A stretch of DNA of 53,430 nucleotides, taken from positions 1 to 53,430 of the IMG/VR virus record IMGVR_UViG_3300042312_000048. One strand, written 5' to 3'. Shown piece by piece: positions 1-53,430 of the stretch. The DNA is from a virus. The first letter of the stretch is position 1; each line of letters opens with the position of its first letter. Position numbers and translations under genes: made by a program. Below the pieces are notes generated by a model. The model searched no databases. It was not told the origin of the DNA and worked only from the letters and a program-made list of their open reading frames with translations.

Positions 1-3000
1 AAGTCCAGTTAATGTTCCTAAACTTGTTACGTTTGGTTGAGCCGCAGTAGTTAGTGTACCTGTTAATAGAGTACCGCTTACGTTTCCTGCGCTAACATTA
101 CCTGTTACACTCAATGATGTTAGTGTGCCAACGCTAGTGATGTTAGGTTGAGCCGCAGTTGTTACAGTACCTGCTGTAGTTGCCGCACCTGTCAATGCAC
201 CAACGAATGTTGTTGAAGTTACACTAGTTAAACCTGCTACTGTAGTAACAGTGCTTCCTAATGTAAGTGCAGTGTTTCCTAAAGTTACACTTGCGTTTGC
301 TAATCTTGCTTGTGCTAATGTACCAGTTGAAATATTACTTGCGTTCAATGCAGTTAGAGCAGAACCATTACCAGTAAATACACCTGTGTTTGCAGTAAAT
401 GCTACTGCCGTCACTGTGCCATTTACACCTAAGCCAGTTAGTGTACCAACTGAAGTAATATTAGGTTGTGCTGCTGTTGTTACAGTACCTGCAACTGTTG
501 CTGCTGGAACTGTACCTGTCACGTTAGCGCCAGTAATTGATGCTAGATTTGCACCTGACAAGCCTGCTGCGAATGTTGCGCTTGAACCTACTAGGCTGTT
601 CCAAGTACCAGTTGTTACTGTACCCAATGCTGTAACTTGTGTCTGTGAAGCATTTACGCTAAATGTTAGATTAGAAAGAGTTAAGCCGGTGCCTGCAAGA
701 TAAACTTGTGAACTACTGAACTGAGCGAATTCAATATTAGAAGTACCGAATGTGATTGTTCCAGTAGGAGCATCAAGAACATATGCACTACCTTTGTTGA
801 CACTACCACCGCTTACAAAGAAGTAATTGTTGAGACTCAATTCATCGGCACCAGGACCGTATGAATCAGCATCAGTTGCACGGGTGATAACTGTCGTGCT
901 TGTGTAAGTATAGACACCGTTATGCGCGGCGTTTGCTTCGTTCTTGACTAATATACGAGTACCAACTGTTTGAACGTTTGCTGTATCAATCAAGTTGAAT
1001 GTACCAGTAGTTGTCAATGTTGCACCAACACCTGCTGTACCGTTGTTATAAGTGATTGTTCCGCCAGTAGCACTAGCCAATGTACCAGTTGTGGCTGCTA
1101 TTACACCTTCGTGGTATACAAGAGCAGTACTTGCTAAATCATCAACATATTGCTTAGTTGCCGCGTCAGTACTTGCTACCGGAGTTGCAAGGTTAATAAT
1201 ATTGTTGCTGGTCATATCTAGATTACCAGCAATACTGCTTACACCTGTACCAGTTACACTTAGTACACCTGTAGTTGTTAAGTTACCTGCCGCAACGTTT
1301 GCTGTTACTGCTAGTGAACTTAGTGTACCAACACTTGTAATATTTGGCTGAGCGTTAGTATAAACTGTACTTGCAACAAGAGCATTGCCTACTTGACCAG
1401 TTACATTGCCACCTGCTAGTTGTGATAAACCACTACCATTGCCTGTGAATACACCTGTATTTGCTGTGATATTGGCAGCAGTGATATTGCCATTTACACC
1501 GAGACCTGTTAGCGTACCAAGACTTGTTACGTTAGGCTGTGCGGCAGTTGTCAATGTGCCAGTTAATAAACTTGCACCTATCGTGCCGCTGTTTGCGTAT
1601 ACATTACCAAATGTACCATTACCTGTTACTGCTACAGATGTTAGAGTGCCTAATGATGTAATATTTGGCTGTGCTGCATCATTGACAGTATTTGCTACGT
1701 TGCTTGTTGCAGCACGTAAATTTGCTACCACTGTGGTTGATGAAACTACTAATGGAGCAGTGCCGGTTGATACGTTTGATATTAACTGTGGGGCAGTTAC
1801 GTTAGCACTTGCTAGTACTTGAGCAGTACCAAGATTGCCAACATTAGCATTACCTGTCGCATTTAATGTTCCTGCTACATTTACGCCTGTGCTTGTGATT
1901 ACTAATTCATTTGGCGTACCAGTCGCAGAAATGTTTATATTGCCGTTAGCAGTAATACTAATATTACTATTACCGTTCTGTAACAATCCGCTATTGATCG
2001 TAGTGATATTACCGGTAGTGATTATGGCAGTTGCCGCGCCGATATTACCTACGTTTGCATTGCCTGTAGCATTCAAAGTACCTGCAATATTTGCGCCTGT
2101 AGTTGTTACAACTAATACATTAGCAGTGCCGCCTACATCAAAATTGATGTTACCGTTTGCTGCAGGAATTGATATATCTGAATTTCCGTTGGCTAGATTG
2201 CCTACAAAATTTGCTGCTGTAACATTGCCTGTCACTGCTAGGCTGACTAATGTACCAACTGAAGTTATATTTGGTTGTGCAGCAGTATATACGGTGCCTG
2301 CTACTAATGCGTTTGCTACTTGACCAGTGACGTTACCACCTGCAATCGCGCTTAAACCACTGCCGTTACCAGTAAACACGCCTGTGTTTGCCGTGATATT
2401 AACAGCATCAATGTTGCCGTTTACACCAAGACCAGTCAATGTGCCTACTGATGTGATATTTGGTTGTGCTGCTGTATAGACAGTACCTGCGACAAGGGCA
2501 TTTGCTACTTGACCAGTGACGTTACCACCGGTTATTGAACTTAGTGCTGAACCATTACCGCTTACATTTGTGAATGCACCGCTTGTTGCACTAACATTAC
2601 CTGCACTTACGTTACCTGTAACTGTTAATGATGACAATGTGCCTACACTAGTAATATTTGGTTGAGCCGCAGTTGTTAGTGTACCACCTAATGTAGTACC
2701 GCTGATGCCAGTTGCGCTGACATTGCCTGCACTTACGTTACCTGTAACTGCTAAACTTGTTAGTGTACCGACTGAAGTGATGTTAGGCTGTGCGGCTGTT
2801 GCTAATGTGCCTGTCAATAACGTACCGCTTAGATTACCTGCGCTGACATTACCTGTTACAGTAAGTGCTGATAGTGTACCGACTGAAGTGATATTAGGTT
2901 GTGCCGCTGTTGTCAATGTACCGGTTAATAGACTTGCTCCAACTGTACCGCTGTTCGCATAGACATTACCTGCTGTTGCATTACCTGTTACTGCTAGGCT

Positions 3001-5004
3001 TGATAATGTGCCAACACTTGTGATATTTGGTTGTGCGTTTGTATAAACTGTTCCAGCAACTAATGCGTTGCCTACTTGACCAGTTACATTAGCGCCGCCT
3101 AGTGCTGATAAGCCACTACCATTACCTGTAAATACGCCAGTATTTGCTGTGATATTGACAGCAGCAATGTTGCCATTTACACCAAGACCAGTCAATGTGC
3201 CTACTGATGTGATGTTTGGCTGTGCTGCTGTGACTACTGTACCGGCAGTTGTAGCGTTACCGCTAAGATTTGCTGTTACGATATTTGCGCTAAAGCTACC
3301 GTCTGCGTTACGAACAACTACAGTATTTGCTGTGGCTGCTGTTGCTGTGTCATAGCCATCCAATAAATCTGCGTTTAAATTTGTTACCTTAGTAGTTGAT
3401 GCCACAGTCAATGGAGCAGTACCAGTTGCTACGTTTGATTCTAATGTTGAAGCAACTACTTTGCCTGCTGTATTAACATTACCTGCGCTTGCATTACCAC
3501 TTACAGCAAGTGATGATAACGTGCCTAGGCTAGTAATGTTTGGTTGTGCTGCTGTATAAACTGTGCCGGCTACTAATGCATTTGCTACTTGACCACTAAT
3601 ATTACCTGAAGGAATATTTGTCAATCCTGCTGCATTACCGAAATATACGCCGGCGCGCAAGTTACCATATGTTGAGAAAGTAACTACTTCGTTTGTTATG
3701 CTTGCTTGACTTGCTAGACCGAACTCTGCGTTGCTGACATCCCAGCCCATAAACGCAATTTGTGCCTGACTGTCATAATAATTTAGAGCAGAACCTACGT
3801 CTTTACCGCTGTTACTTGTTGGTGCTGCACCGTTTGGTCCTGTTTGTAACTGAATGATTGGATCTTCTACAGAGAATGTTTCCACGTTTACATAGACAAG
3901 ATTGCCATCTACTGTTAAGTTACCTGTGATGATTGCGTTACCACTTACTGATAGATTACCGCCTGTAGATAAATTGCCTGCGCTTGCATTTCCAGTTACA
4001 GTAAGTGAACTTAATGTACCTACTGATGTTATATTTGGTTGTGCATTAGTTGTCAATGTGCCAGTTAGTAAACTTGCACCGATTGTGCCACTATTTGCAT
4101 ATACATTACCACCGGTAATATTACCTGTAACTGCTACAGCAGTTAATGTACCTAATGATGTAATATTTGGCTGTGCTGCGTCTGCTACAGTATTTGCCAC
4201 ATTGCTAGTGGCTGCACGTAAATTAGCAACTACAGTTGTTGAAGTAACAACTAAAGGTGCTGTCCCTGTTGAAACATTTGAAATAAGTTGTGGTGCAGTT
4301 ACGTTAGCACTTGCTAGTACTTGTGCAGTACCAAGATTACCAACATTAGCATTACCAGTTACAGTTAAACCTGTTAGAGAACCAACACTAGTGATATTTG
4401 GTTGGGCAGCAGTATAAACTGTACCGGCAACTAATGCATTAGCAACTTGACCAGTGATGTTGCCTGCTGTAACATTACTAATGTTTCCACCTTCACCTTT
4501 GAGTGTTTGCGCGCCTATAGTACCAGTATTTGCCCATACATTACCTGATGTAATATGTGTTGTGGCGTTAAGATTATTGGCATCTAGATTTGCACTAACT
4601 GTAACTAAATTACTTGACTTGTTGAAAGTGAATGCTGCTGAACCACCGAATGATTCATCATCATTGAATTGAATTTGAGTGTTGCTACCACCTGGGTCAC
4701 TTAGATCCCAAGGTACGCCGTTTGAATATAGTAGGTTATCTGTTTTGACGTTGCCTGCTGCGATATTACCGCTTACTGTTAGAATGTTATTGTTGAAATC
4801 GTATGTGAATGCTGCTTCACCTGTTAAAGCAGTACCATTTATAAAGACTACTTGTGCGTTAGATGCGGCTACTGTTGGAAAATTTTCAACATTTCCATCA
4901 CTAGTTTTGACACTCAACGTGTCACTATCATCTAAGAAAATAGTACCTTTACCGGCTGGGGGTGTTGGTACTGTGTTCGCTGCGTTCTGTTTTAAAATTA
5001 GCAT
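1..5004 (-). CDS. Large repetitive tail-fibre protein, 3' end outside window
   Basis: The frame is open from an ATG at 5004 to the left edge, giving at least 1667 residues; the C-terminus is missing. The start follows AGGAG with 9 nt spacing. The N-terminus (MLILKQNAANTVPTPPAGKG, then a short IFLDDSDTLSVKTSDGNV stretch) differs from the other fibres here. The rest is built of degenerate repeats around AQPNITSVGTL and VTGNVSAGN, typical of beta-structured fibre shafts. Near residues 365-430 is a SVEDPIIQLQTG...KDVGSALNYYD module shared with the 9328-11526 fibre. Near residues 1280-1430 is a non-repetitive domain (DAATKQYVDD, then RILVKNEANAAHNGVYTYTS) shared with the 5739-9311 fibre. It probably forms part of a host-recognition fibre. 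Attachment site and receptor cannot be inferred. Confidence 0.8.
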   Translation of the reverse strand, partial: MLILKQNAANTVPTPPAGKGTIFLDDSDTLSVKTSDGNVENFPTVAASNAQVVFINGTALTGEAAFTYDFNNNILTVSGNIAAGNVKTDNLLYSNGVPWDLSDPGGSNTQIQFNDDESFGGSAAFTFNKSSNLVTVSANLDANNLNATTHITSGNVWANTGTIGAQTLKGEGGNISNVTAGNITGQVANALVAGTVYTAAQPNITSVGSLTGLTVTGNANVGNLGTAQVLASANVTAPQLISNVSTGTAPLVVTSTTVVANLRAATSNVANTVADAAQPNITSLGTLTAVAVTGNITGGNVYANSGTIGASLLTGTLTTNAQPNITSVGTLSSLTVTGNASAGNLSTGGNLSVSGNAIITGNLTVDGNLVYVNVETFSVEDPIIQLQTGPNGAAPTSNSGKDVGSALNYYDSQAQIAFMGWDVSNAEFGLASQASITNEVVTFSTYGNLRAGVYFGNAAGLTNIPSGNISGQVANALVAGTVYTAAQPNITSLGTLSSLAVSGNASAGNVNTAGKVVASTLESNVATGTAPLTVASTTKVTNLNADLLDGYDTATAATANTVVVRNADGSFSANIVTANLSGNATTAGTVVTAAQPNITSVGTLTGLGVNGNIAAVNITANTGVFTGNGSGLSALGGANVTGQVGNALVAGTVYTNAQPNITSVGTLSSLAVTGNATAGNVYANSGTVGASLLTGTLTTAAQPNITSVGTLSALTVTGNVSAGNLSGTLLTGTLATAAQPNITSVGTLTSLAVTGNVSAGNVSATGISGTTLGGTLTTAAQPNITSVGTLSSLTVTGNVSAGNVSATSGAFTNVSGNGSALSSITGGNVTGQVANALVAGTVYTAAQPNITSVGTLTGLGVNGNIDAVNITANTGVFTGNGSGLSAIAGGNVTGQVANALVAGTVYTAAQPNITSVGTLVSLAVTGNVTAANFVGNLANGNSDISIPAANGNINFDVGGTANVLVVTTTGANIAGTLNATGNANVGNIGAATAIITTGNITTINSGLLQNGNSNISITANGNINISATGTPNELVITSTGVNVAGTLNATGNANVGNLGTAQVLASANVTAPQLISNVSTGTAPLVVSSTTVVANLRAATSNVANTVNDAAQPNITSLGTLTSVAVTGNGTFGNVYANSGTIGASLLTGTLTTAAQPNVTSLGTLTGLGVNGNITAANITANTGVFTGNGSGLSQLAGGNVTGQVGNALVASTVYTNAQPNITSVGTLSSLAVTANVAAGNLTTTGVLSVTGTGVSSIAGNLDMTSNNIINLATPVASTDAATKQYVDDLASTALVYHEGVIAATTGTLASATGGTITYNNGTAGVGATLTTTGTFNLIDTANVQTVGTRILVKNEANAAHNGVYTYTSTTVITRATDADSYGPGADELSLNNYFFVSGGSVNKGSAYVLDAPTGTITFGTSNIEFAQFSSSQVYLAGTGLTLSNLTFSVNASQTQVTALGTVTTGTWNSLVGSSATFAAGLSGANLASITGANVTGTVPAATVAGTVTTAAQPNITSVGTLTGLGVNGTVTAVAFTANTGVFTGNGSALTALNASNISTGTLAQARLANASVTLGNTALTLGSTVTTVAGLTSVTSTTFVGALTGAATTAGTVTTAAQPNITSVGTLTSLSVTGNVSAGNVSGTLLTGTLTTAAQPNVTSLGTLTGL

Positions 5005-5049
5005 TTGTCAAATCTCCTACTATAATAGACACTCTCTACTATATTGTTG

Positions 5050-5057
5050 TATTTATC
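5050..5057 (-). promoter_or_regulatory. Putative T4-type late promoter (GATAAATA)
   Basis: The minus strand reads GATAAATA, one base from the T4 late consensus TATAAATA, 45 nt upstream of the ATG at 5004. The same variant occurs in front of several other structural genes in this window. Confidence 0.5.
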
Positions 5058-5068
5058 TCAATTCATTG

Positions 5069-5686
5069 TTATCTACTTGTGATCGCAGCATTATCGCCTA
5101 CATAAGACCAGCGACTATTTGTTGCGTCCCAAAAAACTAATTGTCCTATAGGACTACTATCATTTAGTACTGCTAGTTGTCCTAATACTCCTGTAATAGC
5201 TCCCAATTCTGCTTTACTATACGCAGGAAATCTAAAAAATGCTCCCACACTAATACTTCCTGGAACATTCATATTTCCTGATGTTTTATTAAAGGTAAAT
5301 CCGTTATTTCCTGCCGGATTACCTTGATCATTAAAACTTATTTGAGCGTTGCTGCCCGGTGCGCCTTGCCCGCTGACATCAACAAGTACGCCGTCAATTT
5401 CTAAATTACCATTAATGGTTAGCGGAGTACCAAATAAGCCTTGGTAATTTGATCTAATAGTAAGTGTATTGCCTTCGTCTACCACTATTGGCATGGGGTC
5501 AGCTGGTACCGAGGCTGAGGCATCAGCCCAACTTAAGGTACCATTACCGTTGGTGCTAAGGAAATAGCCACTATTTCCGCCGGATATATGTAGGTTGCTG
5601 ACATTGCCTAATGTTACATTGGCGTCACTGACAAGAATATTGCCGGTCGTCAGACCTTGTTTAACGTTAAAATACTTAGTAGTCAC
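5069..5686 (-). CDS. Short tail-fibre protein with N-terminus paralogous to next fibre
   Basis: A 205-residue protein in the fibre cluster. The start is GTG at 5686. No strong ribosome site is visible, but the start is supported because the N-terminus (MTTKYFNVKQGLTTGNILV) aligns with that of the neighbouring fibre (MAIKNFVVKNGLTVGN). It keeps one GNSGYFLSTNGNGTLSWAD module and one AQISFNDQGNPAGNNGFTF module found in the larger fibres, and lacks the long AQPNITSVG repeat tract. The C-terminal 55 residues (RFPAYSKAELGAITG..., GQLVFWDATNSRWSYVG) resemble short tip segments of phage fibres. It could be a minimal fibre, or an adaptor or tip built from the same modules. Family assignment is good; the specific role is inferred. 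Confidence 0.75.
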   Translation of the reverse strand: MTTKYFNVKQGLTTGNILVSDANVTLGNVSNLHISGGNSGYFLSTNGNGTLSWADASASVPADPMPIVVDEGNTLTIRSNYQGLFGTPLTINGNLEIDGVLVDVSGQGAPGSNAQISFNDQGNPAGNNGFTFNKTSGNMNVPGSISVGAFFRFPAYSKAELGAITGVLGQLAVLNDSSPIGQLVFWDATNSRWSYVGDNAAITSR

Positions 5687-5738
5687 AGTTCCATATATCC
5701 CTGTTATACTAAACCAGATTTTTTAGCCTAGTCTAATA

Positions 5739-8700
5739 TTATGTTTTTATATAACTACTTACAAGGTTCACATAGCAATTATCGCTACCTGAAGCCGCAT
5801 AAACAGTTACGTTTCCACTTACTCCATCAATATTTGCTGATAGTTCAATTAAGTCTGCACTTACATTAGAACATACTGAACCATAAATTGTAATATAAGC
5901 AGTTGTACCGTCATGTACAAGTAGAGTTTCAACTGACTGATATCCGTCGTCTCCGCTTGCGCTAATTACATACTTAGCAGTTCTCCAATCTGTCGGTGCA
6001 AATTGATCTATCACTGTTGCTGATGCGCCTACTGCAACGTTTGCACGATTGCTTGTGATACCAACTTGTACCTTGACGTTTCCACCAACAACTGCATTAC
6101 CTGAAGTTGTTAGACTTGTTAGGGTACCAACACTTGTTACGTTTGGCTGTGCTGCTGTTGTCAATGTACCTGTTAGCAAGTTTGCACTGACAAGATTTGC
6201 ACCGCTTAGTGTTGCTTCTGCACCACTCATTGATATATTGCCGTTTGCAGCAATAGTCAAGCTAGTCAAACTACCAACGCTTGTGACGTTTGGTTGACTT
6301 GCAGTTGTCAATGTACCAGTCAATAAATTTGCGCCAACTGTACCGCTGTTTGCAAAGATATTGCCACCAGTAATTGTACCACTTACTGCCAATGATGATA
6401 ATGTACCAACACTAGTAATGTTTGGTTGTGCAGCAGTTGTTAGAGTGCCACCTAATGTTGTACCACTTATATCAGTTGCAGTGATATTACCTGCTGATAG
6501 ATTAGCAGTTACGTTAGCGTAACCATTGATGTTTGCACCAGTGCCTGTAAACACAGCAACTGCACTATTACCTGCTACGCTGATTGTTACGTTACCGTTT
6601 GCTGCTACTGAAACATTACTGTTGCCATTAGCGATCAATGATGTGTCAATGCCTGTCAAGAATGCGCCATTACCGATAAAGTAATTTGCACTCAAGTTAC
6701 CGTCACTATTACGTAATGCGATAGTATTTGCTGTATTTGAAGTTGAACTATCAAAACCATCAAGTAAATCAGCGTTCAAGTTAGCAACTTTAGTTGTTGA
6801 ACTTACTAGTAACGGTGCTGTACCTGTTGATATATTTGATATGAACTGTGGTGCAGTTACATTAGCACTTGCTAATACTTGTGCAGTACCAAGATTACCG
6901 ACGTTCGCATTACCAGTTACACTTAGTGCGCCACCTGTTGTCAAGTTACCGGCAGCAACGTTTGCTGTTACAGTTAGTGATGACAATGTGCCAACTGATG
7001 TAATATTTGGTTGTGCTGCTGTTGTTAATGTACCTGCAACAAAGTTAGCAGTTACAAGATTACCACCGTCAACATTTGCTGCTGCTAGATTACCAGTAAC
7101 AGTTAGTGATGATAGATTACCAACACTAGTGATGTTTGGTTGAGCAGCAGTTGTCAATGTACCTGCAACAAAGTTTGCAGTCAACAAATTGCCTGCATTG
7201 ATGTTGCCTGCACTTGCATTACCACTTACATCAAGTGATGATAATGTGCCAACACTTGTGATATTTGGTTGTGCTGCTGTAGTCAATGTACCTGCAACAA
7301 AATTTGCTGTCAATAAGTTGCCAGCATTGACATTACCTGCACCAATATTGCCGCTTACAGTCAATGAACCAAGTGTACCAACACTTGTCAAACTTGAATT
7401 TACAATGTTTGCATTTAGTGTTGTGCCACTTAGGTTAGCAGCATTAGCAGTGATCGCAGTGTTTGCTGCTGCTGTCAATTGACCTTGAGCATTTACAGTA
7501 AATGTAGCAACATAGTCGCCATTACCATATGCGCCCGCTGTCACAGCAGTATTGCTTATGCTGAACTCTGTACCATTTAGTGTTAGACCAGTGCCTGCTG
7601 TATATGTACCAGCACCTGAGAATTGTACCCAGTTTACATTAGTTGTACCTACAGTTGTTACTGGATCAGTCATTACCCAACCAGTATCGTTATATAATGT
7701 ACCTTGTTGTATGAATGTGAAGTCACCGCCACCCATCTCAGTTGGCGTGTCAAAATCAGTTGCTCTTGTTAGAACAGTGCTGCTTGTATATGTGTAGATA
7801 CCATTATGTGCGGCATTTGCTTCGTTCTTGACAAGAATTCTTGTGCCAACTGTAGCAATGTTTACACCATCAATAGTTGCGTATGTGCCTGTAGTTGTCA
7901 ATGTTGCGCCAACACCGCTACTACCGTTATTATATGTGACAGTACCGCTTGATATTGTTGCTAATGTGTTTGGTGTTGCTGCTGCGCAAGGTGCATGTAT
8001 GTGCAAGCCTTCAACTGCCGCGTCAACATAACCTTTAGTTGCTGCGTCAGTGCTTGCTACTGGTGTAGCAACGTTTGATATTATTTTGCTCCATACATCA
8101 ACTGTACCAGTGCCGCTTGGTTTTAGTTCAATGTCTTGGTTACTTCCAGCAGCAGCGATTGTTACGCCTGATGTTCTACCAACAATCAAATCTGTTACAA
8201 CGTTTGCGCTTGTTAGAATGTTACCAGTTACTTCAAGTGCTGATAGATTACCTAAACTTGTGATGTTTGGTTGTGCTGCTGTTGTTAGTGTACCTGCAAT
8301 ATAGTTTGCAGTGACTAAGTTACCACCATTTACATTGCCTGCACCAACGTTGCCAGTTACATCAAGTGAACTTAGTGTGCCTACTGATGTTATATTTGGC
8401 TGTGCTGCTGTAGTCAATGTACCTGCAACAAAGTTTGCTGTCAATAAGTTGCCAGCATTGACATTACCGCCTAAAATGTTGCCAACTACTGCTAAGTTTT
8501 GTGATACGTTTACATAGTTTGCTGTTGCAAGATTACCAAGAGCAGCATTCTGTGAACTAATGTTACCACCAACTGTTAGAACATTTGATGTCTTGTTGAA
8601 AGTGAATGCATTGCTGCCGCCTAAGATGCCACCGTCGTTGAATTGAACGTCAGTATTTGCACCTTGTGCTGCGATATTACCTGTAATGTTGCCTGCTACG

Positions 8701-9311
8701 TTACCAACAAATGTTGGTGCAGTTACATTTGCTGGGAAAGCAACTACGCCGTTAGCATAGAAGTTTGTAACATTTGTATTTGCAGTGATAGTTAGGGCTG
8801 CACTACCTGAGTTGATATTGGCAGCATTTACATGACCAGTTACATTTGCATTGCCTGTTACTGCTAGGGTATCAGTAGCAGTATTGAATGTAAAATTAGC
8901 ACTTGCGCCAAAATCATTATTATTATTGAACTGAATCTGTGTGTTGCTTCCTGCTGCTTGCTGGAAGTCAACTGGACTACCGTTTGCATAGTAGTAGTTG
9001 TTAGTTAAAATTCCGCCAACTGCTGCATTACCAGTTACTGTGAGTGCGCTAAGATTACCAACACTAGTGATATTTGGTTGCGCATTAGTTGTGACCGTTC
9101 CTGCTGTAACCGATACGTTTGCATTTGGTACAGTACCTACAACGTTTGCACCTTGTATGTTGAATAATGCATTGCCATTGCCTTGGAAGAAATTAGCAAC
9201 TGCTAAGTTACCAAGATTAGCGTTTGTGACTGTAAGATTACCAGTAGCTGCATCAATTGTTGTGTTGCCTACTGTAAGACCATTTTTTACGACAAAATTT
9301 TTGATTGCCAT
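5739..9311 (-). CDS. Long repetitive tail-fibre protein
   Basis: A 1190-residue fibre. The ATG at 9311 follows AGGA with 9 nt spacing. The N-terminal MAIKNFVVKNGLTVGN element is shared with the short fibre downstream. About nine copies of a GTLTTAAQPNITSVGTLSSL repeat form most of the shaft. Residues about 420-580 hold a non-repetitive domain (DAATKGYVDAAVEGLHIHAP..., RILVKNEANAAHNGIYTYTS) also present in the 1-5004 fibre. The C-terminal about 110 residues (QFAPTDWRTAKYVISASGDD... ending SSYIKT) are clearly homologous to the C-terminus of the 9328-11526 fibre, so the two share a tip domain on different N-terminal anchors. Likely a virion host-recognition fibre. Confidence 0.8.
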   Translation of the reverse strand: MAIKNFVVKNGLTVGNTTIDAATGNLTVTNANLGNLAVANFFQGNGNALFNIQGANVVGTVPNANVSVTAGTVTTNAQPNITSVGNLSALTVTGNAAVGGILTNNYYYANGSPVDFQQAAGSNTQIQFNNNNDFGASANFTFNTATDTLAVTGNANVTGHVNAANINSGSAALTITANTNVTNFYANGVVAFPANVTAPTFVGNVAGNITGNIAAQGANTDVQFNDGGILGGSNAFTFNKTSNVLTVGGNISSQNAALGNLATANYVNVSQNLAVVGNILGGNVNAGNLLTANFVAGTLTTAAQPNITSVGTLSSLDVTGNVGAGNVNGGNLVTANYIAGTLTTAAQPNITSLGNLSALEVTGNILTSANVVTDLIVGRTSGVTIAAAGSNQDIELKPSGTGTVDVWSKIISNVATPVASTDAATKGYVDAAVEGLHIHAPCAAATPNTLATISSGTVTYNNGSSGVGATLTTTGTYATIDGVNIATVGTRILVKNEANAAHNGIYTYTSSTVLTRATDFDTPTEMGGGDFTFIQQGTLYNDTGWVMTDPVTTVGTTNVNWVQFSGAGTYTAGTGLTLNGTEFSISNTAVTAGAYGNGDYVATFTVNAQGQLTAAANTAITANAANLSGTTLNANIVNSSLTSVGTLGSLTVSGNIGAGNVNAGNLLTANFVAGTLTTAAQPNITSVGTLSSLDVSGNASAGNINAGNLLTANFVAGTLTTAAQPNITSVGNLSSLTVTGNLAAANVDGGNLVTANFVAGTLTTAAQPNITSVGTLSSLTVTANVAAGNLTTGGALSVTGNANVGNLGTAQVLASANVTAPQFISNISTGTAPLLVSSTTKVANLNADLLDGFDSSTSNTANTIALRNSDGNLSANYFIGNGAFLTGIDTSLIANGNSNVSVAANGNVTISVAGNSAVAVFTGTGANINGYANVTANLSAGNITATDISGTTLGGTLTTAAQPNITSVGTLSSLAVSGTITGGNIFANSGTVGANLLTGTLTTASQPNVTSVGSLTSLTIAANGNISMSGAEATLSGANLVSANLLTGTLTTAAQPNVTSVGTLTSLTTSGNAVVGGNVKVQVGITSNRANVAVGASATVIDQFAPTDWRTAKYVISASGDDGYQSVETLLVHDGTTAYITIYGSVCSNVSADLIELSANIDGVSGNVTVYAASGSDNCYVNLVSSYIKT

Positions 9312-9327
9312 TTTATTTTATCCTATT

Positions 9328-11526
9328 TTAGTTGGAAACATATGTTCCTATTAGTTTTATTACTGTGTTAGCTGCTAGTCCCGTAGCACGTAGTTCTACG
9401 TTACCGCTGCTGATTCCTGTTGACATTGTAACGGTATTACCGCCACCGTCATTGATAGCGCCATAAACTGTTATGAAACTATTTATGTCATTATGTATCA
9501 AAAGCACTTCTAGGCTTTCATATCCATCATCATTCTGACTGCTTACAACATATTTTGCTGTTCTATAAGCGTTGGCTGCAAAGCTGTCTATCACTGTAAG
9601 TGTAGTTACAGGTACGCTTGTACGTTTGCTTACAATACTATGTGTTATTGTAGTGTTAGCATCTACTATATTGCTTAATGTGTTGCCGGATACAGTAAGA
9701 TTTCCTAGTGTACCTACTGAAGTAATGTTTGGTTGTGCTGCGGTTGTTAGCGTACCAGTTATTAGATTTGCGCTTATATTACCAGTTGTTGTAAAACTAT
9801 TTGCTATTAGATTACCACGAACAGTAACATTGCCTGTCGTGCTGCCCATAGTAATGTTTGCAGCAAGTCCTAAATTTATGTCTGTTGGGCCGCTTGTGAA
9901 GATTCCACCTGCACCAGTCGCGCTATTATATGCTAGATAAGCACCATTAACGCTTACGCAACCGCTAGTTGATACCAAGAAATTTGCTGAGATCGTATTT
10001 GCACCAGAAACATTACCGGGAGATATATTACCTAATACTGTCAATGAACTTAATGTACCTAGCGTTGTGATATTGCTTTGTGTGGCCGTTGTTAAACTAC
10101 CGGAAATGGTTGTTGCTTCAATATTACCTTTAAATGTCTGCGCACGAACATTACCTAATGTAGTAAATGTGACAACTTCGCTGCTAATACTTGTCTGGCT
10201 ACCAAACGCAAATTCTGCGTTGCTAGTGTCCCAACCCATGAATGCTACACGGGCTTGAGTATCATAATAGTTTAATGCTGAACCAACATCTTTCCCTGAA
10301 TTGCTTGTAGGTGCTGCACCGTTTGCACCAGTCTGTAAATTTATGATAGGATCTTCTATTGATAATTCTTCAACATTGATATAAACGAGATTACCATTAA
10401 CTGTTAGATTGCCATTTACTATTGCATTATTACTAACATTTAAATCTGTCACATTTGCTGTACCAGCAAGTGTCAATAAATTAGTAGTCTTGTTAAATGT
10501 GAAATTTGCTGTAGCAGCAAAATTACCATCATCATTAAATTGAACCTGTGTATTGCTACCGCCCGGGTCCTGGCCGAAATTCCATGCAGTGCCGTTGGCA
10601 TAATACAGATTATCTGTTTTGACACCGCCAGTAGTCAAGTTGCCTGAAAAATTTGCTGTATTTCCTATAATAACATTACCGGTAACGTTACCACCATTGG
10701 CTATAATATTTCCATTTACTACTAGATTACCGTCGTAGTCAATACCATTGCTAGTAAGAATTAATATATTGGCAGTGCCGCCGACACCAAAACGAATATC
10801 GCTATTAAGGTCAATAGTAATGTTACTAGTACCATTTTCAATAATTGAAGTGTTCGCATCTCCGGTCACTGCAATCGTGGCTCCACTGCCACTTTCTAAA
10901 ATAATCTGATTATTTGAGGTAGTGATAACGCTGTCGCCGATGTAAATTGTATTACCACCAAAATAACCATTACGCCATCTTTTATTTGCTGAACCCAAAT
11001 CATAAACATCGTCAGTAAAAGGTATAATACTACCGGTTATATTAATATTTCCAGGAACATTTAAATTACCATTATATGCTAAAAATGTAAATCCTGTGTT
11101 CCCTGTAGCAGTTCCATTAGTATCAAATAATACTTGAGTTGGGTTTGACTGAATACTGTCTTGTATTTCAACCAAAATACCATCTACAGTAAGATCACCG
11201 TCAATAGTGATTGGTTGAGTATATAATCCCTGAAAATTCTCATTTACAATAAAGGATTGACCTGTAGGGATCAAATATGGCATGGGAGCAGCACGATTGC
11301 TTGATATATTACCTACATCATCCCACGATAAATTTCCTGCACCGTCAGTAGATAAAAATTGACCAGTATTACCACCTAATATTGTAATGTTTCCAACATT
11401 GCCTAAGTTGGACTGGCCATTAGCAGTAAAGTTGATGGTTGATACGTCACCGTTAGCCTGTATGATAGTGACTGCAGGATCCCCTGTTGAGAATCCTGCT
11501 ATGGAATTTAACGGTCGTAACGCCAT
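9328..11526 (-). CDS. Tail-fibre protein
   Basis: A 732-residue fibre starting at ATG 11526, 17 nt upstream of the next fibre gene. The N-terminus (MALRPLNSIAGFSTGDPAV) belongs to a second anchor type shared with the 11547-15605 fibre and more distantly with the 15645-19118 fibre. The middle has DDVYDLGSANKRWRNGYFG, a common phage-fibre motif, and then the VEELSIEDPIINLQTG...KDVGSALNYYDTQ module shared with the 1-5004 fibre. The C-terminus (DSFAANAYRTAKYVVSSQNDDGYESLE...) matches that of the 5739-9311 fibre. It has fewer AQPNITSVG repeats than its neighbours. Confidence 0.8.
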   Translation of the reverse strand: MALRPLNSIAGFSTGDPAVTIIQANGDVSTINFTANGQSNLGNVGNITILGGNTGQFLSTDGAGNLSWDDVGNISSNRAAPMPYLIPTGQSFIVNENFQGLYTQPITIDGDLTVDGILVEIQDSIQSNPTQVLFDTNGTATGNTGFTFLAYNGNLNVPGNINITGSIIPFTDDVYDLGSANKRWRNGYFGGNTIYIGDSVITTSNNQIILESGSGATIAVTGDANTSIIENGTSNITIDLNSDIRFGVGGTANILILTSNGIDYDGNLVVNGNIIANGGNVTGNVIIGNTANFSGNLTTGGVKTDNLYYANGTAWNFGQDPGGSNTQVQFNDDGNFAATANFTFNKTTNLLTLAGTANVTDLNVSNNAIVNGNLTVNGNLVYINVEELSIEDPIINLQTGANGAAPTSNSGKDVGSALNYYDTQARVAFMGWDTSNAEFAFGSQTSISSEVVTFTTLGNVRAQTFKGNIEATTISGSLTTATQSNITTLGTLSSLTVLGNISPGNVSGANTISANFLVSTSGCVSVNGAYLAYNSATGAGGIFTSGPTDINLGLAANITMGSTTGNVTVRGNLIANSFTTTGNISANLITGTLTTAAQPNITSVGTLGNLTVSGNTLSNIVDANTTITHSIVSKRTSVPVTTLTVIDSFAANAYRTAKYVVSSQNDDGYESLEVLLIHNDINSFITVYGAINDGGGNTVTMSTGISSGNVELRATGLAANTVIKLIGTYVSN

Positions 11527-11546
11527 CTTTTACCTATACCCTTTAA

Positions 11547-14500
11547 TTACAGAGTTCTATACTGTGTCACCCAAACTGTTGAGTTAGAACTTGATGGTGT
11601 AACTTGTAGTGCAATATTGCTACCACTGACATTAACTGCTAACGATCCAGTAGTACCGTTAAGATTTACTGTACCGAATGTTGAGTAGTCTGCGCTTGTA
11701 CCATCTGTCACAGCAGTGACCACTGCCACGCTATATTTGGTTCCTGCACTGTCAACACCTTTTACAATCCATTCAATACCAGTCACTCCTGTAATTGAAA
11801 CGCTGGATATTGTTTGATTTGCTCCTGTTGAACTTGTAGTGACTTGACCCCAGTAAATCTGTGTGTTACCAACGTCAATACTAGTATTTGCAGTGAGTGT
11901 ATTTGCACTAAAATTGTTAGCAGACAGATCTCCGCCTAGTGTTAAATTTCCACTAGCATCAATATTGCCTGCATAAACATCTTGCCAACGTTGTGTGCTT
12001 GAACCTAGATCAAGTGTCAAGTTAGCGTTTGGTGTTAGTGCGCTTGTGACATTTGCTGTAACATTTAGATTTGCTACGTTTGCCGTACCTGATGTTGCAA
12101 AATTTGCAGCAATTACATTGCCTGAGAAGTTTGCTGTGTTACCTGCAAGTTCTAGATTTACTGTTAGATTTGGTACTACAACGTTACCGCTGAAGTTTGC
12201 TGTGTTACCTAACAATGCATTACCAACTGTTACATTTGCTCCATTGAATACAGCATTACCACTAAAGTTTGCAGTATTACCAGCAAGTGCTAGATTTACA
12301 GTTAGATTTGGTACTACGACATTACCACTGAAGTTTGCAGTATTACCTGACAACTCATTAGTAATCGTCACGTTACCAGCATTGACGATATTTGAAACGT
12401 TAGCAGTTGGTACAACAATCAATGTATTTGCATTGACATTGTTTGCTAGTACGTTACCAGTTGCTTGAACATTACCTGATGTAGTTAAATTCAATCCACT
12501 TACGTTAGCATTTGAACTGATAGTACCATTAGCCGCAATATTACCACCAACTGTTAGATCAAGTGTGATATTAGCAATACTGCTAATGCTCAAGTTATTA
12601 GCACTGACGTTACCGTTGCTTAGTGTATTCCAACTTAGGCTGCTGAATGTTGCATCACCGAGATTTGGTGTCACAAGATTTGCGCTTGTCTTGACGACGA
12701 TGTTGCCTGAACTGATAGCAGTGGTGTCATTATCAACATTTGCGCTGATTACTGTACCAGTGATAGCGATACCATTGCCTGCAGTAAAACTTTGTGCCGC
12801 GCTGAACTGACTGTACACTATGTTTGTCAATCCAAATAATATTTCGTATACTGGAGAAGTTAGTGCATAACTTGATCCAGCATTATTTAGACCTTGTTGT
12901 ACAAAGAAGTAGTCACCATAGCTCATTCCTGTTGTACTCTTAGGACTATATGTATCTTCGTCTGTTGCTCTTGTCAATACCCACGCAGTTGAACCATTAC
13001 CCACTGTTGTTACAGTATAGACACCGTTCTCAAATTGATTTGTCTGACCTTGAACAAGAACTCTGTTTGTTGATACTAATGCAATACTATCAATAGATAG
13101 TGCGGCGTTTGCACCTGCGTTTGTTAGTGTTGCGCCAACACCAGTGTTCGCTCTTGCAGTTTGTGATAGACCTGCACCGTTAGTCAATGTAGTGACTTCA
13201 GCACCGAAATATCCTGCCTTGACTGTTATAGTATCGGCTCCTGGGGTGCTGTAGACAAAGTATGGGTCGTTGCCGATGATACCATTGAAACTGTTATCCC
13301 AAGCAAGTTCATCACCTATGCTTAGATTGTGATTTGCACCAAACTGTATAGTCTTACCACCAGTGATTGCGATAGTAGTCAATACGCTACCGCCGTTAGC
13401 ATATGTAGCGTTTAGATTAGTTGTGCTAGTAGCTACTACTGGTAAATGTATTGTTAGACCAACAGTACTGTTGTCAACATATTCTTTTGTGGCTGCATCA
13501 TTTGGTTGTGTTGGTCCACCAACTTGTGCTATACGGGCTAATGATGCTTCGATCACACCATTAGGGCCGCCAGGAACAAGATTGATATTGACATTTGAAC
13601 CTGAAGCAGTAATCGTTAGATTACCATTTGCTGTGATGTTTGAAGTTAGTAAACTACCAACATTTGCTTCGCCGGTTACTGCAAGATTTGCACCAACTAA
13701 GAAACTGTTTGCAGTCACGTTACCATTTGCTATGATATAACCTGCTGTTGAGTGAATATTACCTGATGTGAACAATCCAGTATCGGATATTGTCACAATA
13801 TTTGAAACGCCATTTGAACTGAGTTCAATATTAGCATCTTGGAATATTCTAACGTTGCTATTGCCGTTTGCCAATGTACCAACTAAGTTGCCCGCATTGA
13901 CATTGCCAATAACGTTTAGATCGTTAGCAACGTTTACATAGTTTGCAGTTACTAAGTTACCTAATGCAGCATTTGCAGCAGTTAGATTACCAGTAAAGTT
14001 TGCAATATTACCGTTTAGATCATTAGCAACGTTTATATAATTTGCTGTTGCTAGGTTGCCTAATGCAGCATTTAGTGATGTTAGATTACCAGTAAAGTTT
14101 GCAATATTACCGTTTAGGTCATTAGCAACGTTTATATAATTAGCAGTTGCTAGGTTACCTAAACTTGCATTTAGGGATGTTAGATTACCAGTAAAGTTTG
14201 CAACATTACCTGACAATGTTGTATTGACAGTTAGATTTGGAACAATAACGTTACCGCTGAAGTTAGCAGTATTGGCTGCGAGTTCTAAATTTACAGTTAC
14301 ATTATTTGATGTTACATTACTTGCGGCATTGATGTAATTTGCATAAGCAAGATTACCAAGATTTGCGTTGTCAGTCTGTAAATTACCTGTTAGTGTTACA
14401 CTATTTGATAACTTGTTGAATGTGAATGCATTGCTACCATCAACTAGACCAGCATCTGAGAATAGTAATGTAGTGTTTGGAGCAGTGATGTTGATATTTG

Positions 14501-15605
14501 CTTGTACGTTACCAACAAGTGTTCCAACTGTTACTATACCGCCTGCAGGGAACGTGACATTACCTGTGTTATCATAAACGGTGCTGAAACCGTTTGATGT
14601 TAGTGTTAGGTTGCCAGTGCCGCTGTTGACGTTTGGTGTCAATAATGTATTTGTGACGTTGGCATTACCATTTACAGTCAATACATTTGTTGTATCGTTG
14701 AATGTGAAGTTTGCACTTGCCGCAAAATTGTCACCCATGTTATACTGAATTTCAGTATTTGCACCAGCAGCTTCTTGTAAGTCCCAAGGATTGCCGTTAG
14801 CATACAATAGATTATCAGTGCGAACATTACCGGCTTCCATAGTGCCAGTGACATTTACATTAGTTGATACGTTTACAAAGTTAGCACTCGCTAGATTTCC
14901 AAGATTAGCATTTACAGCAGTGATGTTACCACTGAAGTTTGCTGTGTTACCTGCAAGTTCTAGATTTACAGTTAGATTTGGTACTACAACATTACCACTG
15001 AAATTTGCTGTGTTACCATTGATTTGTTGTGCTACGTTTACATAATTAGCAGTTGCTAGGTTACCAAGATTAGCATTGAGTGAGTTGATATTACCACTGA
15101 AGTTGCCAACTACTGCATTAACGTTATTAGTTACACTGATGTTATTAGCATTTGCAATATTGCCTTGAACCACTAAGTCGTTAGCAAAGTTTGCATAGTT
15201 TGCAGTTACAAGATTGCCAAGATTAGCATTAAGGGCAGTCAAGTTACTAGACGCTGTGAGATAACCAGTGATATTAGCACCGGTACCAGTAAACACAGCA
15301 ACATTAGCATTGCCTGCAACACTTATTTCTACATTGCCGTTAGCACTAGGTATGCTTACATTACTATTACCGTTCAGGATACGGGAAGTATCTGCTGTGG
15401 TAAAAGTTAAGTTACCAAACCCATCAGTCTGCAAATATTGATTTGCGGAACCGCCCGTGATTATGACGTTTCCTACAGGACCTAAGTTTGCTACCTTTTG
15501 TACTGTTAAGTTATTTGAAATGATATCTGCGTTTGACAGTATCACATTTGCTGGTATCTCACCTACTGAGAACCCGCCTACTGAATTTAATGGTTTTAAT
15601 GCCAT
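11547..15605 (-). CDS. Giant repetitive tail-fibre protein
   Basis: 1352 residues from the ATG at 15605. A TTG three codons upstream (15614) is in frame, but GGAG is spaced 10 nt from the ATG and only 3 nt from the TTG, and MALKPLNSVGGFSVG then aligns with MALRPLNSIAGFSTG of the next fibre. The shaft uses another repeat type (LGNLATANYINVAND, GNTANFSGNVVVPNLTVN), including near-identical 33-residue tandem units. A non-repetitive region near residues 700-880 (DAATKEYVDNSTVGLTIHLP, NRVLVQGQTNQFENGVYTVT) is a diverged version of the insert in two other fibres. The C-terminus (QIYWGQVTTSSTGANQTISS... VWVTQYRTL) is a distinct tip. Confidence 0.8.
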   Translation of the reverse strand: MALKPLNSVGGFSVGEIPANVILSNADIISNNLTVQKVANLGPVGNVIITGGSANQYLQTDGFGNLTFTTADTSRILNGNSNVSIPSANGNVEISVAGNANVAVFTGTGANITGYLTASSNLTALNANLGNLVTANYANFANDLVVQGNIANANNISVTNNVNAVVGNFSGNINSLNANLGNLATANYVNVAQQINGNTANFSGNVVVPNLTVNLELAGNTANFSGNITAVNANLGNLASANFVNVSTNVNVTGTMEAGNVRTDNLLYANGNPWDLQEAAGANTEIQYNMGDNFAASANFTFNDTTNVLTVNGNANVTNTLLTPNVNSGTGNLTLTSNGFSTVYDNTGNVTFPAGGIVTVGTLVGNVQANINITAPNTTLLFSDAGLVDGSNAFTFNKLSNSVTLTGNLQTDNANLGNLAYANYINAASNVTSNNVTVNLELAANTANFSGNVIVPNLTVNTTLSGNVANFTGNLTSLNASLGNLATANYINVANDLNGNIANFTGNLTSLNAALGNLATANYINVANDLNGNIANFTGNLTAANAALGNLVTANYVNVANDLNVIGNVNAGNLVGTLANGNSNVRIFQDANIELSSNGVSNIVTISDTGLFTSGNIHSTAGYIIANGNVTANSFLVGANLAVTGEANVGSLLTSNITANGNLTITASGSNVNINLVPGGPNGVIEASLARIAQVGGPTQPNDAATKEYVDNSTVGLTIHLPVVATSTTNLNATYANGGSVLTTIAITGGKTIQFGANHNLSIGDELAWDNSFNGIIGNDPYFVYSTPGADTITVKAGYFGAEVTTLTNGAGLSQTARANTGVGATLTNAGANAALSIDSIALVSTNRVLVQGQTNQFENGVYTVTTVGNGSTAWVLTRATDEDTYSPKSTTGMSYGDYFFVQQGLNNAGSSYALTSPVYEILFGLTNIVYSQFSAAQSFTAGNGIAITGTVISANVDNDTTAISSGNIVVKTSANLVTPNLGDATFSSLSWNTLSNGNVSANNLSISSIANITLDLTVGGNIAANGTISSNANVSGLNLTTSGNVQATGNVLANNVNANTLIVVPTANVSNIVNAGNVTITNELSGNTANFSGNVVVPNLTVNLALAGNTANFSGNAVFNGANVTVGNALLGNTANFSGNVVVPNLTVNLELAGNTANFSGNVIAANFATSGTANVANLNVTANVTSALTPNANLTLDLGSSTQRWQDVYAGNIDASGNLTLGGDLSANNFSANTLTANTSIDVGNTQIYWGQVTTSSTGANQTISSVSITGVTGIEWIVKGVDSAGTKYSVAVVTAVTDGTSADYSTFGTVNLNGTTGSLAVNVSGSNIALQVTPSSSNSTVWVTQYRTL
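13919..14186 (-). repeat. Tandem 99-bp repeat units inside fibre gene
   Basis: The same segment (agattaccagtaaagtttgc) recurs at 13984, 14083 and 14182, an exact 99-nt period. On the coding strand this gives 33-residue units reading NLTSLNAALGNLATANYINV and onward. Two units are complete and nearly identical; the third diverges at its end. Because the period is a multiple of three, unit gain or loss would keep the frame. Confidence 0.85.
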
Positions 15606-15630
15606 GATTGCCAATCTCCGTTAGTATTAT

Positions 15631-15638
15631 TATTTATC
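15631..15638 (-). promoter_or_regulatory. Putative late promoter (GATAAATA)
   Basis: The minus strand reads GATAAATA 25 nt upstream of the ATG at 15605, in the short gap between two fibre genes. It is the same one-base variant of TATAAATA seen elsewhere in the window. Confidence 0.5.
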
Positions 15639-15644
15639 AAACTT

Positions 15645-18600
15645 TTACTCTTTATAGCGTGTGACGCACATTTTATGTACCATCAAGTTCGCTGTCTGAG
15701 GGCTTAGTTTCAATTGAACTGTCGCTGGAGTAATTATATTTCCTGCGTCATAGCTAACTGTAAAGTCCCCTATATACCCATTTACCGGTAATGTTGAATA
15801 TTCAACATAATTTACAACATTACCAAAAACAACTGTAGAAATTTTTACTAGATTTCTTATACCAGCACCATTATCTGTAGATATAATGATCAAATCTAAC
15901 CCCGCCAAATCATCTGCCTCTATGCTTAATATCGTTTGATTTGGGGTATCACTAATAGTGGTAGCAAAGTAAACATTACTATGACTAAATTCATAGATGC
16001 CCGCGCCTATAGTCAATGAGTTGGCTATCAAATTTCCTGCAATTTGAACATTGCTAGTATTTTCATTAAAAGTGAAGAATGCACTACCAGCAAATGTTCC
16101 ATTATCGTTATACTGAACCTGTGTGTTACTTCCGCCTGGGTTGCCGTTTCCACCGCCACCACCTGCTGTCCAGTATAAGTTGGCATTTCCGTCAGTCGCT
16201 AGAACATAACCGTTTATGCCGCCCGAAATATGAAGATTAGAAATGCTTCCTAAATTTACATTGCTTGAGCCGGCACTATTGAATTTGCCATTGATCGTTA
16301 ATGTTCCAGAACCGCTTACGATAGCAGTATTACTAAAGTTTGCCGTGCCTGTAACATTTAGATTAGTCGTGCCTATCGTACCAGGTGTTGTGATATTTCC
16401 TGCATTAAACGTATTAGTGACTGACAGGTTACTTGTATTGATATTTCCACTGACAGTCAATGATGTTAACGTGCCTACGCTGGTGATGTTTGGTTGTGCA
16501 TTATCACGAACGGTAGCGGCTGTTTCTACTCCTAGATTTGCTACAGGTGTTGTACTTGTTACCTGTAAAGGCGCAGTACCGGTCGCTATATTAGAAATAA
16601 AGATAGGTGTTGTTATTACGCTTGATACGTTTATATTTCCACCTACAAACAACGTGTCTGAATTTTTGTTCCAAGTAAATGTATTGTCGCCGCCGAAACT
16701 TCCGTTATCATTAAATTGTATATAAGTGTTTAATCCGCCAGGCGTAGTAGCATTTGATGCTGCTTGTTCTATCCAACTTAAATTACCAGTACCATCTGTA
16801 CTTAACACGTAGTTAGCATTACCGCCTAATATCTTAACATTACCGGCATTGCCTAAATTACTTTCACCTATTACTGTTAAGTCTGTCAAATTTCCTAAAC
16901 TTGTTATGTTAGGTTGTGCAGCAGTATCTATAATACCGATAAGCAATTCTGCCTGTACATAATTGCCTGCATTTAGATTACCAGTAATGTTAATATCACT
17001 AGAGCCGCCTATACCGTTTATTGAACCATTGAATGTGATATTACCATTACTATTTGGCTGTGCGGTATCAACATTTAACCAACCTACATTACCTAGATAA
17101 TGTATGTTTAGTTGTGAGTTAGTAGTTAAGGTTCCAGATAAGAAATTTGCAGATACTAAATTACCGCCAGATATATTTCCTGCACTGATATTGCCTGAGG
17201 CAGTGATAGTTGTTGCATTCGCATTTGTAGTAATAAAATTAGTAGTTAAGAGATTACTTGTAACTGTAGTATTACCATTAACAGTTAATTGTGCAGTAAA
17301 ATCGTTCCAAGTTAAACTTGGGCTACCACCAAAAGAACCTGCATTGTTAAATTGAATTTGTGTATTGCTACCACCTGGTGTGCCGTTTCCACCGCCACCT
17401 GATTGTGCTATCCAAGAAAGATTTCCAATTCCATCAGTAGAAAGGACATAACCATTTATGCCGCCTAATATTTTTACATTACCTACATTTCCTAAATTTG
17501 AATTTCCCTCAACTGTAAGTGAAACTAAATTGCCTAGACTTGTTATACTAGGCTGCGCTGCGGTTGCGATTTCGCCTATCAACAATTCGGCTTGTACATA
17601 ATTTCCTGCATTTAAATTGCCGGTAATATTAATATCACTTGAAGGACCATTACCTAAAATGCTTCCGTTAAAAGTGATGTTACCGTTACTTCCTGCTAAG
17701 CCTGTTTGAACATTTAGCCAACCTATATTACCTAAAAAGTTAACGTTAGGTTGCGCATTTGTAGTCAGTGTGCCTGATAAAAAGTTTGCTGATGCTAAAT
17801 TACCTAAATTTGCATTGGCTCCGCTTATATTACCTGCAACAGTTAAATTTGTTAGCACGCCTACTGTAGTGATGTTTGGCTGTAATCCAGTAGTCAAAGT
17901 ACCTAATATTAAATTAGCCCTTATATTACCGGTATTGGCATAGACATTTCCTGCTATGACATTACCTAATGTGGTAAAACTGCTTTCTACTGTGAAATTA
18001 TTAGCAAATAAGTTTGTAGTATTAGTTACACCTAAATTAGTATTACCTGATACTGATAGAGTTGTCAACGTTCCTAATGAAGTGATGTTAGGTTGAGATG
18101 CTAAAGTAACGTTTCTAGCAAGATTAGCAAGACCGTATAAATTTCCTGTAAAGAAATTGGCAGTAACATTATTGCCTAATGTAGTGTTTCCTATAACAAC
18201 TAAATTAGTTAGATTGCCTACAGTAGTAATATTAGGTTGAGATGCAACAGTTACATTTCCTGCATATGCAGCAAAGTTAGCATTAGCAACAGTGCCTACA
18301 ACATTAGAACCTACTATACCAAATAATGAACTACCGTTGCCTGCAAATAAATTTGCATTTATAACATTTGCATTAGTTATATTACCTGCAAGATTTAAAC
18401 TTGTTAATGTACCTACACTTGTAATATTCGGTTGAGCATTGCCTGATACTGTAATTGCTATATTTGAGTTTGCTGCTTGTGCTACATTAGTAATGTTTGA
18501 TCCATCACCATATAGATAATTTGCCAAGACTACATTAGCAGTCACATCCCAATTTAGTACGATGTAATCCGCGACTATATTGCCTGTCGTTAATGTATTT

Positions 18601-19118
18601 GTAATCTTATTATATGTGAAGCCAGCATTACCACCGAATGCTCCTGCATCATTAAACTGTACTTGAGTGTTGGCTCCGCCCGGTGTACCATTACCCCCGT
18701 TACCTGTAGCAGCGGCCCATGTTAAATTACCTGCACCGTCGGTCTGTAAGAAGTATCCATTAGTTCCACCTAGGATAATAACATTTGCTACATTGCCTAA
18801 ATTAGCACTAGTTCCTACTTGAATTTTTGTAACTGTTAATAAATTAGTTGCGCTATTAAACGTAAACGCTGAACTTGCACCAAAATTACCGTTATTGTTA
18901 TATTGTACTTGTGTATTGCTACCGGATGCTACTGCGTTTGGTGTAAATGGCAATCCATTCGCATAGAAATATCCATTAGCAAATACACGATTTGCAGTTA
19001 CATTGCTGTTAGGTGCATTAACATTATTGACAACATTACCGGTTTCATCAATAACAAGTTCTGGTGGTATTCCTACACTAAAACCACCTAACGCATTAAA
19101 AGGATCAACGTGTGACAT
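15645..19118 (-). CDS. Long repetitive tail-fibre protein, first gene of the array
   Basis: A 1157-residue fibre and the promoter-proximal member of the minus-strand array. The N-terminus (MSHVDPFNALGGFSVGIPPE) is a diverged form of the MALxPLNSxxGFSxG anchor. Repeated modules include GGxNTQVQYNNNGxFGxSS, LGNVGNVKILGGINGYVLST and AQPNITSLGNLTxLTV, mostly diverged from one another. The last about 110 residues (TTISDTPNQTILSIEADDLAG... KMCVTRYKE) form a tip unlike the 5739 and 9328 fibres, though the preceding NVYFATT element and the closing basic-aromatic residues recall the 11547 fibre tip. Probably a virion receptor-binding fibre or fibre segment. Confidence 0.8.
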   Translation of the reverse strand: MSHVDPFNALGGFSVGIPPELVIDETGNVVNNVNAPNSNVTANRVFANGYFYANGLPFTPNAVASGSNTQVQYNNNGNFGASSAFTFNSATNLLTVTKIQVGTSANLGNVANVIILGGTNGYFLQTDGAGNLTWAAATGNGGNGTPGGANTQVQFNDAGAFGGNAGFTYNKITNTLTTGNIVADYIVLNWDVTANVVLANYLYGDGSNITNVAQAANSNIAITVSGNAQPNITSVGTLTSLNLAGNITNANVINANLFAGNGSSLFGIVGSNVVGTVANANFAAYAGNVTVASQPNITTVGNLTNLVVIGNTTLGNNVTANFFTGNLYGLANLARNVTLASQPNITSLGTLTTLSVSGNTNLGVTNTTNLFANNFTVESSFTTLGNVIAGNVYANTGNIRANLILGTLTTGLQPNITTVGVLTNLTVAGNISGANANLGNLASANFLSGTLTTNAQPNVNFLGNIGWLNVQTGLAGSNGNITFNGSILGNGPSSDINITGNLNAGNYVQAELLIGEIATAAQPSITSLGNLVSLTVEGNSNLGNVGNVKILGGINGYVLSTDGIGNLSWIAQSGGGGNGTPGGSNTQIQFNNAGSFGGSPSLTWNDFTAQLTVNGNTTVTSNLLTTNFITTNANATTITASGNISAGNISGGNLVSANFLSGTLTTNSQLNIHYLGNVGWLNVDTAQPNSNGNITFNGSINGIGGSSDINITGNLNAGNYVQAELLIGIIDTAAQPNITSLGNLTDLTVIGESNLGNAGNVKILGGNANYVLSTDGTGNLSWIEQAASNATTPGGLNTYIQFNDNGSFGGDNTFTWNKNSDTLFVGGNINVSSVITTPIFISNIATGTAPLQVTSTTPVANLGVETAATVRDNAQPNITSVGTLTSLTVSGNINTSNLSVTNTFNAGNITTPGTIGTTNLNVTGTANFSNTAIVSGSGTLTINGKFNSAGSSNVNLGSISNLHISGGINGYVLATDGNANLYWTAGGGGGNGNPGGSNTQVQYNDNGTFAGSAFFTFNENTSNVQIAGNLIANSLTIGAGIYEFSHSNVYFATTISDTPNQTILSIEADDLAGLDLIIISTDNGAGIRNLVKISTVVFGNVVNYVEYSTLPVNGYIGDFTVSYDAGNIITPATVQLKLSPQTANLMVHKMCVTRYKE

Positions 19119-19141
19119 CTATAACAGGCCCTATTATAATA

Positions 19142-19149
19142 TATTTATC
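19142..19149 (-). promoter_or_regulatory. Putative late promoter for the fibre array (GATAAATA)
   Basis: The minus strand reads GATAAATA 23 nt upstream of the ATG at 19118. This is the natural position for a promoter reading into the tail-fibre genes. Confidence 0.55.
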
Positions 19150-19173
19150 AGTAACGGTAAAACATAGGTGCAT

Positions 19174-19199
19174 AAAAAAGACCCAATAAGAACTTTTTT
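19174..19199. other. AT-only inverted repeat between divergent genes
   Basis: AAAAAAG at 19174-19180 pairs perfectly with CTTTTTT at 19193-19199 around a 12-nt loop. It lies between the fibre-array start and the small plus-strand gene. It could be a weak terminator for minus-strand readthrough from the capsid operon, or chance in AT-rich DNA. Confidence 0.3.
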
Positions 19200-19212
19200 C
19201 TAAATATATAAC

Positions 19213-19581
19213 ATGTTAACAAAACAAAAATCACGTCCTATTTGCAAAAATTGCGGTATTATTCCTGCTAAGCCAAATGGTATTAGTAAGTTAGGTTTCA
19301 AAAAATGGCACAAATATTGTATTGATTGTAGTAAAATAATGTACAGTGACAAACACAAATATCTCCGACATAAACAAATGAAGTGTGAGTTTTGTGGATT
19401 CAAAGCAGAAGACAAATGCCAATTAGATATAGTTTTTAAAGACGGTAATAAAAAGAATAAGAAAGAAAGCAATCTTAAAACACTATGTGCTAATTGTAGT
19501 AGATTGTATCAAAAAAGATTAAAGAAAGGTCGTAAGTCAGTAATGAATATGACTGTTGATGCTGACATTCGTATAGCATAA
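19213..19581 (+). CDS. Small zinc-binding HNH-like protein lacking HNH histidines
   Basis: 122 residues, lysine-rich, isolated on the plus strand between fibres and capsid. Two cysteine-pair sets are visible: C11/C14 with C36/C39, and C58/C61 with C92/C95. The second half follows the layout of phage HNH nucleases (CEFCGF ... LDIVFKDGNKKN ... SNLKTLCANC), but the usual D-H before the DGN motif is V74-F75, and the His normally after CANC is Ser96. Nuclease activity is therefore doubtful; the zinc fold could instead bind nucleic acid or protein. Similar Cys-rich HNH-like proteins occur in other marine T4-type phages as far as I recall. The start at ATG 19213 has no strong ribosome site. Confidence 0.7.
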   Translation: MLTKQKSRPICKNCGIIPAKPNGISKLGFKKWHKYCIDCSKIMYSDKHKYLRHKQMKCEFCGFKAEDKCQLDIVFKDGNKKNKKESNLKTLCANCSRLYQKRLKKGRKSVMNMTVDADIRIA

Positions 19582-19614
19582 AAAAGAAAGGGCGCACAAG
19601 GCGCCCAGTCTTTT
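19582..19614. terminator. Bidirectional hairpin terminator between convergent genes
   Basis: GGGCGC (19590-19595) pairs with GCGCCC (19601-19606) around loop ACAAG, flanked after a 2-nt internal loop by AAAAGA/TCTTTT. On the minus strand the stem is followed by TTTCTTTTT, 18 nt past the capsid stop codon. On the plus strand it follows the HNH-like gene directly. It is the strongest terminator seen in the window. Confidence 0.85.
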
Positions 19615-19631
19615 GAACAACAATCCAATTA

Positions 19632-20828
19632 TTATTGGAAAGTTAGGTTCTGTACAGCGATCTCACCAACGTAGTCTGCTGCGTTGCCGAAGCTGCTTGC
19701 AGTGTTAGTTAATTCGATGTAACCATAACGAGTCATAAATGACACGACTGGTTCGAATGTTGATGGATCTAGAACAACGCCACTGCTCATTAATGGAATA
19801 TATGGGCAGTAGAATGCTGCTGCGTCAGTCTCACTTGAGCCCTTATAACCAACCAATACTGGCTGAGTATCTGGAGCATATGAGTTGACGAATACGCGCA
19901 TTGCGCCATTCAATGTACCAACGAACTTAGTGTTTGTTGGTGCTTCAAATGTACCTTCAGTTGTTCTTGCGAATGCTGAAGTTGTTGCTGACTGTAGAAC
20001 AGTTAGTGATGCTGGTGATACAACTGCCCAGTTACCTGCACCGCGACGAGTGCGCTGTGCAATCAAGTTTGCAACGCGGTTGATTAGAACTGCTAGAGCA
20101 GCATGTTCGTCACCGACGTATGTTGCAGTACCTGATACTGTTGCTTGGTTGTATGTGAACTCAGTTGAAGCAAGAGTTGCTAGTGACAACAAGATTTCTT
20201 GATCGATTTCAGCAGTGATTTCTTGAGCAAGTGCTGCCATGATTTCTGCTTCAACGTCAATACCGTGTTGTGACTGTGCATCTTGTGCTGCTTCAAATGT
20301 CCAACGTGCTTGCAACTTACGTGATTTGGCTTCAACAGCCTGACGTAAGATTTGTACGCTGATCTGCTTACCGCCGTTACCTTCTAATGCCGCAGTATCA
20401 TTACCTGTGTAGTAACTTGATGATGTTGCATTTTGTGGTGAACGTGAATATGCCTGAGCAATTTTGAATGGGCTCAATGCTTCTTCACCAGCAGTTACAG
20501 ATGTCTGTGCTGCTGAGTTGTCAGTCAATGACTGAGCATAACGTACACGCAATGTGTGGATCTGACCAACTGGACCAGTCATTGGCTGTACGCCGACTAG
20601 TTCGTTAGCGATAACAGTTGGCATAACACGACGGATAACCGGTAGAATTACTCGGTTAAGAGTTGCGATGTTACCAGCAGTTGTAGTACCGGCTGAAGAT
20701 TCAGCAAGCAACTGCTTCTTGGTGTTCTCTAAAATAACACCCATTGTTGAGCGGCGAGTTCCTTTCAAGCCTTCTAGTAGGGCTTCCTTGGTCTCGTCCC
20801 AACGGCTTTCTAAGAGTACTTTTGACAT
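19632..20828 (-). CDS. 23: Major capsid protein, gp23-like
   Basis: 398 residues, T4-family HK97-fold capsid protein, shorter than T4 gp23 (about 520) but normal for marine relatives. Recognisable stretches are RVILPVIRRVMPTVIANELV and GVQPMTGPVGQIHTLRVRYA near the N-terminus and the RYGYIELTN region near the C-terminus. The N-terminal propeptide contains LAE at residues 41-43, matching the (L/I)-x-E rule for the T4 prohead protease, so the mature protein may begin at Ser44; ILE at 32-34 is an alternative. AGGAG precedes the ATG. It is last in the order portal, core, protease, scaffold, capsid, as in T4, and is followed by a strong terminator. Confidence 0.96.
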   Translation of the reverse strand: MSKVLLESRWDETKEALLEGLKGTRRSTMGVILENTKKQLLAESSAGTTTAGNIATLNRVILPVIRRVMPTVIANELVGVQPMTGPVGQIHTLRVRYAQSLTDNSAAQTSVTAGEEALSPFKIAQAYSRSPQNATSSSYYTGNDTAALEGNGGKQISVQILRQAVEAKSRKLQARWTFEAAQDAQSQHGIDVEAEIMAALAQEITAEIDQEILLSLATLASTEFTYNQATVSGTATYVGDEHAALAVLINRVANLIAQRTRRGAGNWAVVSPASLTVLQSATTSAFARTTEGTFEAPTNTKFVGTLNGAMRVFVNSYAPDTQPVLVGYKGSSETDAAAFYCPYIPLMSSGVVLDPSTFEPVVSFMTRYGYIELTNTASSFGNAADYVGEIAVQNLTFQ

Positions 20829-20851
20829 TTTAATTATCTCCTAATTATGTC

Positions 20852-21961
20852 TTACTTAAGCCCTGCCAGACGCTTGAGATCAATAACGTGTCCGTTATCT
20901 TCCTCAACTTCTTTTTTGGCAGTTTCTTTATCACCAGTCACTTCTTTGATAACACTTTCTGTTAAAGTAGTTTTAGCGCCTGCTTTAACTGTTCCAGTGT
21001 TAAGAACTGCTGGTAAATATTTTGCGAAAGCATCCTGCAATTTTGGTGTTTGGACACTTTCTAGTAAAGCCTTCATTACTTCTTTCTTCTCTTTGTTTAA
21101 TGGGGCTAGGAGTTCATCCATTGCCTTTTCACGCTGAGTTGATTCTTTAATGATGCGAGCTTCACGATCCTTTATTTCGGCAACTTGAACTGCTTGTTCA
21201 GCAATCTGTTTTGCCTTAGCAAGTGCTTCATCTTTTGATTTAATTGCTGACATTAACTTGCGAGCCTCAGCCTTATCGTTTAGATAAGTTACTGAATATT
21301 CGCTAGCAAATGCTTCAAACAATTTACGTCCAAAGTTGTTTTCACGAGCTAGTTTTATATCTTCTTTGAGTTGTGATAATTCACCCTTCAATTGAGATGT
21401 AACTGCATTGCCGACTTTTTTAGCACTTTCAGCAATGAATTTTGCTTTAAGTTCTTCAAGTTTTTCACGGCCTTCAGCAATTAGTTTTACACGTGCCTCA
21501 ACAACAGCCTTCTTGTCTTGTGCAAACTCTTTAATTTCATTAGCAAGAGCATGAACAATAAACTTTTCTAGCTTTTGTTGATTTTCCATTTGTGCTTTAC
21601 GATCACTGCGCAATTCTTTAATTTCTTCTGCTAATTTTGTTACCATAAAGTCATTAAATTTAGTTGCGTGTTCACCTAAAGCCACTCTAGTAGCAACACG
21701 ATCTGCCGCTAATTGCTTCTTTTCCTCATGAAATTCTTTAATTTCTTGAGATAGATTTTCAGTTAACATCTTATCTAGGGCTTCTACCATCACACTACGA
21801 TCATGTTCGTAACGTTGTGCAAACTCTTCTCTGAGTTCACCACGTACTTGATCGCGGGCTTCAGTCAACTTAGATTCCCACAACTTATTAAGTTCGTTGC
21901 CGACATCTTCGTTGATTAGACCACTCTCTAGTAATGGTTTGATAGCATCTAACATGCTCAT
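20852..21961 (-). CDS. 22: Prohead scaffold core protein, gp22-like
   Basis: 369 residues, almost entirely charged helix and probable coiled coil (Lys/Glu/Ala-rich from about 25 to 310), as expected for the T4 internal scaffold that is degraded by the prohead protease. The N-terminus (MLDAIKPLLESGLINEDV) and the segment NNFGRKLFEAFASEYSVTYL near residue 210 are typical of gp22 homologues. The gene lies between protease and capsid genes, and a GGGGA ribosome site overlaps the end of the 8-nt gap after gp21. It shapes the prohead and is not expected in mature virions except as fragments. Confidence 0.92.
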   Translation of the reverse strand: MSMLDAIKPLLESGLINEDVGNELNKLWESKLTEARDQVRGELREEFAQRYEHDRSVMVEALDKMLTENLSQEIKEFHEEKKQLAADRVATRVALGEHATKFNDFMVTKLAEEIKELRSDRKAQMENQQKLEKFIVHALANEIKEFAQDKKAVVEARVKLIAEGREKLEELKAKFIAESAKKVGNAVTSQLKGELSQLKEDIKLARENNFGRKLFEAFASEYSVTYLNDKAEARKLMSAIKSKDEALAKAKQIAEQAVQVAEIKDREARIIKESTQREKAMDELLAPLNKEKKEVMKALLESVQTPKLQDAFAKYLPAVLNTGTVKAGAKTTLTESVIKEVTGDKETAKKEVEEDNGHVIDLKRLAGLK

Positions 21962-21969
21962 ATCCCCTA

Positions 21970-22611
21970 TTATTTAATTTTCAATTCCTTGATGAGACGC
22001 TTTACTTCCTCACCTAAGAAATTTTGTACCTTTTTGTTGCCCCTTGCGTCCCTAGCGATTTCTAAAACTTTATGACCATGCTTCATATTCATGAGGCTTT
22101 CATATATTGCTTTAGGATATGCGTTAGGTGCGCTTGGTTGTGCAACGATATCAACAGTGATTATTTCAAAATCACTTACCTTGCCGTCCATGTCGCTTAC
22201 ATTACCTGATCCACGACTTGAAACGCCTAGTTTCACACCACTCTCCAACATAGTCTTTACTAATTGACCCATTGGAGTTGGTAAAATCTTTAGTTTGCCG
22301 AAACCGTTTGCGCCATCCATCCACATGTTTGTGATCATATGGCTAACACGGTCTAGATTAATCTTAAGGTCATCTGGGTGATCGACTTCACCTAATACAG
22401 AATAACCTTCTTGAATTTGTGTGTTTAACGTATTGACAGCAGTTTCAATTTCAGAAACGGGGTAAACACGCTCATTTGCGTTCTTTACCCCACCCTGAAT
22501 AAAGATGCCCTTCATGTAGAGGGTCTTTAATTCATCGTTGCCTTCCTTTACGGATTCAACGATCATGTTTGCTCTATCAAACGTTAAGTGTTCCCTGAGA
22601 TACAAAGCCAT
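21970..22611 (-). CDS. 21: Prohead maturation protease, gp21-like
   Basis: 213 residues, close to T4 gp21 (212). The family's likely catalytic histidine lies in GEVDHPDD (His78) and the serine in GVSSRGSG (Ser131/Ser132). The KGIFIQGGVKNANERVYP region near residue 34 is also characteristic. It cleaves capsid and core proteins after (L/I)-x-E during head maturation. GGAG is upstream of the ATG at 22611. The position between the acidic core gene and gp22 matches T4 order. Confidence 0.94.
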   Translation of the reverse strand: MALYLREHLTFDRANMIVESVKEGNDELKTLYMKGIFIQGGVKNANERVYPVSEIETAVNTLNTQIQEGYSVLGEVDHPDDLKINLDRVSHMITNMWMDGANGFGKLKILPTPMGQLVKTMLESGVKLGVSSRGSGNVSDMDGKVSDFEIITVDIVAQPSAPNAYPKAIYESLMNMKHGHKVLEIARDARGNKKVQNFLGEEVKRLIKELKIK

Positions 22612-22632
22612 TTGTCTCCAAGTTACTCTTAA

Positions 22633-23358
22633 TTAGCCTTTAGCCACTGGGCTTTTGGCATTTGCACCGTCATCACCATGTTTTGGTTTTGGTGCATTTT
22701 CTAACTTAGCGCCTTTACCGCCTGGTGCATTCTTGAATTTGCCTGCACCTGGTAAATCGCCTTCCTTCTTGCTGTATTCGTTAGAAGGACCTTTTGGACT
22801 ATTTGGAACTGATTCATCACCGCCCTGATCAAACTTTACTGGCTTTACGCCGTTTGCTTTGACTTTAGGTTCATGTAATGCGGGGCTCTTAGTATATGCT
22901 CCGTTATCACCGTGAGTTACAGATACTTTTTGTAACTGTACGGCTTCCATCATTGGATCTTCTTCATCACCCATGTCGTCCATGCCTTCTTCATCTGATT
23001 CGCCTTTTAGAACGGCTTCAAGATGTGCAACGATATCTGCTAATTCGTCCTTAACTTCTGCAACTTCTCCTGCATCAATGTCGCCTGCTGGTTCTTCTAC
23101 TTCTTCTTCTGAAGCTTCAAAATCAATATCTTCTGCTTCTTCTTCATTCATTCCTGTTTCTTCAACATCAATCTCGTCCATCAAATCAGCGACTTGACCG
23201 TGCATTTGACCGCCTTCATCCATCATTTCTTCATCCATGATTGATTCATAGATTTCGCGTGATTTCTCAACTACGATTTCGTGGAATAATTCGCGGGCTT
23301 TTTCTTCTTGCTCATTGATAATAAGATCAATAAGCTGTTCATATTTCTTGTTTTCCAT
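22633..23358 (-). CDS. Acidic prohead core protein, gp67-like N-terminus
   Basis: 241 residues. The first about 50 (YEQLIDLIINEQEEKARELF and following) resemble T4 gp67, a small acidic core protein encoded next to gp21; this resemblance is from memory. Residues 45-135 are extremely Asp/Glu-rich. The C-terminal third changes character to a flexible Gly/Lys/Pro-rich tail with repeated HGDxGAxxKSP elements (two copies, near 150 and 230). At three times the length of T4 gp67 it may combine gp67 and gp68 roles. AGGAG precedes the ATG. It is probably part of the scaffold core and processed by gp21. Confidence 0.7.
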   Translation of the reverse strand: MENKKYEQLIDLIINEQEEKARELFHEIVVEKSREIYESIMDEEMMDEGGQMHGQVADLMDEIDVEETGMNEEEAEDIDFEASEEEVEEPAGDIDAGEVAEVKDELADIVAHLEAVLKGESDEEGMDDMGDEEDPMMEAVQLQKVSVTHGDNGAYTKSPALHEPKVKANGVKPVKFDQGGDESVPNSPKGPSNEYSKKEGDLPGAGKFKNAPGGKGAKLENAPKPKHGDDGANAKSPVAKG

Positions 23359-23455
23359 TTGTATTTCTCCTGGATAATAATGGCTTTGTAGAATTATTTA
23401 GTGTCTACATACAAAAAGTGTTCAATAAGTGCGATTTTTTTGCGTTTTTGGTGTA

Positions 23456-23683
23456 TTAACCAGTTGGTTGCTGTGGTTGGGCTGGTATTCCGTATTGTTC
23501 TTTTACTTTTTTAAGATATTCTTTTTTCTCAAAATTTCTAACGTCCAACATTTTACGTAATTTTCTGATATGCTCAAGCGTTAGTTTGGTCTTGCGGCTT
23601 GTTCTCCATACAGGTTTGCTATTATCATCAGCGATATTTTGATAGCCCGGTACTGGGGGATTAAACATTTCAATTAAATGCAT
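23456..23683 (-). CDS. Small conserved-looking protein between portal and core genes
   Basis: 75 residues (MHLIEMFNPPVPGYQNIADD...), basic, with a helical C-terminal half (HIRKLRKMLDVRNFEKKEYL) and a short Pro/Gln tail. The frame extends upstream into the portal gene, but the Gln-rich upstream part is a shadow of the portal C-terminus, so the ATG at 23683 is chosen. A late-promoter-like GATAAATA ends 5 nt before this ATG, so the mRNA may have almost no leader. In T4 the small core genes 67 and 68 occupy this place; I do not recognise the sequence. A minor head protein is plausible by position only. Confidence 0.65.
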   Translation of the reverse strand: MHLIEMFNPPVPGYQNIADDNSKPVWRTSRKTKLTLEHIRKLRKMLDVRNFEKKEYLKKVKEQYGIPAQPQQPTG

Positions 23684-23688
23684 GATAT

Positions 23689-23696
23689 TATTTATC
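23689..23696 (-). promoter_or_regulatory. Putative late promoter immediately before small gene
   Basis: The minus strand reads GATAAATA directly after the portal stop codon, ending 5 nt before the ATG at 23683. With normal spacing, transcription would start at or next to the start codon. Confidence 0.4.
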
Positions 23697-25505
23697 TTAT
23701 GCCGGTGGACTACCGGGACCTGCAGGACCTGCTTGCGGTGCTCCAGCCATTGCTGCATTTGGACCGGCTGCATTAACTGGACCTGCCGGAGGTTGCTGTT
23801 CTGGTCCTTGCTGTGCTTGTTGTTGCTCTAGTTCTTCGCCTGTTTCTTTATCAGACTCAATATCACTTACGCTAACGCCTATGCTACGTAAATCTGTTCC
23901 TGCTGGTTCATCAAGTTTTTCTTTACCATTTTCTTCACGCCACAATTTTTCATTCTTGTTGATTTCTTCTTGTGTTAGGCCCAAGAAGCGTTCTAGGGCA
24001 AAGCGTTTAGAGATATATGAAAATTGTTCCATTGTCTGATAAGTTGTCACTCTTGCTGTGTCTAACTCGCTTTGACGATATGCAGCAAAGTTTTGCGGAG
24101 GATTGAAAGTTAATTCAAACAATCCGCTATCAATGTTAAATCCGCGCCAACGTAAAAATAGTTTAAACTCTTCATCTAATTTTTTACTGATATAATTCTG
24201 TAGTCGTTCACAATATTGATTGAAACGATATTCTTGAATCAATGCTGTACCAACACGACCATCACTTAATGGTCTATCACTATCGTCTGGTCCAGTTGGT
24301 AGATAACTGCTTGGTACACGTAAACCACGTGCTAATCTGTTGTTGAAGTATTTTAGGTCATCAATTTCACCTAGATTTTGCCCACCTTGCATAACTTCTA
24401 CTGATGATCCGCGACCGTCTGCGGTGACTGGGAAGAAGTAATCTTCGTTCATTGAAAGTGGGTTATATGTAGCATCTACTATAGATGCACCACCATATAC
24501 GCTAGGTATTCTGCGTTGATGAATCTCATTTTTAATACGTTCTACATAAGCCATAGCCATGTGACTTGGCATGTTACCAACGTCAATCTTGAAGAGTCTG
24601 CGTTCTGGTGCACGTTGTACACGATAGATTAACACAGCATCTTCAAGCAATTCTTTCTGCTTGTATACTTTAAAGATATTTTCTAATATACTTTGTCCAA
24701 AAGGCCAAAATCTGTCAAGGCCTTCAGTCAGGCTAAGATGCACAATGTGTTTCGCGTCGATAGCCGATTCGCTCTGACCCAATGTAAAGCGGCTACCTGA
24801 CGTATTGTATGGCATTGCAGGAACAGTATATGGTGTATTAGTACCACCACCTGTACCACCTAAACCTGTTGCCGGATTAGCGGCGAAATCCGTATTAGTT
24901 TTTTGTGCAACTGATAAATTTTGAAGATTAATGTTTAAATCTTTTAATACGTACTGTTCTGGAAGTTTACCTTCACTTTCGTTGACGATAACCTTGATAA
25001 CTTTAACCATATCAACCCAATACAACTTAAAGTTTTCTGGGTCGCGTACAAATACTTGATCTCCGTACTTGATAACGTTACGGAATATCTTAAAAATTCT
25101 TTGATCAAATTCGTTTAGTTTACACCACTGTTGTAATTGCTCTTTAAGGATATTAATTTCATTCGGTGTAGGATCTTCTTTAAAATCCAATGTAAAAGCA
25201 GTTTTGTTTTGTTCGTTTTTCTGTGTACTAAACTCTGAAATGATGTCTAAACATGCGTTGATTTCAGCATCAACGTCCATCATTTCATATTGATTATAGC
25301 GTTCTATGCGATTTGGATGACCTGTGTAGACTTCTGGAAGTCTACTCATGTAATTTCGGTATCCAAAATTATCATTATTCCAATTGCCACTGCTTGTTTG
25401 ACCATTGTTACCAGAATCGGTATTCCAAGCACCGGTATTGCTGTTAGCACCGGATATCGGACTACTAATTCCTGATCTGTTTAAAAATTTCTTTTTATAT
25501 GACAT
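23697..25505 (-). CDS. 20: Portal vertex protein, gp20-like
   Basis: 602 residues (T4 gp20 is about 524). Family landmarks: YNQYEMMDVDAEINACLDII near residue 75, YKQKELLEDAVLIYRVQRAP near 280, RRIPSVYGGASIVDATYNPL near 330, RLARGLRVPSSYLPTGPDD near 395, and the helical C-terminal domain. It forms the dodecameric DNA-entry ring at one capsid vertex. The last about 55 residues are a low-complexity Gln/Pro/Gly/Ala tail. The first 45 residues are Asn/Ser/Gly-rich. A perfect TATAAATA lies 16 nt upstream of the ATG. Confidence 0.95.
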   Translation of the reverse strand: MSYKKKFLNRSGISSPISGANSNTGAWNTDSGNNGQTSSGNWNNDNFGYRNYMSRLPEVYTGHPNRIERYNQYEMMDVDAEINACLDIISEFSTQKNEQNKTAFTLDFKEDPTPNEINILKEQLQQWCKLNEFDQRIFKIFRNVIKYGDQVFVRDPENFKLYWVDMVKVIKVIVNESEGKLPEQYVLKDLNINLQNLSVAQKTNTDFAANPATGLGGTGGGTNTPYTVPAMPYNTSGSRFTLGQSESAIDAKHIVHLSLTEGLDRFWPFGQSILENIFKVYKQKELLEDAVLIYRVQRAPERRLFKIDVGNMPSHMAMAYVERIKNEIHQRRIPSVYGGASIVDATYNPLSMNEDYFFPVTADGRGSSVEVMQGGQNLGEIDDLKYFNNRLARGLRVPSSYLPTGPDDSDRPLSDGRVGTALIQEYRFNQYCERLQNYISKKLDEEFKLFLRWRGFNIDSGLFELTFNPPQNFAAYRQSELDTARVTTYQTMEQFSYISKRFALERFLGLTQEEINKNEKLWREENGKEKLDEPAGTDLRSIGVSVSDIESDKETGEELEQQQAQQGPEQQPPAGPVNAAGPNAAMAGAPQAGPAGPGSPPA

Positions 25506-25521
25506 TGGTTTACTTCTAATT

Positions 25522-25529
25522 TATTTATA
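25522..25529 (-). promoter_or_regulatory. T4-type late promoter (TATAAATA) before portal gene
   Basis: The minus strand reads TATAAATA, a perfect match to the T4 late consensus, 16 nt upstream of the gp20-like start in the 25-nt gap after the tape-measure gene. Confidence 0.65.
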
Positions 25530-25530
25530 G

Positions 25531-28500
25531 TTAAACTTGACTATGACGCAATATCTTGTGACTAGTTTGATTACCCGTATCAAGTTTTAATATTACTTCA
25601 TCTAATTTACTTGTCAATACTTTAGCGATCATCTCATTCGCTCTAATTAAATCATCTTTTAGAGTTGTAGCAGAGATATTTTCGGACTCTTGTTGAGCAG
25701 TTTTAGTTTCTGAAGCAAATTGATCTGAACCCTTTTTTCCTAATTCTGCTAATAAACTATCAGGTGATAGTGGAATCACCATTTCATTACCGTGAAGCAT
25801 AGCAGGGAAACCTGATTTAGGTCCGCGTACAATACCTCCCATATCTAAACTAGGTAGTTCTTGTTTAGGAATCTCAGCGTGGAAATGTTTTCCTTCTGTT
25901 GAAGAAGTAGGATAATTGTACTCATCTTTAACAGTACCAAACCCTATACCCTTAAGGATGTTAATTATCTTTGCTGATTGCTCAGGTGTAGGTGCTTTGT
26001 TTAAGGTAAAATCAACAGCACGACCATCTTTGTGTGCGGTATTATTAAAGTTAAGTGCGTGATAATAATCATTTAAAGCAGTTATATGTTGTAGAGTTAA
26101 ATCTCCGAAATCAGCCTGTTGTAGTTTTACAATACCGTCTAATAATTTTGGATCAAGACCGTAACCTTCTCCGTGAGTGTCTCTAGTTTTTGAATCTGCA
26201 TCATCAGCAAATTTTCTTCCTCTAGCGTTAGTCCTGATGTTTGTTGGAATTTCTTGAGGGCCACGCAAATATTTAGGATCAATAACACCTGTATCAATTA
26301 ATTTAGCGAGTGATGTTGGTACTGCACCTTGTCTTAAAGTAGGTGTAGCAATCTTGCTTGCGACCATTGCAGGAGTTTCTGCTTGTAATCTACCAGAATT
26401 CACTAATTCTGCTATATTAGGTCCTTGTGGTTGTGTTTCTGATTCAGGTGTGACGACTGGTGCTTCGGGTGTTGTAGTTCCAGCAGTTGAACCTGGAGGT
26501 ACAGACAATCTTGCTTGGTTAGCGACCTTATCAATTATTGTATCTAATGTTTTTGTATCTAACTTGCCTACGTTTTTTGTACCTGCACTATCTAATGCAA
26601 GCATAACTTTTGGTCGTAACGAACGGGCTCTATTATTTGATTGTCTGATAAATCCTGCAATTTTACCGACCAAAGATGCATTCAGTTCTAATGTTGTACC
26701 TAAATTTGTTTGGACATTGATAGGTTGAAAATTGATTTCAGTTTGAGTAGTTCTATCTTGCTCTACATTAGTAGTAGGTGGTGCTGCCTGTTGTGTAGTT
26801 TGCTGTTGTTGTGGTGCAGTAGTTTGCTGTGTAGCCGGTTGTTGCTGTTGTGGTGCAGTAGTTTGCTGTGTAGCCGGTTGTTGCTGTTGTGGCGCAGTAG
26901 TTTGCTGTGTAGCCGGTTGTTGCTGTTGTGGCGCAGTAGTTTGCTGTGTAGCCGGTTGTTGCTGTTGTGGCGCAGTAGTTTGCTGTGTAGCCGGTTGTTG
27001 CTGTTGTGGCGTTACCGGTCTAGCAGTATTTTCCCCTCGACGTAAAATTTCACTACCAACTGGTGCTGCAGGTGTGCTTGATTCTCTAGACTTTTGAGGG
27101 TCGCTTACATTTTGTTGAGATACAATATTATTTTGTGCAAGTTCTTTAAATCTTTTTGCTTCTTCGCTGACATTTATTCCGAATAATCCAAGAATTTTTT
27201 CAACATCATCAGCTATTGAACCTAAGAAGTTGACAGCAGCCTGATCAGATTTTGCAATATTATCTAATGTACCTATAATTTTATTGGCATTATCAATCTC
27301 AGTTGTGGGTGCTGCTTGTCTTTTTGCTTCTTCTGTCGCAACAGGAGATTGAGTATTAATATCAAAATCTTGTACAAAAGGATTTACAACGTTTTGTAAT
27401 TTGTCGGTTGCTTGTCCTAATGCTACTGCTGCTTCTTGTAATGATGATGCAATTTTACTTGCGCTATCTGCACCGCTTGTCATTGCTGACGCTATTTGTT
27501 GGGCAGCTTCTGAACGCAATTGAGCTCTATCTTCGGGTTGACGAGCATATTGTTTCATCGCATCTGACGGGAATAATTGATTTCTTAGTTGTTCATTTAA
27601 TAATGCCGCAGGACCTACAGTAGTTGCTAATTGCCCTAAACGACCTCCCGGTTCATACATTTCTTTAGCAAGTAGATCAGCAAACACTTTTGCTTGATCT
27701 TCAGGTGCAAGTAATGCACCTGTTTCTTTATCTCTAGCATTTCTTGCTTGTTCTGCTAATTCTGGTATTACTTGAGCCGCACCAGACATGAACATCTGCA
27801 AGTTGTCTTTGCCCAACACACCTGTTGTTAATAATTCTTTGACACCTTTTTGTAATCCGGCAGGTAAAACTGACAACTGATCAACGACAGCATTTCTGAA
27901 TTTTAATTCATCTTCTAATCTTTGTGCTTCTCTACGTAATTGTTCAGCTTCTCTTGCTGATTCAGGAGTGCCTTCTTTATCTTTCTGTTCAGCCTGCTGT
28001 CTTAATGCGTTAATTTCTTCTTGTTGCATTAAGTTTCTTAATTGTATGATAGGATCTTCTCTAGCAGCCCTCATACGTTTTTCAATAGTGCTGACTTCTT
28101 CTCCCGTTAATGCTGATAACTCATATAAATTTTTAATATATTCTAAACTTGCGGCCTGCAATTTGCTCATATTTGCATTTTGCATTCTTAGACTGATACC
28201 GGCAGCATCTTGGGCAGCAACGTAGTTGCCCTGATACTTCATCATTTCTTCTTGGAAGACGCCTATATTAGCAAATTGTTTTCTATTTTCGTTTCCAACT
28301 TGTACTAATTCAAAAAATGCTTTTTGTGCGTCTCCTGCACCGCGTCCTAATCCTAATAATGCAGGCCCTAGACTTGCAATAGGATTAATCATTCTGCTTA
28401 TAGTGTCAGAATGTAATCCCGCAGCATGTGCATAAGAGTAAAGTGAACTTGCTGTTTGTTGACCTACACCGCCTAATTTATTAAGGCTGTCTCTAGCACC

Positions 28501-28986
28501 TAATAAAGCCTGTGTTTGCCCTAAGAAAACATTTGCAAGTGAGCCAAATGCAGTAGCAAGGCCGGCAGCAGCTGCTGCCGGCAGTCCCAATCTTGCTGCT
28601 AACGTACCTAATGCCCCACCAACTGCACCTGCAGCACCGCTAAAATTGTTTAGACTTCCTGTTGAAGTAGCCATCGCAGATGCCGCTTGCCCAACTTGAT
28701 TCTTAAGTGTTTGCGCGGATTGTGCTATGGACGCATTATTTTGTGCAATTTGTTGTGCAGCTTGCTGCTGTGCAGAAGCAACCGACATTGATGAAGATAC
28801 TATGTTTTGTCCGGCTGCTTGAAAATTTTGTCCTGCAGTTCTTGCTGATTGCGAGGAGTTTAATACCTGACCATTTAGATTATTAAGACTACTTCCAACG
28901 ATTCCGGTACTATTGGCTAATCCATTAACTGATTGTTGTAAAGCATTTATAGCATTCTGTAGATTATCAATATCTTGTGGGGTCAT
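25531..28986 (-). CDS. Tape-measure-like tail protein with M15-type peptidase domain
   Basis: 1151 residues. Residues 1-150 are Gln/Asn/Ser/Ala-rich helix; a hydrophobic Ala/Gly-rich stretch lies at about 120-165. The middle is helical with charged segments. Residues about 690-770 are a Gln/Pro/Thr repeat linker. Residues about 920-1040 resemble the M15 (VanY/D-Ala-D-Ala carboxypeptidase) zinc fold: AHKDGRAVDF matches the H-x3-G-x-A-x-D type motif and GKHFHAE supplies the H-x-H. The following GGIVRGPKSGFPAMLHGNEM is a motif common in tape-measure C-termini. The likely role is to set tail length and, on DNA entry, cleave peptidoglycan. A perfect late promoter lies upstream at 29025-29032. In T4 the tape measure is gp29; sequence similarity to it is not evident. 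Confidence 0.75.
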   Translation of the reverse strand: MTPQDIDNLQNAINALQQSVNGLANSTGIVGSSLNNLNGQVLNSSQSARTAGQNFQAAGQNIVSSSMSVASAQQQAAQQIAQNNASIAQSAQTLKNQVGQAASAMATSTGSLNNFSGAAGAVGGALGTLAARLGLPAAAAAGLATAFGSLANVFLGQTQALLGARDSLNKLGGVGQQTASSLYSYAHAAGLHSDTISRMINPIASLGPALLGLGRGAGDAQKAFFELVQVGNENRKQFANIGVFQEEMMKYQGNYVAAQDAAGISLRMQNANMSKLQAASLEYIKNLYELSALTGEEVSTIEKRMRAAREDPIIQLRNLMQQEEINALRQQAEQKDKEGTPESAREAEQLRREAQRLEDELKFRNAVVDQLSVLPAGLQKGVKELLTTGVLGKDNLQMFMSGAAQVIPELAEQARNARDKETGALLAPEDQAKVFADLLAKEMYEPGGRLGQLATTVGPAALLNEQLRNQLFPSDAMKQYARQPEDRAQLRSEAAQQIASAMTSGADSASKIASSLQEAAVALGQATDKLQNVVNPFVQDFDINTQSPVATEEAKRQAAPTTEIDNANKIIGTLDNIAKSDQAAVNFLGSIADDVEKILGLFGINVSEEAKRFKELAQNNIVSQQNVSDPQKSRESSTPAAPVGSEILRRGENTARPVTPQQQQPATQQTTAPQQQQPATQQTTAPQQQQPATQQTTAPQQQQPATQQTTAPQQQQPATQQTTAPQQQQTTQQAAPPTTNVEQDRTTQTEINFQPINVQTNLGTTLELNASLVGKIAGFIRQSNNRARSLRPKVMLALDSAGTKNVGKLDTKTLDTIIDKVANQARLSVPPGSTAGTTTPEAPVVTPESETQPQGPNIAELVNSGRLQAETPAMVASKIATPTLRQGAVPTSLAKLIDTGVIDPKYLRGPQEIPTNIRTNARGRKFADDADSKTRDTHGEGYGLDPKLLDGIVKLQQADFGDLTLQHITALNDYYHALNFNNTAHKDGRAVDFTLNKAPTPEQSAKIINILKGIGFGTVKDEYNYPTSSTEGKHFHAEIPKQELPSLDMGGIVRGPKSGFPAMLHGNEMVIPLSPDSLLAELGKKGSDQFASETKTAQQESENISATTLKDDLIRANEMIAKVLTSKLDEVILKLDTGNQTSHKILRHSQV
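26815..27009 (-). repeat. Five 39-bp tandem repeats encoding PQQQQPATQQTTA
   Basis: Five consecutive 39-nt units, nearly identical at DNA level (main variant ggcgcagtag versus ggtgcagtag), encode 13-residue PQQQQPATQQTTA repeats, followed by a partial sixth unit. This forms a flexible linker before the C-terminal half of the tape-measure protein. The near identity suggests recent expansion. Confidence 0.9.
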
Positions 28987-29009
28987 TTTTTACACGCTTT
29001 TTTTGGTTT

Positions 29010-29017
29010 TATAAATA
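29010..29017 (+). promoter_or_regulatory. T4-type late promoter (TATAAATA) for the gp26-like gene
   Basis: Perfect TATAAATA 47 nt upstream of the ATG at 29065. It faces a matching minus-strand element 7 nt to its right. Confidence 0.7.
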
Positions 29018-29024
29018 ACTCTAC

Positions 29025-29032
29025 TATTTATA
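29025..29032 (-). promoter_or_regulatory. T4-type late promoter (TATAAATA) for the tape-measure gene
   Basis: TATTTATA on the plus strand, i.e. TATAAATA on the minus strand, 38 nt upstream of the tape-measure ATG at 28986. Confidence 0.7.
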
Positions 29033-29064
29033 GTTTAAAAATTACCCAAAATTAAGAGGACAAT

Positions 29065-29886
29065 ATGGATAATCCACTACGTCAACATTTTAGAAGACCA
29101 GCCGTTTATATCAAATTACCCAGCGCAGGAGTAGGATATACACAGGATGTCATTGACATGCCCAGTAACGGTGAGTTGCCGGTTTATCCTATGACCGCAT
29201 TAGATGAAATTGCATTACGCACACCTGACGCACTGTTTAATGGTGTTGCTGTTGCTGATGTAATCAAGAGTTGCGTACCTGCGATTAAAAACCCTATGCA
29301 ACTCATGGTAAGCGACTTAGATGCTATATTGATTGGTATCAGAAGCGCAGGTGGTCAAGATACTGTTGATATAACAACAGTTTGCCCCGGTTGTCAAAAT
29401 GAAGCAACATATGGTGTAAATCTGATGTCAATATTATCTACGATGAAGTTAGGTAATTATAATGAACCATTAAAACTTGATACGTTAGAAATTAAATTTA
29501 GACCAGTAACCTATATGCAGATGACAAATGCTGCTATTGGTCAGTTTGATTTACAAAAAGTTTTTAACCGTATTGAAAATATTCAAGACGAAAAAGAAAA
29601 AAGAGAAGCAACTCAAGAAGCAATCAAAATGGTAACAACGTTGACTATGAAAGTGATTAGCCAGTCAATTGAATTTGTTAGAACTCCTGAGGCTGTAGTC
29701 ACTGATACTGATCATATTAGCGAATTTCTAGAACATTGTGATGCTAATACCTATAATAAAATCAAAGACTATAACGCAAAATTAAAAGAAAGCACCGAAA
29801 TCAAACCGTTAAACATCACATGTACCGGATGTAATAAAGATTACAAACAACCCTTCACATTAAATTCATCCGATTTTTTCGGATGA
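29065..29886 (+). CDS. 26: Tail assembly/baseplate hub protein, gp26-like
   Basis: 273 residues. Residues 14-100 resemble the T4 gp26 family (YIKLPSAG..., YPMTALDEIALRTPDALFNG, VADVIKSCVPAI, SDLDAILIGIRSAG), followed by a zinc-ribbon pattern with C107-x2-C110 and C253-x2-C256 bracketing a helical insert. AGAGGA precedes the ATG at 29065, and a late promoter lies upstream. The gene ends in a 4-nt ATGA overlap with the gp51-like gene, preceded by a T TTT TTC heptamer that could divert some ribosomes into it. By analogy with other tail operons this pair may act as tape-measure chaperones; that is inference. Confidence 0.8.
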   Translation: MDNPLRQHFRRPAVYIKLPSAGVGYTQDVIDMPSNGELPVYPMTALDEIALRTPDALFNGVAVADVIKSCVPAIKNPMQLMVSDLDAILIGIRSAGGQDTVDITTVCPGCQNEATYGVNLMSILSTMKLGNYNEPLKLDTLEIKFRPVTYMQMTNAAIGQFDLQKVFNRIENIQDEKEKREATQEAIKMVTTLTMKVISQSIEFVRTPEAVVTDTDHISEFLEHCDANTYNKIKDYNAKLKESTEIKPLNITCTGCNKDYKQPFTLNSSDFFG

Positions 29887-29913
29887 CGCTTCTGGCTTCT
29901 TCCCCTGCAGAAG
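29874..29913 (+). promoter_or_regulatory. Probable programmed -1 ribosomal frameshift signal
   Basis: The heptamer T TTT TTC (29874-29880) is in the correct phase of the gp26-like frame (GAT TTT TTC GGA TGA). After a 7-nt spacer, GCTTCTG (29888-29894) can pair with CAGAAGT (29908-29914, last pair G-U) around a 13-nt loop; an alternative inner stem is CTTCT/AGAAG. A -1 slip avoids the TGA and continues TTT TTT CGG ATG through the gp51-like frame, giving a fusion of about 347 residues. Confidence 0.65.
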
Positions 29914-30110
29914 TCACGAAGTTAATCACAGATATGGAGAATGAAGTTAGGGGTATCAAAGAAGCAGCATTAGCCATGGCTTGGCATCTACGCGGAGGTG
30001 CCACATATGAAGATATATTGAATATGTCTGTCGACGAACGTAAAGCAATCAACAAAATTATTGAAGCACATATGGAAACAACTAAGAAGACCGGACTTAA
30101 TTATTTTTAA
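29883..30110 (+). CDS. Small gp51-like tail assembly protein
   Basis: 75 residues, helical (EVTKLITDMENEVRGIKEAA, then LAMAWHLRGGATYEDILNMS), starting at the ATG that overlaps the gp26-like stop (ATGA). T4 gene 51, a baseplate hub assembly gene, lies next to gene 26 as I recall, but gp51 is much longer, so the name rests on position and general character. It could be made by reinitiation at the overlap, by -1 frameshifting as a fusion to the gp26-like protein, or both. The W-H-L-R-G-G segment and terminal KTGLNYF look conserved-protein-like. The gene is followed by a hairpin directly after its stop codon. Confidence 0.7.
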   Translation: MTLLASSPAEVTKLITDMENEVRGIKEAALAMAWHLRGGATYEDILNMSVDERKAINKIIEAHMETTKKTGLNYF

Positions 30111-30127
30111 GTTGTCCTTCGGACAAC
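30111..30127 (+). terminator. Hairpin directly after the gp51-like stop codon
   Basis: GTTGTCC (30111-30117) pairs perfectly with GGACAAC (30121-30127) around TTC, starting at the base after the TAA. No U-tract follows (ACTTCACTCG), so it may act as an mRNA 3' stabiliser or a weak terminator rather than a standard intrinsic terminator. Confidence 0.5.
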
Positions 30128-30177
30128 ACTTCACTCGCTATCGCTCGTTCAGTATTTTAATTTTATAAGGATTTAGA

Positions 30178-30294
30178 TTATTTGCCGCTTTGAATCCATG
30201 GTAGTGCTATCACAGCACTACCATAAGTTGGATTTGCCTGCCCATCACCCATGTCGTTTGTTCCAATATATCTAGCCTGTTGTGCTGATACATC
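30178..30294 (-). pseudogene. Possible 3' remnant of a lost gene
   Basis: On the minus strand, a frame of 38 codons without a usable start runs from just after an in-frame TAG to a TAA at 30178-30180. It reads DVSAQQARYIGTNDMGDGQA, then NPTYGSAVIALPWIQSGK. Composition and codon choice (AGA, GCA, CAA, ACA) resemble the phage structural genes here, while the upstream sequence does not continue the frame. It may be the C-terminus of a gene whose 5' part was replaced or deleted. Short length keeps confidence low. Confidence 0.35.
30198..30224. repeat. Perfect 11-bp inverted repeat
   Basis: ATGGTAGTGCT (30198-30208) and AGCACTACCAT (30214-30224) are perfect complements around loop ATCAC. There is no U-tract on either side. 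It lies inside the possible gene remnant on the minus strand. Confidence 0.7.
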
Positions 30295-30301
30295 CTACCG
30301 G

Positions 30302-30520
30302 TTATACTGTAAAGTTTATGGACTGTAGTTGTAGACTCTCATCTACTATAACGCATGTTACATATCCGCAAAACGAAATAAGATATGTACTCATCGTGGG
30401 TTCGCAAACCTGTCGATTGCCCACTCGGTATGCGACACATATATAATGTGTCTTTACTCCAGATCCGCAGGTAACTAGTGTACTAGACTTGCTCAAGGAG
30501 AGCAGAGCATCCTCTGCCAA
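30302..30520 (-). CDS. Doubtful small Cys-containing ORF downstream of nuclease
   Basis: 72 codons from a TTG at 30520, 7 nt after the nuclease stop codon, in the same direction. The product would have five cysteines (C18, C28, C39, C51, C56) and hydrophobic segments such as TYLISFCGYVTCVIV. There is no ATG in frame at the start, no ribosome site, and the codons are unusually GC-ending (CTC, TCC, ACC, GTC, CGA) for this genome. It lies in the hairpin-rich region, so it may not be translated. I do not recognise it. Confidence 0.2.
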   Translation of the reverse strand: MAEDALLSLSKSSTLVTCGSGVKTHYICVAYRVGNRQVCEPTMSTYLISFCGYVTCVIVDESLQLQSINFTV

Positions 30521-30527
30521 ACAAATT

Positions 30528-31085
30528 TTAGATTGTTGTAGAAATTGTCAAAGTTTTAGTTGACGTGGTGTCTGGTGAGTTTGAAGAATATACTTTTAAT
30601 AAATCTGAGTTTAAATTGAAAAAATGGTTGAATTCTATGATTAGCCAGTCTTTATGCTTTTTACTTGTGTAATATAAAAATTGATCAGTAATCCATGTTA
30701 ATTTAGTTTGTACGCAAACAAAACTGCCCTTTCTGTTAAATTTCATAAACAAAATGTTTAAATCATTTTCGTCGCTAACTTCCATCATTTGATCTAACCA
30801 ACTATCTAATACTTTACAATCTCCTGTTAATACAAGATGAAATGGAAAATCAGCGTATGACTTGCATTCTGCGTTAAATCTAGGAAAACTTTGTCCAGGA
30901 ACTATATCACCTTTGAAACTGCGTATCTGTCCCTCATGTAAGATTTGTGTCCTTACTTTATTTTTTCCGCCTACGTATGCACCGCTGCCCGGCGCACGTA
31001 TAAAACTCTCATTGTATTTTTCACTTAAAAATCTAGCGACTTCACGTTCCCAACTAGACCCTTTTTGTTTCTGTGGACTTGGCAT
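30528..31085 (-). CDS. PD-(D/E)XK-type nuclease
   Basis: 185 residues. The PD-(D/E)XK signature is visible: Glu13 in the opening helix (SSWEREVARFLSEKY), Asp60 in FKGDIV and E73-C-K75 in NAECKSY. The G-rich APGSGAYVGGKNK stretch at 31-43 is usual in Holliday-junction resolvase-like or restriction-like members. DNA cleavage, perhaps of recombination intermediates, is likely; the specific substrate is unknown. It is last in the minus-strand operon with gp55, gp47 and gp46, 22 nt after the radical SAM gene. The C-terminal Ser/Thr-rich 20 residues look disordered. Confidence 0.7.
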   Translation of the reverse strand: MPSPQKQKGSSWEREVARFLSEKYNESFIRAPGSGAYVGGKNKVRTQILHEGQIRSFKGDIVPGQSFPRFNAECKSYADFPFHLVLTGDCKVLDSWLDQMMEVSDENDLNILFMKFNRKGSFVCVQTKLTWITDQFLYYTSKKHKDWLIIEFNHFFNLNSDLLKVYSSNSPDTTSTKTLTISTTI

Positions 31086-31107
31086 GCGATTACTTATCCC
31101 TGTCTTT

Positions 31108-32211
31108 TTAATTCGTTAAAAATCCTACAGCATAGGGTTCATCTACAAGAGAACTGTGACACTTGTGTTCACATTCTACCCATGCCTTTTTTGTATCATC
31201 AAAACTATTAAAGAGGTATTTCCAAACATCATCATTTAAAACTTCTTCTAATGATTTTGTTTTAATACAAACTTTATCTCTGTATACTTGATGAAAACTA
31301 TCTTTCCAATAAATTCTTTTACGCTCAGTTTCGTTATAGTCATAGGGAAAACTTACCCAACTGCATGGGTGTAGTACTCCATCAGCACTTACATATAAAC
31401 CGCGATTACCTATACTACACATAGGAGTTATAAATTTATTATGCTTACTTGACACTTCTTTATATAAATCATAATTTTTTTGCAGGTATGAATCGTTGTT
31501 TTGTTTTCTACCTGTGATATCTTTAAAATATCTTTCGTACCTATGTGTCTTGCTAATGAATTCGGCTCTAGGTTCTAATGGATCAGTATTACCACCGAAC
31601 GACTCGCCATACTTACTACCGAATTTCGTGCTATAAGTTAGTTGTAATCCGTCGCAACCCTTTTCTTTTGCTAGATTATAGATAGTATCTAAATGGTCTT
31701 GATTAAACGAAAATACAATAGTTGCCCAATAAACGAATGCAGGGCTTTCCTTACACATGATTTCCATACCAGTCATTATAGATTCCCAATCATTGTTGAC
31801 TCTGTATAGATCGTTAGATTTTTCATCATACCCATCTATACTAAAGTTTATGGTATCATACTCATTTGATAGTTTTGCGAATTTTCGCCACCAGTCTGGT
31901 TTTTTGTAACTTCCATTTGTTATAGTATAGATATGAATCTTTTCGTTATGACTTTTGATATACTCAATAATTTCAAGGTACTGTGAAGCATAAATCGGAT
32001 CTCCGATATCACCGCACATTGTGATTCTCTTTACTTCATTCTTAAGTAAGTCAGGAGTTAATGTATTCTCAAAAAACTTTAAATCAAGTTCATGATTAAA
32101 CCACGGTACACGATCTGTGTCATTTCTAGGACATCTAGGACATTGTAGCGTACATTTGCCGCTTACTTCAAAATGCCAATGATATAATTGCCATGGATAT
32201 TTTAAGTTCAT
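31108..32211 (-). CDS. Radical SAM enzyme with SPASM/Twitch-like C-terminus
   Basis: 367 residues. The [4Fe-4S]-SAM motif C-x3-C-x2-C is at C20, C24 and C27 (SGKCTLQCPRCPRN), followed by a GDIGDP element near residue 70 in place of GGEP, and NFSIDGYDE near 140. The C-terminal part has C265 and G-x4-C283 (MCSIGNRGLYVSADGVLHPC), C315, and C347-x3-C351 (CEHKC), suggesting auxiliary cluster ligands as in SPASM/Twitch enzymes, many of which modify peptides. The ATG overlaps the SDR stop codon by 4 nt, so the two are likely translationally coupled. The substrate is unknown. It is not a viperin or a ribonucleotide reductase activase by appearance. Confidence 0.85.
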   Translation of the reverse strand: MNLKYPWQLYHWHFEVSGKCTLQCPRCPRNDTDRVPWFNHELDLKFFENTLTPDLLKNEVKRITMCGDIGDPIYASQYLEIIEYIKSHNEKIHIYTITNGSYKKPDWWRKFAKLSNEYDTINFSIDGYDEKSNDLYRVNNDWESIMTGMEIMCKESPAFVYWATIVFSFNQDHLDTIYNLAKEKGCDGLQLTYSTKFGSKYGESFGGNTDPLEPRAEFISKTHRYERYFKDITGRKQNNDSYLQKNYDLYKEVSSKHNKFITPMCSIGNRGLYVSADGVLHPCSWVSFPYDYNETERKRIYWKDSFHQVYRDKVCIKTKSLEEVLNDDVWKYLFNSFDDTKKAWVECEHKCHSSLVDEPYAVGFLTN

Positions 32212-32810
32212 GGACTTATCTCAATAAATTTTATATTGTCATCAAATAAGATTTTGATGATTTGTCCTGCAACATATTTGGCTGTTAGATGTTTATTTTG
32301 ATAAATGTCCTGATATCTTTCAGTATCATTTTTATATCTGTTTTTATTAAAATTTGTTTTAGTAAGACCTACACGAACCTCTAAAGTCCTTATATTAGGA
32401 TACTCTATTTGAAGCATACTATTAAAGTCTGACAATGATTTTTTAGTTAAACTATAAGTTAAATTATTAGGGTAATATCTTTTATTATTAGTGCTAGTAA
32501 TATTAACAATCTTACAATTTGAATTTTGTTTTAATACTTTTTGTGTCAGTAAGACAGGAGATAATAAGTTGGTATTTAAAATAGAAACGACATTATTTGG
32601 ATCATGGTTATCAAAAATTATCTTACCGCCTATATCTGTACCGGCCATGTTAATTAGTATATCAACCTCGGGCATGTCAAATTCTATAACGTCTTGTATA
32701 TTAGATAAGTCTAAAATATCCCGGGTGAGCGGTATAATCTCAAACTTGTCAAGACTATTGGTTAATTCTTTTCCAATACCGCTATTGGCACCCGTTATTG
32801 CTATTTTCAT
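32208..32810 (-). CDS. Short-chain dehydrogenase/reductase
   Basis: 200 residues with a Rossmann fold of the classical SDR type: TGANSGIG at 6-13 (NAD(P)-binding), NMAG at 54-57, the catalytic serine region NITSTNN (Ser106), and Y119-x3-K123 (YSLTK). It is shorter than most SDRs (about 250). The ATG overlaps the gp46 stop by 4 nt and its stop overlaps the radical SAM start by 4 nt, placing it in one translationally coupled chain. It should oxidise or reduce an alcohol or carbonyl using NAD(P); the substrate cannot be read from the sequence. Pairing with the radical SAM enzyme suggests a shared pathway. Confidence 0.88.
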   Translation of the reverse strand: MKIAITGANSGIGKELTNSLDKFEIIPLTRDILDLSNIQDVIEFDMPEVDILINMAGTDIGGKIIFDNHDPNNVVSILNTNLLSPVLLTQKVLKQNSNCKIVNITSTNNKRYYPNNLTYSLTKKSLSDFNSMLQIEYPNIRTLEVRVGLTKTNFNKNRYKNDTERYQDIYQNKHLTAKYVAGQIIKILFDDNIKFIEISP

Positions 32811-34573
32811 AGTACAAGGTCATGTGTCGTATTATATGTTGTAAAGCCATTCTCTTTAACGACCTTGAGAACGCTAGGTACACGACCGGCTAATTCTTCT
32901 CTATGTGAGACTAGCCATACGCTCTTGTTACGATTACGGCTCATATCCTTCAAGATAGCCATGCTATTCTCAACACCAATGCTATCCATACCGCTATCAA
33001 TAAGTTCGTCAATAAACAAGGTATTGATAGGACTGTATAGACTTTCCCATACATCACGGAATGCAAACGACAGTCCTAATATCAATCTGTTACGTTCACC
33101 GCGACTTAAGTTATCAAAGTCTAACTCGCGCCCATACTCAGTTATCTCAACAGATAGATCGTTTAAAAATATTACTTGATGAGGTAATCCGATTCTATCA
33201 AGGTAGTGTGTGAGCCTTGCGTTGAGATAACTGAGATTTTGATCTATGATTTTCTTGCGTACAAAACTGTCTTTGTTTGTTAATAGGTCTAATAAAAACT
33301 TTTGATGTTCAAGAAGTTTAGTATATGCGTTAATACTATTAAAGTCAACAATTTGTAAGGCCTGATTCTCCATCTCACTTATTTGATCTGTATATGGATT
33401 TTCTTCCTTTGATTTTTCATCAATTTTACTAATAAGGCTATCTACTAGGCTACGATGCTGAAATGCTTCTTGCTCTGTATCATAGTAGAGAACTGGCTGT
33501 TTGCCAATCGTTCCTAGTTCTTGTTTGGCTTTGTGGTAGGTTGCCAAACTAATATTAAGTGTTTCAATATTCTTTTCAGTTTCTTTTACAAACTTTTCTT
33601 TTTCTTTTTGTAATTTCTTATGCTGATCGTCATGTATCTCTTGACCGCAAGTATGGCACTTATGTTCTTCAATCGTGGCTAATTCTTTCTTAGCCTTTTT
33701 AAGTGCTTTCTCTTCACGCTCTACATCAGCCTCTTCTCTTGCGATAGCCTTGTCAATATCAGCATGATCTTTCTTTCGCTGATTATATGCAGCCAAATCT
33801 TTATGACCTTGAAGTTCAGCATCAATATCTAACTTCTTAAGTTCATCTAAATCATCTGTTAGTTTCTTTAAATCATCACTGTGCTTGACATCCCAAAGTT
33901 TTGCTCTGCGTTTTAAATTTTCAATTTGTTCTAATATACGCTTGTTTGCTTCTTCAATTGCCTTGTTTTTATATTCTTCTTCTGTGATTTTATCTTTAGT
34001 TTGTTTAATTTGGTCTTTGATTAGTTCTGCTTTTTCGCTGAGTAATGTGATGCCAAGCAACTGTTCAATAATGTTACGTTGTTCATTTGTTTTCATCGCT
34101 AAGAACGGCTCGCTGTATGTGTTTAACGCAATGATTTGCTTGAACATATCAGGAGTCATTCCAATAGCACGTTCAATATGCTCTTGTGTTTCTTTGTTTT
34201 CACCTTGAGCATCGTTGACACATTCTTCTTCTTTATTATCTACATAAAACTTGAGTATGTTCGGCTTGCGACCACGTTCAATTTTATAGTCTACACCATT
34301 ACACTGAAATTCTAATGTAACCATCATGCCTTTAGCATTGGTGCGATTTATTAAGTTATCTTTACGAATGTTGTTGATTGGGGTTCCAAACAACACATAA
34401 CTCAAACCCTGAATAAGAGTAGTCTTACCAGTGCCATTTCTAGCACCATCTCCGCCTAGATCAAGATTCTCTCCTAAAATCAGAGTTAATTCTTTACTAT
34501 CAAAGTTTACAGCCTGGGTAACGGCACCTATTGATAAAAAATTTCGTAATGTTATATTTTTTAGTTGTATCAT
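32807..34573 (-). CDS. 46: Recombination endonuclease subunit, gp46-like (Rad50/SbcC type)
   Basis: 588 residues, the ATPase of the T4 gp46/gp47 complex that resects DNA ends for recombination-dependent replication and host DNA breakdown. Visible: P-loop GARNGTGKTT at 43-52; coiled coil from about 180 to 400 with a zinc-hook C-H-T-C at about 304; ABC signature LSRGERNRLILGL near 488; Walker B LFIDELID near 520; and a switch histidine in LVSHREE near 560. Length is close to T4 gp46 (560). It overlaps gp47 upstream and the SDR downstream by ATGA junctions. Confidence 0.96.
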   Translation of the reverse strand: MIQLKNITLRNFLSIGAVTQAVNFDSKELTLILGENLDLGGDGARNGTGKTTLIQGLSYVLFGTPINNIRKDNLINRTNAKGMMVTLEFQCNGVDYKIERGRKPNILKFYVDNKEEECVNDAQGENKETQEHIERAIGMTPDMFKQIIALNTYSEPFLAMKTNEQRNIIEQLLGITLLSEKAELIKDQIKQTKDKITEEEYKNKAIEEANKRILEQIENLKRRAKLWDVKHSDDLKKLTDDLDELKKLDIDAELQGHKDLAAYNQRKKDHADIDKAIAREEADVEREEKALKKAKKELATIEEHKCHTCGQEIHDDQHKKLQKEKEKFVKETEKNIETLNISLATYHKAKQELGTIGKQPVLYYDTEQEAFQHRSLVDSLISKIDEKSKEENPYTDQISEMENQALQIVDFNSINAYTKLLEHQKFLLDLLTNKDSFVRKKIIDQNLSYLNARLTHYLDRIGLPHQVIFLNDLSVEITEYGRELDFDNLSRGERNRLILGLSFAFRDVWESLYSPINTLFIDELIDSGMDSIGVENSMAILKDMSRNRNKSVWLVSHREELAGRVPSVLKVVKENGFTTYNTTHDLVL

Positions 34574-35586
34574 AGATTTCTATAAATCTCAAGCAACACT
34601 TTAGGATCATAATGTTGACTTTCAATATTGCTTATTTGATCTGTTATTATCTGATCTATGCTTTCAAATTTCAACTCACCTGGAGCAAGATCCACTGCAT
34701 GTTGATCAAGTTTCATAGGTATCAATGCCATTTCGCGCAATTGATGTTTCGGTACTAGTGTTTCTTTGATATAGTTGGCTTCCTCATAACTGATATCAAT
34801 ATCAAGATGTACACGAACACTTCCGCGCGGTAGTAGATATCCATCAGGATTTTCTAATACATCGCTCAATTTATAAACACGGAATGTGGGTTGTTTAGGC
34901 CATGATTTGAATACTGGGTCACAACCCCATTCTAATATCATCATGCCCCTAGCATCATCACCTGCGTCAGCATAGTTGTGCGGGAAAGCATTGCCCATGT
35001 ACCAAATGTTCTTACGTGACTGACGTTTATGAAAATGCCCTGAGTATACTTGCTCAAATCCACATACGTGAGCATCACTTATTTCACCGTGATCCGGCAT
35101 CTCAACCATTGCGTTCATGTAGAAGCGTGGCAGTTCAAGATGCGAAAACAAATATTTTGTTTTGAACTTGAGTAGTTTCTTATATTCATCTCCTACAAGC
35201 CAGGGAGAAATAGTTACATCGCCTTCACTAAACCAATCATTTACGATATGTACATTGGGTAAATGCTTTGCCCACTCTACACTATGAATATCTCTACGGT
35301 CACGATAATAAAGATCGTGATTGCCTGGAATGAAATGCACTGTTTGAAAAGCATCATTTAGTTTTTCTAATGCACGTAGTCCATACTGCATAGTGTGGAT
35401 ATTGATGCTTGCTCTGTGGTGATTGTAATCACCTAAGAAAAAGCAAGTTTCACAACCTTCTTGTTTAGCAGTTTCTATGAACCAATCAACAAAATCGGAA
35501 CAGTCTTGATTATGTTCAAGACTGTTTGACTTCAAGCCGAAATGTATGTCTGTAAAAACTGCTGCCTTTTTAAATAAATTAGACAT
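34570..35586 (-). CDS. 47: Recombination endonuclease subunit, gp47-like (Mre11/SbcD type)
   Basis: 338 residues, equal in length to T4 gp47 (339). Metallophosphoesterase motifs are present: D13-x-H15 (FTDIHFG), GDYNHH near 53, GNHD near 98, and GHFHKRQ near 190. It is the nuclease partner of gp46. The ATG at 35586 is used; one codon upstream a TTG could also serve, but the ATG is more likely. The upstream region has no strong ribosome site. The stop overlaps the gp46 start (ATGA), giving coupled synthesis of the two subunits. Confidence 0.95.
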   Translation of the reverse strand: MSNLFKKAAVFTDIHFGLKSNSLEHNQDCSDFVDWFIETAKQEGCETCFFLGDYNHHRASINIHTMQYGLRALEKLNDAFQTVHFIPGNHDLYYRDRRDIHSVEWAKHLPNVHIVNDWFSEGDVTISPWLVGDEYKKLLKFKTKYLFSHLELPRFYMNAMVEMPDHGEISDAHVCGFEQVYSGHFHKRQSRKNIWYMGNAFPHNYADAGDDARGMMILEWGCDPVFKSWPKQPTFRVYKLSDVLENPDGYLLPRGSVRVHLDIDISYEEANYIKETLVPKHQLREMALIPMKLDQHAVDLAPGELKFESIDQIITDQISNIESQHYDPKVLLEIYRNL

Positions 35587-35630
35587 CAATATAGTTTATC
35601 TAAGTTGTTGATTTACTTAAAGTTTTTTGG

Positions 35631-36527
35631 TTATTCTTCGTAGACGTTGAATTTCATGCCTGCCATCTGACGAGTATGGCTTGGGTTCAATCCATTCATT
35701 TCTAAAATATCGTCACGTATATTTTGATTACGTTTTTCAGTATTCAATACGCGGCAGAAACTATTTGTGATAGCAGCCGTGTAATATGCGAATGGATTGG
35801 CTGACTTAGCCTCATTGAAACGTAATCCAACATATGTGAGTTGAAGTATGGCGCTGTTACGCATCTCATCGTTATACGTGTATCCACGCCAGTTGAACTT
35901 CATAGCATACTTTTCACAAAGCATGATGAACATACGTGCTAACTTATCAGTTAATTGACCATGATCTTTACTGAACTCACCGGTCTTCACACCACCCTTC
36001 CAGTGACTCTTGCCCACGCAAACTGCGCTGTTATTTTCATCAAGTTTGTAATGCTGGAAGGGAGGAAAGTTGACCTTGACATGAACCATATCATCTACAT
36101 CATCCTTAGTCTCTTCAATCTCTAAATCTTCAAATAGATTTTCATCTTCAACGTCATCAAACTCAAGGATATCTTTAGCAGTTTTTTTCTTTACAATCTT
36201 TCTAGGTTGTTTTGGGCTGACTGGAATATGATCCCAAGTCATGACACGAAAGACTAGATCGGTTACTGGAATGTCCTTTAGTTTTACTTCTTGTCCAGTT
36301 GTATTAAGAATTCTTGCTGCCCTTGCTTCTCTAGCAGCCTTGATGTTTTTGGGTCTTGATAATTGATCTAATGACTTTTCTAATGGGCTCTGCGGCATGT
36401 CTATGATTAGATCATATTGATGATATTCTTGACGGCTGTAGCAGCAATAACTGGTCTTGCTTGCGTGAATCTCTTTAAGAATATCTTTATTGTTTAAATA
36501 GTTTACTGGTTTTTTCGCTGTAGACAT
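35631..36527 (-). CDS. 55: Late transcription sigma factor, gp55-like
   Basis: 298 residues from ATG 36527, which has AGAGGA 4 nt upstream; an in-frame ATG at 36563 is rejected for lack of a ribosome site. The C-terminal third carries the gp55 family core: MKFNWRGYTYNDEMRNSAIL, then NPFAYYTAAITNSFCRVLNTEKRNQ, the sigma region-2-like part that reads the late -10 element. The N-terminal part includes YLNNKDILKEI. Unusually, an acidic insert (about residues 120-160, rich in Asp/Glu) and a longer middle region make it much bigger than T4 gp55 (185). It directs RNA polymerase to TATAAATA-type promoters like those found here. First gene of the gp55-gp47-gp46-SDR-rSAM-nuclease operon. Confidence 0.85.
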   Translation of the reverse strand: MSTAKKPVNYLNNKDILKEIHASKTSYCCYSRQEYHQYDLIIDMPQSPLEKSLDQLSRPKNIKAAREARAARILNTTGQEVKLKDIPVTDLVFRVMTWDHIPVSPKQPRKIVKKKTAKDILEFDDVEDENLFEDLEIEETKDDVDDMVHVKVNFPPFQHYKLDENNSAVCVGKSHWKGGVKTGEFSKDHGQLTDKLARMFIMLCEKYAMKFNWRGYTYNDEMRNSAILQLTYVGLRFNEAKSANPFAYYTAAITNSFCRVLNTEKRNQNIRDDILEMNGLNPSHTRQMAGMKFNVYEE

Positions 36528-36616
36528 AGTTCCTCTTATTATTTTGTTGTAAAAATGATACATGACCTGACACTACATGTCAAGCCTCATTTAACAAAAT
36601 TGGTGATTTTTAGGGC

Positions 36617-36624
36617 GATAAATA
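36617..36624 (+). promoter_or_regulatory. Putative late promoter (GATAAATA) for the right-hand tail operon
   Basis: Plus-strand GATAAATA 45 nt upstream of the ATG at 36670. It sits just left of a minus-strand TATAAATA, repeating the arrangement at 29010-29032. Confidence 0.5.
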
Positions 36625-36638
36625 ATACACAGACATGC

Positions 36639-36646
36639 TATTTATA
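36639..36646 (-). promoter_or_regulatory. Putative late promoter (TATAAATA) towards gp55
   Basis: The minus strand reads TATAAATA, 111 nt upstream of the gp55-like start. If used, late transcription would feed back on gp55 and carry through gp47, gp46 and the enzyme genes. Confidence 0.45.
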
Positions 36647-36669
36647 CGTATCGTATTAGAGGTTTATTA

Positions 36670-38367
36670 ATGGCTACTTGCGCTGAATTATCACAACAGG
36701 CACAGAAATTTGCTACAGCATTAGCACAAGCAACAATAAGAGGAGACAACCTCTTAAAGTTACCTATACCTAATACAACTAACCCTTCTGAAACCCTAGC
36801 TGTACAGACACAGATTACCGGCTTAGTCAACAGCATGAATATAGTTAATGCTGAAATAAACAAACAACTTAGCAATTTAAATTCTACTAGAAGTCAACAG
36901 GAAGCACAGAATTGTCCTAGAGACGGCTATTTTAATACTAGAAAGGCGGCAGAAAAAACATTAGCAGCATTACAAAGTAAAACTCAAGTAGCACAACAAA
37001 CTTTTCAAAATTTACCACCTGCGCCATCATCTAATACTGCTGTTGTGCCCAGCGGCAATACTTTGATCACGCCTGGGACGCAAGCCCCGAACGATTTTCC
37101 AACAATTACTGTTATAGGTACTAAAATACCTGACGGCAAAATTACGGTTGCTGATCCTAATTTGGTCACGCCGTCATTAGATCCTGCACTATTAGGTCCT
37201 CCAAATATTAATACAGGACAACTTGAAGGTACTGATGTTAATATTCCTACTGGTGCAGGTAATATAGATGTTACTGCACCAAACTTAAACATCACGGGGG
37301 AATTGCAAGGTGGTGACGTAAACATCCCAACAAACGCAGGAAATATAGATGTCACAGCGCCAAACTTTGACCTTACTGAAGATGAAGAATTAGAAGAAGT
37401 CGTGGTTACTGCCAACAGAGCTCCAACAACGCAAGGTGCAGTACAAAATACTAGAAAGCAAGCATCACTAAGACAAGAAACAAATTTTGAAGCACGAAAA
37501 GACTGGCGCGTTAAGTTGTCTTTAAGCCCCGGCGCTACATATTTGTATAACGATAACTCAAATGTTTTATTAGCACCTCTAAGAGGTACTAATGGTGTTA
37601 TTTTCCCATATACCCCTAGTGTACAAGTAGGATATAGCGCAGCATATGGAAATTACCGTCCATCGGGTTCAAACTATTCATATCCATATTATGATAGTAG
37701 CGCCATAGATAGTATTTCAATAACAGGTGACTTTACCGCTCAAGATAATTATGAAGCAAATTATCTATTGGCAACGATACACTTTTTCAGATCGGTCACG
37801 AAAATGTTCTATGCATTAGACTCAAATCCTAAAGCTGGTACGCCTCCCCCAGTTTTATTTCTAACAGGATTCGGACAATTTATGTTTAACAATCACCCAT
37901 TGGTGATAACTAATTTTACATATACTACTCCAACAGATGTAGACTATATCAGAGCAGGAAACTTTACACAAGGTGCTGGGTCACAAACAAATGACAGTAA
38001 TAACGATGCCCTTAAAAAATCAACAAACTGGAATTGGGGAACATTGTTACAAAACACTATACAAAATACATTGGCTTCGGGCGCAGCAGCAATTGGTAAT
38101 TTCTTGAACTTTAGTAAAGACTATAATGTGTTGACTCCAGGTGGAGAATTAGGACAGGCTAATTGGACTTATTCAGGATTTAAAGGATTTAATTCGGGAG
38201 AAACAGCAAATCCAACATATGTACCCACTAGAATGCAGATACAACTTTCAGCAATGCCTGTACCAAGCAGACTAGATGTCAGTAACTACTTCAGTCTCAA
38301 AGATTATGCTAACGGTAAGTTGTTGAGTGGATACAACGGAAAAGGTAAAGGCGCAGGATTCTGGTAA
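36670..38367 (+). CDS. Tail-tube/baseplate structural protein
   Basis: 565 residues. Residues 1-120 are helical (QQAQKFATALAQATIRGDNL). Residues 125-265 are low-complexity with two copies of a GNIDVTAPNxxxT element alternating with GGDVNIPT, and they contain ELEEVVVTANRAP. Residues 275-565 form a globular domain (DWRVKLSLSPGATYLY, VIFPYTPSVQVGYSAAYGNY, DSISITGDFTAQDNYEANYL, VLFLTGFGQFMFNNHPLVIT) of a type seen in T4-like marine phage tails, possibly a tube-like fold as in gp48/gp54. AGAGG precedes the ATG; the stop overlaps the next ATG (TAATG). Assigned as structural with confidence, exact position uncertain. Confidence 0.6.
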   Translation: MATCAELSQQAQKFATALAQATIRGDNLLKLPIPNTTNPSETLAVQTQITGLVNSMNIVNAEINKQLSNLNSTRSQQEAQNCPRDGYFNTRKAAEKTLAALQSKTQVAQQTFQNLPPAPSSNTAVVPSGNTLITPGTQAPNDFPTITVIGTKIPDGKITVADPNLVTPSLDPALLGPPNINTGQLEGTDVNIPTGAGNIDVTAPNLNITGELQGGDVNIPTNAGNIDVTAPNFDLTEDEELEEVVVTANRAPTTQGAVQNTRKQASLRQETNFEARKDWRVKLSLSPGATYLYNDNSNVLLAPLRGTNGVIFPYTPSVQVGYSAAYGNYRPSGSNYSYPYYDSSAIDSISITGDFTAQDNYEANYLLATIHFFRSVTKMFYALDSNPKAGTPPPVLFLTGFGQFMFNNHPLVITNFTYTTPTDVDYIRAGNFTQGAGSQTNDSNNDALKKSTNWNWGTLLQNTIQNTLASGAAAIGNFLNFSKDYNVLTPGGELGQANWTYSGFKGFNSGETANPTYVPTRMQIQLSAMPVPSRLDVSNYFSLKDYANGKLLSGYNGKGKGAGFW

Positions 38368-38681
38368 TGTCACAAAATAATATATACCCATCAACAAGTC
38401 CTTACAGAGACACAGAAATTTTTAATAATAAATTTCTTGACTTTATGGTCAATAGACCTTTCCCTGCATCTAGTAGCGATGTTCTTTATACATTGCCTAT
38501 CGCTTATCAATATCGTCCTGACTTGTTAGCATATCATTTATATAATGACAGCAGGTTATGGTGGGTATTTGCAGCAAGAAATCCTAATCGTTTAGGATTT
38601 GACCCTTATTTTGATTTTGTAGCAGGCATACAAATATACATACCAAAATTAGAAACATTACGTCAATATTTAGGTATATAA
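38367..38681 (+). CDS. 53: Baseplate wedge protein, gp53-like
   Basis: 104 residues. The segment PDLLAYHLYNDSRLWWVFAA, then NPNRLGFDPYFDFVAGIQIYIP, is characteristic of gp53-type wedge proteins with a LysM-like C-terminal part. T4 gp53 is longer (196). Translation is likely coupled to the upstream gene through a TAATG overlap, and the next gene starts 2 nt after its stop. It should bind between wedge and hub in baseplate assembly. Confidence 0.8.
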   Translation: MSQNNIYPSTSPYRDTEIFNNKFLDFMVNRPFPASSSDVLYTLPIAYQYRPDLLAYHLYNDSRLWWVFAARNPNRLGFDPYFDFVAGIQIYIPKLETLRQYLGI

Positions 38682-38682
38682 C

Positions 38683-41600
38683 ATGGCAATCGTTAATGTA
38701 AATGGGCCAGATGCAACAGTAAGAAGATGGCCTAAAAGTTCTGGCTCTAGCGAATTTGTTGATATTAATATATCCGGCACAGTCAATGATAAGACATTAA
38801 AACCAGAAATGACTGTAAGATTGCCCGGTGGAAAGACTATTACCGGAGACATTAATTATTGGAATAGTATAAAATCAGCAGGTGGTGTGCCCGGTCTTAA
38901 CGAAGAACAGTCATACTATATGACTCAGTTTTTAACACAGCCTACTCAAACAGTTAAAGACTCTAGCGGTTTTCCAGTAAAATTAAAAGGATTTCCTGCA
39001 CTAAAAGAAGTTTATTCTAGCGTAGATGAAACATTAAAAGAAAGAGAAAGAGAAGATACGCTACCAGGCACAAAAACATCTACAGAGGACTTAACATTAC
39101 CTGACGGTACTAAAGTCAAGACTACAACAGTGAACGAAGTTAGTGAGCCAAGAAATCCTGCAAGCGAAAATAATCCTACTCCACAGCCTTCAACAATAAA
39201 TCAAACACCCGGCGACAATGCTGACAAGAAACAAATAGTTGGGGCAGGAGACGACGATCAAAGTCCTAATAAACAAAATACAGTAGATGGTACTAATACC
39301 GGTAGCACAGTAGCCAAAGATGAATTTGGACTTCCTGTAGGTACTATTATTGATCCTACAGGATGGGGACCATCAGCAGGATCTTCTAACTCACAGACTG
39401 ATAGTTCGGGCAAACCTTCTGGAAGTAGACGCACCTACAATCCATTAGCGCAACTTTCTAGTTATTCTTATATTATAACACTGTATATGATAAGTCCAGA
39501 TGCTTACAAAGCATTTATTGATTCTGGTAGAAAAAAGATAGATGCATTATCTAAAGCAACTCCTGTAGGTGAAGGTAGTCCTAATGTTGAAGGAGGTGCA
39601 TTGATTGTTGCTAGAACAGGGGGCAACAACACAACAGACAGAATAGGCAACATGGATTATTTTATTGATAATTTAAGAATGAGTTCTTATATCAATACTA
39701 AAACTACAGGTGCGGCGATAGCGGCTGTGAGTGAAATTTCTTTTACAATTTCTGAACCATATGGTTTTAGATTTATAACTGATTTAAAAAATGCTGTAAA
39801 AAGATTGCAAGCACAATCAACATCGGCAAGTTATAAAAGCATGACATCATTGTTTAAACAATTTTTTATATTGGGTATAAAATATTATGGCTATGATGCA
39901 GATGGTAATTTGATAAAAGGCACAGATAAACTTTATGGAAATATGGTAGATCCATTAGGCGGCGATGGTTTATTTGAAAACTTTTATGATATACAAATAC
40001 AAGATTTTAGATTTAGATTAACAGGCGATACTGTGACTTATAATGTGACCGCAGCCGTTCCTGTGACACAGAATGTGTTAGGTGTTAAAAGAGGAAGAAT
40101 ACCGACAGGGGCAACAGTACAAGGTAAGACTGTTGAAGATGCATTGATAGGTGAGTATGGTCTTTTCACAAACCTAAATAAAAAAGAAGAGGATAAACTT
40201 AAAAACGGCAATGTGACTTATCCTAATAAATTTAGTGTTGTGTTCATGGGAGAAGCAGAACAGTTAATTAAAAAATCTCCGTTAGTGACATCAAATGATT
40301 TAGAGAAAGCAAGATTTGGTGATCCGTTATTGAACACGACTAAAGAAGTTAATGAAACACAAGCACAATCACCACCTGACACTACCTCAAGAATTTTATC
40401 TTTTGGTCATGATACCTCAATAATTTCTGCGATTGAAACAATCATAAAGAAAAGTGCTTATATGGTTGATGCATTAAACACACTTTATACTAATGCTAAA
40501 GAACCTAATCCTTCACAGAAAAATTATGAACAAATTAATCAAGAACCACAAACATTAAGGTGGTTTACAGTCACTAGCGATATTAAAAAAGTTGATTGGG
40601 ATCCTAAAACAAATGACTGGGCTTATGATTTAGTTTATATCATACAAGTTTATGATATACCTAGCATGGAGACTCCATATTATAGCACAACGTCAAAGTA
40701 TAGGGGCCCTCATAAACGTTATGACTATTGGTTTACAGGGCAGAATAGTGAAGTGCTTGATTTAGATTTTACATTAGATAATACATATTTTCTTTCTATC
40801 ATGGGTTTCCCTAATAAAAATACACAACCTTCTGCTTCAACACCGGGAAATAGAGAAACAAACACTGATCAAAGACAAACGACAGGTCCAGCGGCTGGCA
40901 ATGGAAACTCTACAGCGAATTCTACTGGACTAAAAAATGACCCGCAAGCCCCGAACAATCAAGGACCATCAGAAAAAAATGCTTCAGGTGGCGGCGAATT
41001 CTCTGTAGCACCGGGCATAGTTAATAACGCAGATAAAAGTTCATCATTAGGGGTTGGTCTAGAAGCAGAAAATACTGTAGCAACTTATCTATATGATCCT
41101 CAGGCATTCAGCACTGCCAGACTACAAATTATAGGAGATCCAGATTTTCTTGTAAGAGATTCAACTACAACTATTAATAGTTTGTATAATCAATATTATA
41201 ACACAGACGGATTTACACCTAATGCAAATGGCGGACAAGTATTTGTTGAGATAGGATTCAAAGAAGGTGTTGATTATAGAGATACTGATGGATTACTAAA
41301 CATAAACGATAATATTTTATTTTTAACATATCCCGATTACGTAAAAAAAATAAGTGAAAATAGAATCGTATACATGGTAGCCCAGGTTGACAGCCTATTC
41401 AACAGAGGTAGATTTACACAAACACTTAGTTTAGTACAGCCATACTTTCCAGGTAGTTCTACTGCACCGCCAACTGCGCCTGCTCAAAGCACGCCTGCAC
41501 AAAATCCAAATAACTCACAAACTGTGAGTGATACTAGCAAGGGAACTACTACTGCCAATGATGACGCACTACAAGAAGTTCAGGTCACTGGTAGAAGAGT

Positions 41601-41727
41601 CTCTCCTGCCCCTGCAAAAACTGAAGGCAGACAATCAGATAATCTAGCGAATAAGACTGATGCAGAGTTATTCACTTTAGGTTATATGCCTGATGAATTT
41701 GATAAAGTAAGAAATGGTGGTGGCTAA
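38683..41727 (+). CDS. Large baseplate hub-like protein
   Basis: 1014 residues. Residues 1-250 include a Pro/Asn/Ser/Asp-rich disordered tract. Residues about 255-480 form a domain beginning SSYSYIITLYMISPDAYKAF, with ISEPYGFRFITDLKNAVKRL. A second domain follows at about 515-705 (NKFSVVFMGEAEQLIKKSPL, KKVDWDPKTNDWAYDLVYII). A third lies at about 790-930 (ATYLYDPQAFSTARLQIIGD, YPDYVKKISENRIVYMVAQV). After another disordered segment comes DDALQEVQVTGRR near 965. The position just before the gp5-like spike and the two-domain organisation suggest the gp27 hub role, but I cannot confirm homology by eye. Confidence 0.55.
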   Translation: MAIVNVNGPDATVRRWPKSSGSSEFVDINISGTVNDKTLKPEMTVRLPGGKTITGDINYWNSIKSAGGVPGLNEEQSYYMTQFLTQPTQTVKDSSGFPVKLKGFPALKEVYSSVDETLKEREREDTLPGTKTSTEDLTLPDGTKVKTTTVNEVSEPRNPASENNPTPQPSTINQTPGDNADKKQIVGAGDDDQSPNKQNTVDGTNTGSTVAKDEFGLPVGTIIDPTGWGPSAGSSNSQTDSSGKPSGSRRTYNPLAQLSSYSYIITLYMISPDAYKAFIDSGRKKIDALSKATPVGEGSPNVEGGALIVARTGGNNTTDRIGNMDYFIDNLRMSSYINTKTTGAAIAAVSEISFTISEPYGFRFITDLKNAVKRLQAQSTSASYKSMTSLFKQFFILGIKYYGYDADGNLIKGTDKLYGNMVDPLGGDGLFENFYDIQIQDFRFRLTGDTVTYNVTAAVPVTQNVLGVKRGRIPTGATVQGKTVEDALIGEYGLFTNLNKKEEDKLKNGNVTYPNKFSVVFMGEAEQLIKKSPLVTSNDLEKARFGDPLLNTTKEVNETQAQSPPDTTSRILSFGHDTSIISAIETIIKKSAYMVDALNTLYTNAKEPNPSQKNYEQINQEPQTLRWFTVTSDIKKVDWDPKTNDWAYDLVYIIQVYDIPSMETPYYSTTSKYRGPHKRYDYWFTGQNSEVLDLDFTLDNTYFLSIMGFPNKNTQPSASTPGNRETNTDQRQTTGPAAGNGNSTANSTGLKNDPQAPNNQGPSEKNASGGGEFSVAPGIVNNADKSSSLGVGLEAENTVATYLYDPQAFSTARLQIIGDPDFLVRDSTTTINSLYNQYYNTDGFTPNANGGQVFVEIGFKEGVDYRDTDGLLNINDNILFLTYPDYVKKISENRIVYMVAQVDSLFNRGRFTQTLSLVQPYFPGSSTAPPTAPAQSTPAQNPNNSQTVSDTSKGTTTANDDALQEVQVTGRRVSPAPAKTEGRQSDNLANKTDAELFTLGYMPDEFDKVRNGGG

Positions 41728-41729
41728 CA

Positions 41730-44700
41730 ATGGCAACTGACGTACAAAAAAGCAAAGGTAAATTAAAGCGCAGCAGCCCTACATCGGGCGGATCTAATCC
41801 TGAACTAGTACCTAAGATAGGCATCGTCAAAAATAATAGCGACAGCACACGTTCAGGACGCATTTGGGTTTATATATCAGACAACAGCGGCACAGACCCA
41901 GAAGATAGCACTTGTTGGAGACCTGTTTTCTTTTTAAGTCCTTTTTATGGCAAAACATTGAATACTGCGCCGAATACCGGCGAAGGCAATTTCAAAGGTA
42001 ACACACATAGTTATGGAATGTGGTTCAGTCCTCCAGACATAGGAACATCTGTATTATGTGTATTTGCTAATGGTGACTTAAATTTTGGTTATTACATAGG
42101 ATGCATACCAGATCCACAAGCATTACACATGGTACCGGCTATTGGATCTAGCACATACATCGTTCCGGGATCAGGCGAAGCAAACAAGTATGGCGGTGCA
42201 ACACGATTACCTGTAACGAACGTTAACAGTAGCAATAAAGAGATCACTAACACTGGTAAATATTTAACAGAAGCGAAACCAGTACACCGATATGTCGCTG
42301 CTACAATGTGGCAACAAGGCATTTTGCGCGATCCTATAAGGGGGCCTATAAGTTCAAGTTCACAGCGTGAAAATGCAAGTAGAGTGGGTTTTGGTATTAG
42401 CACTCCCGGAAGACCTATATATGAAGGCGGATTTAACGATACTAATATAGTTGATAATTTGACCCCAGATAAAGCCGATAGTTTAAAAATTATAGGTAGA
42501 AGAGCAGGTCATAGCATAGTGATGGATGATGGCGATGTTATCGGAAGAGATCAATTAATAAGATTACGCACAGCAGACGGTCACCAAATCACTATGAGTG
42601 ATGATGGTCAAACCATTTTTATTATTCATAAAAACGGACAAAGTTATGTTGAGCTAGGTAAAGAAGGCACAGTTGACATATACTCTACAAATAGTATTAA
42701 TCTACGAACACAAGGTGATTTAAACCTACACGCAGATAACAACTTAAACATACATGCAGGAAAAAACTTAAATATTTTTGCCGGCGAGGCAATGCATGTA
42801 CAAAGCACTAAAGAATTTAAGTTAAGGGCAGGAGCAGATTTAAGTATTTTCACAACATCTATTTTTACTGCTAAAGCATCTGGTGCTATGAGTTTAGAAA
42901 GTACAGGTGATATTAGTATGGCATCATCTGCAAAAGCCTTTGTGAATGGAAGTAGAGTCAACTTAAATTCAGGCAAAACAGGTACGACTCCTAAAGAAGT
43001 GCCTGCGATAGATCAAGTATTGCATACTGATACGTTGTTTGATAGTGCAAAGGGTTATGTAGCAGCGCCTGCAAAATTAAAGAGCGTAACTAGTAGAGCG
43101 CCGGCACATGCTCCATGGACAAACGCAGGTCAGGGTGTTGATATTAAGAGTAACTTAAATGCTGGTTCAAATTTACCAAGCAAACCAAATACTGCTACAA
43201 GTTCAATTAATACAGCAGCAAGAAACGGCGGAGTCACTAATCCAGTATCAAATGCTACGATTGCAAAAACTCCCGTCAAACAAAACATCAGTAATGCTAT
43301 TGATAAAAATGCGACTCAGGCGTTGTCCGCTCAAGTTGCTACAAATGCTGCTGCAGGTCCTGCAGCCGACGCAGTGAAAAAAGGTGCGACCCTTGTTCAA
43401 AATGCTACAGGCAATAGCACTGTTGCTATTGGACAATTTGCTCAAACACCAAAACAATTAGAACAAGCAGGTATATTAAAACCTGGTTCATCAAGCCTAG
43501 TTGATAGCCTTGTAGCATCAGGATCTAATATTGCCAATGCTATACCTAGTACTCTGTTTACAGGTAAACCAGGCGCAGAAAATCTGCCTGCGTTCATCAA
43601 TAATATAGGAGCACAGCAAGAATCGTTAGCAAAGAATTTACAGATTGCACAGACAAAATTACAAAATGCTGGTGCGATAACTGGTAATGAATCAAGTACT
43701 GAAATAGGTGGTGTGATATTATCTGCTGCAAATAACGGTGTAGACAACGTATTAGGATCAATGCAAACATCTAAATTGTCAGATTTCTTACCTGGTAGTG
43801 GTCCTAACATTCAGTCCTTTACTAACAAACTAGATCAAACATTAAAAGATGTCTCACAAGGAAATTTTGCTAGCAAACTAGGTGAATCTGCAGGCGGAGC
43901 ATTGGATGGTTTACAATCATCATTGAGTGCAATGTTTAAATCTTCTTTAGGAAATGCTAAACCAACATCACAAGGAACAGCAGCAGATGCATTCAGTGCT
44001 ATAGTAAGTTCTATACCGTCATTAGTACCAAACAAACCTCAAAATCTAACAGCAGAAGCAACTAAGTCAGCAGAAAAAACGACTGCTGCATCAGTTGGTA
44101 ATGAATCTCAAAATCTTGCACAGGGTTTATTTGGAGCAGCAACAAACATAGCAACAGACAAATTATCAAGTTCAGTAGCCAAAAAATTATCAGGGAACTC
44201 ATCCGATCCATTAGTTTCTGCTGTTGTGTTACCATTAACAAACAGTTTAGCGTCCTCACTGATCGAGGCTGCTAAGCCTAAAGCAAATGTTAATGTTGAC
44301 ACTAAAAATTCAGTTGCAACTTTAGCATTGGGTGTAACAGATCCTCAAACTGCTGCAAAAAATACAGCAGATAGCGTATCTGGAATTAAACAGGCAGCAC
44401 AAACTGTGGCATCCGGATTAATCTCAACAACTGCTGCTACATTGGCATCAGGTGTAAATAATTTGCCCGGCGGCCAAGACGCTGTGTCAACTGTCAATAA
44501 TTTAGCAAGTTTAACTCAAAACATTCCTAATACAAATGATTTGAAGGTTGCTATACAAAATGGGGCGACAGATGCCATCAATAACGCACAAAATACTTTA
44601 GGTAACAATCCTACACTACAATTAATAAATGCTACAGCAAGCGATGTTCAAGCGTTAGCAAGCAAAGATGGAATAGAACAATTGATTAGTGCCGGATTAC

Positions 44701-45320
44701 CTGCTGGTAAAGTTGCTGAAGTTAAGAACGCACTATCAGCAATCACATCACAAGGCAGCGGAGTAAAGATGCCTTCTGTTGGTGTGAATACAAATGATAG
44801 AAGTTCATTAGAAGCAGGTGTTAAAGATGCTCTTGAAGATCCGGGACTACCGGCGCCTACATATGGAGAAGTTGATAGAGAAACATTAGACGATAAACGT
44901 AAACAGAAGAAAAAAGAATCTGATGCATTATATCAAACTTATCTTAAAAAAGATGAAGCATCACAAATAGCCTTCAATGATTTTCAAGATGCGCAGAAAG
45001 CATATGATACTGCACAAAAAAATCTAGTACAAGGTAGTCCAGAACTTGCCAATTTACGTCAAGCAAGAGATGAAAAATATTCAATATATGAGAAAGCATC
45101 CTTAGAAACAGATAAGGCTCTTATAGATTATGAAAATGCTTTAACCACCAATAAAACAAATAAAAATACACAACCATCTAATGTTATCGTCACTACCGGT
45201 TCTCCTGATAATAATCTTGTCGTTTACAGGTCAGTAAATGAAAAAGGTGACGAAGAAATAGGCTGGATTGAAAATAAATCACAGACTACAACGACAACTA
45301 CGAGCAAAAGAGGTTCATAA
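41730..45320 (+). CDS. 5: Central tail spike, gp5-like, without visible lysozyme domain
   Basis: 1196 residues. Residues 25-130 look like the OB-fold of gp5/VgrG proteins (IGIVKNNSDSTRSGRIWVYI, CWRPVFFLSPFYG, YGMWFSPPDIGTSVLCVFAN). Residues about 255-430 resemble a gp5/VgrG needle (GRRAGHSIVMDDGD, LIRLRTADGHQITMSDDGQT, then short repeats such as NLHADNNLNIHAGKNLNIFA). Residues 430-1040 are an Ala/Ser/Asn/Thr-rich helical extension with no counterpart in T4, and 1040-1150 is a charged coiled coil. No glycoside-hydrolase motif of the T4 gp5 lysozyme type is visible between the OB and needle parts. Confidence 0.8.
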   Translation: MATDVQKSKGKLKRSSPTSGGSNPELVPKIGIVKNNSDSTRSGRIWVYISDNSGTDPEDSTCWRPVFFLSPFYGKTLNTAPNTGEGNFKGNTHSYGMWFSPPDIGTSVLCVFANGDLNFGYYIGCIPDPQALHMVPAIGSSTYIVPGSGEANKYGGATRLPVTNVNSSNKEITNTGKYLTEAKPVHRYVAATMWQQGILRDPIRGPISSSSQRENASRVGFGISTPGRPIYEGGFNDTNIVDNLTPDKADSLKIIGRRAGHSIVMDDGDVIGRDQLIRLRTADGHQITMSDDGQTIFIIHKNGQSYVELGKEGTVDIYSTNSINLRTQGDLNLHADNNLNIHAGKNLNIFAGEAMHVQSTKEFKLRAGADLSIFTTSIFTAKASGAMSLESTGDISMASSAKAFVNGSRVNLNSGKTGTTPKEVPAIDQVLHTDTLFDSAKGYVAAPAKLKSVTSRAPAHAPWTNAGQGVDIKSNLNAGSNLPSKPNTATSSINTAARNGGVTNPVSNATIAKTPVKQNISNAIDKNATQALSAQVATNAAAGPAADAVKKGATLVQNATGNSTVAIGQFAQTPKQLEQAGILKPGSSSLVDSLVASGSNIANAIPSTLFTGKPGAENLPAFINNIGAQQESLAKNLQIAQTKLQNAGAITGNESSTEIGGVILSAANNGVDNVLGSMQTSKLSDFLPGSGPNIQSFTNKLDQTLKDVSQGNFASKLGESAGGALDGLQSSLSAMFKSSLGNAKPTSQGTAADAFSAIVSSIPSLVPNKPQNLTAEATKSAEKTTAASVGNESQNLAQGLFGAATNIATDKLSSSVAKKLSGNSSDPLVSAVVLPLTNSLASSLIEAAKPKANVNVDTKNSVATLALGVTDPQTAAKNTADSVSGIKQAAQTVASGLISTTAATLASGVNNLPGGQDAVSTVNNLASLTQNIPNTNDLKVAIQNGATDAINNAQNTLGNNPTLQLINATASDVQALASKDGIEQLISAGLPAGKVAEVKNALSAITSQGSGVKMPSVGVNTNDRSSLEAGVKDALEDPGLPAPTYGEVDRETLDDKRKQKKKESDALYQTYLKKDEASQIAFNDFQDAQKAYDTAQKNLVQGSPELANLRQARDEKYSIYEKASLETDKALIDYENALTTNKTNKNTQPSNVIVTTGSPDNNLVVYRSVNEKGDEEIGWIENKSQTTTTTTSKRGS

Positions 45321-45323
45321 ATA
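45316..45323 (+). promoter_or_regulatory. Possible late promoter (CATAAATA) next to gp25 start
   Basis: CATAAATA overlaps the end of the gp5-like gene and ends 5 nt before the gp25 ATG, similar to the spacing at 23689-23696. One mismatch to the consensus; it may be chance. Confidence 0.3.
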
Positions 45324-45328
45324 GTTTT

Positions 45329-45778
45329 ATGCCAGAATACATAGGTTTTACAACTTTAAACGCAAATAAACCCCAAACTGTAAATGCTCCTATAGGATAC
45401 CAAGGGGGTGTTGGCACTGTTAACGAAACTATTATACCCGGGAAAAAGTTTAGATTAACTGATGCACCCCTTGTTATACAGGATTTTGTTAATGCCTTGA
45501 ACATTAGAAGGGGAACGAAAGTAGGACAACCGCAGTATGGGACAGATTTATGGAATTTTATTTTTCAACCCAACGTTCCTGAAGTACAACAAGCCCTACA
45601 AGAAGAAATCATAAGAATAGCGGGGGCTGACCCTCGCATACAACTCAATTTTGTAAACGTATATCCTAAAGATAATGGAATATTACTTGAAGTTGAAATG
45701 GCTATCGTTCCTTTTAACCAAGCACGATTATTAAGTATCTTCTTTGATTCTAGCACGAATACAGCGTCATTGGCTTAA
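45329..45778 (+). CDS. 25: Baseplate wedge protein, gp25-like
   Basis: 149 residues against 132 in T4 gp25. The conserved core is clear: VIQDFVNALNIRRGTKVGQP, QYGTDLWNFIFQP, and the EEIIRIAGADPRIQLNFVNV segment, which includes the EPR-like region (here DPR). It forms the sheath-initiating part of the inner baseplate wedge with gp6 and gp53 and is one of the most conserved contractile-tail proteins. GAGG lies upstream of the ATG. Confidence 0.93.
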   Translation: MPEYIGFTTLNANKPQTVNAPIGYQGGVGTVNETIIPGKKFRLTDAPLVIQDFVNALNIRRGTKVGQPQYGTDLWNFIFQPNVPEVQQALQEEIIRIAGADPRIQLNFVNVYPKDNGILLEVEMAIVPFNQARLLSIFFDSSTNTASLA

Positions 45779-45798
45779 AAAAGCAGTTTTTATTATTA

Positions 45799-45806
45799 GA
45801 TAAATA
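45799..45806 (+). promoter_or_regulatory. Putative late promoter (GATAAATA) before gp6
   Basis: GATAAATA in the 45-nt gap between gp25 and gp6, 17 nt upstream of the ATG at 45824. Confidence 0.55.
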
Positions 45807-45823
45807 ATAAAACGAGATTTATT

Positions 45824-48800
45824 ATGGCTACAAGTTCTAGACAAAGTGCTTTGTTTGGTATAAATGACTGGAAGGCGATATATCAGACCTTTCGTGAGGC
45901 TGATTTCCAGAGTTATGATTATGAAACGTTACGCAAGAGTTTCATAGATTATTTGCGCGTATACTACCCTGAAACATATAACGACTACATTGAATCAAGC
46001 GAATTTATCGCATTATTAGACGTTATGGCGTTCATGGGTCAAGGTCTAGCATTTAGAAATGACTTGAATGCCCGTGAAAACTTTATTGATACTGCTGAAC
46101 GCCGTGATAGCGTTGTTAAGTTAGCAAACTTAGTAAGTTATACTCCGAAAAGAAATTTAGAAGCGCAGGGATTACTCAAAGTTACTAGCATTCAAACTAC
46201 TCAAAATCTAGTAGATTTTAATGGAGTTAATCTAAGCAATCTCACAGTATTATGGAATGACCCCGCAAATCCAAATTGGTTTGAGCAATTTAATACGATA
46301 ATTAATGCTGCTTTAGTAGATAGCCAACGCATAGGTAGACCAGGAAATATAGCAGAAATTTTAGGCGTCACAACAGCAGAATATGCATTGCAGATCCCTG
46401 CAGAAAGTTTACCAATAGTACCATTTACTTCAACAGTTGATGGTATAACTATGGGATTTGAATTAGTAAGTGTAACAAGCGTAGACGAAGATTATCTGTA
46501 TGAAATTCCACCTGCACCTACAGGTCGTTTTAATATGGTTTATCAAAACGATAGATTAGGTTTTGCAAGCCCAAACACTGGTTATTTTTTCTATTTTAAA
46601 CAAGGCTCATTGACTAATTTTGATTTTGTATTAGAACAGCAAATCGCAAACCAAGCAGTTAATATTGATATTCAAGGTATTAATAATGAAGATACTTGGT
46701 TGTATCAATTAAATTTAAATAATAATACAAGAACATTATGGAGAAAGGTAGATAACGTTTATGCTAATGCTTATCTACAGACCGAAACAAGCAAAAAAAG
46801 TATTTTCAGTGTAAGTTCAAGATTTAACGATCAAGTTACTTATAATTTCGGTGATGGTGTATTCTCAAATATCCCAGTGGGAACTTTTAGAGCATATGTA
46901 CGTTCAAGCAACGGATTAACATATACTATTGACCCAAGCGAAATGCAAGGTATTAATGTTGCTTTCAACTACATCACACGCCAGGGTAAGGTAGAAACCT
47001 TAGCGATAGGTTTACAATTAACACAACCTGTCAGTAATGCACAGGCAAGAGAATCATTACCTTCTATCAAGCAACGCGCACCAACACGCTATTATACTCA
47101 GAACCGTATGGTCAATGGAGAAGATTATAACAATTTTCCTTATACATTATACAGTTCAATCATCAAATCAAAAGCGATCAATCGTACTAGTGTTGGAGTA
47201 AGTAAAAATTTAGATTTGTTAGACCCAACTGGCAAATATTCTAGCACAAATACATTTGCTGACGACGGCTCAATCTGGGAAAACAATGAAGATACTGTAT
47301 TGACACTTGCGATTAATAACACGCCTAGCGACATTATCGCATTTATCACTGATACATTGGCAAGCGTACTTGCACTCAACAGATCAAATCAATATTATAT
47401 TAATCAATCAAGCGACAGCATAACAGCCTGGTATAAGCGATTTGATTTACCAACAAACGCAGCAGATCCAGAGACAGGGTCTCAAGTTATGTATTGGGCT
47501 AGCAGCACAGTTGATGCGAATAGCCAAACAGGATATTTTTATAACTTAGATCAAGGTTCTGAAGTACCTGCATTCGTTGGAATATTCTCAACTACAAATG
47601 CGAAGTATGTAACTAAAGGAGCATTGATTAAATTTAGGGCTCCTGATAATTATTATTTTGATAATAATAATAGATTAGTAGAAGGAATATCTGGACCTAA
47701 TAAACCAAACACATTATGGACAACTGTACTTAATGTGATAGGCGATGGAACAAATACAGGTCAAGGACAGTTTTCTAACGGAACAGGTCCTGTAACATTA
47801 AATGGTTATGTACCTGCTGAATGTATACTTGAACAAATAATACCTGCATTTGATAACTCACTACCTGTAGAAGTGGTACAAGATGCTATTATTAAAATGG
47901 AATTACAACAAAGTTTTTCACTTGTGTTTAACAATTCTTTATTAATAAATCAAAATAGATGGATAGTAAGACCTGTAAATGATTCTAATTGTTTCGTTAA
48001 GTTCGTATCAGATCCTGCTATTAACAGATACACTATCACAGTCAAATCACTAAAATATTATTTTGGTAGTGTGAGTGAAACTAGATTTACTTTTGCTACT
48101 AATGAAATTGTATATGATCCATTTAGCGGAAAGATTTTACAAGATTTTGTTAATGTCTTAGGAATAAACACACAACCAGAATCTTTAGATGCATTAGGCA
48201 GAGATTATAAAGTTAATATAGTTGGACAAACAGTTGAAACAGATGGCTATGTAAATGATTTTCAAGTTGAAATAAGTGCCACTGATATTAATAACAAACA
48301 ACTTATATTAAATCCTGATTTCTTCACTACAATAACAGGCGTGACTTCTGATGGCAATAATGCAGGATTTTATGTGTTTTTTGAAACGGTTCAAGACCCT
48401 ATCAATTTGACAAGACTTCAATTAGTACCTGTAAACACAATTAATTTCCAGTATAGCACAAAGAATGAGATAGAAGATGTAAAATACGAATATCCAGTAG
48501 GTCAACTCTTTTTCGCCAATCAAGAGCCACTAGAGTCTAATCCTGCAATAAAAGGAGTATTTTATAAAACAGTTCAAGATACTTCAGTGACAACTATAAG
48601 TTATCAATTAGTGATACAAGATCAATTTTCATTTAAGTATGGAAGACAAGGATTAAGTTATCAATATCGTCATAATAGTAATAATACAACACGTATTGAT
48701 CCTGCTACTACAAATATAATTGATTTATATGTAGTTACACAATCATATTATACAGCCTATCAAAATTACATTCAAGATTCTACAAATACAGTACCTAAAC

Positions 48801-49267
48801 CATCAACACCTACAATCGCTGAATTGAGTGCAAGTTATGGCAAAGTTCAAGATTACAAAATGTTGAGTGATTCTGTAGTATTAAATAGTGTAGTGTTCAA
48901 GCCTTTGTTTGGTCCTAAAGCAGATCCTGCATTAAGAGGCACAATCAAAGTCATTAAAACAAATACAACTACAGCAAGTGATAGTGAAATACGTAGCGCA
49001 GTGTTAACAGCAATGAATACATATTTTGATATAAACAATTGGAATTTCGGTGACACTTTCTTCTTTTCAGAATTAAGTGCATACTTACATAATCAATTAG
49101 GTGATTTGATTAGTTCTGCTGTATTGGTACCAAATAATCCAAATGAACCGTTTGGTACTTTGTACGAGATAAAGAGCGCGCCTTACGAAATTTTTGTAAA
49201 TGGTGCGATTGCTGAAAATATTCTAGTGATCGCTGCATTAACACCAAATGAATTACAAATAGCATAA
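45824..49267 (+). CDS. 6: Baseplate wedge protein, gp6-like
   Basis: 1147 residues, well beyond T4 gp6 (660). The N-terminal 110 residues are diagnostic of gp6/gpJ-type wedge proteins: TLRKSFIDYLRVYYPETYND, FIALLDVMAFMGQGLAFRND, and DTAERRDSVVKLANLVSYTP. Further recognisable parts are FGDGVFSNIPVGTFRAYVR near 340 and a C-terminal domain (EIRSAVLTAMNTYFDINNWN, GDTFFFSELSAYLH) near 1050-1090. It dimerises to connect wedges into the baseplate ring. Extra beta-rich domains at about 550-960 account for the added length. Confidence 0.93.
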   Translation: MATSSRQSALFGINDWKAIYQTFREADFQSYDYETLRKSFIDYLRVYYPETYNDYIESSEFIALLDVMAFMGQGLAFRNDLNARENFIDTAERRDSVVKLANLVSYTPKRNLEAQGLLKVTSIQTTQNLVDFNGVNLSNLTVLWNDPANPNWFEQFNTIINAALVDSQRIGRPGNIAEILGVTTAEYALQIPAESLPIVPFTSTVDGITMGFELVSVTSVDEDYLYEIPPAPTGRFNMVYQNDRLGFASPNTGYFFYFKQGSLTNFDFVLEQQIANQAVNIDIQGINNEDTWLYQLNLNNNTRTLWRKVDNVYANAYLQTETSKKSIFSVSSRFNDQVTYNFGDGVFSNIPVGTFRAYVRSSNGLTYTIDPSEMQGINVAFNYITRQGKVETLAIGLQLTQPVSNAQARESLPSIKQRAPTRYYTQNRMVNGEDYNNFPYTLYSSIIKSKAINRTSVGVSKNLDLLDPTGKYSSTNTFADDGSIWENNEDTVLTLAINNTPSDIIAFITDTLASVLALNRSNQYYINQSSDSITAWYKRFDLPTNAADPETGSQVMYWASSTVDANSQTGYFYNLDQGSEVPAFVGIFSTTNAKYVTKGALIKFRAPDNYYFDNNNRLVEGISGPNKPNTLWTTVLNVIGDGTNTGQGQFSNGTGPVTLNGYVPAECILEQIIPAFDNSLPVEVVQDAIIKMELQQSFSLVFNNSLLINQNRWIVRPVNDSNCFVKFVSDPAINRYTITVKSLKYYFGSVSETRFTFATNEIVYDPFSGKILQDFVNVLGINTQPESLDALGRDYKVNIVGQTVETDGYVNDFQVEISATDINNKQLILNPDFFTTITGVTSDGNNAGFYVFFETVQDPINLTRLQLVPVNTINFQYSTKNEIEDVKYEYPVGQLFFANQEPLESNPAIKGVFYKTVQDTSVTTISYQLVIQDQFSFKYGRQGLSYQYRHNSNNTTRIDPATTNIIDLYVVTQSYYTAYQNYIQDSTNTVPKPSTPTIAELSASYGKVQDYKMLSDSVVLNSVVFKPLFGPKADPALRGTIKVIKTNTTTASDSEIRSAVLTAMNTYFDINNWNFGDTFFFSELSAYLHNQLGDLISSAVLVPNNPNEPFGTLYEIKSAPYEIFVNGAIAENILVIAALTPNELQIA

Positions 49268-49274
49268 TAATAAA

Positions 49275-52200
49275 ATGACACGCATTAGAACTTTAGATTT
49301 TCTACCAGAAATTTTTCAAACGCCAACAAATGAGCAATTTTTGTCGGCTACCCTTGATCAATTGGTAAATCCACCTGTAACACGTAAGATACAAGGTTTC
49401 GTTGGTAGCACTATAGGTTATGGTGTAAATGCTAATGATTTTTATGTAACTGAACCTACTAAAGTTAGAAAAGATTATCAATTAGAGCCGGGTGTAGTAT
49501 TCTTAAAGAATAATCAGGGCAAAGCAAATGATTTTTTAAGTTATCCAGGAATACTAGATGCATTAAAACTTCAGTATGGATTAACAAATAATAATAATGA
49601 TTTATTTGAAAGTCAATTTTATAGTTGGGATAGTTTTACAGACCTAGATAAAATTATAAACTTCAATCAATACTATTGGTTACCACAAGGACCTCCTGCT
49701 GTAGTAGTTACAAACGAAGTTGTGTACCTTGAAAATCAATATGATGTGGTTAGCGCAGAAAATTCATATCAAATTAAGCCATTGGGAGCAACTGCATATT
49801 CTGATAATCCTACGCTTACTTTGATACGCGGTGGCACTTATACTTTTAATGTAAATCAAGACTCTCAATTTTGGATTCAAGGCGCTCCCGGAATAAACGG
49901 CACTAGTTTAACACAACCTAACTTTAGTGTAAGACTAACAGAATTAGGTGGAGTGATCAATAACGGCGCAGAATCAGGAACAATAACCTTTAATGTTCCT
50001 GCAAAAGATGCAATGGACCAATACAATTATGAAGCAGGAGTAGGTGTACCTGCATTCGTAGTATCAACAAAAAGTATAGAACAAATTCAAAATTTACCAT
50101 TGAGCCAAGTAGGAAATATTGACGGCGTTACTGCATTAAACGGCATCAATATTCTATTTTATAATGCTGATACTGAAACTATCACGGGAACTTTCCCATC
50201 AGATAATTTCTATAAAATCACATATGATTATAGTTCAAGTCCTGTAGACCCAATCGTTACTCTAGCACCTGATGCTGTAATCTACAACGAAGAAAAAATA
50301 ACTCCTTCATATGGTTCTACTTATATAGGCATTGGTTTTGTCAAAACAACTTCAATTGCACCTATTCCGTTTATTTCAGCACCATTGGATACACTGTATT
50401 ATCAAGATAGTGTGAATCCGAACAAAGTAGGTATTATAAAATTAATTGAAAATAATGATTTAAACACTCTTGACGTAGAGACTCAGATATTAGGTAAAAA
50501 ATCATTTACTTCATCAAATGGAATTAAGTTTACAAATGGATTAAAAGTATCTTTTAGCGGAGATATTATTCCTACAAGTTATCAACAAGGCGAATATTAT
50601 GTAGAAGGAGTAGGTACAGCAATTGAATTAATTCCTACAACGGCATTATTAATTCCAGAATCTTTTACTACAGATACATCAATTGCGTATGACATGACCA
50701 ATTATGATATTGAAAACTATGACGAGGCTTTAAACTTACCTTTAACTCCCGACTATATTACTATTGCTAGAAATAGTATCAATAAGAATGCTTGGTCACG
50801 CAGTAATAGATGGTTCCATAGTCAAGTAATTAGCGACACAGCAGTTTATAATGGTAATCCAAATATATTAAACCTTGCTAGCAGTTTTAACAAAGCAAAA
50901 AGACCTATACTTGAATTTTATCCTAACTTAAGATTGTTTAACTCTGGCACAGTAGGCAAAGAATCAGTTGACTTTATTGACACTAGAACCACAGACGCAC
51001 TTTCAACTGTAGCAGGGCAAGCAGGTTACTATCCTGATGTCAGCACATACACGGCTTATACAGGATCTATTGCAACAAATCCTACTGTAAATTGCGGAGA
51101 TTTTATAGTAGGTGAACAATATAAAATTGCAAATCTAGGTACCACAGACGTAACGATTTGGGAGCAATTAGGTGCGACACTGGGTGTAGACGGACAATTT
51201 GTTGTCGGTCAAGAGTACATAATCTGGAATCTAGGTAGCACATCACAAGCAGCATGGAACAAAATTGCTGGAACGACCGGTGTCACATACGAATTCAATT
51301 CAACATTTAAATGTGCATATCCAGGTGAGATAATTGGATCTGGTGGAGGTCAGGCATTTAACGTTTTGTTTACTGCATTGATTTCGGGATTACTAAATTC
51401 TTCTGATTTAGTCTCAGGATTACAATATACAATTGTATCTGTAGGCAGCACACTATGGAATAACATTGGTTATGTAGGCACTCCTACAGTAGGTGGAACT
51501 TTTACTGCTACCGCTCCAGCCGTAGGTACGGGTACAGCGATACAGGGTAACGGCACTGCGCTAGCACAAACTAATACTACGATTACTATCCCCACTTCTG
51601 ATATCACAGGTACACTAAGTGCAGGCATGTACATCAATGATCTAATATTAGGAGAACAAAGTAAACTGCCTGTTGGTACACGTATTTTTGATATTATTAG
51701 TGGTACTACAACTACTACAATGACTGTAAATTGGCCAACTCCTACTATAGTATTGCCTACCTCAGGAGACGCAAGTTTTGTAGCAAGTATTAAAAATAAT
51801 GCTGACTTAGCATTGTTTTCAGGTGCAAGAGTTGTATTCTCTGCCGATACTAATCCAGAAGTTTCAAATAAAATTTTTGTAGCCAATTTTTCAACTACGA
51901 TATCTGGTTCATATCCAGTATTAACTTTTACTGAGGCATTAGATGGAGAAATTTTAACTAATGATCAGTTTGCTGTTTTACGTGGACAAAACAATGAAGG
52001 TGTAAGTTGGTATTATGATGAAGATGAGTTAGGTGTATTATTCCATGTGGCTCAACAGAAAATCAAAGTAAATCAACCTCCAAAATTTGATGTGTTTGAT
52101 AAAAACGGTATAAGTTTTGGTGACACTAGCATCTATAAGTCAACCACATTCCAGGGTTGCGAATTGTTTAACTATAAAGTAAATTTAGGTGGGGTTAACG

Positions 52201-53430
52201 ATACTATTTTAGGTTTCCCTATCACGTTTAGTAGTATTAGAAATACAGGAGATATTTCTTTTGAAGTTTCATTAAACGTTGACGAATTCAATTATGTTAC
52301 AGGTTTAGAACAAAATATTACTGAAACAGAAAAAGTTAATACAGGGTATGTTTATAATACGACCGGAAGATTAACTTATGAAAGATTACTAGGATGGCAA
52401 ACTGCGGTTGCCCCAAGCACTCAATATCAAGTATTTGAATTTCCTTACACACCTCCTAATGTTGTTTTAACTTCTTTAGATGCAACAACTTTAGATGTTA
52501 CAGTTACTTGCGATGTTCCACAATTAAATGTTGAAGATACTATATGGCCATCTATTCAAGTCTTTAATAATAATAATCTTATCACTGATTATACTGTACA
52601 AAATACAGAAACAAGCACAAGTGTAACTGTAAATATCCCTGCACTTGAAAAAACAGTAATCCAAGTTTTAATTTTAAGCGATAAAGTAAGTACGCAAGCA
52701 TTTTATACTATCCCTATAAACTTAAGCAACAATCCATTTAATACTGATATTACTTCAGTTGACGTTGGTGATATACGTGGTCAATATCAAAGCATATTCT
52801 ACAATAATCCTGACACTACCGGCGATGTATTTGGAGCAAACAATACACGCGATTTAGGTAATCTTGTACCATGGGGTAATCGCATTATACAAAATAGTGC
52901 AAGTTTAGTAATACCAGGTGCTTTCCTAAGACAAAAAGAGCATAACTTATTTGAAGCACTGTTGTTCAATAGCAGAGAATATGTAAAGTTTAAATCATTA
53001 TTAGTGGATACTGCTAATAAAATAGATTGGCAACAACGTTATGATGCAGGTGCATTATTAGATTATACACTTGATATTATATCAAGTGTCAAAAATCAAG
53101 AGATGCCTTTCTTTTGGTCAGACATGATACCAAACAAGGCTCCTTATATTTCAAACGTCTATAACTTTTTTAATAATATCGGAACTACGACATTTGGTTT
53201 AAGCAAAGTTTATAATTATGAAACAGCAAACTATAATGGTATTTTAGTTTATCTAAAGCGTAAAGTACAGGGAACTACAGTTACAGAGTTATTATATAAA
53301 AATATTGATTATACTGTAAGCAAAGATAGCCCATCACTTACTATCACAAAAGATTTAATTACTGGTGATCAAGTTATCATCAATGAATATAATCAAACTT
53401 ATGGCTCTTATGTTCCTAATACACCAAGTA
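49275..53430 (+). CDS. Very large baseplate wedge-associated protein at the gp7 position, incomplete
   Basis: The frame is open from ATG 49275, 5 nt after the gp6 stop, to the right edge: at least 1385 residues. The N-terminus (MTRIRTLDFLPEIFQTPTNE, QFLSATLDQLVNPPVTRKIQ) and DFLSYPGILDALKLQYGLTN, FNQYYWLPQGP look like a conserved structural protein of large T4-like phages. Residues about 607-755 hold three related repeats of a GEQYxIxxLGTT...GTGTA type. It occupies the place of T4 gene 7, whose product (1032) is a wedge protein, but I see no clear sequence match to T4 gp7. Confidence 0.65.
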   Translation, partial: MTRIRTLDFLPEIFQTPTNEQFLSATLDQLVNPPVTRKIQGFVGSTIGYGVNANDFYVTEPTKVRKDYQLEPGVVFLKNNQGKANDFLSYPGILDALKLQYGLTNNNNDLFESQFYSWDSFTDLDKIINFNQYYWLPQGPPAVVVTNEVVYLENQYDVVSAENSYQIKPLGATAYSDNPTLTLIRGGTYTFNVNQDSQFWIQGAPGINGTSLTQPNFSVRLTELGGVINNGAESGTITFNVPAKDAMDQYNYEAGVGVPAFVVSTKSIEQIQNLPLSQVGNIDGVTALNGINILFYNADTETITGTFPSDNFYKITYDYSSSPVDPIVTLAPDAVIYNEEKITPSYGSTYIGIGFVKTTSIAPIPFISAPLDTLYYQDSVNPNKVGIIKLIENNDLNTLDVETQILGKKSFTSSNGIKFTNGLKVSFSGDIIPTSYQQGEYYVEGVGTAIELIPTTALLIPESFTTDTSIAYDMTNYDIENYDEALNLPLTPDYITIARNSINKNAWSRSNRWFHSQVISDTAVYNGNPNILNLASSFNKAKRPILEFYPNLRLFNSGTVGKESVDFIDTRTTDALSTVAGQAGYYPDVSTYTAYTGSIATNPTVNCGDFIVGEQYKIANLGTTDVTIWEQLGATLGVDGQFVVGQEYIIWNLGSTSQAAWNKIAGTTGVTYEFNSTFKCAYPGEIIGSGGGQAFNVLFTALISGLLNSSDLVSGLQYTIVSVGSTLWNNIGYVGTPTVGGTFTATAPAVGTGTAIQGNGTALAQTNTTITIPTSDITGTLSAGMYINDLILGEQSKLPVGTRIFDIISGTTTTTMTVNWPTPTIVLPTSGDASFVASIKNNADLALFSGARVVFSADTNPEVSNKIFVANFSTTISGSYPVLTFTEALDGEILTNDQFAVLRGQNNEGVSWYYDEDELGVLFHVAQQKIKVNQPPKFDVFDKNGISFGDTSIYKSTTFQGCELFNYKVNLGGVNDTILGFPITFSSIRNTGDISFEVSLNVDEFNYVTGLEQNITETEKVNTGYVYNTTGRLTYERLLGWQTAVAPSTQYQVFEFPYTPPNVVLTSLDATTLDVTVTCDVPQLNVEDTIWPSIQVFNNNNLITDYTVQNTETSTSVTVNIPALEKTVIQVLILSDKVSTQAFYTIPINLSNNPFNTDITSVDVGDIRGQYQSIFYNNPDTTGDVFGANNTRDLGNLVPWGNRIIQNSASLVIPGAFLRQKEHNLFEALLFNSREYVKFKSLLVDTANKIDWQQRYDAGALLDYTLDIISSVKNQEMPFFWSDMIPNKAPYISNVYNFFNNIGTTTFGLSKVYNYETANYNGILVYLKRKVQGTTVTELLYKNIDYTVSKDSPSLTITKDLITGDQVIINEYNQTYGSYVPNTPS
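51095..51540 (+). repeat. Three diverged domain repeats inside the gp7-position protein
   Basis: Three successive protein repeats begin IVGEQYKIANLGTTDVTIWE, VVGQEYIIWNLGSTSQAAWN and VSGLQYTIVSVGSTLWNN; the last closes with GGTFTATAPAVGTGTA. This small repeat is frequent in marine phage structural proteins. DNA similarity between copies is low, so they are old duplications. Confidence 0.7.

Follow-up and report, generated by a model that had tools for sequence, protein, structure and literature searches.

A radical SAM enzyme (rSAM) gene and the SDR gene that overlaps it in the window, which is the whole 53,430-nucleotide stretch analysed here (a 53 kb IMG/VR record, likely a genome fragment), very probably form a functional unit. 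The pair is an accessory cassette, carried by many uncultivated large water phages and by a few relatives of predatory bacteria. Radical SAM enzymes initiate radical chemistry, and SDR-type enzymes normally move hydrogen onto or off a carbonyl; since the two are conserved as a unit, they are most naturally read as sharing a two-enzyme chemistry. We tentatively propose that a carbonyl is introduced by the rSAM into a hydroxylated, probably sugar-like substrate and then reduced by the SDR, by analogy with the AprD4/AprD3 enzymes.

Four minus-strand genes follow one another in the order gp47, gp46, SDR and rSAM, with the late sigma factor gene gp55 as upstream neighbour of the run (Table 1). Exactly 4 nt were shared at each of the three junctions, confirming the overlaps reported in a preliminary description of this DNA, and the residues described there as intact were indeed both intact and conserved: the cluster-binding cysteines (C20/C24/C27) in the rSAM, and S106, Y119 and K123 in the SDR, as was the TG(x)3GxG motif of the latter. 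The nearest counterparts of the capsid protein encoded in the window, at 65-67% identity, were those of jumbo phages such as Vibrio phage 2.275.O and Pseudomonas phage PA5oct. The SDR gene was AT-rich (28.5% GC vs 37.9% across the window), a composition that would suit recently acquired cargo.

Table 1. Genes and motifs of the rSAM/SDR locus, in window coordinates.
Feature	Position	Strand	Evidence or remark
gp47, SbcD-like nuclease subunit	34570..35589	-	phrog_100, E 2e-60; ATGA overlap with gp46
gp46, SbcC-like recombination subunit	32807..34573	-	phrog_77, E 1e-104; upstream of SDR, ATGA overlap
Short classical SDR, 200 aa	32208..32810	-	PF00106, E 4e-19, 69 bits vs cut-off 26.6
SDR NAD(P)-binding motif TGANSGIG	32772..32795	-	T6, G7, S10, G11 and G13 invariant
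SDR catalytic S106 ... Y119-x3-K123	32442..32495	-	invariant in 19 phage SDRs
SDR/rSAM stop/start overlap, 4 nt	32208..32211	-	NTGA overlap in 47/49 non-identical phage pairs
rSAM, 367 aa, C-terminal Twitch-like auxiliary-cluster motif	31108..32211	-	PF04055, E 2e-11, 44.8 bits vs cut-off 29.5
rSAM cluster motif C20-x3-C24-x2-C27 (CTLQCPRC)	32131..32154	-	cysteines invariant, 18-sequence alignment A1
rSAM auxiliary motif, first half C265-x12-G278-x4-C283	31363..31419	-	C265 and C283 invariant, G278 nearly (A1)
rSAM auxiliary motif, second half C347-x3-C351	31159..31173	-	invariant in A1
PDDEXK endonuclease/resolvase-like, downstream flank	30528..31085	-	PF24608, E 1.7e-23; 22 nt past rSAM stop

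Viral genomes were scanned with the rSAM as query (58 loci) and, separately, with an SDR alignment (70 loci), the latter being used because a single SDR query recovered only a near-identical contig. Once loci identical in sequence around the junction had been removed, 49 non-identical phage pairs were counted, and the same pairing was recovered from the two independent searches; the SDR genes of L018 and L042, as well as the full-length rSAM of L058, were established by tblastn and reading frames. Two phage loci were unpaired: L231, with an SDR without rSAM, is the sole exception that contig ends do not account for, and the sequence of L040 ends 113 nt upstream. Both genes were under purifying selection (dN/dS 0.04-0.17 where computable, some comparisons being saturated). 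The rSAM of L038 was 62-71% identical to the window clade, yet its SDR grouped with another clade, indicating that the pairing outlasts the exchange of a partner; in L010 an ordinary rSAM lies next to an unusually diverged SDR. No conserved small ORF or third gene was found to accompany the pair, the inserted cassette consisting of the two genes only.

Related rSAM genes were also present in seven of 369 Bdellovibrionota genomes (8 copies). A diverged SDR adjoined six of these copies (L062, L063, L064, L075, L077 and L080), with both gene orders represented and one SDR on the opposite strand; none was found beside copies L061 and L078. Met or Trp takes the place of the catalytic Tyr in four of the six bacterial SDR partners, so that the conserved role of the SDR may be something other than classical carbonyl reduction.

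The accessory nature of the cassette follows from its distribution, as it was present in only two of 71 gp46 loci (those with at least 2 kb of downstream sequence among the best 80 by similarity), is missing from empty sites in relatives and occupies a gp33/gp59-gp32 site elsewhere. In L093, L095 and L148 (gp46 83-87% identical) gp46 runs directly into the PDDEXK gene, and in L094, L097 and L100 a different rSAM without SDR is found at the post-gp46 site. The pair sits between gp33 and gp59-gp32 in L206, L212 and L218, and at other locations in L038 and L058; it therefore has at least two insertion sites, gp47-gp46 being one of them. The slots of relatives also hold genes for an N-terminal-Twitch rSAM, a B12-type rSAM, an AMP-ligase, an epimerase, and SGNH-like and sulfotransferase-like proteins. 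The preliminary description had placed a two-step chemistry within the recombination operon: the conserved two-enzyme unit was borne out, its co-occurrence extending to the 49 phage pairs, and the tie to recombination was not, the recombination context being inconstant. Given that the pair was found in just 2 of the 71 close gp46 loci, we discarded the idea that it plays a special part in recombination.

The rSAM belongs to the radical SAM superfamily, as indicated by the CxxxCxxC motif, a PF04055 match above the cut-off and the predicted core fold; C66 was likewise invariant in the 18-sequence alignment. A SPASM domain (PF13186) is a seven-cysteine motif that binds two auxiliary clusters. The rSAM gave no PF13186 match and has four, not seven, conserved C-terminal cysteines, and SPASM membership was rejected. 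Its conserved CX12GX4C...CX3C arrangement agrees with the Twitch motif, a truncated SPASM motif given as CX9-15GX4C plus further cysteines (PMC6231123). The auxiliary domain is Twitch-like by its motif, with one putative auxiliary Fe-S cluster, so that only the second half of the earlier SPASM/Twitch assignment was retained. In the family-model search the rSAM matched neither the AprD4 diol-dehydratase model NF033070 nor NF033640, a model with Twitch N-terminal to the core; the latter was matched instead by a cargo rSAM in relatives (378 bits). The AlphaFold model (pLDDT 86.6) retrieved the general rSAM fold only, with anSME as the top match and viperin, DesII, BlsE and MoaA also among the matches. 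None of the characterised enzymes is close to the rSAM (best PDB profile E 2e-5; best TM ~0.5).

The SDR is a classical one, with TGxxxGxG and the Ser-Tyr-Lys residues invariant in 19 phage SDRs and PF00106 matched above its cut-off, and no NCBIfam model was matched by it above the respective cut-off. Its AlphaFold model (pLDDT 92.7) was most similar to the classical SDRs 1xg5, 3rku and 3asv (TM 0.84-0.85, normalised by query). The phage protein shares fold and catalytic residues with classical SDRs (serine dehydrogenase-like), but at 200 aa it is about 50 residues shorter than is typical. Structure prediction, one of the checks suggested in the preliminary description, gave a general fold for the rSAM and a classical one for the SDR; a pattern of homologues occurring solely as single genes in random contexts, or a close characterised host enzyme, either of which had been named there as counting against the idea, was looked for and did not emerge.

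According to the chemistry that we propose, the two enzymes would act in sequence on one small hydroxylated, probably sugar-like substrate. A 5'-deoxyadenosyl radical generated by the rSAM would abstract a hydrogen, after which either the second electron would pass to the auxiliary cluster (dehydrogenation) or an adjacent hydroxyl would be lost (dehydration), a carbonyl resulting in both cases; the SDR would then reduce this carbonyl with NAD(P)H, yielding an epimer or a deoxy compound. In the course of infection, the phage might employ this chemistry to modify a metabolite, or a glycan of the host surface or the virion. The order of carbonyl formation and reduction is suggested by analogy with AprD4/AprD3, an rSAM with an NADPH-dependent reductase partner described for paromamine deoxygenation in the apramycin pathway (PMC5461906), and with BtrN, a Twitch dehydrogenase whose auxiliary cluster is described as fully ligated (PMC6231123). 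AprD4/AprD3 resembles the pair in joining an rSAM to a reductase on a sugar-like substrate (PMC5461906), but the window rSAM lacks the NF033070 match, and its substrate and reaction are putative. The Twitch dehydrogenases BtrN and SpeY are alike in their four auxiliary cysteines and C-terminal Twitch-like layout, and SpeY was among the fold matches; however, the similarity to SpeY was low (TM 0.32-0.38), and no paired SDR is mentioned for either enzyme in the parts of the sources drawn on here.

A sugar-like substrate is favoured by the cargo neighbours and by the gene clusters around distant relatives of the rSAM in phages CP220 and Mosig, where these relatives sit with amidinotransferase, carbamoyltransferase, amino-arabinose-type aminotransferase and nucleotide-sugar transferase genes. 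The CP220 and Mosig enzymes differ in being distant (28-30% identity over about half the protein), and the matched rSAMs have no annotated adjoining SDR. Points against the proposed chemistry are that no characterised rSAM is close, that the diol-dehydratase model was not matched, that the pair has no adjoining sugar gene in the window, L063 and L064, and that the L231 SDR stands alone.

It is a lesser possibility that the SDR and the rSAM make or salvage a cofactor, a lipid or another non-sugar host metabolite. An S-adenosylhomocysteine hydrolase gene is located two genes past the pair in L038, L063 likewise has one in the vicinity of its pair, and L036 has nucleoside-phosphorylase-like and phosphoribosyltransferase genes; such neighbours vary, however, and would serve any SAM enzyme by recycling SAM by-products in general, and recurring pathway genes were absent.

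It is unlikely that the target of the pair during replication is a nucleotide or base in the phage DNA, or a nucleotide pool. Both common insertion sites do lie among replication and recombination genes (gp47-gp46 and gp33-gp59-gp32), and the top PDB profile matches of the rSAM were viperin-like nucleotide enzymes. These sites are nonetheless general cargo slots, open to epimerase, AMP-ligase and other rSAM genes; the prokaryotic viperin model NF038283 was not matched in the family-model search, the PDB search giving weak core similarity only; a TGT-family gene was absent from 18 related, often fragmentary records; and the pair also occurs in bacterial chromosomes next to unrelated genes.

We also doubt that a peptide or protein is modified, either in a RiPP-like maturation or as a host or virion protein. 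In the family-model search the rSAM weakly resembled MftC and other rSAM enzymes that modify peptides, the peptide-related anSME leads its fold matches, and RiPP pathways employ some SDRs, such as ElxO, which was among the PDB matches of the SDR. The cluster motif begins at residue 20, however, where an N-terminal peptide-recognition domain would not fit, and the cassette has two genes without a conserved small ORF alongside; since there is no space for such a domain and no third gene with the pair, the RiPP-type peptide raised in the preliminary description is disfavoured.

The pair could instead be a previously unknown system that large phages share with relatives of predatory bacteria. Its product would be a modification unseen in phages, and the SDR, whose catalytic Tyr is replaced in most of the bacterial copies, would be a non-classical partner; this too seems improbable. 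That two functionally unrelated genes simply hitch-hike in a cargo slot is very hard to sustain. Many different genes do occupy the slot, and in 24 loci the family is represented solely by an orphan-type rSAM that has no SDR, but the 49 pairs show almost no breakage (lone-gene locus L231 only, L040 being truncated), and the pairing is kept in two or more phage contexts as well as in bacteria, in either gene order, even where the SDR was exchanged.

Phages with many rSAM genes are already known. Campylobacter phage CP220 has 11 (PMC2853527), one T4-like environmental genome has 12 together with other Fe-S-related genes (PMC5332604), and pelagimyophages carry rSAM cassettes (PMC7029224); CP220/CPt10 and the T4-like environmental phages resemble the carriers of the pair in being large phages with many exchangeable rSAM genes. 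No published description of the rSAM/SDR pair itself was found in the portions consulted of open-licence papers on phage rSAM genes, SDRs and gp46/gp47, an absence that is no proof but agrees with the earlier suggestion of an undescribed system. Within the known hoarding of rSAM genes by large phages, the pair is the smallest repeated unit of such kind seen here: it consists of two genes, occupies at least two insertion sites, has a counterpart in bacteria and can be compared with an empty site. A direct test is possible because reconstituting the chemistry may take no more than the two proteins, and the role of the pair outside infection may become apparent from the bacterial copies.

Several further observations were made on the surroundings of the cassette. 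The nuclease gene that follows it is of the PDDEXK type in some phages, as in the window, and GIY-YIG-like by eye in others (L036 9108-9536), as if one had replaced the other. The nucleoside-phosphorylase-like and phosphoribosyltransferase genes of L036 (9946-11005), two genes downstream of the pair and on the other strand, possibly serve 5'-deoxyadenosine recycling. A 509-aa protein encoded in L210 (811-2340) has a DSGGFQ motif as in tRNA-guanine transglycosylases; a TGT/DpdA link was dropped, as this protein had no Pfam or PHROG match and PF01702 was absent from the 18 related records, many of which are fragments. A 349 kb relative (the L042 record) contained 15 PF04055 matches, an IscU gene (NifU_N, 183 bits) beside an IscA-type gene, and a second IscA-type gene (e.g. 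L089 4494-5226 and L090 4374-4718), a load of Fe-S genes that agrees with the Fe-S-rich T4-like genomes described in PMC5332604. The same relative has a cargo island (L084 2404-16831) in which several rSAM genes are clustered with a carbamoyltransferase gene (Pfam) and with genes of epimerase-like and SGNH-like type.
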